Positions 1 through 64,000 of a stretch of DNA of 64,000 nt are shown one piece after another. The stretch is from NCBI GenBank assembly GCA_030248225.1, contig JASANE010012710.1, positions 32,007 to 96,006 of the forward strand, in the 5' to 3' direction. Each line of letters begins with the position of its first letter. Within the stretch, counting starts at the first letter, position 1. Both the position numbers and the translations under genes were made by a program. The DNA is from Trileptium ribeirensis. Taxonomy: Eukaryota > Nematoda > Enoplea > Enoplida > Thoracostomopsidae. The notes under the pieces were generated by a model. The model searched no databases, had not been told where the DNA came from, and worked only from the letters and a program-made list of their open reading frames with translations.

Positions 1-1204
1 AATTTGCACTAAAATTCTGCACTCAAGGAAAAAATTTCGCAAATTTTGTAAAAAAATTTGCTTCAAAATCGCTTTTTCTTTCCATCAAAAGCGTTTTGAC
101 AGTGTTTCTGACACGATTTATAACCGTTTTTCACTTTGCAAAGTGCCCCCTGGCAAAATAGGGCGCCCCCCCGGTTCGGAACAAGAGGGGCCCTGGCTCA
201 TGCCCCCAGCAAAATTTTCAGCGAATGGAGCGCCCTGTTATTATAGGCCATATAAAATATGACATGTAATTACATATTAATATATAATATTATAAATATA
301 ATTATATATATAATATATATTATACTATAATTATATATTACTGAAATAGAGCAAGCAGAGTTTCCATAGAGTGCGCTAAGGAAATCAGAAAATTTTTTGT
401 GTGTCGCTGTCAGTAACAACTCATTTTCGGATGGACAGATTTCGACAAATTTTTTCCATAGTAAAAGATGATGAACACGAACAGCTCCGCCCCATGTTTT
501 GGGTTACAAAGGCAAAAACATGTTTTAAGGGTTGTTTCCCGCAGCTGCAAGTTACCTGTGTTTTGCAACCCATATCTCGCGACACAGGCTCCGCATCGAA
601 AATGAAGACCACCAGACAGAATCAAATGATTGGTTTAAGACAAGTTCGCTGACCACGATTTTTCTGTGGCATCACTCTCTGGGCCACAGTGGGCCGGAAT
701 AGGGTTCGTCGACCTTTTGTTAAAAATAACGATTTTTCAAATGTCGGCATGCTATTGTGTGTTTTTACCTTTCAAAGAGTGCCTAGTAGGTTATCAAGCA
801 CGCTGAATACGATGGTTTTGCTTTCGAAAGTGTAGTTTGAGTATATTACACCTTTTCTTCAGGTTTCAAACGTCTTATTATCGACGAATCTTAATTAAAA
901 AAGTAGTGTGTATTATTTGTTTGTATATGTATTGCGTGAAGGGAATCAAGAATATTCTATATAGGTTTTTCTGAACACTGAATACATTGATTTGGTTATC
1001 TATAGTCCAGCCTGCATATTTCATGCCTTTTCCATGGGTTTAGGGCCAACGAACCCGAGTTCTAGAATATAGTCTGTCCTCATTAATTTGGTTAATAATT
1101 ATAATAAAAATAAATATAAACGCTAAATCTAAGCTTGTACTAAATCTTAGGTTGTTTAATAAATTAATTAATTAGCATTAAAACACATACACGTATAGTT
1201 TTAC
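1..1204. other. non-coding, AT-rich with satellite-like units
   Basis: No coding exon is recognised. A very AT-rich block (TATA/ATTA runs) covers about 260-335. Units of a dispersed satellite-like family lie at about 790-1085. The rest shows no structure I can name. Confidence 0.5.
790..1085 (+). repeat. satellite-like family F, copy 1
   Basis: Key words are GCTGAATACGATGGTTTTG, TATTACACCTTTTC, TGTATTGCGTG, TATATAGGTTTTTCTG, CATGCCTTTTCCATGGG and AACGAACCCGAGTT. The same words in the same order occur at about 29870-30440 and, in part, at 2745-2870. The unit seems to be 150-200 bases with alternating segments. No coding content or terminal repeats are seen. Confidence 0.6.
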
Positions 1205-1318
1205 CTGTGGGTTTCCAAATAAAAATGCTTCTGTGAGCAAAATTAGAAAACGATAACTGAATTCTGAACATCGCCTCAAAGTAGTGAACAATTTCTACTA
1301 AACGGTCGAACCCATGGC
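1205..1318 (-). CDS. candidate SMG1 exon K
   Basis: A 114-base open stretch lies between acceptor ACCGTTGCAG and donor CCACAG/GTAAAA. It gives two bases, 37 codons starting HGFDRLVEIVHYFEAMFRIQ and ending in an Arg-Ser-Ile-Phe tail, then one base. The spacing of hydrophobic residues is like the SMG1 segment VVDRIFSLYKLSCSAYF, which follows exon J material after about 40 residues. Exon J ends in phase 0 while this one starts in phase 1, so at least one exon would lie between 1319 and 6339; I did not find it. It may belong to something else or be chance. Confidence 0.4.
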
Positions 1319-1530
1319 CTGCAACGGTTTTAATGAATACTATTATCGCAATAACCACCTGAATGAAAGCTCGTAGACGCGAGCAGCTGTAATTCTTAAC
1401 GAGAATGTGTTATCGTTACATTGTTATGTTGTGTTCACCACCATAGTTTTTGATTATCTTATTTCAATAGGATTGTTTCTATTTGAGTACAATACATCAG
1501 GTCGCTGCCCAGCTGTGTTAAGCATCTGAC

Positions 1531-2190
1531 AATGTACTTCGATAGTTACGGGGGCTACAACCGGAATATTAACACTGTCGCAATGCTACTTAACTAAGTT
1601 CAGAGAAGCCAAAACCTAGATATTATTGACCATAAATTTATCGAGACTGGTCATTCCATGATGGAAGTGGATTCAATGCACGCTATAATAGAAAGGGCAA
1701 AAAACATCAACGCGTCATTTATACAGATGCGTGGGAAACCAGTAATAATTTCTGCGCGGCGGGACAAACCATACAATATTACAATCCTTAGATCACACCA
1801 ATATGTATGACTTAAAACGCGTTCGCGAAAGCTACTGTAATGAATAGGAAAAGGGCATTATCTGGTGCTGAATTAAAGATGATGGCTACAAAATGGTTTC
1901 GCTACAGAAAATCGCATCCCAATTCTGTTTTCTTCAAAACAAACTATAGCGACAGCGGTTTTCAACAGTTAGTGCTATCATCAATCTGTTGTTTCTACTC
2001 GTCGGAAAAGTGGTGATGTAGGTGACTACAAACGCGCCTACGACCAGAAGATTCCGATATGGGCAAATAAGTACAGAGATTAATTTCACTAATTCAAGGA
2101 GGAATTATACCCAACCATGCGGCATTGCAAACTACTACCGATCACTGCCTCATATTGAGAAAACCGACCGTTTTCCCATCCCTTCGTTCG
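1531..2190 (+). pseudogene. decayed DDE-type transposase-like ORF
   Basis: Reading across stops and frameshifts gives, in order, YFDSYGGYNRNINTVAMLL, then IIDHKFIETGHSMMEVDS and MHAIIERAKNIN, then RRDKPYNITILRS, then a Tyr-Asp-Gln-Lys-Ile-Pro-Ile stretch and KYRD. This order (acidic-x-x-x-GGxNxN, then GHSxMExDSxHAxIER) is common in a widespread invertebrate family of hypothetical transposase-derived proteins; the Asp residues fit an RNase H-like DDE core. Many stops show it is dead. The exact superfamily is not certain and no terminal inverted repeats were found. Confidence 0.6.
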
Positions 2191-2744
2191 ACGAGGTACG
2201 GGAAATCGACGATGAATCGGCATGATTGCAATAATCACTCCAACAACTATTTAATTTGAGATTTCGCCTGAACAATTCAAACATTTCACGCCAACAATAA
2301 TTATATTTCGGTAGCCGGAATGTTTGTAATCTTCAACGATATGTGTAATGTGCAGTTTTTGGTTGCGAATTTGTCGAGAGTGACACATAATTCAACAAAT
2401 TATCGTTTTTAAAAACGTTTTTATAAGATAAACAGTAGGAGACAAATTCGGCGTTTGCTTAATCGATCGCGCGTGTTGCTTAAGGACATAAGGTAATTGT
2501 GTGCTAGGTGTTACGTGCTTCCAGTATGATGCACAAAATACTTAAGTCCATTAGATCAATATTTCTAAAGCACACTTAGGGTGACAGCAAGTTATGGTGT
2601 TGTTACTTCAGTGTAATCCTCAAAGAAAGCTACTAAATGAATATGAGCGCAGAAGTTTTATTTTTCAGTAAACAAGAAAAAAACTCAATATCTCCAAAAG
2701 TTAAAAATGGGCATAAGCATATTGCGCTCGAAGGTATCGATATT

Positions 2745-2870
2745 GTGTAGTGGGTATAAAAAATTGTCTATATAGGTTTTGCGACAGGCTGAATATGATG
2801 GTTTAGTTATCTAGAGTCCAGCACGAGTATCTCATACCTTTTCGGATATTTTCAATGATTTTATCGTTAT
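2745..2870 (+). repeat. satellite-like family F, short copy
   Basis: The words TCTATATAGGTTTTGCG, GCTGAATATGATGGTTTAG, CTAGAGTCCAGCACG and CATACCTTTTC repeat those of the copy at 790-1085 and those at 29.9-30.4 kb. It abuts the 3' side of the RTE-like LINE. Confidence 0.55.
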
Positions 2871-2884
2871 TGAGTCCCATTGCC

Positions 2885-5300
2885 GAACTTTCGTGGGAAC
2901 GGGCACGTCTGCCGAGGGCCCGAAAAAGCTGACGTGGCACGATTTATGGAGTTTTTAATATCGGTGTCGCAAGCCCCTGATCACGTAACAGAATTGTTCA
3001 ACGGGTTCCACCATGGAACCGTTCAGTACGATGTCTTGATGTCTCTCGATGCAACAGGTCATTATCTTGATCTTATGCGAGCTGATGACCAGAGCAATGC
3101 GCTTTGTGGCTGTGTCGACTCGATTGAGCACAACTTATAGTTCGCTGTCTAAAGACGCGGCTATGGTTATGTCGTCGGCATAAGCGGCATCTATTAACTT
3201 CATGCCATTTGCGTCGAAAATAACACCTTCGTCGTTAGCCATGCCGGTCTCCATCATCCAAGTAATTGCGTAGTTGAAAAGGATGTGGGACAAGATTGAC
3301 CCTCATTTCACTACAGACTTGGCCTCCAAGCGTTGAGATAATGTATCGTTTATTCGCACACGGCAGTAAGATGGTTCACACAGTCACTTGATAACGGATA
3401 CCATCTTGGCCGGCACCCCGTCCGCCTCCAAGATCTTATAGAGCGATTCTCTGTGAACTGAGTCGAATGCGGCTTTGAAACCAAAGAAGGCCACGTCTGC
3501 GATATTAATGAAGATTCTCGAGCATGATCGTCATGCTCAATATTTGATTGATTGTGCTGCGACCAGACCCGCACTGTTGCTCACGTTCGAATCGCTCCCG
3601 ATGAACCTTGAATCTACTGCAGGTTACTGCTTGCAGCACCTTGAAAGCAATATTCAACAGCGATATACCTCGATATTTGCAGCAGATGGACTTGTCACCC
3701 TTGAGATCTTATAGCATTTAGGCAGAATCCAGTGCTCTCCAGGTGATTTCCCGTTGCGAATATCTTTGACCGCTTTGAGGACTTCGTCACACGTTGGTGA
3801 CGAAATATTTATCGCGAATTCGTAAAAAACCTTCAAGGTCGTCATCCCATAACAGTTCTTCTGGCGAATCTTTGTTCAACAGTTCATCGAAATGCTCTCT
3901 CCACCAATTAAATTGCGCGGCTTCGCAGATCACACTGTTACCCGTGCTGTCGCGTATCATACCACGCGTGGGATTCTGCGGCTGTGCGCCTAGTCTGATG
4001 AGCTGGTAGAAACTGCGGTGGTCATGTATCCTAGCTGCTTGGTTCATCACGTTCGCTAGTGTCTTGAGCTTCTCATCCTTAGACTCTTTGATGCTGTGGT
4101 GCAAGCTGGACCTAAGAAATCTTCGAGTTTCCTTTGCTGCACAACTAAGCAGCTATGCTTTCTCTACTGTAAGTGCATCTAGCCATTGAACCCATTGCTT
4201 CGGTGCAACTTCCCGCAGCACTGCATTAGTGTATTCTGCAACACAAGAACACGTTAAAATTTGAGAGTCCTCTAATCCTGCTAGGACGGCGAAGCGATTG
4301 GACAGTGAGGTGCAGAACTTTTCTGCGAGGCTATTGTCCCTTAGACAGCTGGCGACGGTTGGAAGACCTTTGCGCTTGAAATTGTTATCGTCTAGCTTTA
4401 GGTGTATCTGCAGCAGTATCATGCCAATGTCTCTTGGAAGCAGGTTCCTCCAGACGGTCCTCCAGTCTGTTACAGCAGACTTCCATCTTTTTCGAAGGAC
4501 AAGATCAAGCTAAAAAACGCACGGTGGGGGATCGCCGTGTGTGCTGTTGCTTTGCAGGATGTTTGAAATTGGTGTTGGCGAAAAACAAGTCGTAGAATTC
4601 CGCGATGGTGATCAGTCTGGTTCCATTGTCGGTTCAAGACCGAGGCCCTAGGACATTGATTTCGCACGGTCCCATTTGCGCATTGAAATCACCACACACT
4701 AAGAGGATGACTCTTGCGGGGATGGAGGCTATTAGATGATTGAGCCCTTCCGCGAGGTCGTGCTTGTGTCTGCAACAACAGTAATCTGTGGGAGCATAGA
4801 CCACTGCAATAGTTAGGTTGCATGGTTTGAACGAATTCTCGCGTATGCTAGTCATGAACTGAACGGATTCCAGCGCGTCAGGGCATCTAGTCTGTCCTTC
4901 CTGATGGCAAAACCCACTCCCTGTTGGCCCCCTTTTTCGTGTCCCAAGGACAGAGGGTGGTATTCAGTGCCGGGAGTGCTGATTTCCTTGAATGCTCATG
5001 CCGTCTCCTTGAATTCGCGGCTATCTCGATATTACGTGCAGTAAGTGATCGACAATGAAGTTCATTGTAGCCTGGCTTCAACAAAGTTCGAACGTTCCAC
5101 ATGGCAATGCGGCTCGGCTCCTTGCATGGGTTGATGCGGTTAGTTGCCGTGTGCCCATTTTTCACGTCGCCGACGGCAGGGCAGCGACGCGCATCTTTTA
5201 CCCAGAACGCGGTAGCAGAGTCTAGATTTGATTTATGGTCTTTCATTGAGGTTTTCGGAACTTGGACGTGGATTTCCGAACCCACAACCACTTGTAAGCT
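2885..5300 (-). mobile_element. RTE-like LINE, full-domain but decayed
   Basis: Domains run in order on the minus strand. The endonuclease is near 5150-4640: MWNVRTL near the start and VVYAPTDY with CGDFNAQMG further on. The reverse transcriptase follows, with DIRNGKSPGE (about 3770), FKAAFDSVHRESLYKIL (about 3460), LFNYAITWMME and an intact-looking AYADDITIA (catalytic box at 3171-3182). This order and wording are typical of apurinic-endonuclease LINEs of the RTE-like group. At least one stop lies just before the LFNYAITWMME block, and there are several frameshifts. It is in sense with SMG1, inside the intron after exon J. No target duplication was identified. Confidence 0.75.
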
Positions 5301-6339
5301 GTGGCACTAACGTTTGGGAACCCATTCCCTTAGACTACATGGCAGCAGTTAACTTTTTAACGTGGTTTGTCACCCACTATCCACCACTAACGCAGGTGAG
5401 GTCCGACTTTTTATCATGGTTTGTCGCTCACTAGCTCGAATACCTGTTATAAACCCAGCGTTTGGCTTATGCTAATCACTTGTCATCGAGGCATTTCCAT
5501 GGCATTTTGTAGGGAGTAGAGCTGAGCATCTCTAAGCCCAACAAGACCTCACAGTGATGACCATGACACCTGTTCTAGCCGATGTTCGCAAACTTCCCAC
5601 GCACGTAATATATAATCAAACAAATGAAAACAGACATTTTGGAAATGGTGTTATCGACTGTCAAACACTTGAAACTCATGAAAGAAAAGGCATGATATAT
5701 CAAGTTGGACTCTACATAACAAAACAATCGTATTCAACGAGCTTGACAACCTAATAACCCCTTCTTATAAAATATAAACACGCAATAACATGCCGAAATT
5801 CGAGAAATCGATATTTTTACAAAAGATCAACATCATATTCGGGCCCACAACACTACAAGAAGTGGTTCCGCAAATGATATCCAGCAACCTGTATATCTCG
5901 ACAAGCTGATTCTGCATAGTGGTATCCGTTTTTGGAGTCTGTGTCGCAAGATTATACTAGTATGACCAGAATTCCCAAAACACTCTTAACTTGTGTTTTG
6001 CCATTTTGGCTCGAAAGATCGGGTCGGAGATGTTAGCGTTCAACATCGTCATTACTATTGCTATCGAAAAAACAATCTAAATCCATCCACGAGAAAATGT
6101 TTAAGAATGACAGCGATAGATATAAAAGAATTTTGACGATTTTTCGCTATAGCACTATTCATCCTGTTACTGCGAACTGAAAAGTAATAGAATCCAAATC
6201 TTTAAGGAAGCATTGTAACAAAAAACGAGCTAAATACAACCCGTTCCAAAATAACGTGACGCCGTCAATACATTCGTAGTCAGCGAAAAGTATAGAATGT
6301 TTGTAATACTGGCTGATAAGAACTAAAATAAATGCTCAC
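5301..6339. other. intronic, no gene seen; diverged repeat at 5860-5950
   Basis: No exon or element boundary is recognised. The stretch at about 5860-5950 (AGAAGTGGTTCCGCAAA, then ACAAGCTGATTCTG, then GGAGTCTGTGTCG) is similar to 63905-64000 at the other end of the window (GCAGTGGTCCCAC, ATAAGCTGATTCTG, GAAGCTTGTGTGGCG), so it is a diverged dispersed repeat. Confidence 0.45.
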
Positions 6340-6460
6340 GTGTGGCTCCATTGTGCGAACAGCTTCAACAATGCAACATTTGGAGTTTTCAGATATATCT
6401 GGCGGCATAGCCGCTGTCAAAGCAAGAACGTCATTTTCACTCAGTACCAATTTACCAATG
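6340..6460 (-). CDS. SMG1: SMG1 exon J (FAT region)
   Basis: The acceptor is TTTTTCATTTCAG and the donor CCACAC/GTGAGC. The first C completes Tyr from exon I, then exactly 40 codons follow: IGKLVLSENDVLALTAAMPP and DISENSKCCIVEAVRTMEPH. This corresponds to the SMG1 stretch with LLPDTITEEEKERIYGIL, directly after the WAYRWG block. It ends in phase 0. The intron separating it from exon I is 11.1 kb and contains the CR1 LINE and the gypsy relic with the tRNA. Confidence 0.83.
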
Positions 6461-8289
6461 CTGAAATGAAAAACAAAATATTGTCAAAATCATTTGATAT
6501 AATGTATAATGATAATGAAAATTCGAAAATATATGAATTACCTCATATAGCTAAGTTCATAAAAAAATAAGGCGGACCTCGTGCATACTTGTTCTGCACG
6601 AGGTGACTAAACTCCTTAAAATTTCTCAAGGTAACAGGCAGAAACAAGAGCATGCTAAAGCAAAGTTTACCTGTCCCCATGGAACATCCTATTTTGTCTA
6701 ACAATAATATGTATACGGAATTTTGGTTTATTGAAAGGCAGCTCAAAGCAACGAATCAGATAGTCCCAACTGTAACTGTAGAGTTGCAACGAACGAAGGT
6801 GCGCATAGTAAATATTACGGTTGTTCTTTTGTCAAAATTAATAACTGAATCGTGCCAAAATTGACGCTTAGATATCGAATATCGGTCATTGAAGCGAACA
6901 CGAATATGGATATACAAACACAACTTGCGTACGCGTACACGTAAGATAGTGAACCGACTTGATAAAAGCACAACCCCTGTAGTACTAACTAGACTCATTC
7001 ATAATAGTATTGCGTATACCAATAGCTTAACGAATACCAGTTTCTCTATTTAGCCAAGGTGAGACCAAGTTCAGAGCTGACGTCGCGTGATTTCGCTAGG
7101 TGGCACAAAATGGGGACAACCTGATTCTCAGGGGTTTCTTCTATATAGAACGATTTCTGAAATTCGTTTTTTCGTATAAAACAGTAAAATATTTAATAAA
7201 CCCGCTAATAAATGCTGCTAAAACATCTCTGATTCAGATGGAAAGTAAGTGTTGATCTAATTTTTTAGGCAATTCAGTAGAATTTTCTACATGTATATAT
7301 ACATAAGAAAAAACCTGCAGTGCATGTGTCGCGGTGATAATGTACTCATGAATTCTATCTAAACATGGTCTATCGTTTTTTTAACAAACTGGTCCTATTT
7401 TAGTCGGTTTAATTCAATGCTTCATAAATTAATTCATATTTCCGCTATAATATTGTTAAACAAACTGTTGTCGGAGTAGGGCCGTTTCGTTAGAATTGCA
7501 CTCGCTAACCACAGAGCTAAGACGACGCTGTTGCTGGGATCCTTAATGCTCCTCATAATACGGGATTATAGCAATACGCAGTCAAACGTACGCTACGCAA
7601 CAACTAAGCTAATAGATTTAATTTCATTGTATTAAGTTGCACCACAGCAACTACATGCGTTAAAGGTTTTAAATATTCTGTGCTTTGTTTTAAGGTATCT
7701 TACGTACCAAGAAATGTTTTAAAATCAGCTGCGAGATATTTTAAGGAATGTCTTATAGTTTGAACAAAAAAGTTTTGCCTTAATTCAGAGATTTGATACG
7801 ATTTTAAAATGGGACCCTAAATCCAATTAACCAACTTCAGATGCCACATTCAACTTCCACTTTTCTATCCTAAATTACTTATTTAGTCCCGGTTGTTTGG
7901 ACTTAACTTGCAAGCTGCCAGCTTCGCCAATCCGGTTTTTCTATTTTCAATTTGGGTTCTAGCAATTCCCTGACATAAAACCCAAATCCCAAAATACCAA
8001 AAAATATCCGAAATTTTAACTTTATTCTGAATTAGCGCTAACTATGACATGGTGTTCAGTTCACTATAAATTAAATACTGCTTACTAATGTAGGCTTCAG
8101 TGTAAGTTAAACAGCAAACAATGTTGCAAAAGCACTTAATCAAAAGCATTTGTCTATGGCTCAAATAGTTAATACATGATAAGATAGTGAATGGCGACAT
8201 CTAGTATACAGTTTTTTAAGTTTAAATAAGTTTGAGATTTTAGGATATGGTTGTCCATATCCGAATAATCCTATATATTCCACAATTTT
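6461..8289. other. intronic, no recognisable feature
   Basis: AT-rich sequence of the long SMG1 intron between exons I and J. I see no coding stretch, RNA gene, tandem repeat or element end in it on either strand. Confidence 0.5.
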
Positions 8290-9680
8290 ACACGGATATC
8301 TGAATTGAATATAGTAAACTATATCCCTGCCCATCACTATTCAAGACATGGTGAAAACGGCATATTTGTCCCGTCAACGTGTGAATCGGCTTTGCCAATC
8401 ATTCTACTAAATAAAAAAGGAACATGGCGCTTGTGTATAGATTATCGTAAAATCAAGGCTGTAACGCGCAATAATTATCGTATTAAATACGCATAGATGA
8501 TGTTATGTGACCGTAAAAATGACGAGTATTTTGCACACATGATTTGCAAAGTGGATATCATCACATTCAAACGCATCCGAACATCCAACGACGTGTTCAC
8601 GACGTTCGATGGACTATAATCACAAAGTTTTCGTTCGAATTTGAAATACCGCGGCAACGTTTAAACACTCAATGGAGCCTGTTCTAGCAGACCTGGGCTA
8701 GAAAAATGTTTGGAGTACATGCATATCTTGGCGATATGATCGACGCCGGGTCAGCTACTTCAACGACTACGCGTGGTGTTTTAATGACTTAGTAGATTGG
8801 TAAACCTCAAGTTGAATATGAAAAAAAACTTAATTTTGGTCGAACTAGCGTTCCATTCTTGAGTTATGTTCTATCTGCAGACAGCTTATTTACCAGAATG
8901 TCAAAAAGGGAACAAAATAATTACTTGGTCTACTCCAAAAGGTGTAAAAGAAGTGCTAGGTTTCATTTGCTTCGCCTCGCGATACCGGTCTTATGTATGG
9001 CCATTTGCAAAGATTGCAACTCGACTACATACACCATACCAGAAATTGAGCAATTTCAAGTGGACGGATAAAAGGTTAGTCAGTTTTCGATGAGTTAAAG
9101 AAATTTCGCACAGTTAATCATAATACAGACAGAGACTAGTGATCGTGCTATTGGAGCGATACTAAGCCCGCTGGATGATAAGGGTAAGGAACACAGAATA
9201 TCCTATGCCAGCAGAGCACTCACGAAAACAGAATGAAGATATCATATTGTATGGGGTAGACACTAGCGGTGATAGGAGCAATTCGGCATTTCCGATCATA
9301 TTATTATGGTCTACCTTTAAAGATGATTACGGGTCACGAGCCATTCACGTGATTATTTACGGCGAAAGACCACACGGACCGATGAGTCTTTTGCTTCAGG
9401 AATATATGGTCTTTATACACAAATCGGGCCGACAATATAACAACGCAGATGCATTACCACGGCGTCCAGAGCATGCAGAAATTGTTGCTGAATTGTTGCA
9501 GTACCTACAGTCCAATCTGTACAGAACTAAACAACATAACAAAATTTGCGCGATTTCCCATAACACTGACAACCAGACAAGGAATCCATTGAATATTAAC
9601 AGTGACAATATCGATCAATTGCGAGAATATCAGGAACGGGGTGCAGAAGTGGCCGAAATACTCGTGAAAAGATCCACGAG
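8290..9680 (+). pseudogene. Ty3/gypsy relic: reverse transcriptase and RNase H part
   Basis: Degraded pol reading on the plus strand. The reverse-transcriptase start reads PIILLNKKGTWRLCIDYRKI near 8390-8460, the classic KKDGxxRxCxDYRxLN block. A later piece reads VLGFICFASRYRSYVWPFAKI and FKWTDKR (about 8950-9075), the hinge to RNase H. The RNase H end reads GRQYNNADALPRRP (about 9427-9470), followed by a linker (LREYQERGAEVAEIL, up to about 9665). Numerous stops and gaps are present. It is interrupted at about 9680 by a minus-strand LTR insertion and continues at about 10240. Confidence 0.7.
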
Positions 9681-9691
9681 TGATCATACAT

Positions 9692-9762
9692 TGGACCAGC
9701 CGGGATTCGAACCCGGATCTCTAGCTTGCAAGACTAGCGCGCTACCATTACACCACGGGCCC
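9692..9762 (-). tRNA. tRNA-Ala (UGC) or tRNA-Ala-like sequence
   Basis: The 71 bases fold as a complete cloverleaf. The acceptor is GGGCCCG paired with CTGGTCC (one mismatch), and it includes G3-U70, the alanine identity pair. The D arm is GTGT/GCGC around AATGGTA. The anticodon stem CTAGT/GCTAG has a 7-base loop CTTGCAA with anticodon TGC, and the T arm CCGGG/CCCGG has loop TTCGAAT. Internal promoter boxes A (TGGTGTAATGG) and B (GGTTCGAATCC) are intact. A TTTT run lies about 22 bases downstream, inside a CTCGTG/CACGAG hairpin. It sits 145 bases after the LTR end, so it may be part of a retroelement leader rather than an ordinary gene. Confidence 0.75.
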
Positions 9763-9820
9763 CGATCACAACGTGTTCAGCTACGCTATATATGCTAGCG
9801 TAGTGAGATGCTACATAACT

Positions 9821-9888
9821 CCCCTGCGGAGTCGCGGAGCGAGCGTGCGTTGAGAGCTCTAGCTGTGTGAAGAAACTCCGTGCAGGGG
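9821..9888. repeat. inverted repeat in the LTR leader
   Basis: CCCCTGCGGAGT at 9821-9832 pairs with ACTCCGTGCAGGGG at 9875-9888, with two extra bases on one side. A second perfect 8-base palindrome (CTACGCTA/TAGCGTAG, loop of 7) sits at 9781-9803. Both lie between the primer site and the tRNA, where retroelement RNAs often carry structured leader or packaging elements. Confidence 0.6.
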
Positions 9889-9906
9889 ATCACGTCGGGT
9901 TCACCA
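9887..9906 (-). promoter_or_regulatory. primer-binding site, tRNA-Trp type
   Basis: On the minus strand the LTR is followed by A and then TGGTGAACCCGACGTGATC. Its complement ends in GTTCACCA preceded by ATCACGTCGG, close to the 3' end of animal tRNA-Trp (ATCACGTCGGGGTCACCA). A tRNA-Trp primer is a known mark of the CsRn1/Kabuki group of Ty3/gypsy elements. Confidence 0.7.
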
Positions 9907-9907
9907 T

Positions 9908-10227
9908 TGTAAAAACAAATCGAAAAAAGGAAGAAAACCTAGGCAAGCCAACTAAGCGTGAGAACAACTGCAGGCGAAACAAACTTGTTTATTGAACACA
10001 AATCAAATGATGAAAAGTTAAGTGAAGTCAATAAACGAATAAAACAGTAGTTCAACTAGATAATCATCAGTATATAGTCTCGGTTCTTCTTCTTGAACCT
10101 TCCGCGTCGCTCACTGGATCGTGCATGTGACATCCACGTCCACGTGGCGCTTTGTGATTCGTCCACATGCCGCTCATGTGATACAGACATGAGAGTCCAA
10201 CACGTGTCGTTAAAGTGACACGTTACA
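9908..10227 (-). repeat. LTR (320 bases) of the truncated element
   Basis: It has TG...CA ends (TGTAACG to TTTTACA), a TATA-like ACTATATACTG and an AATAAA signal (GTTCAATAAACAAG) in the expected order for U3-R-U5. It is followed directly by a primer site. Only one LTR copy is present in the window. Confidence 0.75.
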
Positions 10228-10239
10228 CCCGCTTCAAAC

Positions 10240-10950
10240 CGGTGAAAACGAAGCATCATGATACATTAGTACTAGATTACTGCGTCGGAAGAGTGAAATT
10301 GTTGGTAGCAGACAATGGTGTTCCCTTAAGCAATCGAGAACAAGATTTAAACGAATGCCATGATCACATGTATGGTAGCCACCTCGGAGTCCGCAAAACA
10401 TTCAGTATGGAAGCGTAACTATACTAATGACCGACTATGTATCGCGACGCAAAAACCTGGTGTGCCGCCTACACAGCCTGTGCAACGAGAAAAACTTCCA
10501 GTTATATAACCCGTGCTTTTTAATCCATTTAGGTTGTAACTCCATGGTATCAAGTGCGTGCAATATACCTGTTCTTAAGCAAGTCATATGTAAGTTTGGA
10601 GTGCCGAACGTACTGTTGTCGGAAAGAGGACGAAATTTTATGTCGGGATTGATGGAAGATACGTACCATTTTCTAGGAATTCGTAAATTAGCGACAATGT
10701 CCTATCACCCTCAGTGAGACGGGATGGTCGATCAAATTAGCATTTACCATGGTAAATGGTAAGCTGTCGCGTAGTCCCAATCAAGATAACTGGAACACCA
10801 TTTTGTCATGCGTATGTTTCGCATATCGAAGTAGCATAGATGAATCCGCAAAAGAATCGCCGTTCTTATTTAATTTCGGAACGTGTTCCAGCGTTACCGA
10901 TTTATGTGCTTCCTGGACCAGTTACCGCATGAAACAATATAGATGACTAT
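10240..10950 (+). pseudogene. Ty3/gypsy relic: integrase part
   Basis: This continues the relic after the insertion. HDHMYGSHLGVRKTFS gives the two His of the integrase zinc finger, and CNEKNFQLYN-like text in broken frames holds the Cys pair region. The core reads FGVPNVLLSERGRNFMSGLM and GIRKLATMSYHPQ, equivalent to LISDRGxxF and YHPQTDG. The Asp of the DRG motif reads Glu here (SERG), and a stop follows YHPQ. It is clearly dead. No LTRs belonging to this relic were found. Confidence 0.65.
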
Positions 10951-11119
10951 CAGCATTAATTATTAGACAATCTGAGAAAAACGTGGGATTTGATGGCACG
11001 AAATGTGGTACCACAACACGCATAAACGAAATAATATAAGCGTTGCCAAAACGTTCCATTCCATAAGATGACAAACTTTAGATGTATGTAGATACCGTAT
11101 GGCGTTGAATTCACTTCGA
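10951..11119. other. junction between gypsy relic and LINE
   Basis: Short AT-rich stretch without coding signal; probably the LINE 3' untranslated end and relic remains. Confidence 0.35.
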
Positions 11120-13740
11120 TGAAGTGCTGCTACAACGCAGACAGCAATTAATCATCCGGAGTTAAAAGCCACGCTGAAAAGATGGGTCTTTAGAAATTTG
11201 CGAAACTCAGTCAACGATAAAATATCCGATCGTATAGACACTGGAAGAGTGTTCCAAGTAACTGGCGCAAAACAGTCAAAGCTGTTTGTGAGTCGTTGAG
11301 GCACTTGAAGTTGACGTCGTTTGGAAAAGACGTGAACTATCGCATAATCGTATTTTATTAATTAGGTTGGTGGGTCCCTTGTTACTGAAGCACTTGAAAA
11401 CAATGCATGCTATCTTAAAGGAGATATGTTGATCCACAAGCAACCTTATTACTGGTGTTATATGGCCGAAAAAAGGCGTTCGTGTTACAACTCTCGCCGC
11501 AGAGCGTAGAAAACGGGTCATAGGCATTAACCGTGTGCTGGGAAAATTGGAGTAAATCGAGTCGTAGTAGTCAATACGAGAAATGATAAAGGCACGAATA
11601 ACTGTTTCCGTAATGGTTCTATGGAACCGAAATGTTATTCTCTGCTAGCTGCCAATTCGATACACGACATACTTCGCGTATGTGATCCTGAAGTGTTCGA
11701 CTGTCGTCAATATAAACATCAAGAAACTTAATGACACTAACAAAGACAACTGACTGTCACATTATACGGGTCGACATTGTTATTGTTAATCACCATAAAT
11801 TCAGCCTTAGTAGGATTTAATTTAAGATAACTGCAATCCAGCCACGTTGATATGTCGTCAATTGTCAACTGTAAGCAAGAAATAGCAGTGGTAGCGGATG
11901 AATTATCGTACGACATATAAAGAAAAATGTCAACATATTGTCATATGCATATTAGATACACTTGCATCAGTGCGCCACGGCAGAACCTGCAAGAAGTGCG
12001 ATGTACATACTAAATAGAACGGGGCCCAACACGCTGCCCTGGGGCACACCAAATCGACCACGCTCTGGCATGGACATATTATAGCCTAATTTCACTTGCT
12101 GAAAACGTTTATTAAGATAGTCCTTGAAAAAGAGAAGACATGTATCACCTATGAAGAATCGATGATACAGCCTGCTAAGAAGCATTCTGTGATCAACAGT
12201 GTCAAATGCCGCAGATAAATCTGAAACTGCAACTGCTAGTGAAAGACCGGCAGACTTGTCACGACGAAAATCGCTCATTAGATCTAGAACAGCGCTTTCA
12301 GTAGAGTGGTTGGCTCGATATGCATACTGGGTAGGTGGCAAATACCCGTGCAACGATAAGTAATCGCGCACACCATTAGCAACAGCTCGTTCAATTAATT
12401 TCGACAAAATCGAAAAATTGCTAACTGGACGGAAGTTATTGACATCTCAATGATCAAGAGAGTGTTTTTTCAGCAGAGGGAAACTATGGGTTGCTTTTCA
12501 CGCTGAGACACCGTGCTAGAAACCAATGATTTATTTATAATTTTCGCAAAAAGCGGTGCTATTGTATGTGAATATGTTTTGAGAATAGACATTGGAATCG
12601 GGTACAATGAGTATTGTTTGTTATGGCTACCATTCAAAAGCATTTTTACTTTGTCAACAGAAAACGTTCACTGTGGCAGCACCAAAGAGATAATGTACAG
12701 GATCACGAAAAGATAGAGATAATCGAATGGATGCAACCTTGTTAATAAAATATTTCGAAAACACGTCTGCAGAAAGCGATGAATCCGGAACCTTAGGTTT
12801 CCTGCATAGCATATAATTTATTAGTGGCCATTTGTTACAGCCCACAGAATCAAGTTTTTGCGCCAAAACAGTCTAAACTTAACTTGACAAATGTTTTGAT
12901 ACTGACCCTTGCAAATACGGTAGTTGCGGCGATTAATCAGTTTCAGTAGTCGGTATCAGCATTAGCAAGTGAAGTGCGCCACCTCCGCTCAAACCTGCGG
13001 ACCACTCGCTTAGCAATTATGCAGTCAGTCTCGAATCACGGAAAGTTCGGACGAGATTTAACCGTAACTTACTTTAAAGGGGCGTGTTTGTCATCATTAG
13101 CATATGCCATGCTGTAGTACGGTTACGTCAGGTCATGTACGTCTGCTATATCAAGGTAATTACTACTTAATGTAATACCCATACCGTTTTGAAACGAAGG
13201 TATATCTATCCGAGACCATTTACGAAAATTCACCTTTGACGCTTTACAATTGCTAGGTAAAATCAAAGGAAGTTCAAACACCACAACGTCATGATAGGAA
13301 TACCAGGGGAGGATACATGAAATCCTCAAGTCAGTGTATGATAATACCAAATCAAACGTGTTAACAGATGTGTTAAAATAACATTTTGTTGAAGGTTGTA
13401 TGACTATAATAAATTATGAAATGCAACAGAAAAATTGTCATTGCTGTCATTAGTATGAATGTTAAAATCTACTGCGATTACCACGGGATAACTGTTTGTC
13501 AGGGTTGCATCGAGCAAATCAAAAAACTTATCTAGAAACAGAATCTCGGTTAGTAAACGAATTATTATTACTGATTGATGGGCAATACAACTTGAATAAA
13601 GTGAAAGACGTACAACCAGTTTTAAAATGTTGTGAAAGATATTCGACAGTGAGTGTATTTATTAGGCGTAATTTATGACTCTTGAAGATGTTGCGAAAAA
13701 TGTTAGCCACACCCCCAGCGCGTGTTAGACGAGGACATTC
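11120..13740 (-). pseudogene. CR1-type LINE ORF2 (endonuclease and reverse transcriptase)
   Basis: Endonuclease pieces come first: AGGVANIFRNIFKSHKL near 13720, and SYHDVVVFELPLILP near 13300, the HDxV element near the end of the domain. Reverse-transcriptase blocks follow. They are MSKLIERAVANGVRDYL and TQYAYRANHSTESAVLDL (12400-12290), VSDLSAAFDTVDHRMLL with its catalytic Asp (about 12220), and GVPQGSVLGPVLFS (about 12040). The active-site box that should read YADD reads YVDI, so one Asp is lost. The C-terminal part has ARVVTRTPFFGHITPVIRLL (about 11490) and FRKFLKTHLF (about 11190). Frameshifts and stops separate the pieces. Confidence 0.8.
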
Positions 13741-13894
13741 GGCATAACTAAAACCGTCAGGACACGACTCTCGTCAGGACCGTCAGGACATGCAAGGAGT
13801 CTTTTCAGTTAGCCTAAGTTTCACATATAAGAAATATATCCAAATTATTGTCAATAATGAAATTACTGATATTGGCACTTTTGTTGCTAACTGA

Positions 13895-14780
13895 TTAAGT
13901 ACCCAGTGCAAGCCACTTGTTGGCACAGTTTTGAGGATCATCAGTTACGATATGCTGATCACGGTTCACTCCGCCTATTGCCGTATCAGACTTCGGCTTA
14001 AACTTCCAATCCCTTACTATAACGCCACTCGGCCATATGTTCTCGTCATGCATTTTCAAAAAATGCGCTTTGTACACAGTTATGCGCGCGTTAATCAGAT
14101 CATGAAACTTGGTTTGAGGAAAAAGAAAAACATTGGTAACGGTGATATTGTTATTGGACAGCTGATCAATAATATCTTCCTTAGAACACGCGGACACAAT
14201 ATTGCTAACATGAAAAACAGCTTTGGGAACAACTTCAGGAACAATCACACCTTTTATCGCACAATTTGACCCGGTACATGAAGTAGTGACTCGCATGAGT
14301 AGCTTTTGTTGGCGTTTCTTTACCACTTCTGACCACTTTTGATTGCCAGCCGTGTTGTTTGTCGGCTCGATGAAAACGGAAGATGGTCGCGCTCAGCTGT
14401 GACAGAAATAGAGGTGACATGATTAGATGTACTATCAAATGACGTAACTGATGTCGCAGATACCTGTTTCACCATATCCGTAATCGTCGGCGTTAAGGTT
14501 CGGCTCACTTGGTCAACCATAGACGGAATGTCCATCGTAGATTTGGTGGGAGACTCGATATCAGCTTTGCAGCACTTCGGACATAGGGGAGCAATGAAGA
14601 GAATGGCCCCACCTTTTGAAAACTACGGTACATATCATCATCGATCCCATAGCATTTGGCGTGGCCCGTGAGTGAGCAAAGGCCACAAGGAAGAGTGAAA
14701 TCGCGTTGGCCATTTTGTTGTCACATTTTGTGCACAGCGACATTATATCGATTGTTATAGAAGACTTCCAAGGCATGTTC
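13895..14780 (-). pseudogene. CR1-type LINE ORF1 with PHD-finger start
   Basis: The reading starts near 14745 with MSLCTKCDNKMANAIS. A frameshift then gives PCGLCSLTGHAKCYGIDDDM, making a Cys-x2-Cys, Cys-x2-Cys, His-x2-Cys zinc finger of PHD type as found in ORF1 of CR1-group LINEs. A 143-residue open stretch at 13895-14326 carries VFHVSNIVSACSKEDIIDQL and KMHDENIWPSGVIVRDWKF, which looks like the C-terminal RNA-binding part of such ORF1 proteins. It lies directly upstream of ORF2 and in the same orientation. Confidence 0.65.
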
Positions 14781-15325
14781 AGAGTTTTAGAGGAATCGAA
14801 CGTACCCTGAAGTTACTGGGCACTTCAAAAGGGCAGTGGAAACGAACCGGTGTTCGACACGTAACCTACCGTGGCCGGAACCTTAAAACAGGGGCAGTGG
14901 AACGATATACGAACTCTTGTTCAAGGGCAATAAACGGGAGAGTAGCAATATTTTCAGTACTATAACGTATTATATCAGTCATAGCGGTTACATAATATAA
15001 GCACGGTTGGTATAATTACAGTAACCAACTCGTCAATATCATAAATTCAATGATTGTACCGCAATCGAACAGCGACTGTACCGCAGTCAAACAGTTTGAA
15101 ATAAAACTGAATGCCATTGCGTTAAAACCCTTTACTTTCAAGTTCTTTTAGTAGGAAAAAGACAAAAACTCGAAAGTGGGCTCATTATGTGGTATGGACT
15201 GTATCATATCGGATAATGACACTGGAGCTGTCATATTGCCAGTGAACAGATAACCACGAACCGAAGCTAAACGAGTGAACGTAAGGCGCTTAGAACGAGC
15301 ACCGCCAGAACTGTATGTGTTGAGC

Positions 15326-15726
15326 CTGTGTAATCGTCCACGAGAATTTAACAACCGACAACTCATGTTGAACATAGATGATAAGGACAGTACTTAACGA
15401 TCCATCGTGTCCTGATACACGAGACACTTACAGCACCGCAGGACAACAACAGACGCCTGAAATTCAAATGAGTAACCGTAAGACGTCACGGAACCCATGA
15501 GACCTCGGGGCCTAGCACTGAGTATTGAACGAGTGTAATCGTGTACGGGAATTTAACAACCAGCAACTTAAATTTAATATAGCCGAACGAGTTGAATATA
15601 GGTGACACAGAAAAGGACGGTACGATCAATCGTGTGCCGATACACCAGACATTTATTAGGCACAAGAACAGCCGCCTGAAATAGAAATAAGTAACCGCAA
15701 CACGCCAGGGTACCCATGGGGCCGCC
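15326..15726. repeat. direct duplication, period about 205 bases
   Basis: The block at about 15328-15515 (TGTAATCGTCCACGAGAATT, TTAACAACCGACAACT, CACGAGACACTTA, GACGCCTGAAATTCAAA, GGAACCCATGAGACC) recurs at about 15533-15722 (TGTAATCGTGTACGGGAATT, TTAACAACCAGCAACT, CACCAGACATTTA, GCCGCCTGAAATAGAAA, GGTACCCATGGGGCC). The copies are diverged. No coding content is seen. Confidence 0.65.
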
Positions 15727-15739
15727 GGAGCCAGCAACC

Positions 15740-17588
15740 AACAGCTGGAGATAGTAGCCCAAAACAGGTCCTAAGGTTGGTACACCGTAAAAAAACAACC
15801 CGCGTTCAAGGCATAAAACCAGCAGCTGGGTAGTATTTCTCAGTTTCTTAGTAATTAGCAGTATGAATAATTTAATCTTACCAATTTTTATTCAACGAAA
15901 TCAAATATCAACGTCTATAGTCTATTTTATTTACGTAAACAGGGCTATGCAACATATCTATTAACCTGTTAATTTCGCTGAACATCTATTGATCTAAATT
16001 TTTACCAAACGCTAATAACTTCAAATTATTTGGTTAAGCCAATTTACGATGACGATTATCTTCTTGTGATTGGCCTAAAATTTCGTTGGTAAATGGACCG
16101 GAAATGTTTTACAAAATTTCACAACCACATCTTGCGTGCCTTAACCTTGGCCCGGCTGTTACATGTTGGTATGATGGCAATATCGTTGAGGCTCCGCCAC
16201 GTAAACATGCCGAACCATCAATAATTTTACCAGTTCATTTGTATGAACATTGCTCAATAACAGTTAAAATTGCAACAAAACGGAAAACCGTTAGCAACCC
16301 GAAAATAACAAAGCAGCATTATTCACAAAATAACGCATTAGGCATTCCTAAGTCAGTCGTTTAAATAGTGTCACAGCATACCAAACGAACAAATAAACAC
16401 AGCGGCGTCAACTGAACGAATGTTACAGACAATTTTACCATTTGGCAGAACCACAATTAATAGGTTACCATGCAAACCCCCCCCCAAAAGGGTCAAAAAC
16501 ACTATTTGCAACAACAATCACCACTGGCGGATAAAGCATTCAAGCCAACACCTGAAAAACGCAAATATCGCGAATGGCAGACTGAATGCAATAAAAAATG
16601 GAACACGGCATTACTACTGCCGCCGAAACGAAAGCAAGCCGCCTCCCGACTAATATCGACAAATACGATCCAAAGCGTAATAATAAGGAAACTTTCGGAT
16701 GTTACGAGACTACGGTCGCGTAAATGATCTTTTGATGCCTATGGAATACGCGAAGTCAACATAGTAGTGTTGTTTTTACCGTCGCCGCCAACCAAGAAGG
16801 CACAAACCGTCACGAAAAATTATGTTAGTGATGATGTTAATTTCCTAAAGTCTAAAATATCACAATGTCGTAGGACAACGCGCGCGAGTACCTACGGGTG
16901 ATCCTCGCCTTCACATGGCATCTAAATTGCCACGTCCTGGATTTCATCCCAAGTCTGCGTCATAATCCACCTACAAATCAACTGCATTAAAAGTTAAAAA
17001 TAACATACGGCAAATTCTTCAAATAGCAGATCGGTTTCTTTAGTATTCAAATTATTACCTATAACGCTATTGCTCTAGTAATTGACCCGCCTGTTTCGGG
17101 TGGACATAGCACTTCATACATTATAAGTCTTGTATTAAAAACAATGGTTTATAACGCCGCCTGCTTAAGGTGACGGTTTAAGCTAAATCACCGGACAGCT
17201 ATTTCAGGCGACCTGCACAATGTTTATTGCGATCATACCTAACGTTGTCAGGACTATCTTTCGGGTGTTCTTCACGTCCACTCGTCTCGAGTGAGGGTGG
17301 CAACGTACTACTACAGATTCACGACGCTCAAAACAATTCAGTTGTAGTTAAAGTGTACGTTGACACCGCACGACGTACACTACATATTAAACTGTTAAAT
17401 GCAGCCTGTTTGCATGAACGCAACAGTATTCGCCAAGAATGACGGTCGCAATTCGAGCAAGCTTGTTCAAGATTTATACAGTATCAAATTTACCAACAAA
17501 ATTAGATTTTTAGAACTAATTTTATTAAAATAAGCAGTGAATGTGTTTCGAGCGCCTGAAAATCATTTTTAGCGAGTACTGCACTTAC
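15740..17588. other. intronic, two unassigned plus-strand open stretches
   Basis: Open stretches at 16086-16364 and 16470-16727 on the plus strand are Lys/Arg-rich in the second case (KAFKPTPEKRKYREW) and have no motif I recognise. A further one at 17227-17442 (GNVLLQIHDAQNNSVVVKVY) is also unassigned. They might be remnants of an element ORF. No splice-site-bounded exon was found. Confidence 0.35.
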
Positions 17589-17736
17589 TACGTCTCGTCG
17601 ACATTTTTCACAGCAGCGTTGTATGCCCAGTCGGCAAGCTTGATCTGCTGTTTCACATTTGTCGGACAGAAACTCACACTCAGGCTCAGCAACGCTCCGC
17701 ACACACTGTCTTCGTTTAAGTTCCCGGAATTTGTTT
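17589..17736 (-). CDS. SMG1: SMG1 exon I (FAT region)
   Basis: The acceptor is CATTGTATTTTAG and the donor GACGTA/GTAAGTG, a strong site. After two bases completing Glu from exon H come 48 codons: TNSGNLNEDSVCGALLSLSV, SFCPTNVKQQIKLADWAYNA and AVKNVDET, then two bases. The KLADWAYNAA block matches ALASWAYRWG of human SMG1 in the FAT domain. The last two bases TA are completed to Tyr by exon J. The preceding intron is 7.6 kb. Confidence 0.88.
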
Positions 17737-18254
17737 CTAAAATACAATGTCAGTCAATAATTGATCTGTTGCACCACATCCAAAGTAAATCACTCAGGGA
17801 GGTATATTGCAAATTTGTGGTACTAGGTACGAAATATTGGAATTTTTAGCCCTCAAATAATTGTTTATCCCAATTTAGTGGCATATAATAGTACTTAACC
17901 TTTCCGAATACTGTTCAGGCAGGCGCCCTAGTGCCGAAATTAACTTCTTGTATTCACTAAAGGATGTATATAGTACAGTATATATGCGTGCTGGCTCTGA
18001 AATCACTGTGCAAAACATAGCTCATAATGTCAGGTTTATGCCAATCCCAACGAGATACCATTTTCAAAATAAAACTAGTGCGTCAATTTTCAGGATATAT
18101 CCACAATTTCTTTCTCTACATCATCTACAAAACATTGTACAGGTCACCAGGATTTTCGAATTTCATCCTACATCTCAAGATGTTGCATTAAATATTAAAA
18201 ATAATGAAAAAACCTAAATTTCGCAGAAAAAAGCATAATGGGTCGTCGATAGGG

Positions 18255-18910
18255 GTGACGGATTTCAAACACCTTCAATACATATCGCTACCATTGATCA
18301 GTAAAACGCATGGACACAGTTGGATTTTGAATGAGTATTTATTGATAAACCAAACTCGTATACGGACATGAGTATATTGTACGGGAAAAGTACAATAGAT
18401 ACAATGCCAATAGAATAGTATGTTATTGGGAAAATTGGCAGGGTAACAAATGGGCATGTCCGAGTCATCGCCTTTTTCATGGGACCCCACAGCTGGTTCA
18501 AATCACGGCGTGAACTGCTAAACCTTATGAATGACAGCTGTGCTCACGTTATTCGAAAACGGGAAGAACCATATGAAGCATAATGCAATGGGGTCAATTA
18601 ATTATCGATGAGCCGATCGAGTAACTACTACTAGGGTACTCCGGTTAATGAATAGATTCAGGTAAGCTAAAGGCGGCAAAACAACGAGCAGAATCAAATA
18701 TACAGAGTGTACACAATGGGATTTTAGGGTCTCGATTTTGTTCATCTTAATCAACGGCTATAGTACACAGTAAAACACGCGGACACCATGGGCTTTGATT
18801 TACTATTTATTGATAAGCCAAAATCGCGTACAGACATGTGTATCGTACACGATAATACAATCGATACAACAGTATGGTACGCTATCAGGAAATCGGAGGT
18901 ATAACAAATG
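18255..18910. repeat. dispersed repeat family B, two adjacent partial copies
   Basis: About 18300-18460 and 18765-18905 share CAGTAAAACGC/CAGTAAAACACGC, ATGGACACAG/GCGGACACCATGG, TATTTATTGATAA, CCAAACTCGTATACGGACATG and GATACAAT words in the same order. Related sequence (GGGCGACGGTTTCAAA, then ATTTATTGATAAGC) is at about 36280-36390, and another related piece at 27300-27370. It may be the end of an unrecognised element. Confidence 0.5.
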
Positions 18911-18918
18911 AGCATGAA

Positions 18919-19535
18919 GTCTGTGGGATACGTCTGAATTAAACCGGTCCAACTCGGTAACAGAGGATGGCTTACGCAGAAGTACTTAGGGTATGCTTGG
19001 CTAACATAATTGCGTCAAGCACCCGCCAGTGCGCTTGTAAACTTGGTAAATGAGTCTATATTGATGTAAACTAACGTTATCTGCAACGCAGCTAGAAACT
19101 GCTTTCTTGGCAATGAACTGTATATATTTATTGAAACTGTGCGAGCAGCATCACAGTGTGTCTCATCCATAGCATTCTGATTAGAAAGTTATCATAATTA
19201 TGATGTAACTGACGGGCACTGTTTGTCCAACGCTAGCCTAAACAGTGTATCTGACCACTGATCAGAAAATTACCTTCTATCTATTATTTTCTCTTAGAAT
19301 CATATAAACCAATAATTTTAAGTTTCCTACAGAAGAACATGCAACAAACGTATGTGTAGTAACGGGAGGCGACTGGAGACAGAGCGAAAGTGTGTATTCT
19401 AGGCTCCAAGCTTGGTAAGCACATTCGATTTGACGTGGTATACGCAATGGTGTATAGTGGAAGACATTTTTTGCTCTGAATGTCCAAAAACCGACATATT
19501 TGATCGATAAATAAACATTATTAGCTTCCTCAGTC
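18919..19535 (+). mobile_element. family A (CAGGG element), internal fragment
   Basis: The sequence runs collinear with the interior of the copy at 28151-29333: TTAAACCGGTCCAACTCGG, GGGTATGCTTGGCTAAC, TTATCTGCAACGCAG, GGCGACTGGAGACAGAG and GATCGATAAATAAACATTA. Both element ends are missing. It contributes a 100-residue minus-strand open stretch with no known motif. Confidence 0.65.
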
Positions 19536-19978
19536 GTACACAGAGGGATTTCGGGTTTCAATTTGCTCATCCTAATCAACCGTTAGGGTATACGATACAT
19601 GGATATCGATACTGTAAAATAACGAAGAGGATATAATACAACAAGTATATACAATAACAAATCAGCAAGGACATCATTGAACAATCGACATGGGTACAAC
19701 ATAAGCAAGAGTATACATTGACATAGGTGCAAGTTTGTGACTTTATAATATACGACTCCTAATATTGGTGCGACGATGTAACGTTTTCTTTCTCACGCGC
19801 ATACATATGAATGAACTATAACAGCGGGTACAAAAGTTTTCCCTCTAATGCGGTGTATAACAAGATAATAGCTGTTCCACGTTCCTATAAAATTGTCCTT
19901 GAAATGATAACCAAGATGATTGAGGTTTAGTGAAATGAAAGTCAACATGGGCCTCCTGAAATTCAGTTGACCAAGCGG

Positions 19979-20188
19979 TCATGTTGCGTTCTTGGTCCCA
20001 ATAAGGGGTGCGACGATAGCAATTGCAGAATCCGACCGTATATAATCAAAAGTGTGCATATGTCGTCTCAATCGCCGTGAAACATGGCGAGGAGAATCTA
20101 ACGGTTGATTTTCTACGGGTTTCTTCCGCAGGGCAGATAAAAATCCGCCTAAGATGACAACAGTCTTATTTGTGGAGTAATCAAACAA
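19979..20188 (-). other. unassigned open stretch downstream of the decayed secreted frame
   Basis: A 69-codon minus-strand stretch starts FDYSTNKTVVILGGFLSAL and contains HTFDYIRSDSAIAIVAPLIG. It is in line with, and downstream of, the 20.5-22.8 kb decayed frame and could be a further piece of it. I recognise no family with confidence. Confidence 0.3.
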
Positions 20189-20524
20189 GTGGCCATCCGA
20201 ATGAGAAATTCCATAGTGGCTCTTAGCCAGCTATGGACGAAATAATCAGGCCTTTATTGAGCTTTAATAACGGGGCGGCCTTACCATCGCTGAGAATAAG
20301 AGTTGCAGACCATGAGACGAATTCGTCTCTGTGGAAGGTACGGACTTATTGCAATAATCGTCCCATTACATTATGGCAGTTGCTTGCATTCGAAAATCTT
20401 GCGGTCCGACGCCAATGCCCCAGAAGCTATCGGTAAGATTAGCCTCCAAGCTGGGCTTCTCCTGTAGTCAATAGCATATTCTTGAAAACAGGCAAGTCGA
20501 ACTTGCGAACTAATACAATTCACA

Positions 20525-22786
20525 TTAGATGAGGCAGTGCGGGACGAAGTTGGTTGTTTCCTTCATCCAAAAATTTTGTTTATTTCGTCGGGTAATGGAT
20601 TTGACATCTCGAACTCCCAATTTAAGATCTTCGATATCTCGTCGAGCTTGATCAAGTAATTGGTATCCTTGTTCCGGAGAACTATATTCGATGGGGTAAT
20701 GTTGAATTATTTGTTCGAGGGAGGCCATGTTCGACTTAGGCCATCGAGTGCCTGTTGAAAGAAAAACGTCGATCGGCTTCGAATAGTCTATGAAGTAATA
20801 TGGCACATAAACAGGATTTTCTTTTAATCTGCTGGCATGAGCAAGTCGCTCTTAGTCCTCTGAGGTAATTCGTCTAGAATTAAATACTTCGTCGGTACTG
20901 ACAGTTCTTCAAGGTGGATTTGGGGTTGGAGCTCGAGGTTTGTGACGGGATTAATATCAATTAGACGATGTCGGGCGGCTAATGTCGTCCTCGACGGGGT
21001 GGTGGTCACGGCGTTCGAACGGTTTGAAGTCCAAAGTCTTCAGGGCGTAGCGATCTACGTCCCCATGGGTAGTTCGGAATTCTCTCGGGGTGGTGTCGAA
21101 TAGTATGTTCGGCTCCAGGTTGGTCCATAAAATCTAAATAGGGCGAATACAACGTTCGGCTTCTTGATTGTCTGTCGGAAATATCGACAATGTGTCAGTG
21201 GTCGGGAAGGAAAAGTTTGGGTTCGACCATCACGGTCATTACTAGGTCGTCGCGCCCTACGAAAGTCTTCAGCTGTCGGAATTGTATCCATCGGTTGAAA
21301 ACGGCGGTCTCGAGCATGCCTATACGGCACTTCACGGCGATTGGTTTCCATATCTCTTAGGGCAGGTTCATTTCTTCTAATTACAGGTATTGGGTTTGTC
21401 CGGTTTACATTATCTTTCTGCGACAAGATAGGTCCACGTAGGTTATAAGTATTAGTTCCCATTCTTGGTGTCATTGACGGTCCAGATCTGGTCCAAGTAA
21501 CGTTAGTTGTGGTTTGAATATGCCTAGGTGCGGTCGTAATTGAGGTTACTTGTTTAACATTACTAATAGTGCGTGGGTTAACATGTATACCACGTTGTGA
21601 CGCAGGATCTCAGTGGTATAGCTGATGGCTCAGGTCGGGTAACTCGGGATCGAAGGTAGTAAGGTCCAATGTGATCATCTCGGAATAATGGGGAAGATGG
21701 TGCAGGTCACACAGGAGATAAATCATCCGGTGGAAGAAGTCGACTAAATGAACGGAGTTGAGTTGCAAGTACTTTGGGTTCAGAATCCATATAAGCATTA
21801 CCGGAGTAATTCTGGTACAGGGAAACATCAGTCGATGGTGAACGATATCGGGGGATTGGTTCGCCTTCCGGTATTCCTGTAAAAGACTCGGGCTGTACGG
21901 GTTCTCCACGTACGTATATTGGGATAGCGCTGATACAGGCCCATCCGGTACAGGGGCAGTAGGTGGCATTAAGGTAACATCAGTAAATACGGTAGGTACT
22001 CGCATTGGAGTTGTGGTTATAGGTAGTGGCTCACTCGATTCAGGTGAATTTATTGTGACTGAAGGATTTTGTTCGGGGTGTATTTCAGCTGGATAATCGG
22101 GCCTTGGTGCCCAAGTGGCAGCTAATTCTAAATGGCAGCGGTTATATGGGCTAATTGCATATGGTGGCGTCCGGTGACGGATTTGTTCATCCTCAGAGGA
22201 TGAGATAAATTGGGATGTAAGGATCGGGTTTCCAAACTCATTGAATCCTTCGAGGTTGGGTGATAATAGTTCATCAGCTCTGCGGTATTCTTTCCGCGTT
22301 ATAGGTACTGTGTGTTCGCCATATTCAGGTAAAGGTTCAGTGTAATTATCAGGCGCATAAGGTAACTGAGTTGGGTCTTGTAATAAGTTCTTGGGAAATT
22401 CCGGGCCAATCATATTGAGGCATCCGGTTAGGGTCGTCAATTGGTAATTGATTAGGTATATTCGTATCCATGGCGGCTAGGTGAATATCAGCTTGGGCTT
22501 GGATTAAATTCGCTGCGGGCTCAGCGTCATCCGCAGGTTCGGTTTCATCCACATGTTCGCGGGGAGGTTCGGGAGCGAATGCTTGTCGCATTTCAGCTAT
22601 AGATTCGGGATCCGCGGCTTGGACTTCGCGGACAAAGAGATGATCGGCGTTCACCGTTTCAGTAGGATATTCCAATGGGATTTATAAGTGTTCATCAGGT
22701 ATGTCCTGTAATGAATCTTCCACACATGGGAAAGACGAAGTAGCAGGAATTAGTACGATTAAAATGCACAAAATGCCTTTTCGCAT
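20525..22786 (-). pseudogene. decayed reading frame with signal-peptide-like start, family unknown
   Basis: Read on the minus strand, an ATG at 22786 opens MRKGILCILIVLIPATSSFP, a good secretion signal (basic start, hydrophobic core, small residues before the break). The frame continues acidic and Pro-rich past one TAA at about 22684 (AADPESIAEMRQAFAPEPP). After a frameshift comes a 276-codon open stretch (22440-21610) with PEYGEHTVPITRKEYRRAD and many Pro, Ser and Thr. Further open pieces lie at 21474-21055, 21009-20824 and 20806-20525 (IIQHYPIEYSSPEQGYQLLD, RRDIEDLKLGVRDV). The stretch is visibly richer in GC than its surroundings. I do not recognise the family: it could be a mobile-element gene or a dead host gene for a secreted protein. 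No transmembrane segment, zinc knuckle or enzyme motif was seen. Confidence 0.5.
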
Positions 22787-22867
22787 GGCTTTGAGTTGTA
22801 AGGCGTATTCGGAGACACGGCGGTATGACCTTTAATATTTGGTTTGACAAGAGACATGATCATGGTT

Positions 22868-23005
22868 ATAATATACCAGTCAAATACGTCAATGGGTGCC
22901 TTTATGGCAAACAAACGGTATAGTGCGAATAATAATATACAAGTCAAATACGCACGCCAATGGGTGCCTTTATAGCAAAACAAACGGTATGGTACGACAA
23001 AGAAC
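22868..23005 (+). repeat. direct duplication of about 60 bases
   Basis: The words ATAATATACCAGTCAAATACG, CAATGGGTGCCTTTAT, GGCAAACAAACGGTAT and AGTGCGA at 22868-22927 recur at 22934-22999 as ATAATATACAAGTCAAATACG, CAATGGGTGCCTTTAT, AGCAAAACAAACGGTAT and GGTACGA. It lies just upstream of the decayed secreted frame, where a promoter might have been. Confidence 0.75.
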
Positions 23006-23009
23006 AGCA

Positions 23010-24757
23010 ATAATAATGCAACAATTATCCGTTCCTGAAATAGTAACAATACCCATTTTGATCACCAAAAAACGTCAGCGGTGCAGACCGAAATACTGGA
23101 AATATATATAGTTATACAGCGAGGTTAGCGTGCATAGCGACTCATGATTTGCGACACGTATATAGTGGCTATAAATAAGGTGGCAACGGCGTCTCGCGCG
23201 GTTGGTACGTTTATATGGGGAAATCGACAAGCAATTTCGTGGGTACAAAAGATTTTTCTTTGCAGATCTGCTCCAATATATATACGGAGGCGGGGAAACG
23301 GCTTCGTGTTCCTGCAGCCATTCTCGATGGGAATTCAATTCCAGGAAACATCAGTAACTCAAATTCATAAATGTTGTCTATTAGCATGTGGCCAGGATTA
23401 ATCGATCTCGTAACGATCCAGCATAAATTTGTTACACATGCAAATAGACAGTTCTTTATTATTTCCTGCAACCATATTAACACTTAACGTGTTTCCGTGA
23501 CATATAAATAATCGTAATTATAATATATATTGCTCGGCGTCGAAAATGAAATGAATTTCGAAACTCATTTACAAAATGCGGGTAATGGATAGTGCAAAAA
23601 TGATATAAAATGATATTTGCATAGAGTTATGTTTGTTTAGTTCGTGTTCAGAATGAAATGTATTCTTACCAAAGCTACTATCGACTGTAGATGACAAATA
23701 AAATCAATTGTTGCAATATTAAGTGTACAAGAATAAAACCGCAGAACTGGACATGATGTATATATAAAATGCCCTACTAATTTTACCACAACATACAGCT
23801 ACTAATATTATGTTTCATGGTGAGTTGTACCGCATACTAGAAAATTTAAAATTTGAATTTCCATGGACTCGAAAATGGAAGCAAACAACATAACTGTTCA
23901 GAGCCTAGAATATGTGCGGTAGTAGCAAACCAAAAAGCTTCGGATCTTACATAGACATGCGACTTTTGCTAAATCTTACTCAAGGTATACAACGAAAGGA
24001 TTCGATTTTATATTCCATTCACATTGCAACAGATACTCAAACTCGCATCTCAATCAAAGTTCGTGCACTACAAAACTATTAATATAGGCGTGTTTTCAGC
24101 TTTTGCATGAAAATTTCAAACATCAACTAAATTGATACGACGCAGCTGTAAACCTTCCTAAGTTAAGACAAAAATATATTTCACCAATTTGACTGCATTC
24201 ATAGGTGCCAAAGGTCCGTCGGCTCACAAAACGTAGATGATTCCGTTTGGGAGTGAGCGGGGCGAAGCGTAAGTCAGGAAGTAAAGCTTTGAAATTTTTA
24301 GAATTATAATTTTCCACAAAATTTCGGTAAAATTTTCTTCAATATTTGCCAATAATATTATCAACATTTTTACTACAATTTACCACAAATTTTTAAATTT
24401 GTGGCCATTTTCGTCAATTTTTGTCAAAACTTCCCTTGCCCGTTGGAGAGGAAGGTAAACATGACACCAGGAGAACTCCGATCTTCTGGTACAGGTAACC
24501 TCTGCTCCTAATGACACCTATGTTCTATATTTAAAATTTATCTTTTGACATAGTCGAAGTGAGAATGACTGGATCTCTAGTTAAAAGATATCACTATGGT
24601 TTTGTAGCTAGCTCACAGCAGTGATATCTTTTCCAAAAGTATTCCCCCACGTTATAACGAATGGTTATCCCGGCCACGTTCACTCTTGGACTCTGGATAT
24701 GTGTCACAGTCATAAAAATGGTTCAATTTATGAGGCAGATTTTGTTAAAAATGTCGG
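23010..24757. other. intronic, no recognisable feature
   Basis: AT-rich sequence in the intron between SMG1 exons H and I. Short open stretches on both strands show no motif or splice-bounded exon. Confidence 0.45.
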
Positions 24758-24962
24758 TTTCTGTAGCAGTTTTTTTGAAAGTGATACTGTTTCTGTATCA
24801 GTTCTTCCCAAAAAGTGATAGAGTTTCTGTAGCAGTTTTTCAAAAAGTGACACAATTTCAGTAGCAGTTCTTATAAAACTGACATAATTTATGCAGCAGT
24901 TTTTTTAAATGACAGTTTATATAGCCATTTCGTAAAAGTGACGGTTTCTATGGCAACTTTTT
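24758..24962 (+). repeat. minisatellite-like array, unit about 32 bases
   Basis: About seven imperfect units have the form GTTTCTGTAGCAGTTTTTTT followed by AAAAAGTGATA-like sequence. Examples are TTTCTGTATCAGTTCTT, TTTCTGTAGCAGTTTTTC, TTTCAGTAGCAGTTCTTA, TTTATGCAGCAGTTTTTT and TTTCTATGGCAACTTTTT. Spacing varies slightly. The array sits about 400 bases downstream of exon H in the gene's sense. Confidence 0.7.
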
Positions 24963-25357
24963 TGAAATTTGCCACAAAATGCAGTGACTTCGCACTATTA
25001 TCTGTGAACACTGCTTTAACAGAAAATTTATTTATGTTTCAATTTTTTATATTTACCACATGTTCAACGTGAATCCAATTTCAAGCATGGGGGTGAGGTT
25101 ACAATGTAAGCCATTAACGCGATAAGATTCCTGGAACAATATCGTCACATCAGTAAGTAGCCTTTTATGACCTGCCACTAAATCTGAACCTGGATCGTTT
25201 TAAGATCCTCAGCTAAAATAATTTCTGAAAAAGTTGGATAAAATCCAAGTAGTAGACAGTTGTCTGAAGCAGCTAAAAATTGTCTGCTCGTGTTAATGCG
25301 AAATGTACCAACAAAAGTGATGCTGTAACAAATCATTTCGCATAATGACAAACTTGC

Positions 25358-26338
25358 CTGACAAATGTAATTGAGCTTCCACGATTTTGATGAAGACCGA
25401 TTCTTCGTTTTGGAGCAGAATTTCACCATATTCAGCTGACGCTGCAGTACCATCGCTGTTCATCCAGGCAGCAAGAATTCCAAGACAACGGCTCACCATA
25501 TGATTCAAGTGATTACCGTTTGAATTATTTTTACCCATATTCCACGCTACGCCACTACTCAATATTGGTTTTACCGCAATAGGTGGTGTTGATTTTACTA
25601 ACGAAGGCATCGTGGTATCAACACCTTGCTTTGTTGTGTTTGGAGAAAAATTGCCTGGCACATTTTCTGCACCACCAAGATTTGAAAGCTGTGATAAGCA
25701 CAACCCCAACTGTTGCACAGAACTATTTATTATTCCAGCAGCGGAAACATTTATATTTTCTTGAACAGGGAGAGGGTCACGACGATAAATATTTAGTGAC
25801 ACAAACGAATTATTGCTGTTTTGCGGGAACAATCTTGTATCAAGCGCTGAGCTGTTGTTAGGTGATAATGATGATGAGGCTCTGATGTTCTCATTAACAG
25901 TGTTTTGCAGTATTTCCTGATTCACAGCCGGCCTTGGAAAACTTGTAGCCGCTGCAAAGTCAAGTACATGTGTAATGGCACTGCACAGCTGTCGAAAAGC
26001 TTCCGAACGGTAGCCGCTTCTCCGGTATATTTTGGCTGACTGACACACTACGTCGAGATAAGATTCTTTCGGTAAAACAGATTCACATACAGTGGGAACA
26101 GATGAAAGAAATAGCTTGCAACGCTCCGAGAGATAATTATTTTGAAGAAACAAGCTGTGACTATCATCGGTTTCACTTCGAAGGTTGGTGACAAGAATTA
26201 AATCCGTATCTTTTTTTGACAGAATTGATGAACATTTGTGCCGCAGGAAGTCATGGAGCAGGCGAGCTGATAAATTTATGTTACCGGTCTTTCTTGCAGC
26301 CTTCGACAAAAGAAACACCCAAACCTGGTAGCAGTTAT
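25358..26338 (-). CDS. SMG1: SMG1 exon H (start of FAT region, long exon)
   Basis: At 981 bases this is by far the longest exon seen. The acceptor is ATCTTCGTTTTAG. The reading starts NCYQVWVFLLSKAARKTGN and continues INLSARLLHDFLRHK, which matches the FAT motif FARKRGNxxLATRLL of animal SMG1. Further on, AKIYRRSGYRSEAFRQL and SRCLGILAAWMNSDG match the conserved helices before and around LAKWIQAEW. Between them lies a long Asn/Ser-rich linker (for example SSLSPNNSSALD and PQNSNNSF) that looks expanded. The exon ends in TTGTCAG/GCAAGT, a textbook GC-AG type donor. The junction is supported by phase: one base here plus two in exon I make Glu. An in-frame stop follows soon after if the intron is not removed. 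Confidence 0.9.
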
Positions 26339-26399
26339 CTAAAACGAAGATGAATAAGTATAAAAATATCATATAACGGCATGACAATGAAGTTATTTT

Positions 26400-28150
26400 G
26401 ATACCTTAAGCGGATTGCACAAACATCTTTTAATGCTCACAAAATAGGATTATTATTAGAACGGACGACCGTAGCGAACATCTTCTAAACATTCAATAAA
26501 TTGTTTTTATGTCTGTGTTACACGCACAACTCATATTAGGCATATGGATAACGCATTTTTTATTTTACGCGTAAACTGATCTAATGTGGACCTATGTTTG
26601 TCTTTGCGCAGTTGCTATAATTTTCTAGTCAATTCTCTACAAAACCGACAGTAACTATTGAAAATGTGACTTCGCCTGCTTGAGTTCTGCCGAGATTTTA
26701 TATTATTAAAACCATTTTCAGAGGCTTCTGAACAAAAAATAAAAACTATCCAGAATTCCCCACCTACACGTTTGATAATATTAAATGGAGTAGCCGTAAT
26801 CCAAACATTAAAAATATACACAAAATGACATTTGCCAAATTTTAACCGAATGAGATTCCTGCTTGCTGGGTATGAGTATGAGCTTGTAAAACTATTAAGC
26901 ACCAGCGTGTAGAGTCTTTGTTTTAACCATACACTGGGTTCCTATACCACCGGATCAGTTGCACACCTTGCCTACGTGGTATAGTTCTAAAGTTTATTAG
27001 CACCATCATCATCTGCTCACAGGTCACGGTGTTATACCACTATTCCCTATTCTGGTCTAACTTAATTATATCGGAAACACATCAATGGGCTTATCTCACA
27101 TTAGTTTACCATTTGAAATTTGGCTAGTTTGGCCTCCACCAGGGTCTGATGATTCCTGGATGTTTAACGTCAGATTCTTCGCTGAAATCGATTACTTATG
27201 GAGCAGAAGTTTTCCCTGGGTTAAAACGATATTGGACGTTTAAGCGCTCGCATTCGAATTCGAACTGCGCTCATGCTATTGATTAGCCAATGGAACACGC
27301 TGAGACATAAGACCTTTCGACGACTGGCCTCAACATGGTTCGCCGGCGGGGCGACGATTTCAAACCCGAACAATATAGCAATACCGGGACATGTGGAGTG
27401 TTTACTCCTTCTTTCTTCGTTTCGTTTACTGTAAGCAAATCGATTACACAACGGGTTGCAAAAATTCACAGATACATATTAACCAATGCACAAAAACAAT
27501 AACGATTAGCCCATACATCAGGAATTTGATATAATCGCCTTCCTAAACGAACGTACAAAACCGTGAGTTAAACCAACCGGGTTGGAGCTCACAAATACTC
27601 AGTAAAACGGTTGCACTTGTCCTATTTGATTGCAAAGAAAACGGGGGTACATAATGATACAGCTAGATAGGCGCCAAAGCTAACTGTTCGATTATTATTG
27701 CTAAACATCGGGTTCAGACAAGCTGAAGGCTAAAATATGTGTGCTCAACTATACCAGAAAGAAACATGGAAAGAACACATTGAACTCGCATGACACTGCA
27801 CAGTACGGCACGTCATTCAGTGTTATATGGCACCAAAGTGAGGGTCATCTATGTGCACGATCTATGAATTCTCTGTCCAGTTAACCGCAAAAAACTTCAG
27901 AGGTTACTGATCTGAGCCTGATAATATTACAATATCATGATGCTCTGCGATAAGGCGATGTAAGTACAGTTTCGGGATTACTTCGTAATAGACGCTAACA
28001 CAATCTTAGCCAACAAACTCAAAAGCAATCACTTATATTGGAAGCGTAATCCCGACTCCTAGGAAGTTCATGTTTCAGAGTTAGAAACAGAATCCAGCTG
28101 CAATGGTGCTTCATGTTACAACTGGAGAGACGGAATGCATAGGTATAGAT
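26400..28150. other. intronic, family B-like piece at about 26995-27370
   Basis: The part at about 26995-27370 shares ATCATCTGCTCACAGG, TACCACTATTCCCTAT and GGGGCGACGATTTCAAACCC, in the same order, with 35965-36300 (TCATCTGCTCAAAGGCC, TACCACTATTCCCTAT, GGGGCGACGGTTTCAAACCC). The rest shows nothing recognisable. Confidence 0.5.
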
Positions 28151-29333
28151 CAGGAAGTAATCCGGAATTCCGGCTCCGGCGAAAATCGTGTTCGGGTTGC
28201 GGTTACGGCAAAGGGCAAAAACCATACCGGAACCGGAATTCCGGTTTAAAAATTTTGTTTGAAAGTTTTTCCACATTTGTGCTTCATCCGTGGTCCAAAC
28301 ATGATGTAATATATATACAATGATCAAGTTTCAATACAACCAAGCAAAAGAAAAGATAAACTCATCAATTTGCCGCGTGAAACGTATGTAGGGAACATAA
28401 TTTCAGTAGAAATTTTTCATAATAGCCTGCAGGAGTTTGTTAACAAAACTACCCCAGGTTGATGCTTGTAGCAGCTATTTAACACATTCACAAGTCTGCG
28501 GGGTGTGTTAGAATTAAACCGGTTCAACTCGGTAACAGAGTGTGGATTACGTGGAAGTACTTAGCGTATGCTTGGCTACCATAAATTGAGTCACTCACCA
28601 GCCAGTGCTCTCGTATACTTTATAATCAGTCTACATTGAAGTAAAATAACATTATCTGCAACGCAGCCTGAAACTGCGTTCTTGGCAGTGACTGCAATTA
28701 TTGTAACTATGCGAGAAGTATCACAGTTTGTCTCATTTATAACATTCTGATTATAAATTTATCATCATTGTCATCTAACTGACGTGCACTGGTTGCCCAA
28801 CGCTAGCCTAAGCAGTGTCTCTGACCACTGATTAGAAAATTACCTTCTATCGCTTTCTCTTAGAACCAAACAAACCAATAATTTCCAGTTTCCTACGAAA
28901 CAATATGTAACCAACTTATGTGTAGTAAAGGGAGGCCACTGGAGACAGGGCAAAAATGTTTATTATACACTCCATGCGTTGTAAGCACATTCAGTTTCAC
29001 GCAATATACACAAGGGTGTATAGTCAGCGGAACGCATTTTTTGCTCTGGGTGTCCAAAACCGACATATTGATCGATAAATAAACATTATTAGCTTCCTCA
29101 GTCTCCTTAAAGTTTCAGAAAAGCAATAATGCCATCGCAATATATACATTAAGTTTAATGTAAAATTTATTAATTTTTAATAAATTTTAAATCCACTGTA
29201 CCTTCATTTCTTCCTTCATCTGTTTTGCTATATATAAGTTTCGATGACCAGGTTCCGGTTCCGGATCCGATTTAAATGGACGGTTCCGGTTGCTGGTTGC
29301 GGTTCCGGTAAATTTCGGTTCATTTATTCCCTG
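28151..29333 (+). mobile_element. family A, full-length CAGGG-ended non-autonomous element
   Basis: The left end is CAGGAAGTAATCCGGA and the right end, read on the other strand, is CAGGGAATAAATGAACC; the outer 9-10 bases are an imperfect inverted repeat. Both ends are followed by CCGG-rich segments with many CCGGTTCCGG-like words. The interior has no transposase. Three other copies in the window allow the ends to be placed. Flanks of this copy show no convincing 8-base duplication. CAGGG ends with short imperfect repeats suggest a hAT-like origin. Confidence 0.65.
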
Positions 29334-29869
29334 GTGATGTACAAAAAATAAATAGCATGTGCAAACAATTTCAATACTGTTTACGACAATTGCATGTGCA
29401 ATCAGTTTCTTCAATACTGTTTACGAGAGAGGACACACCCAGTCACAGAATGCGACCCAAAATAAATTCTAGCCGAACATTTGCCACACACGAGGCATAT
29501 CAAGATTTATCGTTTCTTTTTAAAAATTTAATCGATCTTTCAAATTTCATGCTTAATTCTCAACGATTTTAATTCAGTGTTTTTGAGATTAAGGGGTTTC
29601 CAGCGCAGGCTGAGGGTTCTTCATACATCAGGGTCAGGGTTGTTCTCCTCCAACGGTCGCAAATTAATTGTACTATTTCATACGTATTGACAACATTATG
29701 AAAACAAACTGATGAGCGAGCTCCTCGAAAGCATTCTAACTTTTCCGATGGCCAGTGCATTGAACTTACTGGAACTTAAAACATTTTGCCCCAGGTTGCG
29801 CGCATTATTCTGTGAAACACGCATTATTGCGTGTTTGTGACTTCGAGCAAATGTGTTTAAGATTATATA

Positions 29870-30440
29870 TATCATGCTGAATACGGTAGTTTTATAATCG
29901 AGAGTCTAACTGGACCATATTACACCTTTTAGAGGTTTCGATGGTTTTCAGGTCGGCCTACCCGATTACTAGGGTTTGTCTTCTTTTCTTTGGTTATGTA
30001 TTGATGTATTGCGTGCAAGAATCAACAATGGTCTATATACTGGTTCTTCGCTACGCTGACCAGAACGGTTTCCGGTGCTCTACAGTGCATCATGAACATC
30101 TAACATCATCCCTTTTCAGCGATCTTCAATGGGTTTAGTGTCGATGAACCCGATTTTTACAATATGCGCCTTCGCTTGTTTTTGTTTATGTATTGAATTC
30201 ATAGCATCAGAATTTCTATCTGGGTTTTCAGTGAGCCAAATATGATGGTGTGGCCTAAAGTACAGCGCCAATGTATCATGCCTTTTCAGGGTTTTTCAGT
30301 GAGTATGCTGCAGTTGATAAACCATGAATTTAATAATATAGCCAGTTTTCAACGGTTTTGTTGTATATAGTTTTCATGGCGTTTACAATGGTCTGTTTAG
30401 GGGTTTCGGTACTGTACCATACCTTTCAGTTGTTTTCAAA
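29870..30440 (+). repeat. satellite-like family F, longest array
   Basis: Two to three units carry the words GCTGAATACGGTAG, ATATTACACCTTTTAG, TGTATTGCGTGCAAGAATCAA, GGTCTATATACTGG, CCTTTTCAG and GGGTTTAGTGTCGATGAACCC, then a second round with AATATGATGGTGTGG, CATGCCTTTTCAGGG and TTGATAAACC. It matches the copies at 790-1085 and 2745-2870. Confidence 0.65.
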
Positions 30441-30976
30441 AGTTTTAAGTAGACCTTAAGACAAGTGATACCTTTCAGTTTGGAGAAAGATGTTCGCCTG
30501 TCGCCACTTATCTGGCTATGTGTTGTATTATGCGCCTTCAGACAAGCTATTGTAGGTTTATATATTGTTATTGGTTTGTAGTGTAACACACATACGTAAC
30601 CCAACTTTAGCTGCGCGATTTGGTTTGCGCGACAACACACTAAAACTTGAAATCTTTATTTATGACATGTTTAGTTGAGCTCAATTCCAACATCGCCTCG
30701 CGAGTGTCCGTTCCCAACTGTTCTGTCCGCACGTGCACTTTATTAGCCTGTGACTAAGCTGAATAATTTAACTTTATTTTTTGCTGTTAACTATTCCGAC
30801 ATTCTAAAACCAACAACAATTTCATAACGTTGCCAAAGATACAAAAAAGCTCTAATGGCTTATTGATTTCGCGCCATGACTGAGAAACAAGTACAATTTT
30901 CGTTAATGTATAAAACCACTGATCCCACCTAATCAAGTATTAAAAACTCATATTTCAATCTGTTAAGAAAACATAC

Positions 30977-31103
30977 TTAAAACTGAGTCTGTCTGACGCA
31001 CTGCCAATGCATTTTGTAACGTTTCCATTATACGTATTGAATCCAGGGACACACATTTTCCGCCGTCAATGATCGGAATAAAGTTGTTATATTTTTGTTG
31101 AGT
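30977..31103 (-). CDS. SMG1: SMG1 exon G
   Basis: This 127-base exon has an excellent acceptor (TTTATTCTTCAG) and donor (TTTTAA/GTATGT). It starts in phase 0 and gives 42 codons plus one base: TQQKYNNFIPIIDGGKCVSL then DSIRIMETLQNALAVRQTDS and VL. It fits the SMG1 segment with LIPLFSEAL and WMQALRYTMYQ in human, just before the FAT block. The extra base is completed to Asn by exon H. It lies 921 bases from exon F. Confidence 0.82.
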
Positions 31104-32024
31104 CTGAAGAATAAAGAAAAATTAATGCAATCAGATGCGATCAATTGAATTTTTAATATAAAAAACACCTCTAGACCTAAATGATAAGGTCGTTGGATCT
31201 TTTAAGAGGTTTTCAAAGCAATTGAAAATTGTTGTAAAAAATTCTATTTGTATTTTCCAGTATCTTTATTTCGTAACTATGTATGTAAAGTAGTTTTACT
31301 ACATTTACCACAAATGCGTGACAACAAAATATATTTCAGTTCCAGCCTCATCATGAAAAGTTTATTTTTTATCAATGTGTGCATTAAATGAAATTTTCTA
31401 AAATAATAGAAATTTTTTTGAGAAAAAAAGTTATTGCTATAAAAACAATTTTTATACCGTATTCCAAACGTATTCTATTAAATGACCAAAAATAGTCAGT
31501 AATTGAATAAAAGCACAACGTCAAGCTATCCAAATGCTGTCTTCTTACTGAAAAATGTAATCCTTTAGTCGGCTACATTATGTTGCATTTAGTATAAAAT
31601 GATAAAATTTTTTAAACCATTAATGCAAAAATTTATTATTAGTAAAACTATTATAAATACTAAAATTATAAGTCGATCATGTTTTACTAAAGAGTATGAC
31701 ACTTTTCAACTTATGCACTCGGTACGATTCGCACTGTCCCACTACATTTCATGGGGGGCAGTGCATATGTCCCAACTCGCGTTTCATGAAATACAGGCGG
31801 CGGGGACAAAATGTCCTGATACGAAGACATGCTAAAGACAAAACGCCCCCAGGAAATGAAGGGGGTGACATCCCCCCTTGAAACGCAAGGGGGAAAGATG
31901 AACTGTCCCCAAATAAAATCCAGGGGAAACAGCATGAAGCGCCCCGCGACGTCTCTATAGGATGAAAGGTCATAAGGTGAAGAGCAATAGACTCTTCAGG
32001 AAAATATGCGCTCTTAAAACCAAC

Positions 32025-32163
32025 CTCAGCAGAATTAAGTATTTCTAGCAGCTTTGATTCAAAATACTGCACAAGAACGTCAGGACTGACGGTTGGAGGC
32101 CACGTAACCGATAATTCCATTCGTTGTAGCTCAGTTAGGTCCTGTTGCAAGGCTTTAATAATT
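32025..32163 (-). CDS. SMG1: SMG1 exon F
   Basis: The acceptor is TTATTCGTTTTAG and the donor GCTGAG/GTTGGT. One base completes Arg from exon E, then 46 codons follow: IIKALQQDLTELQRMELSV, TWPPTVSPDVLVQYFESKLL and EILNSAE. It corresponds in position and pattern to the SMG1 segment starting VVKYLKQTSRIAIGPL in human. Similarity is modest, so the call leans on phase agreement at both ends and on its place between exons E and G. Confidence 0.75.
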
Positions 32164-32967
32164 CTAAAACGAATAACAATCAAGTTGTTGTTATGCTGAG
32201 ATTTAGAATCACTCAGTATGAACATTTATCAACAAAATCTACTGTAACTGCGCAGCGACCCAAACAGACAAAGATTTGTTAGTACGCACACTGAGAGATT
32301 TTATCGTTTCCGTCCGTGTGTCAGAATAGTTTTCTTTCTCTGGAACCAACGGAGATATTCTATACGGGTTTTGCATTATGACAGCCAATAGTCTATTCGT
32401 GATCCCATATTATGTATTTCCTCTTTGTAACCCATCCATACAATACGTTAGACGCCATTTTGAAAAGGCTCATCCAGGGAAAATACGTTTTCAGTATATC
32501 TCAGAACACACGCTTCATATCAACAAACATTGAACATATTTTATGTCGTCCAGTATAAGATCTACAACTAACGACCCGCAATTTAATGCTATAATTTATC
32601 GCATCATCGATTATGAATGCTTCGGACAAGCCAAAATCGATGGAGTGGATGTTCATTTGGACATATTTCTTACCAATGTGTATGTACCCTTCTTGAAATG
32701 ATACTGTCCGTCTATCACTGTAACCCATGGAAAGATAAAATAACAAAAAAAAACAAAATCATTATAGCACCGCTTCTGGCCTCCCCACAGAGAGAGAGGG
32801 ACATAATTTTCGAGCTCCCCAGGATTTCAGCGGCGCCGATAAGGCAAATAATGGTTTCTCCACAGATAAACCCCGAGGAGTTTTAAGATAAATCAAAATT
32901 GATCGTCGTAACAAAAACGAATAGAACAAAACTCAATACTACTGCTTATATTTAGCTCAATTTTAGA

Positions 32968-33350
32968 CTGGCCTGTCCACAGCGGGGGGTGGGGGAACCC
33001 CCACTTTCCAAATCCCCCCATGCTCGTGAAATTTTCCCCCATGTCCCCCACTCTGCCGAAACCACCATGTTCAACTAATTCCAAAAATTTTTTTATGTCT
33101 GAAAATTTATGTTCTTTGTTTGCAAATTGTTTTTTAAACATTAATTACCACTATTTATAATGCTAAAATATTGTTTTTTTAACTTGAAAGTACGTTCACA
33201 GTAGTAAAAATGCATGGAAATATGGAAATATTTTGTATTTTTAAGCAAAATTTATCCCCCCCACTTTGAAATTTCCCCCGAGAATGAACATGGGGGCCCC
33301 CCCGAAGTTTTCCCCCCCCCCCACTTTTCGGAGGTCTGCGGACAGGCCAG
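32968..33350. mobile_element. family C MITE, copy with clear ends (383 bases)
   Basis: The ends are inverted repeats CTGGCCTGTCCACAG (left) and CTGGCCTGTCCGCAG (right, other strand), one mismatch in 15. The sequence TTTAGA flanks both sides (32962-32967 and 33351-33356), a likely 6-base target duplication. The element has C- and G-runs near both ends and no coding capacity. Confidence 0.75.
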
Positions 33351-34567
33351 TTTAGAGGTATAGGAAAGCATGCAGGTGCTTGTTTTAAATGTTCAGCGTG
33401 TTACTACAGATTGCTTTAGTTATGGCACAAGTGTACAGAATCTAGTATCTTGTGTATTTTTGCAAACCCAAACAAACCAATTTCGGAATTCCAAAAACTG
33501 ACATGTGAAAATCGTATGTCCAACAGGTCCAAAAGTAAACTGAGCTCAATTGACTAGTTCACCATCAATGCGTGGCGTACACATTCAGTGTTGCATTTAC
33601 GCATGGGTATTTAGTTACAATGGACGGCGTACTATTGCTGACGGACCGCCAAAACCTGATACATGGCCATAGATTAATAAAGAATTTTTACCTTCCTCAT
33701 CATCTTCAAGGTACAGGAAAGGTAATAATATCACGAAGATATTATAATAGGTTCAGCGCAACGGTTATTTTCAATACACTTAAATCAACAAGCTACGATA
33801 AAATGCCATAAACAGGAATTGGGAAAAGTAATCCCTGTACTTTCTCAGCCATAACAAAGCCCTTTGTTATATTTACTCAATAAACGATTTAAAACAAAAT
33901 AGGATACGGGACCCTTACAAAGTTGCGTCACTCACTACAATACCGAAAACAAGCAAAACTTTGAAACTCTTACGTCAAAGTTAAACTTCCATTCAGTCAC
34001 TAAAATAACAAAAACGGTAAGAGTAAGTTCCTTACACCCCTTAATAAGTGACTATTTTTGATTAAATACAGCTGTAAAATCAAGACTATCTGCCAACATT
34101 ACATAAAATTGTTTTTCTAAACGCTGAAACATAAGACATAAAAGGGATTCGTCAATCCCAACTACCACAGTTTAAAGCTAGAACCTAACGGCGAAAACAA
34201 TATTCCCTGTTGATCCTTCCGTTTTGTATGTTTAATAGCAGTAGTTCTAAATGTCGTTTGGTTTATGGGATTAATATTAAATGCAACAATTATTATATTA
34301 TCATTGCATCTAAAGTGCCAAGAATCACTTTAGCCAATGTTAACTAAATAACGCTGGCCATGGGCGGAACATATAAAAATACTACCGTACGCAGCACTTC
34401 TAAGTAGAACATTTGTTTAGTCTGTGTTTATCCATGTGTATGGAACTTTAGAGTTTCATAAAATTACAAGAATCTTGAGCCTCTAATTACTCTAATATTA
34501 ATTACTAATTACTCTAATTTCGAGCGGATCACTTTGACATCGAAAAAATTATTGCCTTCGATTAAAT

Positions 34568-35108
34568 CTGGCCTGTGAATACAGGGGATGGTGCAACCAC
34601 CCACTTTGCAATTCCCGCTGTGTTCATGATATTTCCCCCATGTCCGTCACCCCACTCCGTCAAAACCCACCATGATCAACTAAAGCCAAATTTTTTAAGT
34701 CTGAAAATTAATCTTTTTTATATGCAAAATCTTGAACTCGTTAGGTCAAACACGAAGTTTCATTTACATTACCACTATTTCTAATTCTACTAAAATATCG
34801 TTTTATAGCTTGCAGATATACAGTACCCGCCAAAAATGACTGTCGCTCGTTCGCGACTCGCTCGAAATAAATTTTGTTCTAAAAATAGAATTTTCTATTA
34901 ATTTAAATAGTTTCGAAATCTCGAGCGAGCCATTCGTTTGAGGCTCGCTTGAGGCTCGCTTGAGACTCGCTCGAAACGCCACGGTCATTTTTTGCAAGTA
35001 CTGTACGCTCGGCAGTAAAACTACATAAAAATATGGAAATATTTGGTATTTTAGACATACCAGATACGAAAAATAATTTTCGGGTGCCCCGAAACACGAT
35101 TAGCCCAG
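34568..35108. mobile_element. family C MITE, copy split by a second MITE
   Basis: Its left half (CTGGCCTGTGAATACAGGGG, CCCATGTCCGTCACCCCAC, TACCACTATTTCTAAT, CGTTTTATAGCTTGCAG) and right half (GCAGTAAAACTACATAAAA, ATGGAAATATTTGGTATTTT) are collinear with the copy at 32968-33350. Between them sits a 183-base insertion. The right terminus is degraded. Confidence 0.65.
34821..35003. mobile_element. 183-base Tc1/mariner-like MITE nested in family C
   Basis: Terminal inverted repeats are CAGTACCCGCCAAAAATGAC on the left and CAGTACTTGCAAAAAATGAC on the right (other strand), 17 of 20 matching. A TA dinucleotide flanks both sides (34819-34820 and 35004-35005). Removing it restores the host MITE alignment. 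The interior has repeats of GAGGCTCGCTT and GACTCGCTCGA. CAGTA ends with TA duplication are typical of Tc1/mariner derivatives. Confidence 0.85.
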
Positions 35109-35735
35109 TGTAAATGGTATAGGAAAGTACGACGATACTGAGAATAGCGCGCTCCAGACACTAGTGGAAGTTTATTATTAAAGGAGCTAAATCACATTCT
35201 GTGCAAAAAAGATAAGCATTCTGTGCAAACGATTTCTGGTCATAAACAGCTAAATTTCAGCGGTATAGCAAGGTACGTATAGTGCTCACAAAGTCACTAG
35301 ATTGTCCGAATTTGATTAAGTTTACTTTTAACGCATCTAATACGCATTTTGGGCGAGCCAGATACAAAAAACCGAATTTAAGGGCTCCGGAAAGATCTTT
35401 AGCCAAATTTTAGGGGTATAGATACGTAAGCACTCAACTTATGATCCACGCAGTCAAAAGTTACTACAGTGCTCAATTTAAATAAGTTTAATTTTAACAG
35501 ACCTAAATCGCACTTTAGGTGAGCACGATACAAAAAATCGAGTTTTGGGGGCCCGGAAAGTGCATTAACTCAATTTTAAGGGTATAAGACGGTACATAAG
35601 TACTCTAAGTACCCTTACAAAATCACTAGTGCGCCCAATTTAACTAAATTTACTTTTTATCACATCTAAATCACATTTGGTGAAAAACGAATTTTTGGAT
35701 CTGTACTAATTTTAGGGGCACAGAAAAGTAATAAT
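35100..35735 (+). repeat. diverged satellite array, unit about 150-170 bases
   Basis: Successive units carry GGTATAGCAAGGTACGTA, GGTATAGATACGTAAGCA, and GGTATAAGACGGTACATAAG, then AAAGTCACTAGATTG, AAAAGTTACTACAGTG and AAAATCACTAGTGCG. These are followed by AATTTGATTAAGTTTACTT, AATTTAAATAAGTTTAATT and AATTTAACTAAATTTACTT, then GCATTTTGGGCGAGCC, GCACTTTAGGTGAGCA and CACATTTGGTGAAAAA. At least three units and flanking partial ones are present. Confidence 0.75.
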
Positions 35736-35924
35736 CGACGCGACGCTGCTGCACTGCACACTTCTAGCGATATGCCCATACCATGCTATCGTAAATTCAA
35801 GGGCGGACCTAATAGATTCGTTTCTTTACTCGGTCGATCCCATGTAGCTGCAGAGCTTAACACGCCGCAGAAGCGCTTCACAGTATGTCCTGATCCTGCC
35901 GGACGGGATGCACACGTAGTCTAG

Positions 35925-36440
35925 GTTGTACTACCTTTCATTCAAGTCTCCAGGGAGGTTGGCTCCGTCATCTGCTCAAAGGCCAAAGAGACAATACCAC
36001 TATTCCCTATCTTCGTTACACCTGAAAGTGTCAAATGTCGAACGATCGGTTGATTCAATTTACTTTGGCCAGTAGCCCCCACTAGGGTCCGGCCATCCCT
36101 AGACGTATAACGCCGGATCGTGACTGATCAGCTCAACCTTGATTTCTAATCTGCCATTGGCGCGGCGGCGGGGAGTGACAGAATGAATTCACGCATCGCA
36201 CCGGCACCTTAGTCGAGTCAGCAAGCCACGCTAAAGCTTGTGACCCTGTTGACGCATAGCCTGAACGTTGATTTGGGGCGACGGTTTCAAACCCCTTAAA
36301 TGAATTTCGCTACCGAAGCATAAAATACGGCGACAAACGAGCATTTTGTGATCATTATTTATTGATAAGCACTCGTACATAATTATACATCGATACCTAC
36401 ATACATATATATGGATACAGGTATAGCATCAGGTTACAAC
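35925..36440. repeat. dispersed repeat family B, longer copy
   Basis: It shares TCATCTGCTCAAAGGCC, TACCACTATTCCCTAT and GGGGCGACGGTTTCAAACCC with 26995-27370. It continues with ATTATTTATTGATAAGC as in 18300-18460. GC content is higher than in the surroundings. No reading frame is convincing. Confidence 0.5.
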
Positions 36441-36705
36441 AGTAAAAGGAAGATGACAACCAACAAGGTATCACTACAGTGATTTCTCCATGTCGTGGGT
36501 CTGCGTACGGTATAACTATGGTTCGCGTTCGGATATCAAGACCGGAATCTCGCCCTCTTAATCGAACGCTCACAGCCGTGGGAGTTACATCAAATTTCGT
36601 TGCTAATCGCTATCGAGTCTTGATGACGGCTGCGCATACCCTGCTCTCAATACGGGACTGGACCATCCTCTAGCACGGATCGGACGACGGTCAGTTATCG
36701 GGAGT

Positions 36706-36950
36706 GACATATTGATCGATAAATAAACATTATTTGCTTGCTCAGCAGTTTCAGAAAGGCAATAATGCCATCACAATACATTAAGTTTAATGTAAAAGTT
36801 ATTTTAACACATTTTAAATCCACTGTACCTGCATTTTTCCTTCATCTGCTTTACTAAATATAGGTTTTGAAGACCAGGTTCCGGTTCCGGTTCTGGTTCC
36901 GGATCCGGTTTAAATGAACGGTTCCGGTTGCTGGTTCTGGTTATTCCCTG
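36706..36950 (+). mobile_element. family A, right-end fragment
   Basis: It is collinear with the last 250 bases of the copy at 28151-29333: GATCGATAAATAAACATTA, AGGCAATAATGCCATC, CACATTTTAAATCCACTG, AGACCAGGTTCCGG, and the end TATTCCCTG. Only the right end is kept. Confidence 0.7.
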
Positions 36951-37086
36951 ATATAAAATGTACAGTGGATTTTGAGGTACGACTCCAAAACTGATGCAAC
37001 TAAATACGAATGACTTGGCATGACAGTAAATCAATTTTGTAATCCAATTCGTTATATATCTATTTATAAACGTAATCCTATATCCT

Positions 37087-37380
37087 ATGATCCTAGATAA
37101 TGTGTATACGCAAACGGTTATGGATCTGTATCAACGACATGGCGGGGTAACAATTTTAGCGCCATTTCCAGAGGTGAATTTTCGCCAGGTTTTCAGGTCA
37201 GGTTTAGGTGCTCCCATGGAATGTTTTTATGATACGCAAAGATATACGTATATAAGCACAATCATGCAAGGAAATTTTCGAACGGCAAGCTATGTTCGCG
37301 GACGCTTTGATTACAGCTCTGCGCAAACCTATCCGATGGCCAGTTCACCGGGCCTTAATATACATAGTGTGACCGGCTAA
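37087..37380 (+). other. unassigned 97-codon open reading frame
   Basis: The frame contains MDLYQRHGGVTILAPFPEV and QGNFRTASYVRGRFDYSSAQ. Codon composition looks less AT-driven than in the neighbouring intron. I recognise no family, and there are no clear splice sites or element ends around it. It could be an element remnant or chance. Confidence 0.3.
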
Positions 37381-39683
37381 GGGTGCCAATGCGGAAAGTC
37401 TAATATTCGGAACATCGATATGGTTACCAACAGGGGAGGACATAGCTAAAAATACGGTGGATTTGACGTCCACTATATTTGTTTTGAGCGGGGGACGCGA
37501 ATGCACTAGCTTTCGGTAACATCATCCATGCTTGGCGCAAATGCAAAGCGAGAACAAAAGTAGGAAGATATATATTGATATATGTCTGCTATCTTAAAAT
37601 CGATTCAGTTATGATTTGAAAACGTATAGTCTGTGCAGCTGTTTTAAGGGTTATACCCGTGAACCGCTGCGAGCCAGCTGCCCCCAATTTTCATGAGCTC
37701 CACCGGGTTAAATATTTAACCTACTTAATTAATTCCTAGTTATTTGTATGTTTGAACTCTATTACCGGAAGTGGAAAAATTACTTTTACTATTTTATTCG
37801 GTCGCTCATCATTCCTGTGAAGAAATTGTACTAGGGTAATATAGGCTCCCTCCTAAGCTAACGAACCATGTCCTAACAGAGTCCTAATGCGGTTAACTTC
37901 ATGCAGGTTCTCTTCACCAGTTGCTTTGCGTAAAATGCATAATTATATAATACGAATGATTAATATACCTTATTTTTCACGGTAATTGGGCGGCGGTAGA
38001 AAGTGGATTCAGATTGCTAAAATTTGGCTTGATACTAGTCCTAAGTGCGACGATGCCTTGTAAGTCATCGGCACTGATCTTAGAGTGATTAAATTTTTGT
38101 ACAGCTAATACTAAACCAGTGATGAAAAAATTCAACTAAGTTCTTACCAGTTTCGGATCCATAATACGGATTCCAAAGGTCATTGCAATCGTAATAAAGT
38201 TTCCTCATTAAACCTAAACTACTGGGTTCTTCGGTCTGGATCGAATGTCTTAGACAACTCTGCCAAAGAGGATGGACAAACCTAAAATTTTGGGTTACGA
38301 AGAGTTGTGCCAACCTTTCTCTGTGAAAGTTTGCAAAGAGGCTGGACTTGACCTATATTTTCGATTTCTGAGGGTCGGGTCACAGGTCCTTTAAAAATAA
38401 ACCAATCGGGTCAAGACCCGACATCACATCTCGCGATGTTGCAAAATTTGCACAAAAAGATTGCCCAATCAAATTTAACAACTCTGGTAAATTTGATATT
38501 TGTTTTGCAGCGACGGCGTATCGGAGCTTTGAGATTCCGCAACTATCGTGCTGCATTGATGTCAAATATACATAAGGAAAGAGAGAGACACGTAATATCG
38601 TGACTATGAAACCAAAGCTAAAGCTAAATACAATGGTGAAAGATAACTCATCTAGCTTAACATTGCCGTGTATCGTATGAAAAATCTGAGCGGCATTTGC
38701 GCTGATCAGGATTAAATTTATTAAAATGTATGAACGAGCAATGGCTTCGCCAGGCTCAATAGCTTAAACGGAAGCCTAATGGGTCTCCATTTGTGAATTA
38801 ATAATAATCGAAATTTTTGGAAAGAATTTTGAGTTATGACCGATTGGAATTATAAGTGGGGCGAGTCATGTTGGGTCAACGGGTAAACGAATCAAGTTAA
38901 ATTCTTTCAAACGTAAGGTATCGTTTGAAAGACCAAATATAACGCGATAACGTAGCAAAATTCGAGCAAAATTCCTTGAGGGAATTTTGACTTACATTAC
39001 ATCTTCACTCAGAGTGGAAAAGTCCCACTTTCGAGCCATGGATCCGATAAGATAATAATGAATTTTAGAATTCTATTAAATAAGTTGTGTCCCTTCTTAG
39101 ATCCTAGTAAAATTTCAGCAAAATTCCAGGAGGAAACTTTAAGTCACATTAAATATTACATTAAATATTCATTCAAAGTGGAGGCATCCCAATTTCAATG
39201 CATCGGACCCATGGATCCGATTGAATATTGGTTGATCAATCCCACGGTTTCACTCAAAAGCACATGTCCCTATTGAAAAAAATTTTAGCAAAAAATTTCC
39301 TGTAACTATAATAAAATTATAATTAATATGTACTTAATTAATAATTAGTGTAATTTTTTTTACAATTTTAATACAAGATAATAAATACAAACGATAGACA
39401 AATGACCAGACGTTATTTTTATATAAATTTAATATAAAATCTATAATTATTATTATCTTTATAATCCAATTATTAATATTTACTTAATTAATATATAAGT
39501 ATAAATTTACTATAAGTTTGATACCGAAACAAATACATCCGCGAGACGGCAGATACAATACTTATTTTATATAAAGTTAATCTTAACTATTACTAGTTTA
39601 TCTACTTAATAAATAAATATATAAATTCATTTAATATTAAATATGTATTTATTCTCCTTATAGACTGATATATAAATATATAT
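37381..39683. other. intronic; diverged direct repeat at 38968-39225, AT-rich block at 39300-39680
   Basis: GCAAAATTCCTTGAGGGAA, then CTTACATTACATCTTCACTC and CATGGATCCGA at 38968-39045, recur as GCAAAATTCCAGGAGGAAA, ATTCATTCAAAGTGG and CATGGATCCGA at 39119-39222. From 39300 to 39680 the sequence is almost only A and T, with ATTAATTA and TATATAA words. No gene is seen. Confidence 0.5.
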
Positions 39684-40727
39684 CAGGGAATAACCGGAAC
39701 CAGCAACCGGAACCGTCCATTTAAACCGGAACCGGAACCCGGTCTTCGAAACTTATATAAAGTAAAACAGATTAAGGAAGAAATGAAGGTATAGTGTATT
39801 TAAAATGTATTAAAAATAACTTTTACATTAAACTTAATGTATTGCGATGGCATTATTGCCTTTCTGAAACTTTAAACAGACTGAGGAAGCTAAATAATGT
39901 TTTATTGATCAATATGTCGGTTTTTGGACATCTAGAGCAAAAAATGTTTTCCACTATACACCCTTGCGTATAATGCGTCAAATTGAATGTGCTTGCAACG
40001 CATGGAGGGTAGAATAAACATTTTCGCTCTGTCTCCAGTCGCTTTTCTTTACAACACATTGTTACACGTTGTTCTGTAGGAAACATGAAATTATTGGTTT
40101 ACATGGTTCTGAGAGAAAATAATAGAAGGTAATTTTCTGATCAGTGGTCAGAGACAAAATGTTATACTGCTAGCCCAGTTGCAATAAATACAGTTCATTG
40201 ACAGGAACGCAGTTCCTGGCTGCGTTGCAGATATGTTACTTTACTTCAATGTAGACTGATTTACAAAGTTTACAAGCGTACTGGCGGATACTTGACACAA
40301 TTTATGTTAACTAAGCTTACAGTTAAGCACTTCTAAATATTCTTCTGTTATACCGAGTTGGACGGTTTAATTTGGACATACCCGCACACTTCTGAATGTG
40401 TAAAATAGCTGCTACAAGCATCGACTTGGCTTTGTTTTAAGTAACTCCTGCAGGTTAAGATGAAAAATTCCTACTAAAATTATGTGCCTTACTTACGTTT
40501 CAAACGACAAATTGCTGAGCTTATTTTTTTCTTCTACTTGGTTGTATTGGAACTTGATCATTGTACATAATATTATATATGTTTGGACCAGAGATGAAGC
40601 AAAAATGTGGAAAACTTCAAACAAAATTTTTAAACCGGAATTCCGGTTCCGGTGTGGTTTTTGCCCTTTGCCGGAACCGCAACCGGAACACGATTTTCGC
40701 CGGAACCGGACGTCCGGTTACTCTTTG
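39684..40727 (-). mobile_element. family A, full-length copy with 8-base target duplication
   Basis: It is inverted relative to the 28151-29333 copy. The left end is CAGGGAATAACCGGAACC. The right end on the other strand is CAAAGAGTAACCGGACG, which matches it at 12 of the first 15 bases. ATATATAT flanks both sides (39676-39683, 40728-40735), an 8-base duplication as expected for hAT, though in low-complexity sequence. The CCGG-rich ends and the interior words (ACCGGAATTCCGG, CAAAGGGCAAAAACC read on the minus strand) agree with the other copies. Confidence 0.72.
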
Positions 40728-40735
40728 ATATATAT

Positions 40736-43700
40736 AAATATATATAGGCATATAGAGCAGACGTCTGTGTAAACAAGACGTTGAAAAGCAAACAATCACG
40801 GGGCCAGCTGTACAAAATAGGGTCCCAACCCCTCAAACACCTTCGTACCAATCGAAACCAAACGAGCCTGTAATTCGGGGTTGGCTTCTCGAGACTTCCT
40901 TTGATACCGGACTCGTCAATTTTGATGCCAAAAAGAGGAACTGCGCTTTTGGACGAGCCCATATAAATTAACGGTAGAATAACCAAGAATTTTAGGGGGT
41001 TCAGCGGGTTCGTGTTGCTTTTTTTATGGTGCGAGATATATTTTTGTGCCGAATTTAGCATGGGAAACACAACGACGGGTAACATGTCCATCGGAAAATT
41101 TCTCCCAATTTTTTATAAGGGTACGTACGGTGGGCACAGCGGGCTCATACTGGGCTCAAATGGAAGCCTACGGACCGGGGAACACTTATATGCTGATATA
41201 TATAATAATACTTAAAATATCAAAGTTTAGCTTAGGCAAACACCATTTTTCGAGGACAGTTTAACTTAACCTTTCATAAGTCTGTGGATCCCAATCCGAT
41301 TTCCGCGGGACCAGTCTCATTAGAAAGACCGAACCATTCCGTACCAGAATAGTTCACCCCCACCAACAATTTCTCAACGGTTCCGGAGTTATAGGAGGGA
41401 ACCGCAAACACTCTCAATTCAGAGGAATCGGAATTAACATTTCAAAACTCTTATCAGCTAACTTAGCCAGTGAAAATAGGGGGTCGAAACGATTTCCAGT
41501 CAAGACCAAATTGTCCATCTAGGTTGGGCTAAATTTTCCTGGTCCTGTCATGCAGGGTCGTGCCATTTTTCCTACAAATTTAGAGCTATTCGGAGTCCCA
41601 CTGTCCTGTCAACAATTTGCGGGTCAGGAACGGTAAGGTATACAGCGGTACCTCACCAAATTTGGCCAATTACTTTCATGCATTAATAATAATGTAAATA
41701 TTAATAGATACACTTGATCAATAATTATGATTTCAGGGTATATAACCAAGATCAATGACTGGGGTACGGCGGGTCGGGACCGGTAACGTAACTCGATCAA
41801 CTAACAACAAATTAACAATTTATACTGAAACATCAAAAGTCATGCGAGTTTCTTAAACCGCAAGCTTCTTAAACATTAACTTAAAACAGTGGGAAAATAT
41901 CGGTGCAAAAAAGTCAAAAAGGCGAAGTTTAAAGAACAATTTCTGAAAATACCTAATGTCTTACGGTATCTCACGAATCAGAAAGCCTGATTCGGTCATA
42001 TTAGGCACTGATCGACTCGTTTCTACAACACCATTGATATGAAAATCACTTATGTAAACTTACTTACTGGGTAGGAAGTTCAAAAAAGGCTTCAGAAGAG
42101 ATACAGTACTATTATTGAATTCAAAAATGGAGAAGCGCTAGCTTCGGAATCGAAGAATTCTCAATGGACGTGTGGGGGCTCATATAAAAGCTACAATACT
42201 CTAGATGTGTCTTTTGTAGGTTTTGTTCCGATTCGACACACCCACGTCCCACCATATGGGTCAAAGATGGTACCCAGGAGTACATGGCTAAAATGGGCCA
42301 TTTTTGGGTCATTTTTGCCCATAATTCGGCAACCCTTGGGCCGATTTGAATATTATATCGTATCGAAATATGTATCCTAGGAAACTTTATTTATGGGTAT
42401 ATAAATTGTTTTGGTCGGGTCAGATTTCCAACATTTTGGTCAAATTTTGTCGAGTTGTAGTTATGTAACCACTGAAGTGATTCGAAGTAAATTTGGTGTG
42501 TTAATAGAGCTACTGCGGGGTACCATTCAAGAGTCAACAGATTTGATGTAGGACCCCTGGGCCAATTGGTATTTGAGGCCAAATTTGGGCACGACGCCAT
42601 ATAAAGTCATCTGTGACATTAACACTTCTAACGGTATATTATACATTTTTGTGGTTCATAATATGTTCACTTAGGTTTTCGTGGGTGCTGATTTCAAATC
42701 TTCACTGTATTTAAACGTATCTCTTCGTGCAGAGGTAGTTATATCAATGGGTGAGATAAAGCGAGTGTTGCGAAAGGGACGAGTGTCATGCGGTCTGTAG
42801 CAAATTCTGTTTATGTGTTCTGTGCCACTATGCTTTTAAGATTGTAGTATATACATAGATTACATACATATGTTGTTCACGATTAGTAAGTAGTTCTGAG
42901 GTAAAGTGTTAACCCTCGTAGGGTGCGTATTACATATCTGACTATCTGTCTTGCTACATCTATGCTTTATTGAACAGCAGATTAATAAATATTTTTTGGT
43001 GAGTTACATCTATGTTTCGTAACAGTAATATATTTTTAATGAGTCGTTCCGCTGTATGTTAACGTCACAGTTTCTCATTTCTCCGAATTCAGACACTTGG
43101 CATGTCGCCAAGATTCTAGTATAGTGTGTTCTCGGGAAGCTCGTCGAAGCCGGAGTTTGTGGCTTCTCTTGAAAAGCCCCAGAATGACAATAAATTAATA
43201 ATATATTTTCACGAAATATTTATAATTTCAAGCATAATTTTTCACAAGGCTCAGCGTTCGTTGCATCGGATATATAATAATTAAATTTGCATTCGTCGTA
43301 ACCAGTCATGCCGCAAACCCGTGAAACCACATGTAGCTCCGTACGTGTCAAACCATTTAAAAAATATCTAAATTTTATAATTTTTCTTACCAAAATTTAG
43401 TATTTTTCCTATGGCGCCGCCTTATGATTAAAGAATGACATACCTAATGTACGTTTCACATGATGAACCATAGTGTTTATTAACGGCTTAGCTAATCCTA
43501 TACGCTCGTCGCTTATCCCAACAATTATATTTAAGATGCATTATTAGATTGCAATGTTCAAAACAGTAACAGTCATACTTGTCTATTAATTAAAATTTGT
43601 ACAATATAGACTTGTGTTTATCATTCCATGTAAAAAATTGCAGTCTCGGCAAACGGCAACTTTTTTCTGACTTCTCTAAATGGGGTATTTATTTTGACTG

Positions 43701-44125
43701 CGACTGTATTTTGACCTCCTTCAAGTTACCCAAGTTCATGTCCCTCAGGTCAATTTAGGCCTCCCAGCCTCTCAAGGTACTTTTCTACGCCACTAAAAAT
43801 TGACAAATTATTAAATATAATGCGTTTTTCCTACTTTAGCTAAAAATCCCCAAATTTTCCCTGCGCGGCTAAAAATCACTAAAATTTCTCCTTTTAAAGT
43901 AAATACAATAAATTATAACCAGCTGCCAAATTAAAAATTTTAACCTTTTCTCCCGGTTACAGTCCCCGGATCAACTGGAAGACTCCGCAGATGAACTGGG
44001 GAATTCCACACAGGTATTTTTGGTTCTCCCCTTAGCTCGAACCGGGGGACGGCTTCCCTCCTGGGTATAGTTTTGGTAGTTAGTAGAAACCAGTTTTTTG
44101 TAGTATTTACAAAAATATATAGTAC
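40736..44125. other. intronic, no recognisable feature
   Basis: Part of the 12-kb intron between SMG1 exons E and F. Short open stretches on both strands carry no motif I know. No tandem array or element end was recognised. Confidence 0.45.
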
Positions 44126-44353
44126 CTCTTGCTAACACTGTTATTCGCCATAAAGGTCTGCATCTGTTTCATCAGCAGAAACTTCGTTTTGTATGCCATT
44201 GATGAAGTACTCCACGATATAGTTCGATTTTGTGGCCGCAAACCATTGCTGCTGTCTGTTGTACCAAAATCGACTGGAGATGCACGATCATAAATGATCG
44301 GAGTCACTTCAGAACAGCTTGCTGATTCGTACTTTGCGAAGTAAGAGAGTTCC
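44126..44353 (-). CDS. SMG1: SMG1 exon E
   Basis: This 228-base exon lies between CATATTCTAG and AAGAG/GTACTA. It begins with one base finishing an Arg codon, then 75 codons, then two bases. It starts ELSYFAKYESASCSE, continuing the Tyr-x-x-x-Arg-x-Leu-Ser-x-Phe pattern of SMG1 after the CYxxxxDW block, and ends MQTFMANNSVSK. The middle (TTDSSNGLRPQNRTISW) is poorly conserved, as is the equivalent linker in other SMG1 proteins. The intron that follows is 12 kb, the longest in the window, and is packed with repeats. Confidence 0.82.
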
Positions 44354-45117
44354 CTAGAATATGACCCTTATTGTGGCATGTCTACAAGGAATGGTACCAG
44401 TATATTTTTAAACATTTTTAAGGACAATTCCACATATATCACACAAATCAAAAACATGAAAACGCAGTTTATGATATATTAAAAATACATCGCAGAATTT
44501 AGATCCGTAATCGCGACATCACCCGTATTTCCAACGCTGGCATTGGCTAGAGTTACGGCTTGAGTTTGGCCGGCGAGCTATCCGTCGATTTAAAAAAATA
44601 GTGATTAACTAAAACAATACGTATTCCAAAGACAATCTTAGCACGATTTCCAAAAGGAACTTGGCAACCAAAAACAGTTAATATATGAAATTTTCGAAAA
44701 TTTGCATGATTTAACGCAACGTAATGACTGCTCTGATTAAACACCAATCAAATGTACTAAATCGAAAACGTTCTATTTAACAGCCAAACCAATGATTTCT
44801 GAAGAATAACAATATTTCGTGCACTAGTTACGATAATGAAACACTGTAATTAATAAAACCGAGAACTCTCAATTATTTCAAAAGATTTAAAACAATGTAT
44901 TGATTGATCTGATTAAACACTAATAAAATAATTACATCGGAACTATTTCACAGACAAACCAATGAATTCTAAAGAATGGCAACATTCTCGCCCTACATGT
45001 CATATAAAACACCGATAAGCGAATGTCTCTATAGACAACTAATTTTAAACAGCAACTGGTATGTGAACATTCGTCAAAATAATAAAATGATGGTAACGCA
45101 CAAAATATTAGCAAAAG
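44354..45117. other. intronic, no recognisable feature
   Basis: AT-rich sequence between exon E and the hAT element. Two similar stretches (about 44700-44765 and 44895-44960, with CTCTGATTAAACACCAATC and GATCTGATTAAACACTAAT) indicate a small diverged duplication of period about 200. Confidence 0.45.
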
Positions 45118-46462
45118 CAGGTTGGCCACGAAACCCGATTGAAAAAATTCAAGGGTTTTCAAGGGTTCTTGGCAAGAAAATTCAAGGGTTATTGTTGAAA
45201 ATTCTTGAAAATTGTTGAAAGTTTGGCTGTATCAGCGGATTCGGCTGACACACGGTTGTTTGTGACAAGGATTTTAAGCAATAACTGCAACCGATTGGTG
45301 CACAGCTTCGGACGTTGAAGTATCAAAGCGGGGGAAAAACAGCTAGCTGCGCGAACGAAAGGGTATTTCAACGGAGACCGTTCGACAAATTTCGCCAAGG
45401 ATAACGCATTTGCCACCAGTTGTTCACAAAAAGGAGCGATGCCATAAACGAGCCCATATCTTGCCTTGGTTCGACCCATCGAAAGCTCGGAAGCGATGGT
45501 ACTATCGGGGAACATGCACTTCATTAGCTGAGGAAAACCATCTAGTGAGCGGAAAGACCAATGACTCGAAGTCATTTTGAGCAACAGTCTAATCTCTGCA
45601 CTGGAGATTGATTCCCTGACTTGCCAGTTAGTAAAAAAACCAGCCGATGTCGACGTCGTCGGTGCTCTATTACCGGCAGCTACCGGAGAAGGTCGGTCGC
45701 CATCAGTCATGTTCTGATCTTGATCACCAGCTGTATCGGCTGCATCATGATTACCAGTAGTATCAGCGGCAGGGCGGAAGACGTCGGTAATTCTGTTGCT
45801 TCTATCCACAGCTAGCATAGCTTTGACATGAGCGGTTGACTATTGATGACTTTTAAGTGCTTGAACCCCCATTCGGGCGATGCTGACGTCTTTTAGACAG
45901 AGCGAGCACCGGGCAAATGTGCGATCCGACTCTACGCGCTGAAGCCATTTTGAAAATTCAGGATATCTGTCTCGATCTAACCAAATATCTTTGAAGAACG
46001 ACGATCCGCTCTTTGAAGACATTTTTTACGAGCTAATTGCTACATATACTAAATGATAACCTGCAATGTTTCAAACTTACAATTTTACACCTGTTAATCT
46101 GTAAGATTATATATATGATTATATATATACAAATTAACAGGGAAAACTGCAAATCTGAAACATATAGAAGGTATCAAACGTATATGTGTAACAAGAGATC
46201 CTCTCAAGCAAGATCAAACGACGAACAGTTGCATGAAGGTGTTGCTCGGAAGGTAAAAGCCGTGTTCCCTGTAATAAAATTAGCATTGAATCGGTTTTTG
46301 ATATGTTATAATGCGCTGAGCATCTTAAATAATTCAAGGGTTGTCAGCAATATTTAAGGGTTTTCAAGGGTATTTTAGGAAATTCAAGGGTTTTCAAGGG
46401 TGAAAACAGCAATTCAAGGGTTTTCAAGGGTTTTTAAGGGTTTTCAAGGGTTGTGGCCACCC
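45118..46462 (-). mobile_element. hAT element, 1345 bases, exact 8-base target duplication
   Basis: AGCAAAAG occurs at 45110-45117 and at 46463-46470, directly outside the ends. The left end reads CAGGTTGGCCAC and the right end, on the other strand, GGGTGGCCACAACCC; the shared TGGCCAC core is the inverted repeat. Subterminal TTCAAGGGTT words are repeated at least three times on the left (45147-45195) and about nine times on the right (46335-46452), all in the same orientation. The interior carries one minus-strand ORF. At 1.35 kb it is shorter than autonomous hAT elements. Confidence 0.85.
45189..46022 (-). pseudogene. hAT-type zinc-finger ORF with one in-frame stop
   Basis: The frame opens MSSKSGSSFFKDIWLDRD at 46022 and runs about 277 codons to 45189. 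Residues 30-65 form a BED-like finger (CSLCLKDVSI then ALKSHQ), with the second His in STAHVKAM. A TAG at 45840-45842 falls exactly between the two His, in an otherwise intact frame. Downstream, a linker rich in Asp, Thr and Ala leads to SAEIRLLLKMTSSHWSFRSL, CMFPDSTIASELSMGRTKA and GIAPFCEQL. This block is typical of hAT-related proteins with a BED-like finger. The catalytic DDE core and the C-terminal dimerisation part are absent, so it is a truncated product. Confidence 0.75.
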
Positions 46463-46651
46463 AGCAAAAGAACAGTCTGTAAAGAAAACTCCTTGACTAA
46501 CAACTGCGTCAAACGTGGTTTTTCACTATACTGCAACTATCAAAATATACGGCGCCTTTCTTTACATAACGTATGCCGGCTGCTTGGTAATATAAAAAAT
46601 TACAATTATGTCAACTTCTGTCTCGGTGCAATATCTGATCATATTAAATAC

Positions 46652-46715
46652 CAGAGATGGAACTGGGTAAAATGGGTCACTATTTTGCCTGGGTCACTGG
46701 GTTGTCGGTCGCGAC
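46652..46715 (+). repeat. end fragment of a GGGTCACT-type MITE
   Basis: CAGAGATGGAACTGGGTAA and GGGTCACTATTTTGCC followed by GGGTCACTGGGTTG resemble the left end of the element at 47438-47582. The right end is not seen. Confidence 0.45.
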
Positions 46716-46825
46716 GCAGCTGCGCCTATGCTACGAATGTTGGGCGCCATAAGCTGCCTGATGCATTCCGCTTTCACTCATTATAGCAACATTTGTATTA
46801 TTGAGTAAGCAGCCATACGTAATAC

Positions 46826-47062
46826 TTCCTTGAACGGGTGCAGTTACGACAGCGAAAGTAGCATTTAATGCACCCTTACGTACGTAGCAGTTCCCTTGAT
46901 TGGGCACTGTTAGCAGATGCATGCGCAGCCCTACGTAGCAGTTAGCAGTTTCCTTGTCTGGGCGCTGTTACGATGGCTGATGCATTGCGCAGCCGTAAGT
47001 AGCAGTTCCCTTGACTGGACACTATTACAGTAGCCGACGTAACATTACGCAGCCGTACACAT
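46826..47062 (-). repeat. tandem repeat, four units of about 51-64 bases
   Basis: Units begin GTAGCAGTTCCCTTGA at 46884 and 46999 and in variant form at 46935, after a partial unit from 46826. They share GGGCACTGTTA, GATGCATTGCGCAGCC and GCCGTAAGTAGCAG. Units differ by small indels. Confidence 0.7.
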
Positions 47063-47437
47063 CTAACACCGCATCGTAACTACAAAAGATTTGCTTAATA
47101 ATTTCAATTATTTCGTTAATTTACATGTTGCTAGTTACCGTCGATGACACTATTTCAATCAAACAAAATCGTTCTAAAATTTCAGATTTTAACACCTTTA
47201 TGGCCAAGCTCCGCATATGATGGATAGATGGTCGGGCGATAGCGCGGTGGGGTACGTTACAAACTTGTGGTACAGCCTGGGCAGCGTTACGTCGCTGGTA
47301 AAGAATTCACACGATGTGGAAGAAAATTAGGGTATACGTGGTGCCATTGCTTTCGGAAAAATGGAAATTGCGCGATATAGAGAGGAAGATATTGAGAACT
47401 TTGTCCTCCGTAATTTCAGAGTGAATATGACAGATAC

Positions 47438-47582
47438 CATAGATAGAACTGGGTCATTGGGTCAACTGCGTCACCATTTCGGCCTGGCCACTGCGTTACT
47501 CGGTCAGTTGGGGAACTGGGTCATACCTTCCGTGGGTGACTGGGTTACTGGGTCATGAGATAGTGACCCAGCTGTAGCTCTG
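47438..47582. mobile_element. short MITE with imperfect inverted ends
   Basis: The left end CATAGATAGAACTGGGTCA and the right end on the other strand, CAGAGCTACAGCTGGGTCA, match at 14 of 19 positions. The interior is built of GGGTCA and ACTGGG words. No target duplication is clear. The ends are of CAGAG hAT-like type. Confidence 0.5.
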
Positions 47583-48172
47583 TTAAATACGTTATTCAAA
47601 TCAAATCAACTTTCTACGATATGCAACCAGTTGCACCGCTAAAGATAAATTTATAAAATATAACAAAATGCTATTAGTTGTACCTTGACCTTGCAATCTA
47701 ACTGTTCAAAATGCTCAAATTAGAAAGCAACGTCAACCAAGTAGCATGAGTTATGGCTCGAAGGAACGAAATAAACACATATAGTCTAAATCTTTCGTTG
47801 AGGTTTCCAGCTAAAATTTAGTTATGATGCATCAACAGCAATATTATCAAGACGTCGCATAATATATAATCTACTAAAATGTTCCAATAACGATTATTTT
47901 AATACATATTCACCCAATTGAATAAAAATTGACCTTGTTCAGTATAATATTACGATCACAACACACGTTACTGCAGATATTTTTCACAAAAACGTTGCAG
48001 CGTTCGTTATATAATAATATAGTAAACTACCTAGTCAAAATTGTCACAACAGCAGAGACATAAGCAATCAATGTGCATTGAAAGGAACGTTAAACAAACA
48101 CTAAAAATCTTGACATTATCATGGAAGCTTTGTGAGAATCATGCAGAAATCTAAAAACATCTAATAAAATAC

Positions 48173-48309
48173 CTCAACCTTTCCACATTATAGTTTTTCC
48201 GTGACAAAATATGAGAATGGACGGACTGTTTTTTGCCGTAACTAGAAAGTTGTTCAATCCACTGTGACGCTGTTTTCCAGTCACAAAGTTGCGTGTAGCA
48301 CTCAGTTAT
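48173..48309 (-). CDS. SMG1: SMG1 exon D
   Basis: The acceptor is GTTCTGTTTCAG and the donor GTTGAG/GTATTT. The exon gives 45 codons plus two bases: ITECYTQLCDWKTASQW, then IEQLSSYGKKQSVHSHILSR and KNYNVERL. The CY-x4-DW core matches the SMG1 TPR-like block CYxxxxDWxxxxxW. The final AG is completed by exon E to Arg. The following intron (3.8 kb) contains the hAT element and several tandem repeats. Confidence 0.9.
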
Positions 48310-51300
48310 CTGAAACAGAACTTGTCAAAACAAAATTTTATATTACAATAACATTCAGCTGCGGTTTCATAAAAATAATTGTTGCACGATCATACTGTGA
48401 TCGGTTTTCGCCCTATTCCACTAAATTATACTGTACTCTATAAAAACACCCGACCCGGCATATCGTACGCAATGTGTACAGCTTGGCTGACCTGCTTACA
48501 AACTGAGCAAGTATCCCAGAAAAGCAATAACATTACATAAGTACCGCGCACGCGAAGGTGAAACGGAGCGACTACGTCTTGTATGTAAAGTTGTATATGT
48601 TGTCATTATGTATAATAACCTCTTACATTTCAGCACTTTTACTTTGTGCTTCACGTGTTTCTGAACCGTCATAACGCAAAACAAGCATAACCAAATAAGT
48701 GACGACACGGATTTTTTTTGCGATAAACTGCGTTCGCCGACGTCAACCCAAACTACGCAAATACCACTAAAAATGCATGGTAAGGTGATATTCAATTCTA
48801 TATATGACGAGTAGTAAAACCGAAATTAGCTGGAACCGCAACTATAATTTTAGGAAACTTGTCTTATGAGTAAGGTTAAATAACAGGCAATATTAATGAG
48901 CCTATTGTTTGTGGCGAACGATGGGCATATACGGTTATATAACTGTCTAAACACGTTACCTTCACTGTATTCAAAGTACAATACGTACGGTATTACCCTT
49001 CAGAGGTGTTGCATGCGTTATAAATGCTCGGTAACAAAGTTGTGAAATTTGCCATTTTTTCAATTAGTTGTACCTTAACGCTATATTGCTTCTATAGATT
49101 TTTGGGACAGCTGGATATCATAAATGCAATCGTACTTACGTGAAAAGCGACAAATTCGGCAAGTACTAGGTTCCTGCAACGTAATTTTATTATTATTATA
49201 ATTTCTTGAATGCTGCGATTTATAAACTTCAAATTTTTCCATCTGCCGTTGTTCAACAAAAAGTAAGGTTAAGACGAACAATTCGTACATGGTTAGATGG
49301 AAAATCCGACCGGATATGACCGCAAATTTACGCTTTGCCACGAAACTAAAAAGCCAACTGAGTTCAAAAAATTTCAGCCGGTGGTGTTAGCCTCTGTCTG
49401 TCAGTGAAGAAAATTGCAATCATAATGCGTGCAACATTGTCACTATATAGTGAAATTAACAGAAGCATTTGGCAACAGTTACCACAAAATTTGGCATTTT
49501 TTCAGAACTTTCCATGTTCCGGTTTGTCAAGTAGGTCCCTCCTTTTCCATGATTGTGAGGAGAAGCCACTAATATTTAGCTTGTCCCCCTGTCAAAACTT
49601 ATGGGTGGGGTGGAAGGATGGGGGCTGGCCTAGGGACTCTCGATTCAAGAACCGGGGGGTAAGCTATGAATGCGGATGCCAGAAACCGAGGGTCGAAAAA
49701 TATGAGGGCGGTCCCCGGTTCAGATAATTTTGTTTTATAGTAATTTCTTCATATTTTTGTACAAAGTATGATGTGTTTCCGCACCAACTATAATTTCAAG
49801 ACCATCTTTACAACATATTTCAACGAATATTTATTTTATCACCAACTTTAGCGTTCTAAGGCTTGTTCCAGGTTTCACCTCACCTCCCTGGTTAATAGTC
49901 AATACGTCAACCGTGGTGTGACCCAGTTGCCCTCCAGTTCACAAGCCGGGGCCGACCAAAATAATGGGGGCGGCACGTTCACGGACCGGGGAGACCAAGT
50001 ATGGAGGCGGCCCCCATCATCACAAGAGAGATACCAGAATATGTGCTGAAAATTTACAGCCACTATGTCTCTTAATGCAGTAATATGGGTGTATTTTTGG
50101 CGTATCCGTACCGCTCAGAAAGCCCTTTAGAGCCTTAAATTTAGGCAATGAACGCAGACTAGCCACGCTTGCCAGTTTTTCCACACCAAAGAATTTCTAG
50201 TGTTAGGCAATAATTATCAGCAAAGTGAAATACTCGAAAGTGCTTTATGTTGTGCTCTTACGAGCATGAGAATTAACTGACGAAGACACAATATTGACTG
50301 TCCAGCTGTTTGTCGCAAAATATTTAGCAGGACCCATGGTTAAAAATGCATAGCTAGCAAATTCTGGATTAAACAGTACAGTTCATGAATTATAAATATG
50401 TTAGTGTTTGATTTACAAGCGTTATCTCCATGTGCCCTATAAATTGTATGGTAGATGTGACAGAAAAGGCTGCTGGGAAATTAATCAATTAATGTTTTGT
50501 TTTATCCTATATATAGCACCAAGAACAGTGCTACATTTATGGTTTAGTTTGTAACTAGTTTTGACTAGGAAATGTAGAATTTTATTACAAATTTTGCCGT
50601 GCAGATATATAGTCACAAACAAGCAATAAGATTACGAAATTTTAAAAATCATTATTTCTGGTACGAACCCATAGCAATTTATTATTTTTAATCTTAATGA
50701 GCTGACGACGGAAAATATCCATTTTTACATTTTGCCACTCTGTCGCGAGATATGGGCTGCCAAACACAGGTACCCGCATGGCTATGACCACACTGTCTGT
50801 CCACAAAATTTAGTTACTTCTGCCACAATCTTTCAACCAATAAATTCAAGTAATTCGGAAAATAATTTTAAAATATAGTAGATTAGGAAAACCAGGTTTT
50901 TCGGTGTATAATACAAGCACAAAATGAACGCCGAAATTTTTTTTTGTTTTTAATATTATCAGCCAAATTTCCGGTGTAATTCTACAACCAATACATGAAG
51001 GTATAACAGAGTATTTGAGCACAATAATGAATTTTTGAGACATTAAAATGTTAACTCGCCGCTACAGTAACGTTGTGAGTAGCGCTGTCATACATTTCCA
51101 ACGATGATCATGAAAAAGAATAAAAGCACCCCGCATACTAGTGCACAACCTAAGTACAATCGAGAACAAAACGCGAAACAACAGATAAAACTTCTCCCAA
51201 GAACAAGAATATCTAGATTATAATAAATTTAGTAGTAATAAAACAACTATTCTATATTTTCGTCTTATACACCCGCACAGCCACTACTCAATAAAATCGT

Positions 51301-52446
51301 TACATAAATGCCTCAAGTGATAAATCCGCTGTCAAAAAAATCGCAAAATACACTAGTAAATCTATCGAGATAGCAGAGCGTAGCGAAGCATACAAAACTA
51401 ACACAGGCAATAAGTTTCCCATGCCGAAACCCCCACGTGCAAGCTACCAGCCTCCCAGAATGTCAGAAAAATTTTAGAATTTTGATTTGAAGAACCACGA
51501 GGGTACCATACGTCAAACCCCATAACTCCAGCACCAGGGCCTTAATCAAAAAACAAAAAGAGGCATGGGCATTTACCAGTTTTAAGCGGAGCGAGGCGAA
51601 GCCGAGCGAAGCGTTTTTATTTTCTATCTGTGACCAAAAAAGTCGATGTCCGTCCGTTCGTTCGGTCCGACGGATCTCAAGAACCACTGAACCGATTTTA
51701 AAAAACTTTTTTGTTTGAAAGCCTATCATGTCAGAGTGTGCACCTGATATTTGGGATTAAAAAATTTTGAGTGGTTAATTAGTAATTAGCTAATTAGTTA
51801 AGTTTATGCAGCTAAAATAGAGAGTTTTGCAATATTTGTGTTATTTATTGAAATAGAATCGTTTCGATCAAACCATTATAGGGGTTTTTGGGTCGAAGAA
51901 TTCAAATATAATATTTTTACCAATGATAAAGCCTTACGTATGCCCTATGCAATGTAGTTATTTGAAAAACATAAAATTGAGTACATTCGTAATACCACAG
52001 CCCAAGCTCCGCTCACAAAATGTAGTTCTACTACCGACTAGTACTATGAAATAAAGCCAACCAAAGAAAAAAATTCGAAAGTTAAGATAAAAATAGCCGT
52101 GCTTCCGTGAAGGGTACTAAAATGGGGTAAAAAATCCTAATTTTGACCTCCGACCCCCAACCATGGGAGCGCCATATGGCCCCGTACCTATGGAAACATG
52201 GGTCGCAAAGCAAAACCAACACCGCCAATGAGTTTCCCATGCCCAAAAACCCTATGTGAAACTTTTCAGCCACCCAAGAAGTCAAAACAAATTCTGAATT
52301 TTGGGTAGAGACGGAATTTAAAGGATTTCACACGTGCAACACACAATCTCCACTACGTTACACTACGCTCTGACTAGGTGACCCACAATTCTAGAACAAC
52401 TCATTTTGTATAAGAAATAAACGACGAGCATGTTTATAATACATAC
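48310..52446. other. intronic; diverged duplication at 51410-51490 and 52226-52310
   Basis: GTTTCCCATGCCGAAACCC, then ACGTGCAAGCTACCAGCC at 51414-51455, is similar to GTTTCCCATGCCCAAAAACC and ATGTGAAACTTTTCAGCC at 52230-52270. Between them, about 51590-51800 has GAAGCCGAGCGAAGCG, GTCCGTCCGTTCGTTCGG and AACCACTGAACCGATTTT, a repeat type common in invertebrate genomes. A possible 34-base mini-exon at 49139-49172 was considered and rejected. Confidence 0.45.
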
Positions 52447-52561
52447 GTTATTTATGGCGAAATCTGTGAGCAACTCATGCGAACTACGCGACATTGAACC
52501 CGAAACATCGGACTTCGCGTCTTCTAATAACTTCATCCATTCGTAGCATGCCACCTCGTAC
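52447..52561 (-). CDS. SMG1: SMG1 exon C
   Basis: This 115-base exon starts after TACTGTTATCAG and ends at AATAAC/GTATGT. The first G completes the Arg codon of exon B and the remaining 114 bases give exactly 38 codons, starting YEVACYEWMKLLEDA and ending ELLTDFAINN. It aligns with the human SMG1 stretch RFEKASVEYQEHL and what follows. It ends in phase 0, which is what exon D needs. The intron to exon B is only 914 bases, so the two exons support each other. Confidence 0.88.
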
Positions 52562-53475
52562 CTGATAACAGTATTGTCAGCAATGCATCAGAAAGCCACA
52601 TAAGACCATGCCCGCATTACATGCGAAAAATCAATTGTAACAATAATACTTATACCTTTGCTTTGGCAGTGGAAGTCGAGAACATGGTGCACGATATATT
52701 AAAAATTTAACAAAGTCTTTGGAAATTTTTCGGGGTTTTGATATGACATTCGGGTTTTTTAGAGCTTTTCTTGGTCTTTTGAGCCCTTTCGGGGGGGGTG
52801 GTATTCGCTGTTTTTCAGGGTTTTTAGATTAGTTTGACTATGTTAGTAAGTTGTAATATTCATCTTGGTTTAATAATTTTTGGTACTGTTGTGACTCACA
52901 CCGGAAATATACAACCGGAATAGCTGTGTAAAGTCGCAAAATGAAGAATCCAAAGAATGGCCCTCTACGTAAGGAAGGTGTAACATAGATAACCGTTTGA
53001 ATGATACTCTTTTCATAAAAAAACTCCAGATGACAGATTTCAATCGTCTGTACGACTAAACAGTGCTTATCTATTTTGGTAATGTTTGTCTTCGCAGATT
53101 GTATTCGCAGTAATTATATCGCCCGAATATATATCAGTCCCTTAGCATTACAATCAGCCACTAGTTATTACAAAAATCTTCTATAACATTACTAAACTAA
53201 CTCATACAACATAAATAACATAGCTACAAGATAGCAATTGACAGGGTTTCACCCCAACGATAAAGCAAAGCGAGCCCAACATTACAGTTCACGCAATATT
53301 TCAATGCGTAAGCTTGCAACTAAACCCAGAGTGCCTTGGTTCCCGTCTGAACGCCATGTCATCTTCTAAAGAGTGTGTTGTCGATGCACGTAAATTAATG
53401 CTAATGCTACACAGTGTTGTTCGAGGGAAATTTCAAATATCGTTGAATAGAGACATTAATATTAAATGTTCAAAC

Positions 53476-53608
53476 CTTTCCCTAGCCATTTCGACGGCAG
53501 GTTGAAACCATTTAACCGGCAAAGAAGTATGTTGAATCGCAAATGCTATGACTCCATCAATTGCACCTAAGCTATGTAGTCGTATAAGCGAGCGAAGTGT
53601 CGTGACAA
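53476..53608 (-). CDS. SMG1: SMG1 exon B
   Basis: This 133-base exon lies between acceptor ACATTTTAG and donor AAAG/GTTTGA. It takes one base from exon A and gives 43 full codons plus two bases: VTTLRSLIRLHSLGAIDGVI then AFAIQHTSLPVKWFQPAVEM and ARER. It matches the SMG1 stretch that reads VEALCELHCPEAIQGI in human, in the right place after exon A. The last two bases AG are completed by G from exon C to give Arg. The exon is invisible to simple ORF calling because it is short and has no start codon. The intron before it is 6.7 kb and contains the CsRn1-type element in the opposite orientation. Confidence 0.85.
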
Positions 53609-53978
53609 CTAAAATGTTTGTGTTTTGCGTCGATGCCTAGAACCGAGAAAACGATGAGCAGAATATGCATGGGTTGTAAATGCAACAATAACACATGGTA
53701 GCTGTTAAAAACATAATATGGTTTCTCCACAGACTCTCGCGGACCGAGGGGAGGGCACGAAACGGCGGCCCCTCTTCGGAAAGGGGCGCATGAAATGGGG
53801 CAACTGTAAAAATAGACGTTTTTGAGAATTTTGATGTTCAAAATCGAAAGAAAATATGTAAAAGCTGTGAAAATTTCAGAAATAAGCGTTTTTCGAGTAC
53901 TTTTGATGCTTCGCCAAAAACGATGAATGAAAGTAACACATAACCACACTATCTTTATGACTAATTGGACTTTAGTGA

Positions 53979-54328
53979 ACTGTCCAGATTGGGGACCCCC
54001 TCACATTCTAAATCCCTATAGGTTTTTGAGATTTAACTCCATGTCCGTCCCTCAGTCGGCCGAAAGCTCCCCATGTTAAACTAAACCCAAAAAATTTTAA
54101 CGTCTGTAAGTTTGTTTTCTCATACAAAATTAAACATTAATAAATCACTATTTCTAATGCTAAAAGTCGTTTTATAGCCTGAAAATACTTGTAGACAGTG
54201 AAAGTACACGAAAATATTTAGGGTATTGTAAGCAAAATGTATCACTCCACTTTGAATTTCCTTCTGAAATGGAATATGGGCCCATCCCGTGAAGTACGTC
54301 TCCCTTTTTGGAAGGCTGTGGACAGGCC
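53979..54328. mobile_element. family C MITE, degraded copy
   Basis: It is collinear with the copy at 32968-33350: CTGTCCAGATTGGGG, CATGTCCGTCCCTCAG, AATCACTATTTCTAATGC, GTTTTATAGCCTGAAA, and the right end GGCTGTGGACAGGCCTG. The left inverted repeat is damaged. Confidence 0.65.
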
Positions 54329-54891
54329 TGTTAAATACATAGAATCCGTCCAAAAACATTCGACTTACAATAAATCAGAAAACTTCACTTGATTTGAATA
54401 TCAGGATGAGGTAAAAAGAAGGTTAGAATTTGAAATTATGTGGGTAAAATTGTAAAATTTTATTATAAAAACATAAAACTGAAAGTGGTCTGTGTACCAT
54501 TTAGTATTCTAGCCTCCTCACAGAGGGGGCGACTGGGCCCAGAATTTTCGAGTTCCCCGACAGGGTGTGTTTTTTGTGTATTTTACTGTGTAAATATACA
54601 CAATATTCAAAAATTTACACAGTCGGAAGAAAATTTACACAAAATTTGACAGACCTCTGATATTTGCATGAACTATAGCAGTGCTAGATTAAAACTGACA
54701 AGTGTACTAGCTGCGGATTTCACTCGAAAAGAATCTATAGGCGTTAAAATTCACATGCGTTTATTCTTACTGACTGCATACTACAAGCGTAAAGTCTTAG
54801 ATATGTATACTGCAGCACAAAATATTGTCTACCACTCGGAGGTTTGTATTAATTTTATATTACATATGCAATTTTATATATATAAAATATA

Positions 54892-55084
54892 TGTGGCAAT
54901 CACCAATACGATCGACAGAAGAAATGACAATCACGTGATTTTCTAACGCAAGACTAAATCATTATTGAATCATGATTCTGATGCAACAGACAAAGACTGC
55001 GCCCACGCTATTCTGATGCAAAAGTAAACTGTATATAAACCATGTATTATTTGTAATAAATCACTTCTTCATTTCATGCAATCA
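54892..55084 (+). repeat. 5' LTR (193 bases)
   Basis: It starts TGTGGCAATCACC and ends TTTCATGCAATCA, and matches the 3' LTR over its whole length with substitutions and a small indel near 55000. It contains TATATAAACC and an AATAAA-like TAATAAATCAC. Confidence 0.85.
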
Positions 55085-55087
55085 AAA

Positions 55088-55106
55088 TTGGTGAACCAGA
55101 CGGTAG
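55088..55106 (+). promoter_or_regulatory. primer-binding site, degenerate tRNA-Trp type
   Basis: A few bases after the 5' LTR the sequence reads TTGGTGAACCAGACGG. It resembles the better-kept TGGTGAACCCGACGTG of the minus-strand element at 9.9 kb, so a tRNA-Trp primer is likely. Confidence 0.55.
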
Positions 55107-55256
55107 TTCATTCAGTTCGACACGTTTCCCGTAATCGCCAGCTTAAACGTTTTCCCTATCTGCACGGTTTTCAATTTTTTGCTATTGTTTTTGTATTCAA
55201 CGGCCTTGGTTTTCTTTTATTCGCGTACTGACGCTCGGCAATTTCGTTTAGTTACA

Positions 55257-55327
55257 GCTCCTATAGCGTAATGGTAGCGCGACTGGCTCCGAATATGGAG
55301 GTTCCGAGTTTGAGCCCCCGGTCAACG
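55257..55327 (+). other. tRNA-like sequence in the retrotransposon leader
   Basis: GCTCCTATAGCGTAATGGTA followed by GCGCG gives an A box and a paired D arm (GCGT/GCGC). The next part has an anticodon-like loop CTCCGAA, and CCGAGTTTGAGCCCCCGG gives a B box and a T arm with one mismatch. The acceptor and anticodon stems do not pair, so it is not a functional tRNA. It shares TAATGGTAGCGCG with the tRNA at 9692-9762. It lies 172 bases after the LTR and just before the gag-like frame. Confidence 0.5.
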
Positions 55328-55331
55328 TTCT

Positions 55332-56750
55332 TTGGTCAAGCGTGAACAAGTCATCCAGTTGTTCGACGACGCCTCAACGAATTCCCCGCCGACGACAGCG
55401 AGTCCCAGCCGATGTTTTCGCAATCGAATCAACCCGGTGGTCAATTGCCTCAAGTCCCGTACGGAAAGGCACAAGGTTCCCGATTCCAACGTGCCAGGAA
55501 CGACGACCCCGTGATCAATTTTGTCGCGTCAATCTGACAAGGCGTTGGGTCAATTTGAGGGTGGTCAACCAGTGTCACAAGATCTGCTCGCGCCAAATCA
55601 AACAGAGGTCTACAGTCCGTTTCCATTCCGTCCCAGGTAATCCTCGTTCAAGTCGATGATCCTCAATCTGGGTCAATACAATCAATTTGAGGCAACATCC
55701 GAGGGCGTTCCTTCCATGGTAGCAAGTGCTGCGATCAAGCCGCCTCCATTCTGGCCTGCGGTTCACACAGGTAGAGGCTCAATTTGCCACAACCTCACAC
55801 AACAAACGAAATTCCACTATGTTATCGAGTCCCTCTCCCCCACGGAGGTTCGTGATCTCCTCATCAACCCACCGCGTGAAAATCCATACGACGTTCTTCG
55901 CAATTGGTGCAGCGACTGTCGATTTCGGAGTAGCGCCGCCCCCATCAACTCCTCAACGCCGAAGAATTGGGTGATCGCAAGCCAAGCCAGCTAGTTCGAC
56001 ACGTGCACTAGCTTCTTAGTTCCCAGCAATCTGCTCTCAACGACTCAATCCTTCAACAATTGTTCCTGCAGCGACTACCTCCAACATCCAAGTGGTCCTC
56101 GCAGCATCCGAAAGTCCGACGCTGGAGGCCGCGGTGATTCTAGCTGACAAAGTCATGGAGGTTGTCAATTCGGCTGTGGCAACGGTGGTAGAAGACGATG
56201 CGTTGTCGGCGGAGGTCAAGTCCCACGGACCGAAGTACGGAAGTTCCGACAACTAATTTCAACCGTCACCGTCAACCATTAAGGGTCCGCCATCGCCACC
56301 GAAGCCAGTCTTTCCGCCACCGAAGTCAATCAACAAGTCGCCAGCCAAGCCTCCTCTAAGAAATCTGTTGCTATCATTCACAATTCGTTTCAGCCGTCGA
56401 TCGACGCCGCGGTCAAACGACAACACCGCTACAAAGGGCAAATAACACCACGATCCGAACGTTCGGTCAAAGATTCCTCACGCTCGACTTAGCCATTACA
56501 GGAGTCATTCGGTGGGTATTTCCTCGTCGCCGACGTCTTCCATTCGATTATCTGCGCCGACCTCGTTTCCCACTTCGACTTGGTACCATACGTACGACGA
56601 TCCCAGCTGCACGATGGAATCACATCGCAGTTTAAGGGGTCACGCCGAACACCTGGTCCTTCAGCATCACCGTTCTTCAGTCGAATCAAACATCGAAGTT
56701 CATGTACCTTCTCAGGCAATTCCCAAATATTATAAATCCTAATTGGTTCG
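55332..56750 (+). pseudogene. gag-like and protease region of the CsRn1-type element
   Basis: Open pieces in changing frames cover 55332-56750. One reads FHYVIESLSPTEVRDLLINP followed by PRENPYDVLR, and close to its end CSDCRFRSS. The pattern of SLTPEVxxxVRDLL followed by PxxxPYxxLK is that of CsRn1-group gag proteins. A following Thr/Val-rich part may contain the nucleocapsid end. The protease is not clearly visible, although IEVHVPSQAIPKYYK resembles its downstream linker. Confidence 0.6.
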
Positions 56751-56859
56751 ACTCAAAGGCCTACACAACGTCGTCTGCCATTTCATCAAGACGAAGGAAC
56801 CACCAGTTGACACCCGTCCAAGACGTCTTCCACCGAATGAGATGAAAGCAGCATAGGAT

Positions 56860-57560
56860 GCGTTCGATTATATAATGCAACTGGCTATTATACGGCCGTC
56901 ATCAAGCTGTTTCTCGTCGCCTCTCCACATAGTACCGAATAGGAACGGCGATTAGAGGCCCTGTGGAGATTATCGGGCGCTCAACACCACCTTGGTCCTT
57001 GATCGGTACCCTATTCTACTCATACAGGACTTCACAACATCGATAGCCGGCAACTTGATTTTCTCGAAGTGCGTCTGGTTCGAACATATCACCAGACTCC
57101 AGTGGCGCCCGAAGATTTTCCAAAAAACAGTAGTCGTGACCCCCTTCGGGTTGTTTGAGTTCGTCCGGATGCCCTTCGGTCTGCGCACCGCAGCAGACAT
57201 TCCAGCGGTTCATCGATCAAGTCATTCGAGGATTCGACTTCTGCTACGCCTATTTGGACGATATCCTCGTTGAAAGCACTTCCGCCGATGAATATCATCA
57301 ACATCTTCGGCACTATTCCAGCGCTCGATGATTTCGGATTGTCCATAAACGTCGATAAGTGCGAATTCGGAGTTCCATCACTGGAATTCCTGGGACATCG
57401 CGTACATTCCCGCGATATCCATCCACTGCATTCGAAAGTGCAAAACATACAGGATTTCCCTCCACGGGTACCCGTCAAGAAGCTACAAGAGTTTCTTGGG
57501 ATGCTTAATTTCTATCATGGCTTCATACCAAATTGCGCCGAGATTACTATACTGATGACG
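56860..57560 (+). pseudogene. reverse transcriptase of the CsRn1-type element
   Basis: Blocks in order are SSPLHIVPNRNG (about 56920), CGDYRALNTTLVLDRYPI (about 56970), IFQKTVVVTPFGLFEFVRMP (about 57120-57175), then in shifted frame the active-site box CYAYLDDILV (about 57240-57265). These are followed by LSINVDKCEFGVPSLEFLGH and DFPPRVPVKKLQEFLGML. The YLDD box itself is intact in its frame. At least two frameshifts and one stop interrupt the domain. Confidence 0.85.
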
Positions 57561-58040
57561 TCGCTCATACAAAGCGCGAAGCCAGCCAAAGTTCTGGAAA
57601 GGACCGAAGTGGCAACAACAGCTTTCGAGGCATGTAAAGAAGCTTTACCTCAAGCGGCCTTACTGGTTCACATATTATTCGACACACCACTAAACATAGT
57701 GGTGGATAACTCAAACATCGCAGTGGGTGAGATGCTACAACACGATGGGGCATGCCAACCGCTATCGTTATGTTCCGTGGAGATTCGATACAGCACTTTC
57801 GGCAGGGACTGCTTGCAAACTACTCAGTAGGTCATTTTCGGTACATTATCGAAGGACGATATTTCCACGTCCTAACGGACAAGAAGCCATTGACGTTTGC
57901 TCTTTCCACAATGTCCGAACGTCAATCACCGCGGGAGGTTCGTCATGCCTCTTTCATCGCAGAGTTAACCGACGACATACGACACATCAGTGGAACCCAA
58001 AACAAGACAGTCGACGCCTTGTCCCGCATCAACAGTGTTG
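57561..58040 (+). pseudogene. RNase H of the CsRn1-type element
   Basis: Blocks are LNIVVDNSNIAVGEMLQ (first catalytic Asp region), STFGRDCL, then after a stop and frameshift near 57828 FRYIIEGRYFHVLTDKKPLT (second Asp) and HISGTQNKTVDALSRI (terminal DALSR, about 57990-58030). The Glu position is preserved in the STFGRDCL region only as Asp. Confidence 0.82.
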
Positions 58041-58930
58041 TACCAGGAACAGATTACCGGATGCTAGCTGAAGTACAAGCAGTCAACAAACAATCGGAGA
58101 CAATCGAGCAGAAGTCATTGCAGCTGAAGTGGATGCCGCTTCCAGTGACTGATCGACCGGTGCTATTTGATGTTTCAACGGGTCAAGCACGACCATATTT
58201 GCCACCGGAATTTCGCCGAGTTGCATTCGATAGTCTGCACTTACTTTTCCATCCGGGTGTCAGAGCATCACAAGGACTACTAGTCCAGCGCTTTGTGTGG
58301 ACCGGAATCAACAAGGATGTGCGACGATAGGCCAAGCCAAGTTTGGACTGTCAACGAACCAAGATACAACGACATATAGTCACTCCTTTGGGCAAGTTCG
58401 ATGGTCCCGATCAAAGATTTGACAACATTCACATAGACATCGTTGGTCCTCTTCCGCCATTAAACGGCCAAGCTTATTTGTTGGCGATTGTAGACCGCTT
58501 TTCTCGCTGGCCCGAAGCCATTCCTATTCCAGATATCACAGCCGAAACTGTTGCTCAGACTCTGATGTCTGGTTAGATTTCTCGATTCGCGTTCCAACGT
58601 TTGTCACCACCGACCGCGGTCGACAATTCGAGTCAACACTAGCAAAAATCCATGGAGTTAATCATCTCAAGACAAGTGCTTACCATCCTATGGCTAATGG
58701 GATGGTAGAATGATTGTACCGACAACTTAAGGCTGCAATCAAAGCTCAACCGAACAGTCAACGATGGACTGAAGTGCTCCCTCTGGTTCTGCTGGAAATT
58801 CGATCGTCAGTCAAGGAAGACATTGGTGCGTTTAGCTTCGATATGCTGTACGGGACATCAGTCCGATTGCCAAGTCAACTTATCGCAACTGAACCGTCAT
58901 CAGAGGTGATCCGTCAATGCTAGTCAGCCG
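58041..58930 (+). pseudogene. integrase of the CsRn1-type element
   Basis: The zinc finger has LHLLFHPGVRASQGLLVQRF for the His pair and [11 protein letters not shown] for the remaining Cys region; a stop at about 58328 separates them. The core starts [20 protein letters not shown] (first Asp), then [21 protein letters not shown] stop at 58576 and a frameshift precede the TDRG segment, and [10 protein letters not shown] is broken by a TGA near 58711. The tail reads LPLVLLEIRSSVKEDIG and YGTSVRLPSQL. Confidence 0.85.
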
Positions 58931-59306
58931 CCTGCGAGGGATGACTCGTTTGTCCCAACGCCAAGTCGAGAGACCGAGCGACCGTTTTATGTCCCATCAA
59001 CACTGAAGGACACGGAATTTGTATTCATTTCAGTCGACGCCGTCAGAAGCCACTACAAGCCCCTAAATTGGTCCGTGTCGAGTCCTCAAGCGCTGTGACA
59101 AGTATTACACAGTCGACAGAGCCGCAAATCAAGACATCGTATCGTTCGATCGTCTCAAACCGGCATTCCTCGATCAAGGTTACTCCTTCAAGCTTCCACC
59201 GAGTACTGCGGAGACTCCGGTGGAAATCAAACGAGCTCAATCCGCACACAGCAATGCGAGGGGTCCAAAGCCAACACCATTGCTCTTTCCATATCGGTTC
59301 CTGACT

Positions 59307-59318
59307 GGAGGGGAAGGC
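59307..59318 (+). promoter_or_regulatory. polypurine tract
   Basis: GGAGGGGAAGGC lies immediately before the 3' LTR, the expected primer site for plus-strand DNA synthesis. It is almost all purine. Confidence 0.75.
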
Positions 59319-59508
59319 TGTGGCGATCACCAAGACGGTCGACAGAAGAAATGAAAATCACGTGATTTTCTAATGCAAGACTAAATCATTGAATCATGAT
59401 ACTGATAAAATATACAAAGACTGCGCCCACGCTATTCTGATGCAAAAGTAAACTGTACATAAACCATGTATTATTTGTAATAAATCACTTGTTCATTTCA
59501 TGCAACCA
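59319..59508 (+). repeat. 3' LTR (190 bases)
   Basis: It starts TGTGGCGATCACC and ends TTTCATGCAACCA. Shared words with the 5' LTR include ATCACGTGATTTTCTAA, GACTGCGCCCACGCTATTC and CCATGTATTATTTGTAAT. It is preceded by the purine tract GGAGGGGAAGGC at 59307-59318. Confidence 0.85.
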
Positions 59509-59611
59509 AATATACAAAGATTATATATCTGAAATACACACCATTGAAGAATTTTACGCAGTGGTGGAAAATTTTACAGCACCTGATTTTCAAAAAGAAA
59601 ACCCTGCCGCT

Positions 59612-59670
59612 AGGATATGGCGGTTCCTCAAGGTCCCCAGGATATCGCGGTTCCTCAAGGTCATGCCTCC
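59612..59670 (+). repeat. two tandem 27-base units
   Basis: AGGATATGGCGGTTCCTC followed by AAGGTCCCC is repeated at once as AGGATATCGCGGTTCCTC followed by AAGGTCATG. It lies in the flank just after the CsRn1-type element. Confidence 0.75.
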
Positions 59671-59929
59671 AGGTAAATTTTCGCTTCCATCAGGTCAACC
59701 CTCCAGCACCCGCAGATATATTAAGGTGACATCAAAAGTGATCATCCTAAAATGATTACGACAAAACTCAATACTACTGCTTATATTGGGACTATTAATG
59801 AAATAGTAACTACAATAAAGCGCAGCCTGCAGAAATTCGCGTTTTTTGGAGTAAATAATTAATAATAAACGATATACAGGTTCTAAAACACTTTAAAATG
59901 ACATTATAAAACCCCAGTTGATATAGGGG

Positions 59930-60336
59930 ACCGCACCCCCCCAAGGAAACCTGGAGGACTTCCCCCGGGTATTTACCGTTCTATCAAGTAGGAGCTGGGG
60001 GCGGGGCGCAGCTCAAAGCTCGTGAAATTTTGGTCATGTGGGGAGGCCAGGCTATTAGCATATAAATAGTTTAGGATAAATGAAATTATTATAGTTGTTC
60101 CACAGAGAACAGTTTCGATTCGATATCTCCTAACAAGCATACATTATTTGAACAACCCTATTTTGTGACCACATAGACTACAAAAGTCGAAATGTATCCC
60201 ACAACCAGCTGCCAGCAAAATACCAAACGCAACTCTGTGCGAGATCATCAACAAGCGTAAATTAACACAATGAAATTTCAGTGTAACACTGTCTAAAGTT
60301 CTTGACTCTGTGGTAAAACATGACATACCAAGTTAC
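59930..60336. other. intronic, one C/G-run piece at 59930-60055
   Basis: GGGACCGCACCCCCCC to GTGGGGAGGCCAG has C- and G-runs and ends, on the other strand, CTGGCCTCCCCACA. The same words occur at 32777-32792 (CTGGCCTCCCCACAGAGA) and about 54512. This suggests a further CTGGCC-ended MITE family. No complete copy could be bounded. Confidence 0.4.
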
Positions 60337-60490
60337 TGTTGGAAGCAAGGCCTTTGAACGCCGAGAACGCCAGTCGAACCACCATTGCATGCTCCCCACT
60401 CTCAAAAGCCACCGCCATTGTAGCAAGACGAATTCTCGACAACCACTCAGTACAAGTGGTGCGATTTGCAACGAAAAACGCTCGCGCAGC
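60337..60490 (-). CDS. SMG1: SMG1 exon A (helical region ahead of FAT)
   Basis: The exon follows a clear acceptor (TATCCTTTTAG) and starts in phase 0. It reads AARAFFVANRTTCTEWLSRI followed by RLATMAVAFESGEHAMVVRL and AFSAFKGLASN. The TCTEWLSRIR block is one of the best conserved stretches of SMG1 (human has a near-identical TCxxWLxRIR). Two donors are possible. GTAACT at 60336-60331 ends the exon in phase 1 and joins exon B in frame. A stronger-looking GTATGT at 60328-60323 would end it at 60329 in phase 0 and would need an extra small exon. I chose the first because the phase then fits. Upstream exons were not found in the remaining 3.5 kb. Confidence 0.85.
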
Positions 60491-61379
60491 CTAAAAGGAT
60501 ACAATTTTGGTAAAAATAAACGACATAAATACGTAGTGTTTCACAGATAATATAACCATAGCTTGTGTGAAACTGATTACGTTCCGGCTGGTTGTATACT
60601 TTGGGTGATGGATAAAAATTTTGATCTGGCGCGATTACGAAACAGCCGCTCGAAAGGTATAATATTCCTTTCAACTGGCTGTGACGCTAAGTTGCAATCT
60701 ACATTGCCCCGGGTATACTCTAGTTTTTAACAAACACTAAAACCCGGCCGATTTGTGCTTGGGCAGGATAAACATCTGTATACCGTTTACAACAAAAATG
60801 ACGAGTATGAAATCTTTTATAAGTATCAAAGTATTTGGTATCTTATTTGTGTGTACATGTATTTCAACTAACTATTCATCAATTTATAACAGTATCACGT
60901 TTTAGGCAATTGATGGCAAATCCACCATACAAAAAGCTCGCTGGCAAAAAAATTAGCTAATTAGTAACATTAACTATTTACCTAATGAACACCCATGATA
61001 CAATCATAGAGCTTTAAAAGCCACATATTCATAATCAGCGACATCAGAAACCCACGAGCGCAACAAATTAGCAATTATTTTGAAATCATTTTAAAATTTG
61101 CATAAAAATACCTTATTAGCTAATTAATTAATTTACTAATTAGCATACGGCCAGGTTTTAGAGCTTCAGACATGTCATATTCGCGATCAAGAAAACCACC
61201 GGGTGCAATTTATTTCTCATTTTTGAGCACTTTGAAATTTTTCCAAAAAATAACTAATTAGCAATATTAGTAATTAGCTAATTAACTAACTAATTAGCAT
61301 GTTTTTAACTTTCTCGAATAGTAAATAAGGCGACATATTCAACAATGTGGTTTGTAGCTTAATTTAGAATCCAAAATGG
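60491..61379. other. intronic, AATTAGCTAATTAG-rich block at 60950-61310
   Basis: The words TTAGCTAATTAGTAA, TTAGCTAATTAATTAA and TTAGTAATTAGCTAATTAAC recur through this block and also at about 51770-51800. It looks like a dispersed AT-rich repeat. No coding exon was found. Confidence 0.45.
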
Positions 61380-63270
61380 ATTCCTAGATACTTGACTTGT
61401 CCAACAAGTGCAAGATTTCCTAAACAGTGTGAGGTCCACTGTGTCCAGCGGTACACCACCTCTTCTAAAGCGCAAACGCCGCAATATTCTGGTCTAACTT
61501 TTAGACCATTCCCAAAGCACCATTGTTCGCCTTTCCTTAGTTCAGTAGAAAGACATTTGCTAGAGGCAGTGCTTTTTATACCAACGCATATTATTGCGAT
61601 GATATCTCAATAAGCCAGAGCATGTACACCCGTGGCATTCAAGCGGCTTAGCATGTCGTCAACCACCATAATACCCCAAAGTAATGGAGATAAAACTCCA
61701 CCTTGTGGGTACCCCTGCTTATGTATACCACAACCTTATCTTTATTCACAGTGGATTGTGCCTTGCTACATATCAGTAAGTTTTTATGCGAAACAGATAT
61801 GCACATGGGCACATCAAATTTCGCAAATGCCTTGACAAAATGGTTCTGTTCTTGTGCTTGCACCTTCGATATCTAAGAAGCAACCGAGGACAATGTAGCC
61901 TTTAGAACCATCTGCTTTAACAATATATAGAAGTCCTTTCAAAGCAGAGATGGTGGATTTACACCGCTGGTATGCATGCTGATTGAGATTTTAGCCAAAA
62001 CGTTCACGAATCACGCAAATGTCTGTCTGGTCAGTTCTCCAGAGTTTTAGAACAGAGGAAGAGAGACAGATAGGTCTGACAGATTTTGGATCATCATAAG
62101 TGTTGTTCGCAGGTTTTCGAATGAAAAAATTTGAAATTCTCCATGGCTGTGGGATATATCCGCGCGACAAGCATGCAGTAAACAGATGTACTAGCTTGTC
62201 GTATAGCAGCTGACCTGACCTAGTAGCGCTGGAAATATACCGTCTGAACCAGGAGCTTGAAGCTACCAAAAGTGGAGACGACATATTTGATCTAGTTTAT
62301 ATCAACGATGTAATTACATAATGTTTACGACTGCTATCTTTGCTCGGAGTCCTAGACTGGAGAATCAGTCCATGTGATGAGATACGACAGATCCAGGGAA
62401 GTGTGTATCAAGCAACATTTTTACAGTTTCCGGTGGTCTCAGTATATTTTCCCGCGGGCCTTCTAGATTACCCAATTTGGATGTTCCTGGTTTGCTTAAA
62501 AATATTGTTCTCAGTTTTTGAGCACATGTTCCTCCAGCTTTCTGTTTTAGAGTTTCTAAGGGCGGCCTTATACAAACACTGAAAATGTCTGTAGCGTGTC
62601 CAGTCAGTGACTCTCCCATAGTTATGGCCTATACGACACCACTTCCTAGTAGGATTACAAAGCATTTCTAGTTCTGGATTTCACCAAGTAGGCTTGTTGC
62701 TGTGCCGCAGCTGCTTATGAGTGCAGTATTCCTTATAACTCGCGATAACAGTGGAATTAACAGTTGCAAATCAGCACTTCGATATTCTGCGTAGTAGTTA
62801 TATCTCGTGCGCTTAAATGAACAAAACGTGCAGAAACATTTTTGAGAATAGACTTTCTCGTTAAATTACGTATCATAACACTATTCTCATCGCGCTTGAG
62901 GTTTGACTAACCCCAATCTATGATGGATCGGTGATCCGAAAAAGATTCGTCATCAAGGACTTTCCAGTCACTGATTAATTTAGCAACATTAGACGAACAT
63001 ACTGTGACGTTCAACACTTCTTGCCTAATTGCATAAATCTTGGCGTACAACCTTTATTCATTATTTATAGCTCATTGACTGCTAAAAATTCTAGCAGAGC
63101 CTTTCCTCTAAGTTAACATATTGTGCTTCCCCAAGTAGTGTGAGGTGCATTACAGTCACAACCTGCAGTGAGGTGGAGGCCGTTCAGTTTTGAGTAATTA
63201 GTGAGATTCAATAGCTCCTGTGAGAATGATAGGTCATGAAGCTGAACCGCTTCGGTCTGTCTGTTAATCG
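61380..63270 (-). mobile_element. Jockey/R1-type LINE fragment (endonuclease and reverse transcriptase)
   Basis: On the minus strand, endonuclease blocks come first: TAGCDCNAPHTTWGSTIC and RGKALLEFLAVNEL (63190-63070), then SDWKVLDDESFSDHRSI (about 62960-62900) with the SDHR element. The reverse transcriptase has DDPKSVRPICLSSSVLKL (about 62090), NQHAYQRCKSTISAL (about 61970), LGCFLDIEGAST (first catalytic Asp), and GYPQGGVLSPLLWGIMVVDD (about 61700). The box that should read YADD reads Y-stop-D (about 61610). ALEEVVYRWTQW follows. All pieces are in sense with SMG1. The 5' end near 63.2 kb and the 3' end near 61.4 kb are truncated or undefined. Confidence 0.8.
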
Positions 63271-63364
63271 GTATGGCGGTCCAAGGATTTTCTGAATGTA
63301 TATGTTATAAAGTTTAAAAAGAGCTGATTTTAAAGTACATTTATCATTGTAGGTCCATGGTTCT

Positions 63365-63569
63365 CTGGCTAGTCCAAACATCGGAAATTATAGCCGACGG
63401 GCCTGCCAATTTTTTGCCGGATTTTGTCCCGTTTAGACGTTTAGTTTTCTCAGAAAGAGGCTTTGAGCTGGGGGGTACCCGAATTTTTGCCAGGGGGTAG
63501 AAGCCGGAGGTACCTCCGTTTTGCCGAGGGCAGCCGAAAATGCCGCTTCCCCCACTTTGGACTAGCCAG
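63365..63569. mobile_element. 205-base MITE with perfect 14-base inverted ends
   Basis: CTGGCTAGTCCAAA begins the element at 63365 and occurs on the other strand ending at 63569. GTTCT lies directly outside both ends (63360-63364 and 63570-63574), a 5-base target duplication. The interior is GC-rich (GGGGGTACCCG, AAGCCGGAGGTACCTCCG) and non-coding. The CTGGC ends recall family C. Confidence 0.8.
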
Positions 63570-63574
63570 GTTCT

Positions 63575-64000
63575 TGGATCAATGGTATTGTTGGGGTGTT
63601 TATTTTAGGATCGTAGGTGAAATGGCTTGTGTGGGAAGGAATGGCTGCTAATCTTCTCTTGAGTTCCAAAAAGAATCTGAACGAAGCTGCAGATTTATTT
63701 GAATAATTCTCAACATCTTCTTTCTATCGTATCATTTTGGCATCAGACATATCCGTGCCGCTCTGTATTTTCTTACTGACAGACGAGAACCCAACAACCG
63801 TCGCCGCTCAAGCACCCCATGACATGACGAAATTTGAAAAACCACTATTTCTGGAAAAGACTCCACGAATTATATCCGGACACACATCGGCCTAGGCAGT
63901 GGTCCCACAAAAAAGTGTTCTTTAGCAAAGTGGTATATTTCAATAAGCTGATTCTGTACGGTAGTCTCCGATACGAAGCTTGTGTGGCGAAATGTGGGCT
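63575..64000. other. no gene seen; diverged dispersed repeat at the end
   Basis: The last 100 bases resemble 5860-5950 (ATAAGCTGATTCTG and neighbouring words). No SMG1 exon was recognised here, although the next upstream exon is expected somewhere beyond 60491. Confidence 0.4.

Follow-up and report, generated by a model that had tools for sequence, protein, structure and literature searches.

The leader of a CsRn1-like LTR retrotransposon (54892-59510) in the window, i.e. the whole 64,000-nucleotide stretch of Trileptium ribeirensis DNA analysed here, contains a decayed tRNA-derived block, which occupies the identical place in every one of the ten copies (that of the window among them) in which this leader was found. 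The block is probably the remnant of a tRNA, most likely of the priming tRNA-Trp, which an ancestor would have captured once and which later copies would have carried along as a passenger. It starts approximately 170 nt past the 5' LTR and approximately 168 nt past the PBS. A search for the leader in the assembly (687 Mb, 20,229 contigs) yielded 13 matches, and 10 of these (window copy counted) cover the block. A decayed tRNA-like block at this distance from the 5' LTR had been proposed in a first-pass annotation and was borne out by all ten copies, as well as by a scan of the window in which the block is the top match to tRNA-Trp. The mean pairwise identity of the ten copies is 0.83 within the block, 0.83 before and 0.86 after it, so the block is conserved no more than its flanks. 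Its 28-nt core was found at nine sites in the genome (up to three mismatches), all of them in copies of the leader-block family; given this confinement of the core to its own family, the block does not represent a recently dispersed repeat. In L019, an eleventh relative of greater divergence, the 3' half of the block has apparently been kept (approximately 72%, by eye) and the 5' half lost, which is why the capture is probably older than the split of L019. This relative had been considered as an empty site, with sliding tRNA-Trp and tRNA-Ala scores reaching only 10, a reading given up after a second alignment revealed a deletion sparing the 3' half. No empty or intermediate leader was present among the copies found, thus the capture itself was not seen.

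Judged by its tRNA-Trp PBS and by Pfam matches to RNase H and integrase, the element is a CsRn1-like member of Ty3/gypsy. An exact PBS (TGGTGAACCCGACGTGATT), which is complementary to the 3' end of host tRNA-Trp plus CCA, is found in the C916 copies L012 and L018; the host tRNA-Trp gene is located at L071 1474-1545. The pol remnants comprise three matches to the Pfam RNase H and integrase zinc-binding families, one of which reaches the curated cut-off. An intact gag frame is absent from the ORF list of the element, and a protein search with the 192-aa ORF at 57752-58330 yielded 43 candidates, none of them at E 0.001. Individual copies have been rearranged: in L013 a 123-bp tandem duplication covers the LTR end, the PBS and the leader start, and in L014 the leader start is interrupted by approximately 440 bp. 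Elsewhere in the window, dispersed repeats with approximately 79–85% identity are located in both orientations at 18917-19535, 28144-29304 and 39692-40734.

Table 1. Coordinates of the leader block, its element and the chimera at 9.7 kb in the window.
Feature	Position	Strand	Basis or remark
5' LTR of the element with the leader block	54892..55086	+	direct repeat with 59319-59510
PBS complementary to the 3' end of tRNA-Trp	55089..55105	+	window copy decayed; based on host gene, copy alignment and PBS scans
tRNA-derived block, nearest to tRNA-Trp among the host tRNAs tested, no working cloverleaf	55257..55327	+	
box A-like motif TAGCGTAATGGT	55264..55275	+	motif scan of 10 copies
box B-like motif GTTTGAGCC	55308..55316	+	one change from GTTCGAGCC of L012 and L017
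TTCTTT in place of T run	55328..55333	+	five or six T in 8/10 copies
3' LTR of the element with the leader block	59319..59510	+	approximately 92–93% identity to 54892-55086
151-bp LTR (TG..CA) of Helenus-type TRIM	9665..9815	-	unit edges in genomic copies; target-site duplications
intact tRNA-Ala (TGC) in TRIM LTR	9692..9762	-	ARAGORN and Rfam, 62.4 bits
PBS (tRNA-Trp) and internal part of Helenus-type TRIM	9816..9907	-	
LTR-A, LTR of another family, upstream part of the chimera	9908..10227	-	8 other long matches with a common left edge

The ten copies of the block score 16 to 27 against the host tRNA-Trp gene, whereas none of the 300 shuffles made of each copy exceeds 13. The comparison with host isotypes covered Trp, Met and Ala. 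Against host tRNA-Ala the copies score 10 to 19, and tRNA-Trp is the closer one in all ten; host tRNA-Met, found by pattern (8 sites, 5 of them fetched), scores below host tRNA-Trp in nine copies and above it in L011. The alignment of L017 with tRNA-Trp extends over 52 nt without gaps. In a panel of 22 human tRNAs, elongator tRNA-Met reached the highest mean (24.4, compared to 23.0 for host tRNA-Trp and 20.5 for human tRNA-Trp, all others being at or below 16.5) and outscored host tRNA-Trp in eight of the ten copies. The human tRNA-Met result weakened the case for tRNA-Trp as the certain source and host tRNA-Met partly restored it; certainty on this point was given up, and the block is best described as Trp-like, with Met as a possible source too.

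That the resemblance to a tRNA is due to chance has a practically negligible probability. This reading would be in line with the failure of ARAGORN, and of Rfam at its threshold, to recognise the block, and with a total cloverleaf pairing only modestly above that of shuffled sequences (depending on the copy, the observed total is attained by 5 to 159 of 500 shuffles). It is refuted by the shuffles described above, by the window scan and by the control stretches: when 12,784 sliding 80-nt windows on both strands were compared with tRNA-Trp, the block ranked first with a score of 27, followed by the tRNA at 9.7 kb with 18 and all others with 15 or less, and in 387 control stretches of 400 nt the scores for Trp, Met and Ala all stayed below 16.

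As a tRNA, the block is dead, the cloverleaf being broken in every copy. Between 10 and 13 of the 21 cloverleaf pairs are left per copy, compared to 21 in host tRNA-Trp and a shuffle mean near 8. The D stem has 3 or 4 of its 4 pairs in all ten copies, while 1 to 5 of 7 pairs are found in the acceptor stem, 1 to 3 of 5 in the anticodon stem and 2 to 3 of 5 in the T stem. Neither ARAGORN nor Rfam called a tRNA at the block in the window or in L009-L018; the lone Rfam tRNA match among the latter loci (21.3 bits in L010) is located off the block and is below the threshold, and the Rfam tRNA model run on just 121 bases of the L017 copy gave 13.2 bits compared to a threshold of 29. The first-pass annotation had named leaders without a cloverleaf and tRNA-like hits at random positions as findings that would speak against it. 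The former is what the copies display, and hits of the latter kind were seen neither in the window scan and the 387 controls nor in the scores at the PBS sites described below.

Motifs resembling a pol III promoter are found in most copies. The distance from box A to box B is 44 nt in nine of the ten copies (one mismatch allowed per motif), L013 having no box B at this place. A run of five or six T follows approximately 12 nt after the box B position in eight copies, seven of which carry the box B motif, and L009 and L010 read TTCTTT there. Retention of box A, box B and the T run is also what would be seen with a promoter, and the block may still resemble one for pol III.

The tRNA at 9.7 kb, which in the first-pass annotation belonged to a second LTR element with the same arrangement, does share TAATGGTAGCGCG (55269-55281) with the block, as had been noted. 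The second LTR element itself was not detectable. The tRNA-Ala is located in the LTR of a TRIM, a miniature element, which forms part of a 563-bp chimera: LTR-A is joined at the tRNA-Trp PBS to the TRIM internal part and a TRIM LTR. The TRIM unit in the window lacks its own 5' LTR and has one TRIM LTR only, with LTR-A ending at the PBS instead. The chimera is flanked by CGGG and CGAG, which are equal in three of four bases. A 9.7-kb LTR element around the tRNA-Ala was rejected, as no LTR partner was found within the window, LTR-A represents a separate family and the tRNA belongs to the LTR of the miniature element. Of eight LTR-A ends fetched, six have no PBS behind them and two (L076 and L077) lead into a PBS-like start with a leader; the leaders at these two ends are of unrelated sequence and contain no tRNA. 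With a 361-base stretch of the window as query, the only full-length match was the window itself among the 40 scored of 1,282 first-look candidates, and the other matches listed from these 40 end at the edges of the TRIM unit.

This TRIM is abundant in the genome. The sequence TAATGGTAGCGCG occurs 505 times, compared to 9 times for the reversed control, and 68 of these sites were sampled in 44 stretches fetched around listed sites (duplicates L004 and L006-L008 as well as the element copies L009-L018 were left out of the count). The tRNA-Ala score is at least 16 in 67 of the 68 sites, with L023 as the exception, TAGCATCTCACTACGC (up to three mismatches) is located within 260 nt upstream in 64, and a PBS is found 120–165 nt upstream in 26. 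The repeated unit is a TG..CA sequence of 151 bp with the tRNA-Ala inside, which is arranged solo, as LTR-internal-LTR or in longer chains. LTR-internal-LTR units with a PBS include L024, L037 and L042 and have the purine-rich GCAGGGGAGTTA before the 3' LTR, at the place of a PPT (by eye). Perfect 4-bp target-site duplications were scored for 15 of 24 units, compared to 1.8% of cross pairings; four more units have a 5-bp duplication by eye (L031, L050, L054 + and L059), and one of the remaining five scored units, the second row of L031, begins at an internal LTR. That the dispersed unit with the tRNA-Ala is a SINE was considered and rejected in view of the LTR-internal-LTR pattern and the 4-bp duplications, which identify it as a TRIM LTR. 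In the fetched sample, tRNA-Ala predictions with this D arm are mostly TRIM LTRs (64/68 sites). Tandem chains of the TRIM were observed in L022 (G000:C291:20000-27271), L059 and L003; the chain in C291 has a 344-bp period and an extra antisense tRNA-like piece starting with TGGTGAACCCGACATGATTTGAACTCGCAACC. At L073 1481-1655, ARAGORN predicted a tRNA-SeC beside a tRNA-Ala on the opposite strand; the sequence called as SeC is similar to tRNA-Trp, and its CCA is encoded.

Elements primed by tRNA-Trp do not in general have a tRNA-like leader. The PBS 19-mer has 61 exact sites in the genome and 406 with up to one mismatch (reversed control: 0). Sixty sites were fetched: of the 59 exact sites that do not belong to the leader-block family, all but C3144 and C14845 (57 sites), plus three with one mismatch. 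The downstream sequence was scored on the sense strand only, with a cut-off of 16. A sense tRNA-like block was found at 5 of the 60 sites, all of them TRIM or TRIM-like, while the other 55 score 13 or less. Three of the positive sites (L099, L103 and L132) are the tRNA-Ala TRIM. The remaining two, L091 and L092 (G000:C4078), are probably a second tRNA-bearing TRIM: a PBS and an internal part ending with GCCGCGGGAGTTG are followed by TGTAGTGATC.. and, approximately 179 nt past the PBS, a tRNA-like sequence. L129 clusters with these two and has no tRNA that could be seen. Ten multi-copy PBS clusters (two or three sites each, 21 sites in total) contain no sense tRNA-like block, and it is mainly on these that the negative result rests, since many singleton PBS sites may not be leaders. 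The start of one of the tRNA-less clusters (L096 and L097) resembles the TRIM internal part. On the antisense strand, L112 has two tRNA-Ala calls and L109 is tRNA-Ala-like by eye. The leader block and the tRNA at 9.7 kb are probably separate captures, not one shared trait. Of the family trait suggested in the first-pass annotation, inheritance in ten copies of one family stands, and a leader common to two LTR elements does not, the second being a TRIM chimera.

For the leader block, capture during reverse transcription would involve a switch of the reverse transcriptase onto a co-packaged tRNA, or a tRNA-bearing RNA, in an ancestor of the family. The captured tRNA would then have been passed on to later copies as a passenger. 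Homology, common position and decay of the block are observed; the route of capture, its occurrence as a single event and the passenger status are inferred. Joins at the PBS do happen in this genome, as documented by the 563-bp chimera in the window and by seven tRNA-Trp fusions. At these seven of the 60 PBS sites (L082, L115, L116, L121, L123, L126 and L130), the PBS is prolonged to 38–40 nt of exact antisense tRNA-Trp with CCA, followed by other DNA; three of them (L082, L121 and L123) sit behind a TRIM LTR end. The fusions end at tRNA positions 37–39 (our own numbering), which suggests that the primer was read through up to position 37 and that chimeras formed. A block of reverse transcription at methylated G37 would explain these end points.

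An insertion or recombination into the leader, by which the block would be the tRNA-related head of an old SINE or a Helenus-type LTR, is a rather unlikely alternative to such a capture. tRNA-bearing TRIMs are abundant in this genome, one of them is fused behind a foreign LTR in the window, and their tRNA is located at a comparable distance past the PBS (144 nt in the window and approximately 179 nt in L091, compared to approximately 168 nt for the leader block). Moreover, a SINE insertion has been proposed as the origin of tRNA-bearing TRIMs in Kojima 2024 (PMC10886601). However, the genome-wide search for the block core revealed no dispersed relative within three mismatches, the leaders of the leader-block family do not cluster with the TRIM sequences, and neither an LTR edge (TG..CA) nor a duplication was recognised by eye around the block.

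Quite improbable is a former working part, e.g. a promoter for pol III or a signal for packaging or priming that mimics a tRNA, which has decayed only since the copies died. The box A–box B spacing shared by nine of the ten copies, the T run and the well-kept D stem would fit such a function; however, identity inside the block equals that outside, the spacing of the boxes can last through descent alone, and no such block was found in the ten other multi-copy PBS clusters or the two LTR-A leaders seen. Very little credence is given to a further extension, in which the element would stand between coding elements and tRNA-bearing TRIMs: boxes A and B and the terminator of the leader tRNA would have provided a coding CsRn1-type element with an additional transcript, made by pol III, and leaders of this type would supply the LTR tRNAs of TRIMs of the same primer class. 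Capture of a tRNA as a passenger is the preferred reading. The entry of tRNA sequences into LTR retrotransposons is not limited to one place but concerns both the leader and the LTR, and in this genome the primer tRNA-Trp is also found at chimeric junctions; the origin of tRNA-bearing TRIMs can thereby be tested by comparison of leader and LTR within one genome.

In the literature on tRNA-bearing LTR elements and leaders, as far as openly available (few subscription journals were covered), Helenus, Cassandra and cqgypsy_1 were found, and no leader of the kind described here. Helenus TRIMs (PMC10886601) are LTR elements with a PBS and tRNA-derived boxes A and B, the tRNA being mostly non-functional. 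The unit at 9665-9907 fits this description, having the tRNA in a TG..CA LTR, a short internal part with a PBS and, in genomic copies, the 4-bp target-site duplications of animal Helenus. The abundant tRNA-Ala TRIM is a more striking local fact than the leader block, and it fits into a group already described. Element 54892-59510, in contrast, does not agree with the Helenus criteria (tRNA in the LTR, no coding region), since its block is located in the leader of a coding-type element with pol remnants. It resembles the CsRn1 clade, as described in the passages of PMC2582038 (PwRn1) consulted, in the tRNA-Trp PBS and in the matches to RNase H and integrase; these passages make no mention of a tRNA-like leader. 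A tRNA sequence just past the 5' LTR of a gypsy-group element is likewise found in cqgypsy_1 of Culex (PMC3286476), where a head-to-head pair of tRNAs with CCA, bounded by 26-bp duplications, occupies the PBS region, whereas the element described here has a single tRNA remnant, no CCA, approximately 170 nt past the LTR. Cassandra, as summarised in PMC10886601, likewise carries a small-RNA-gene promoter inside a retrotransposon, although in this case it is that of 5S rRNA, in the LTR of a non-autonomous TRIM. Compared to these systems, the tRNA remnant in the leader is a modest variant on known tRNA-bearing LTR elements.
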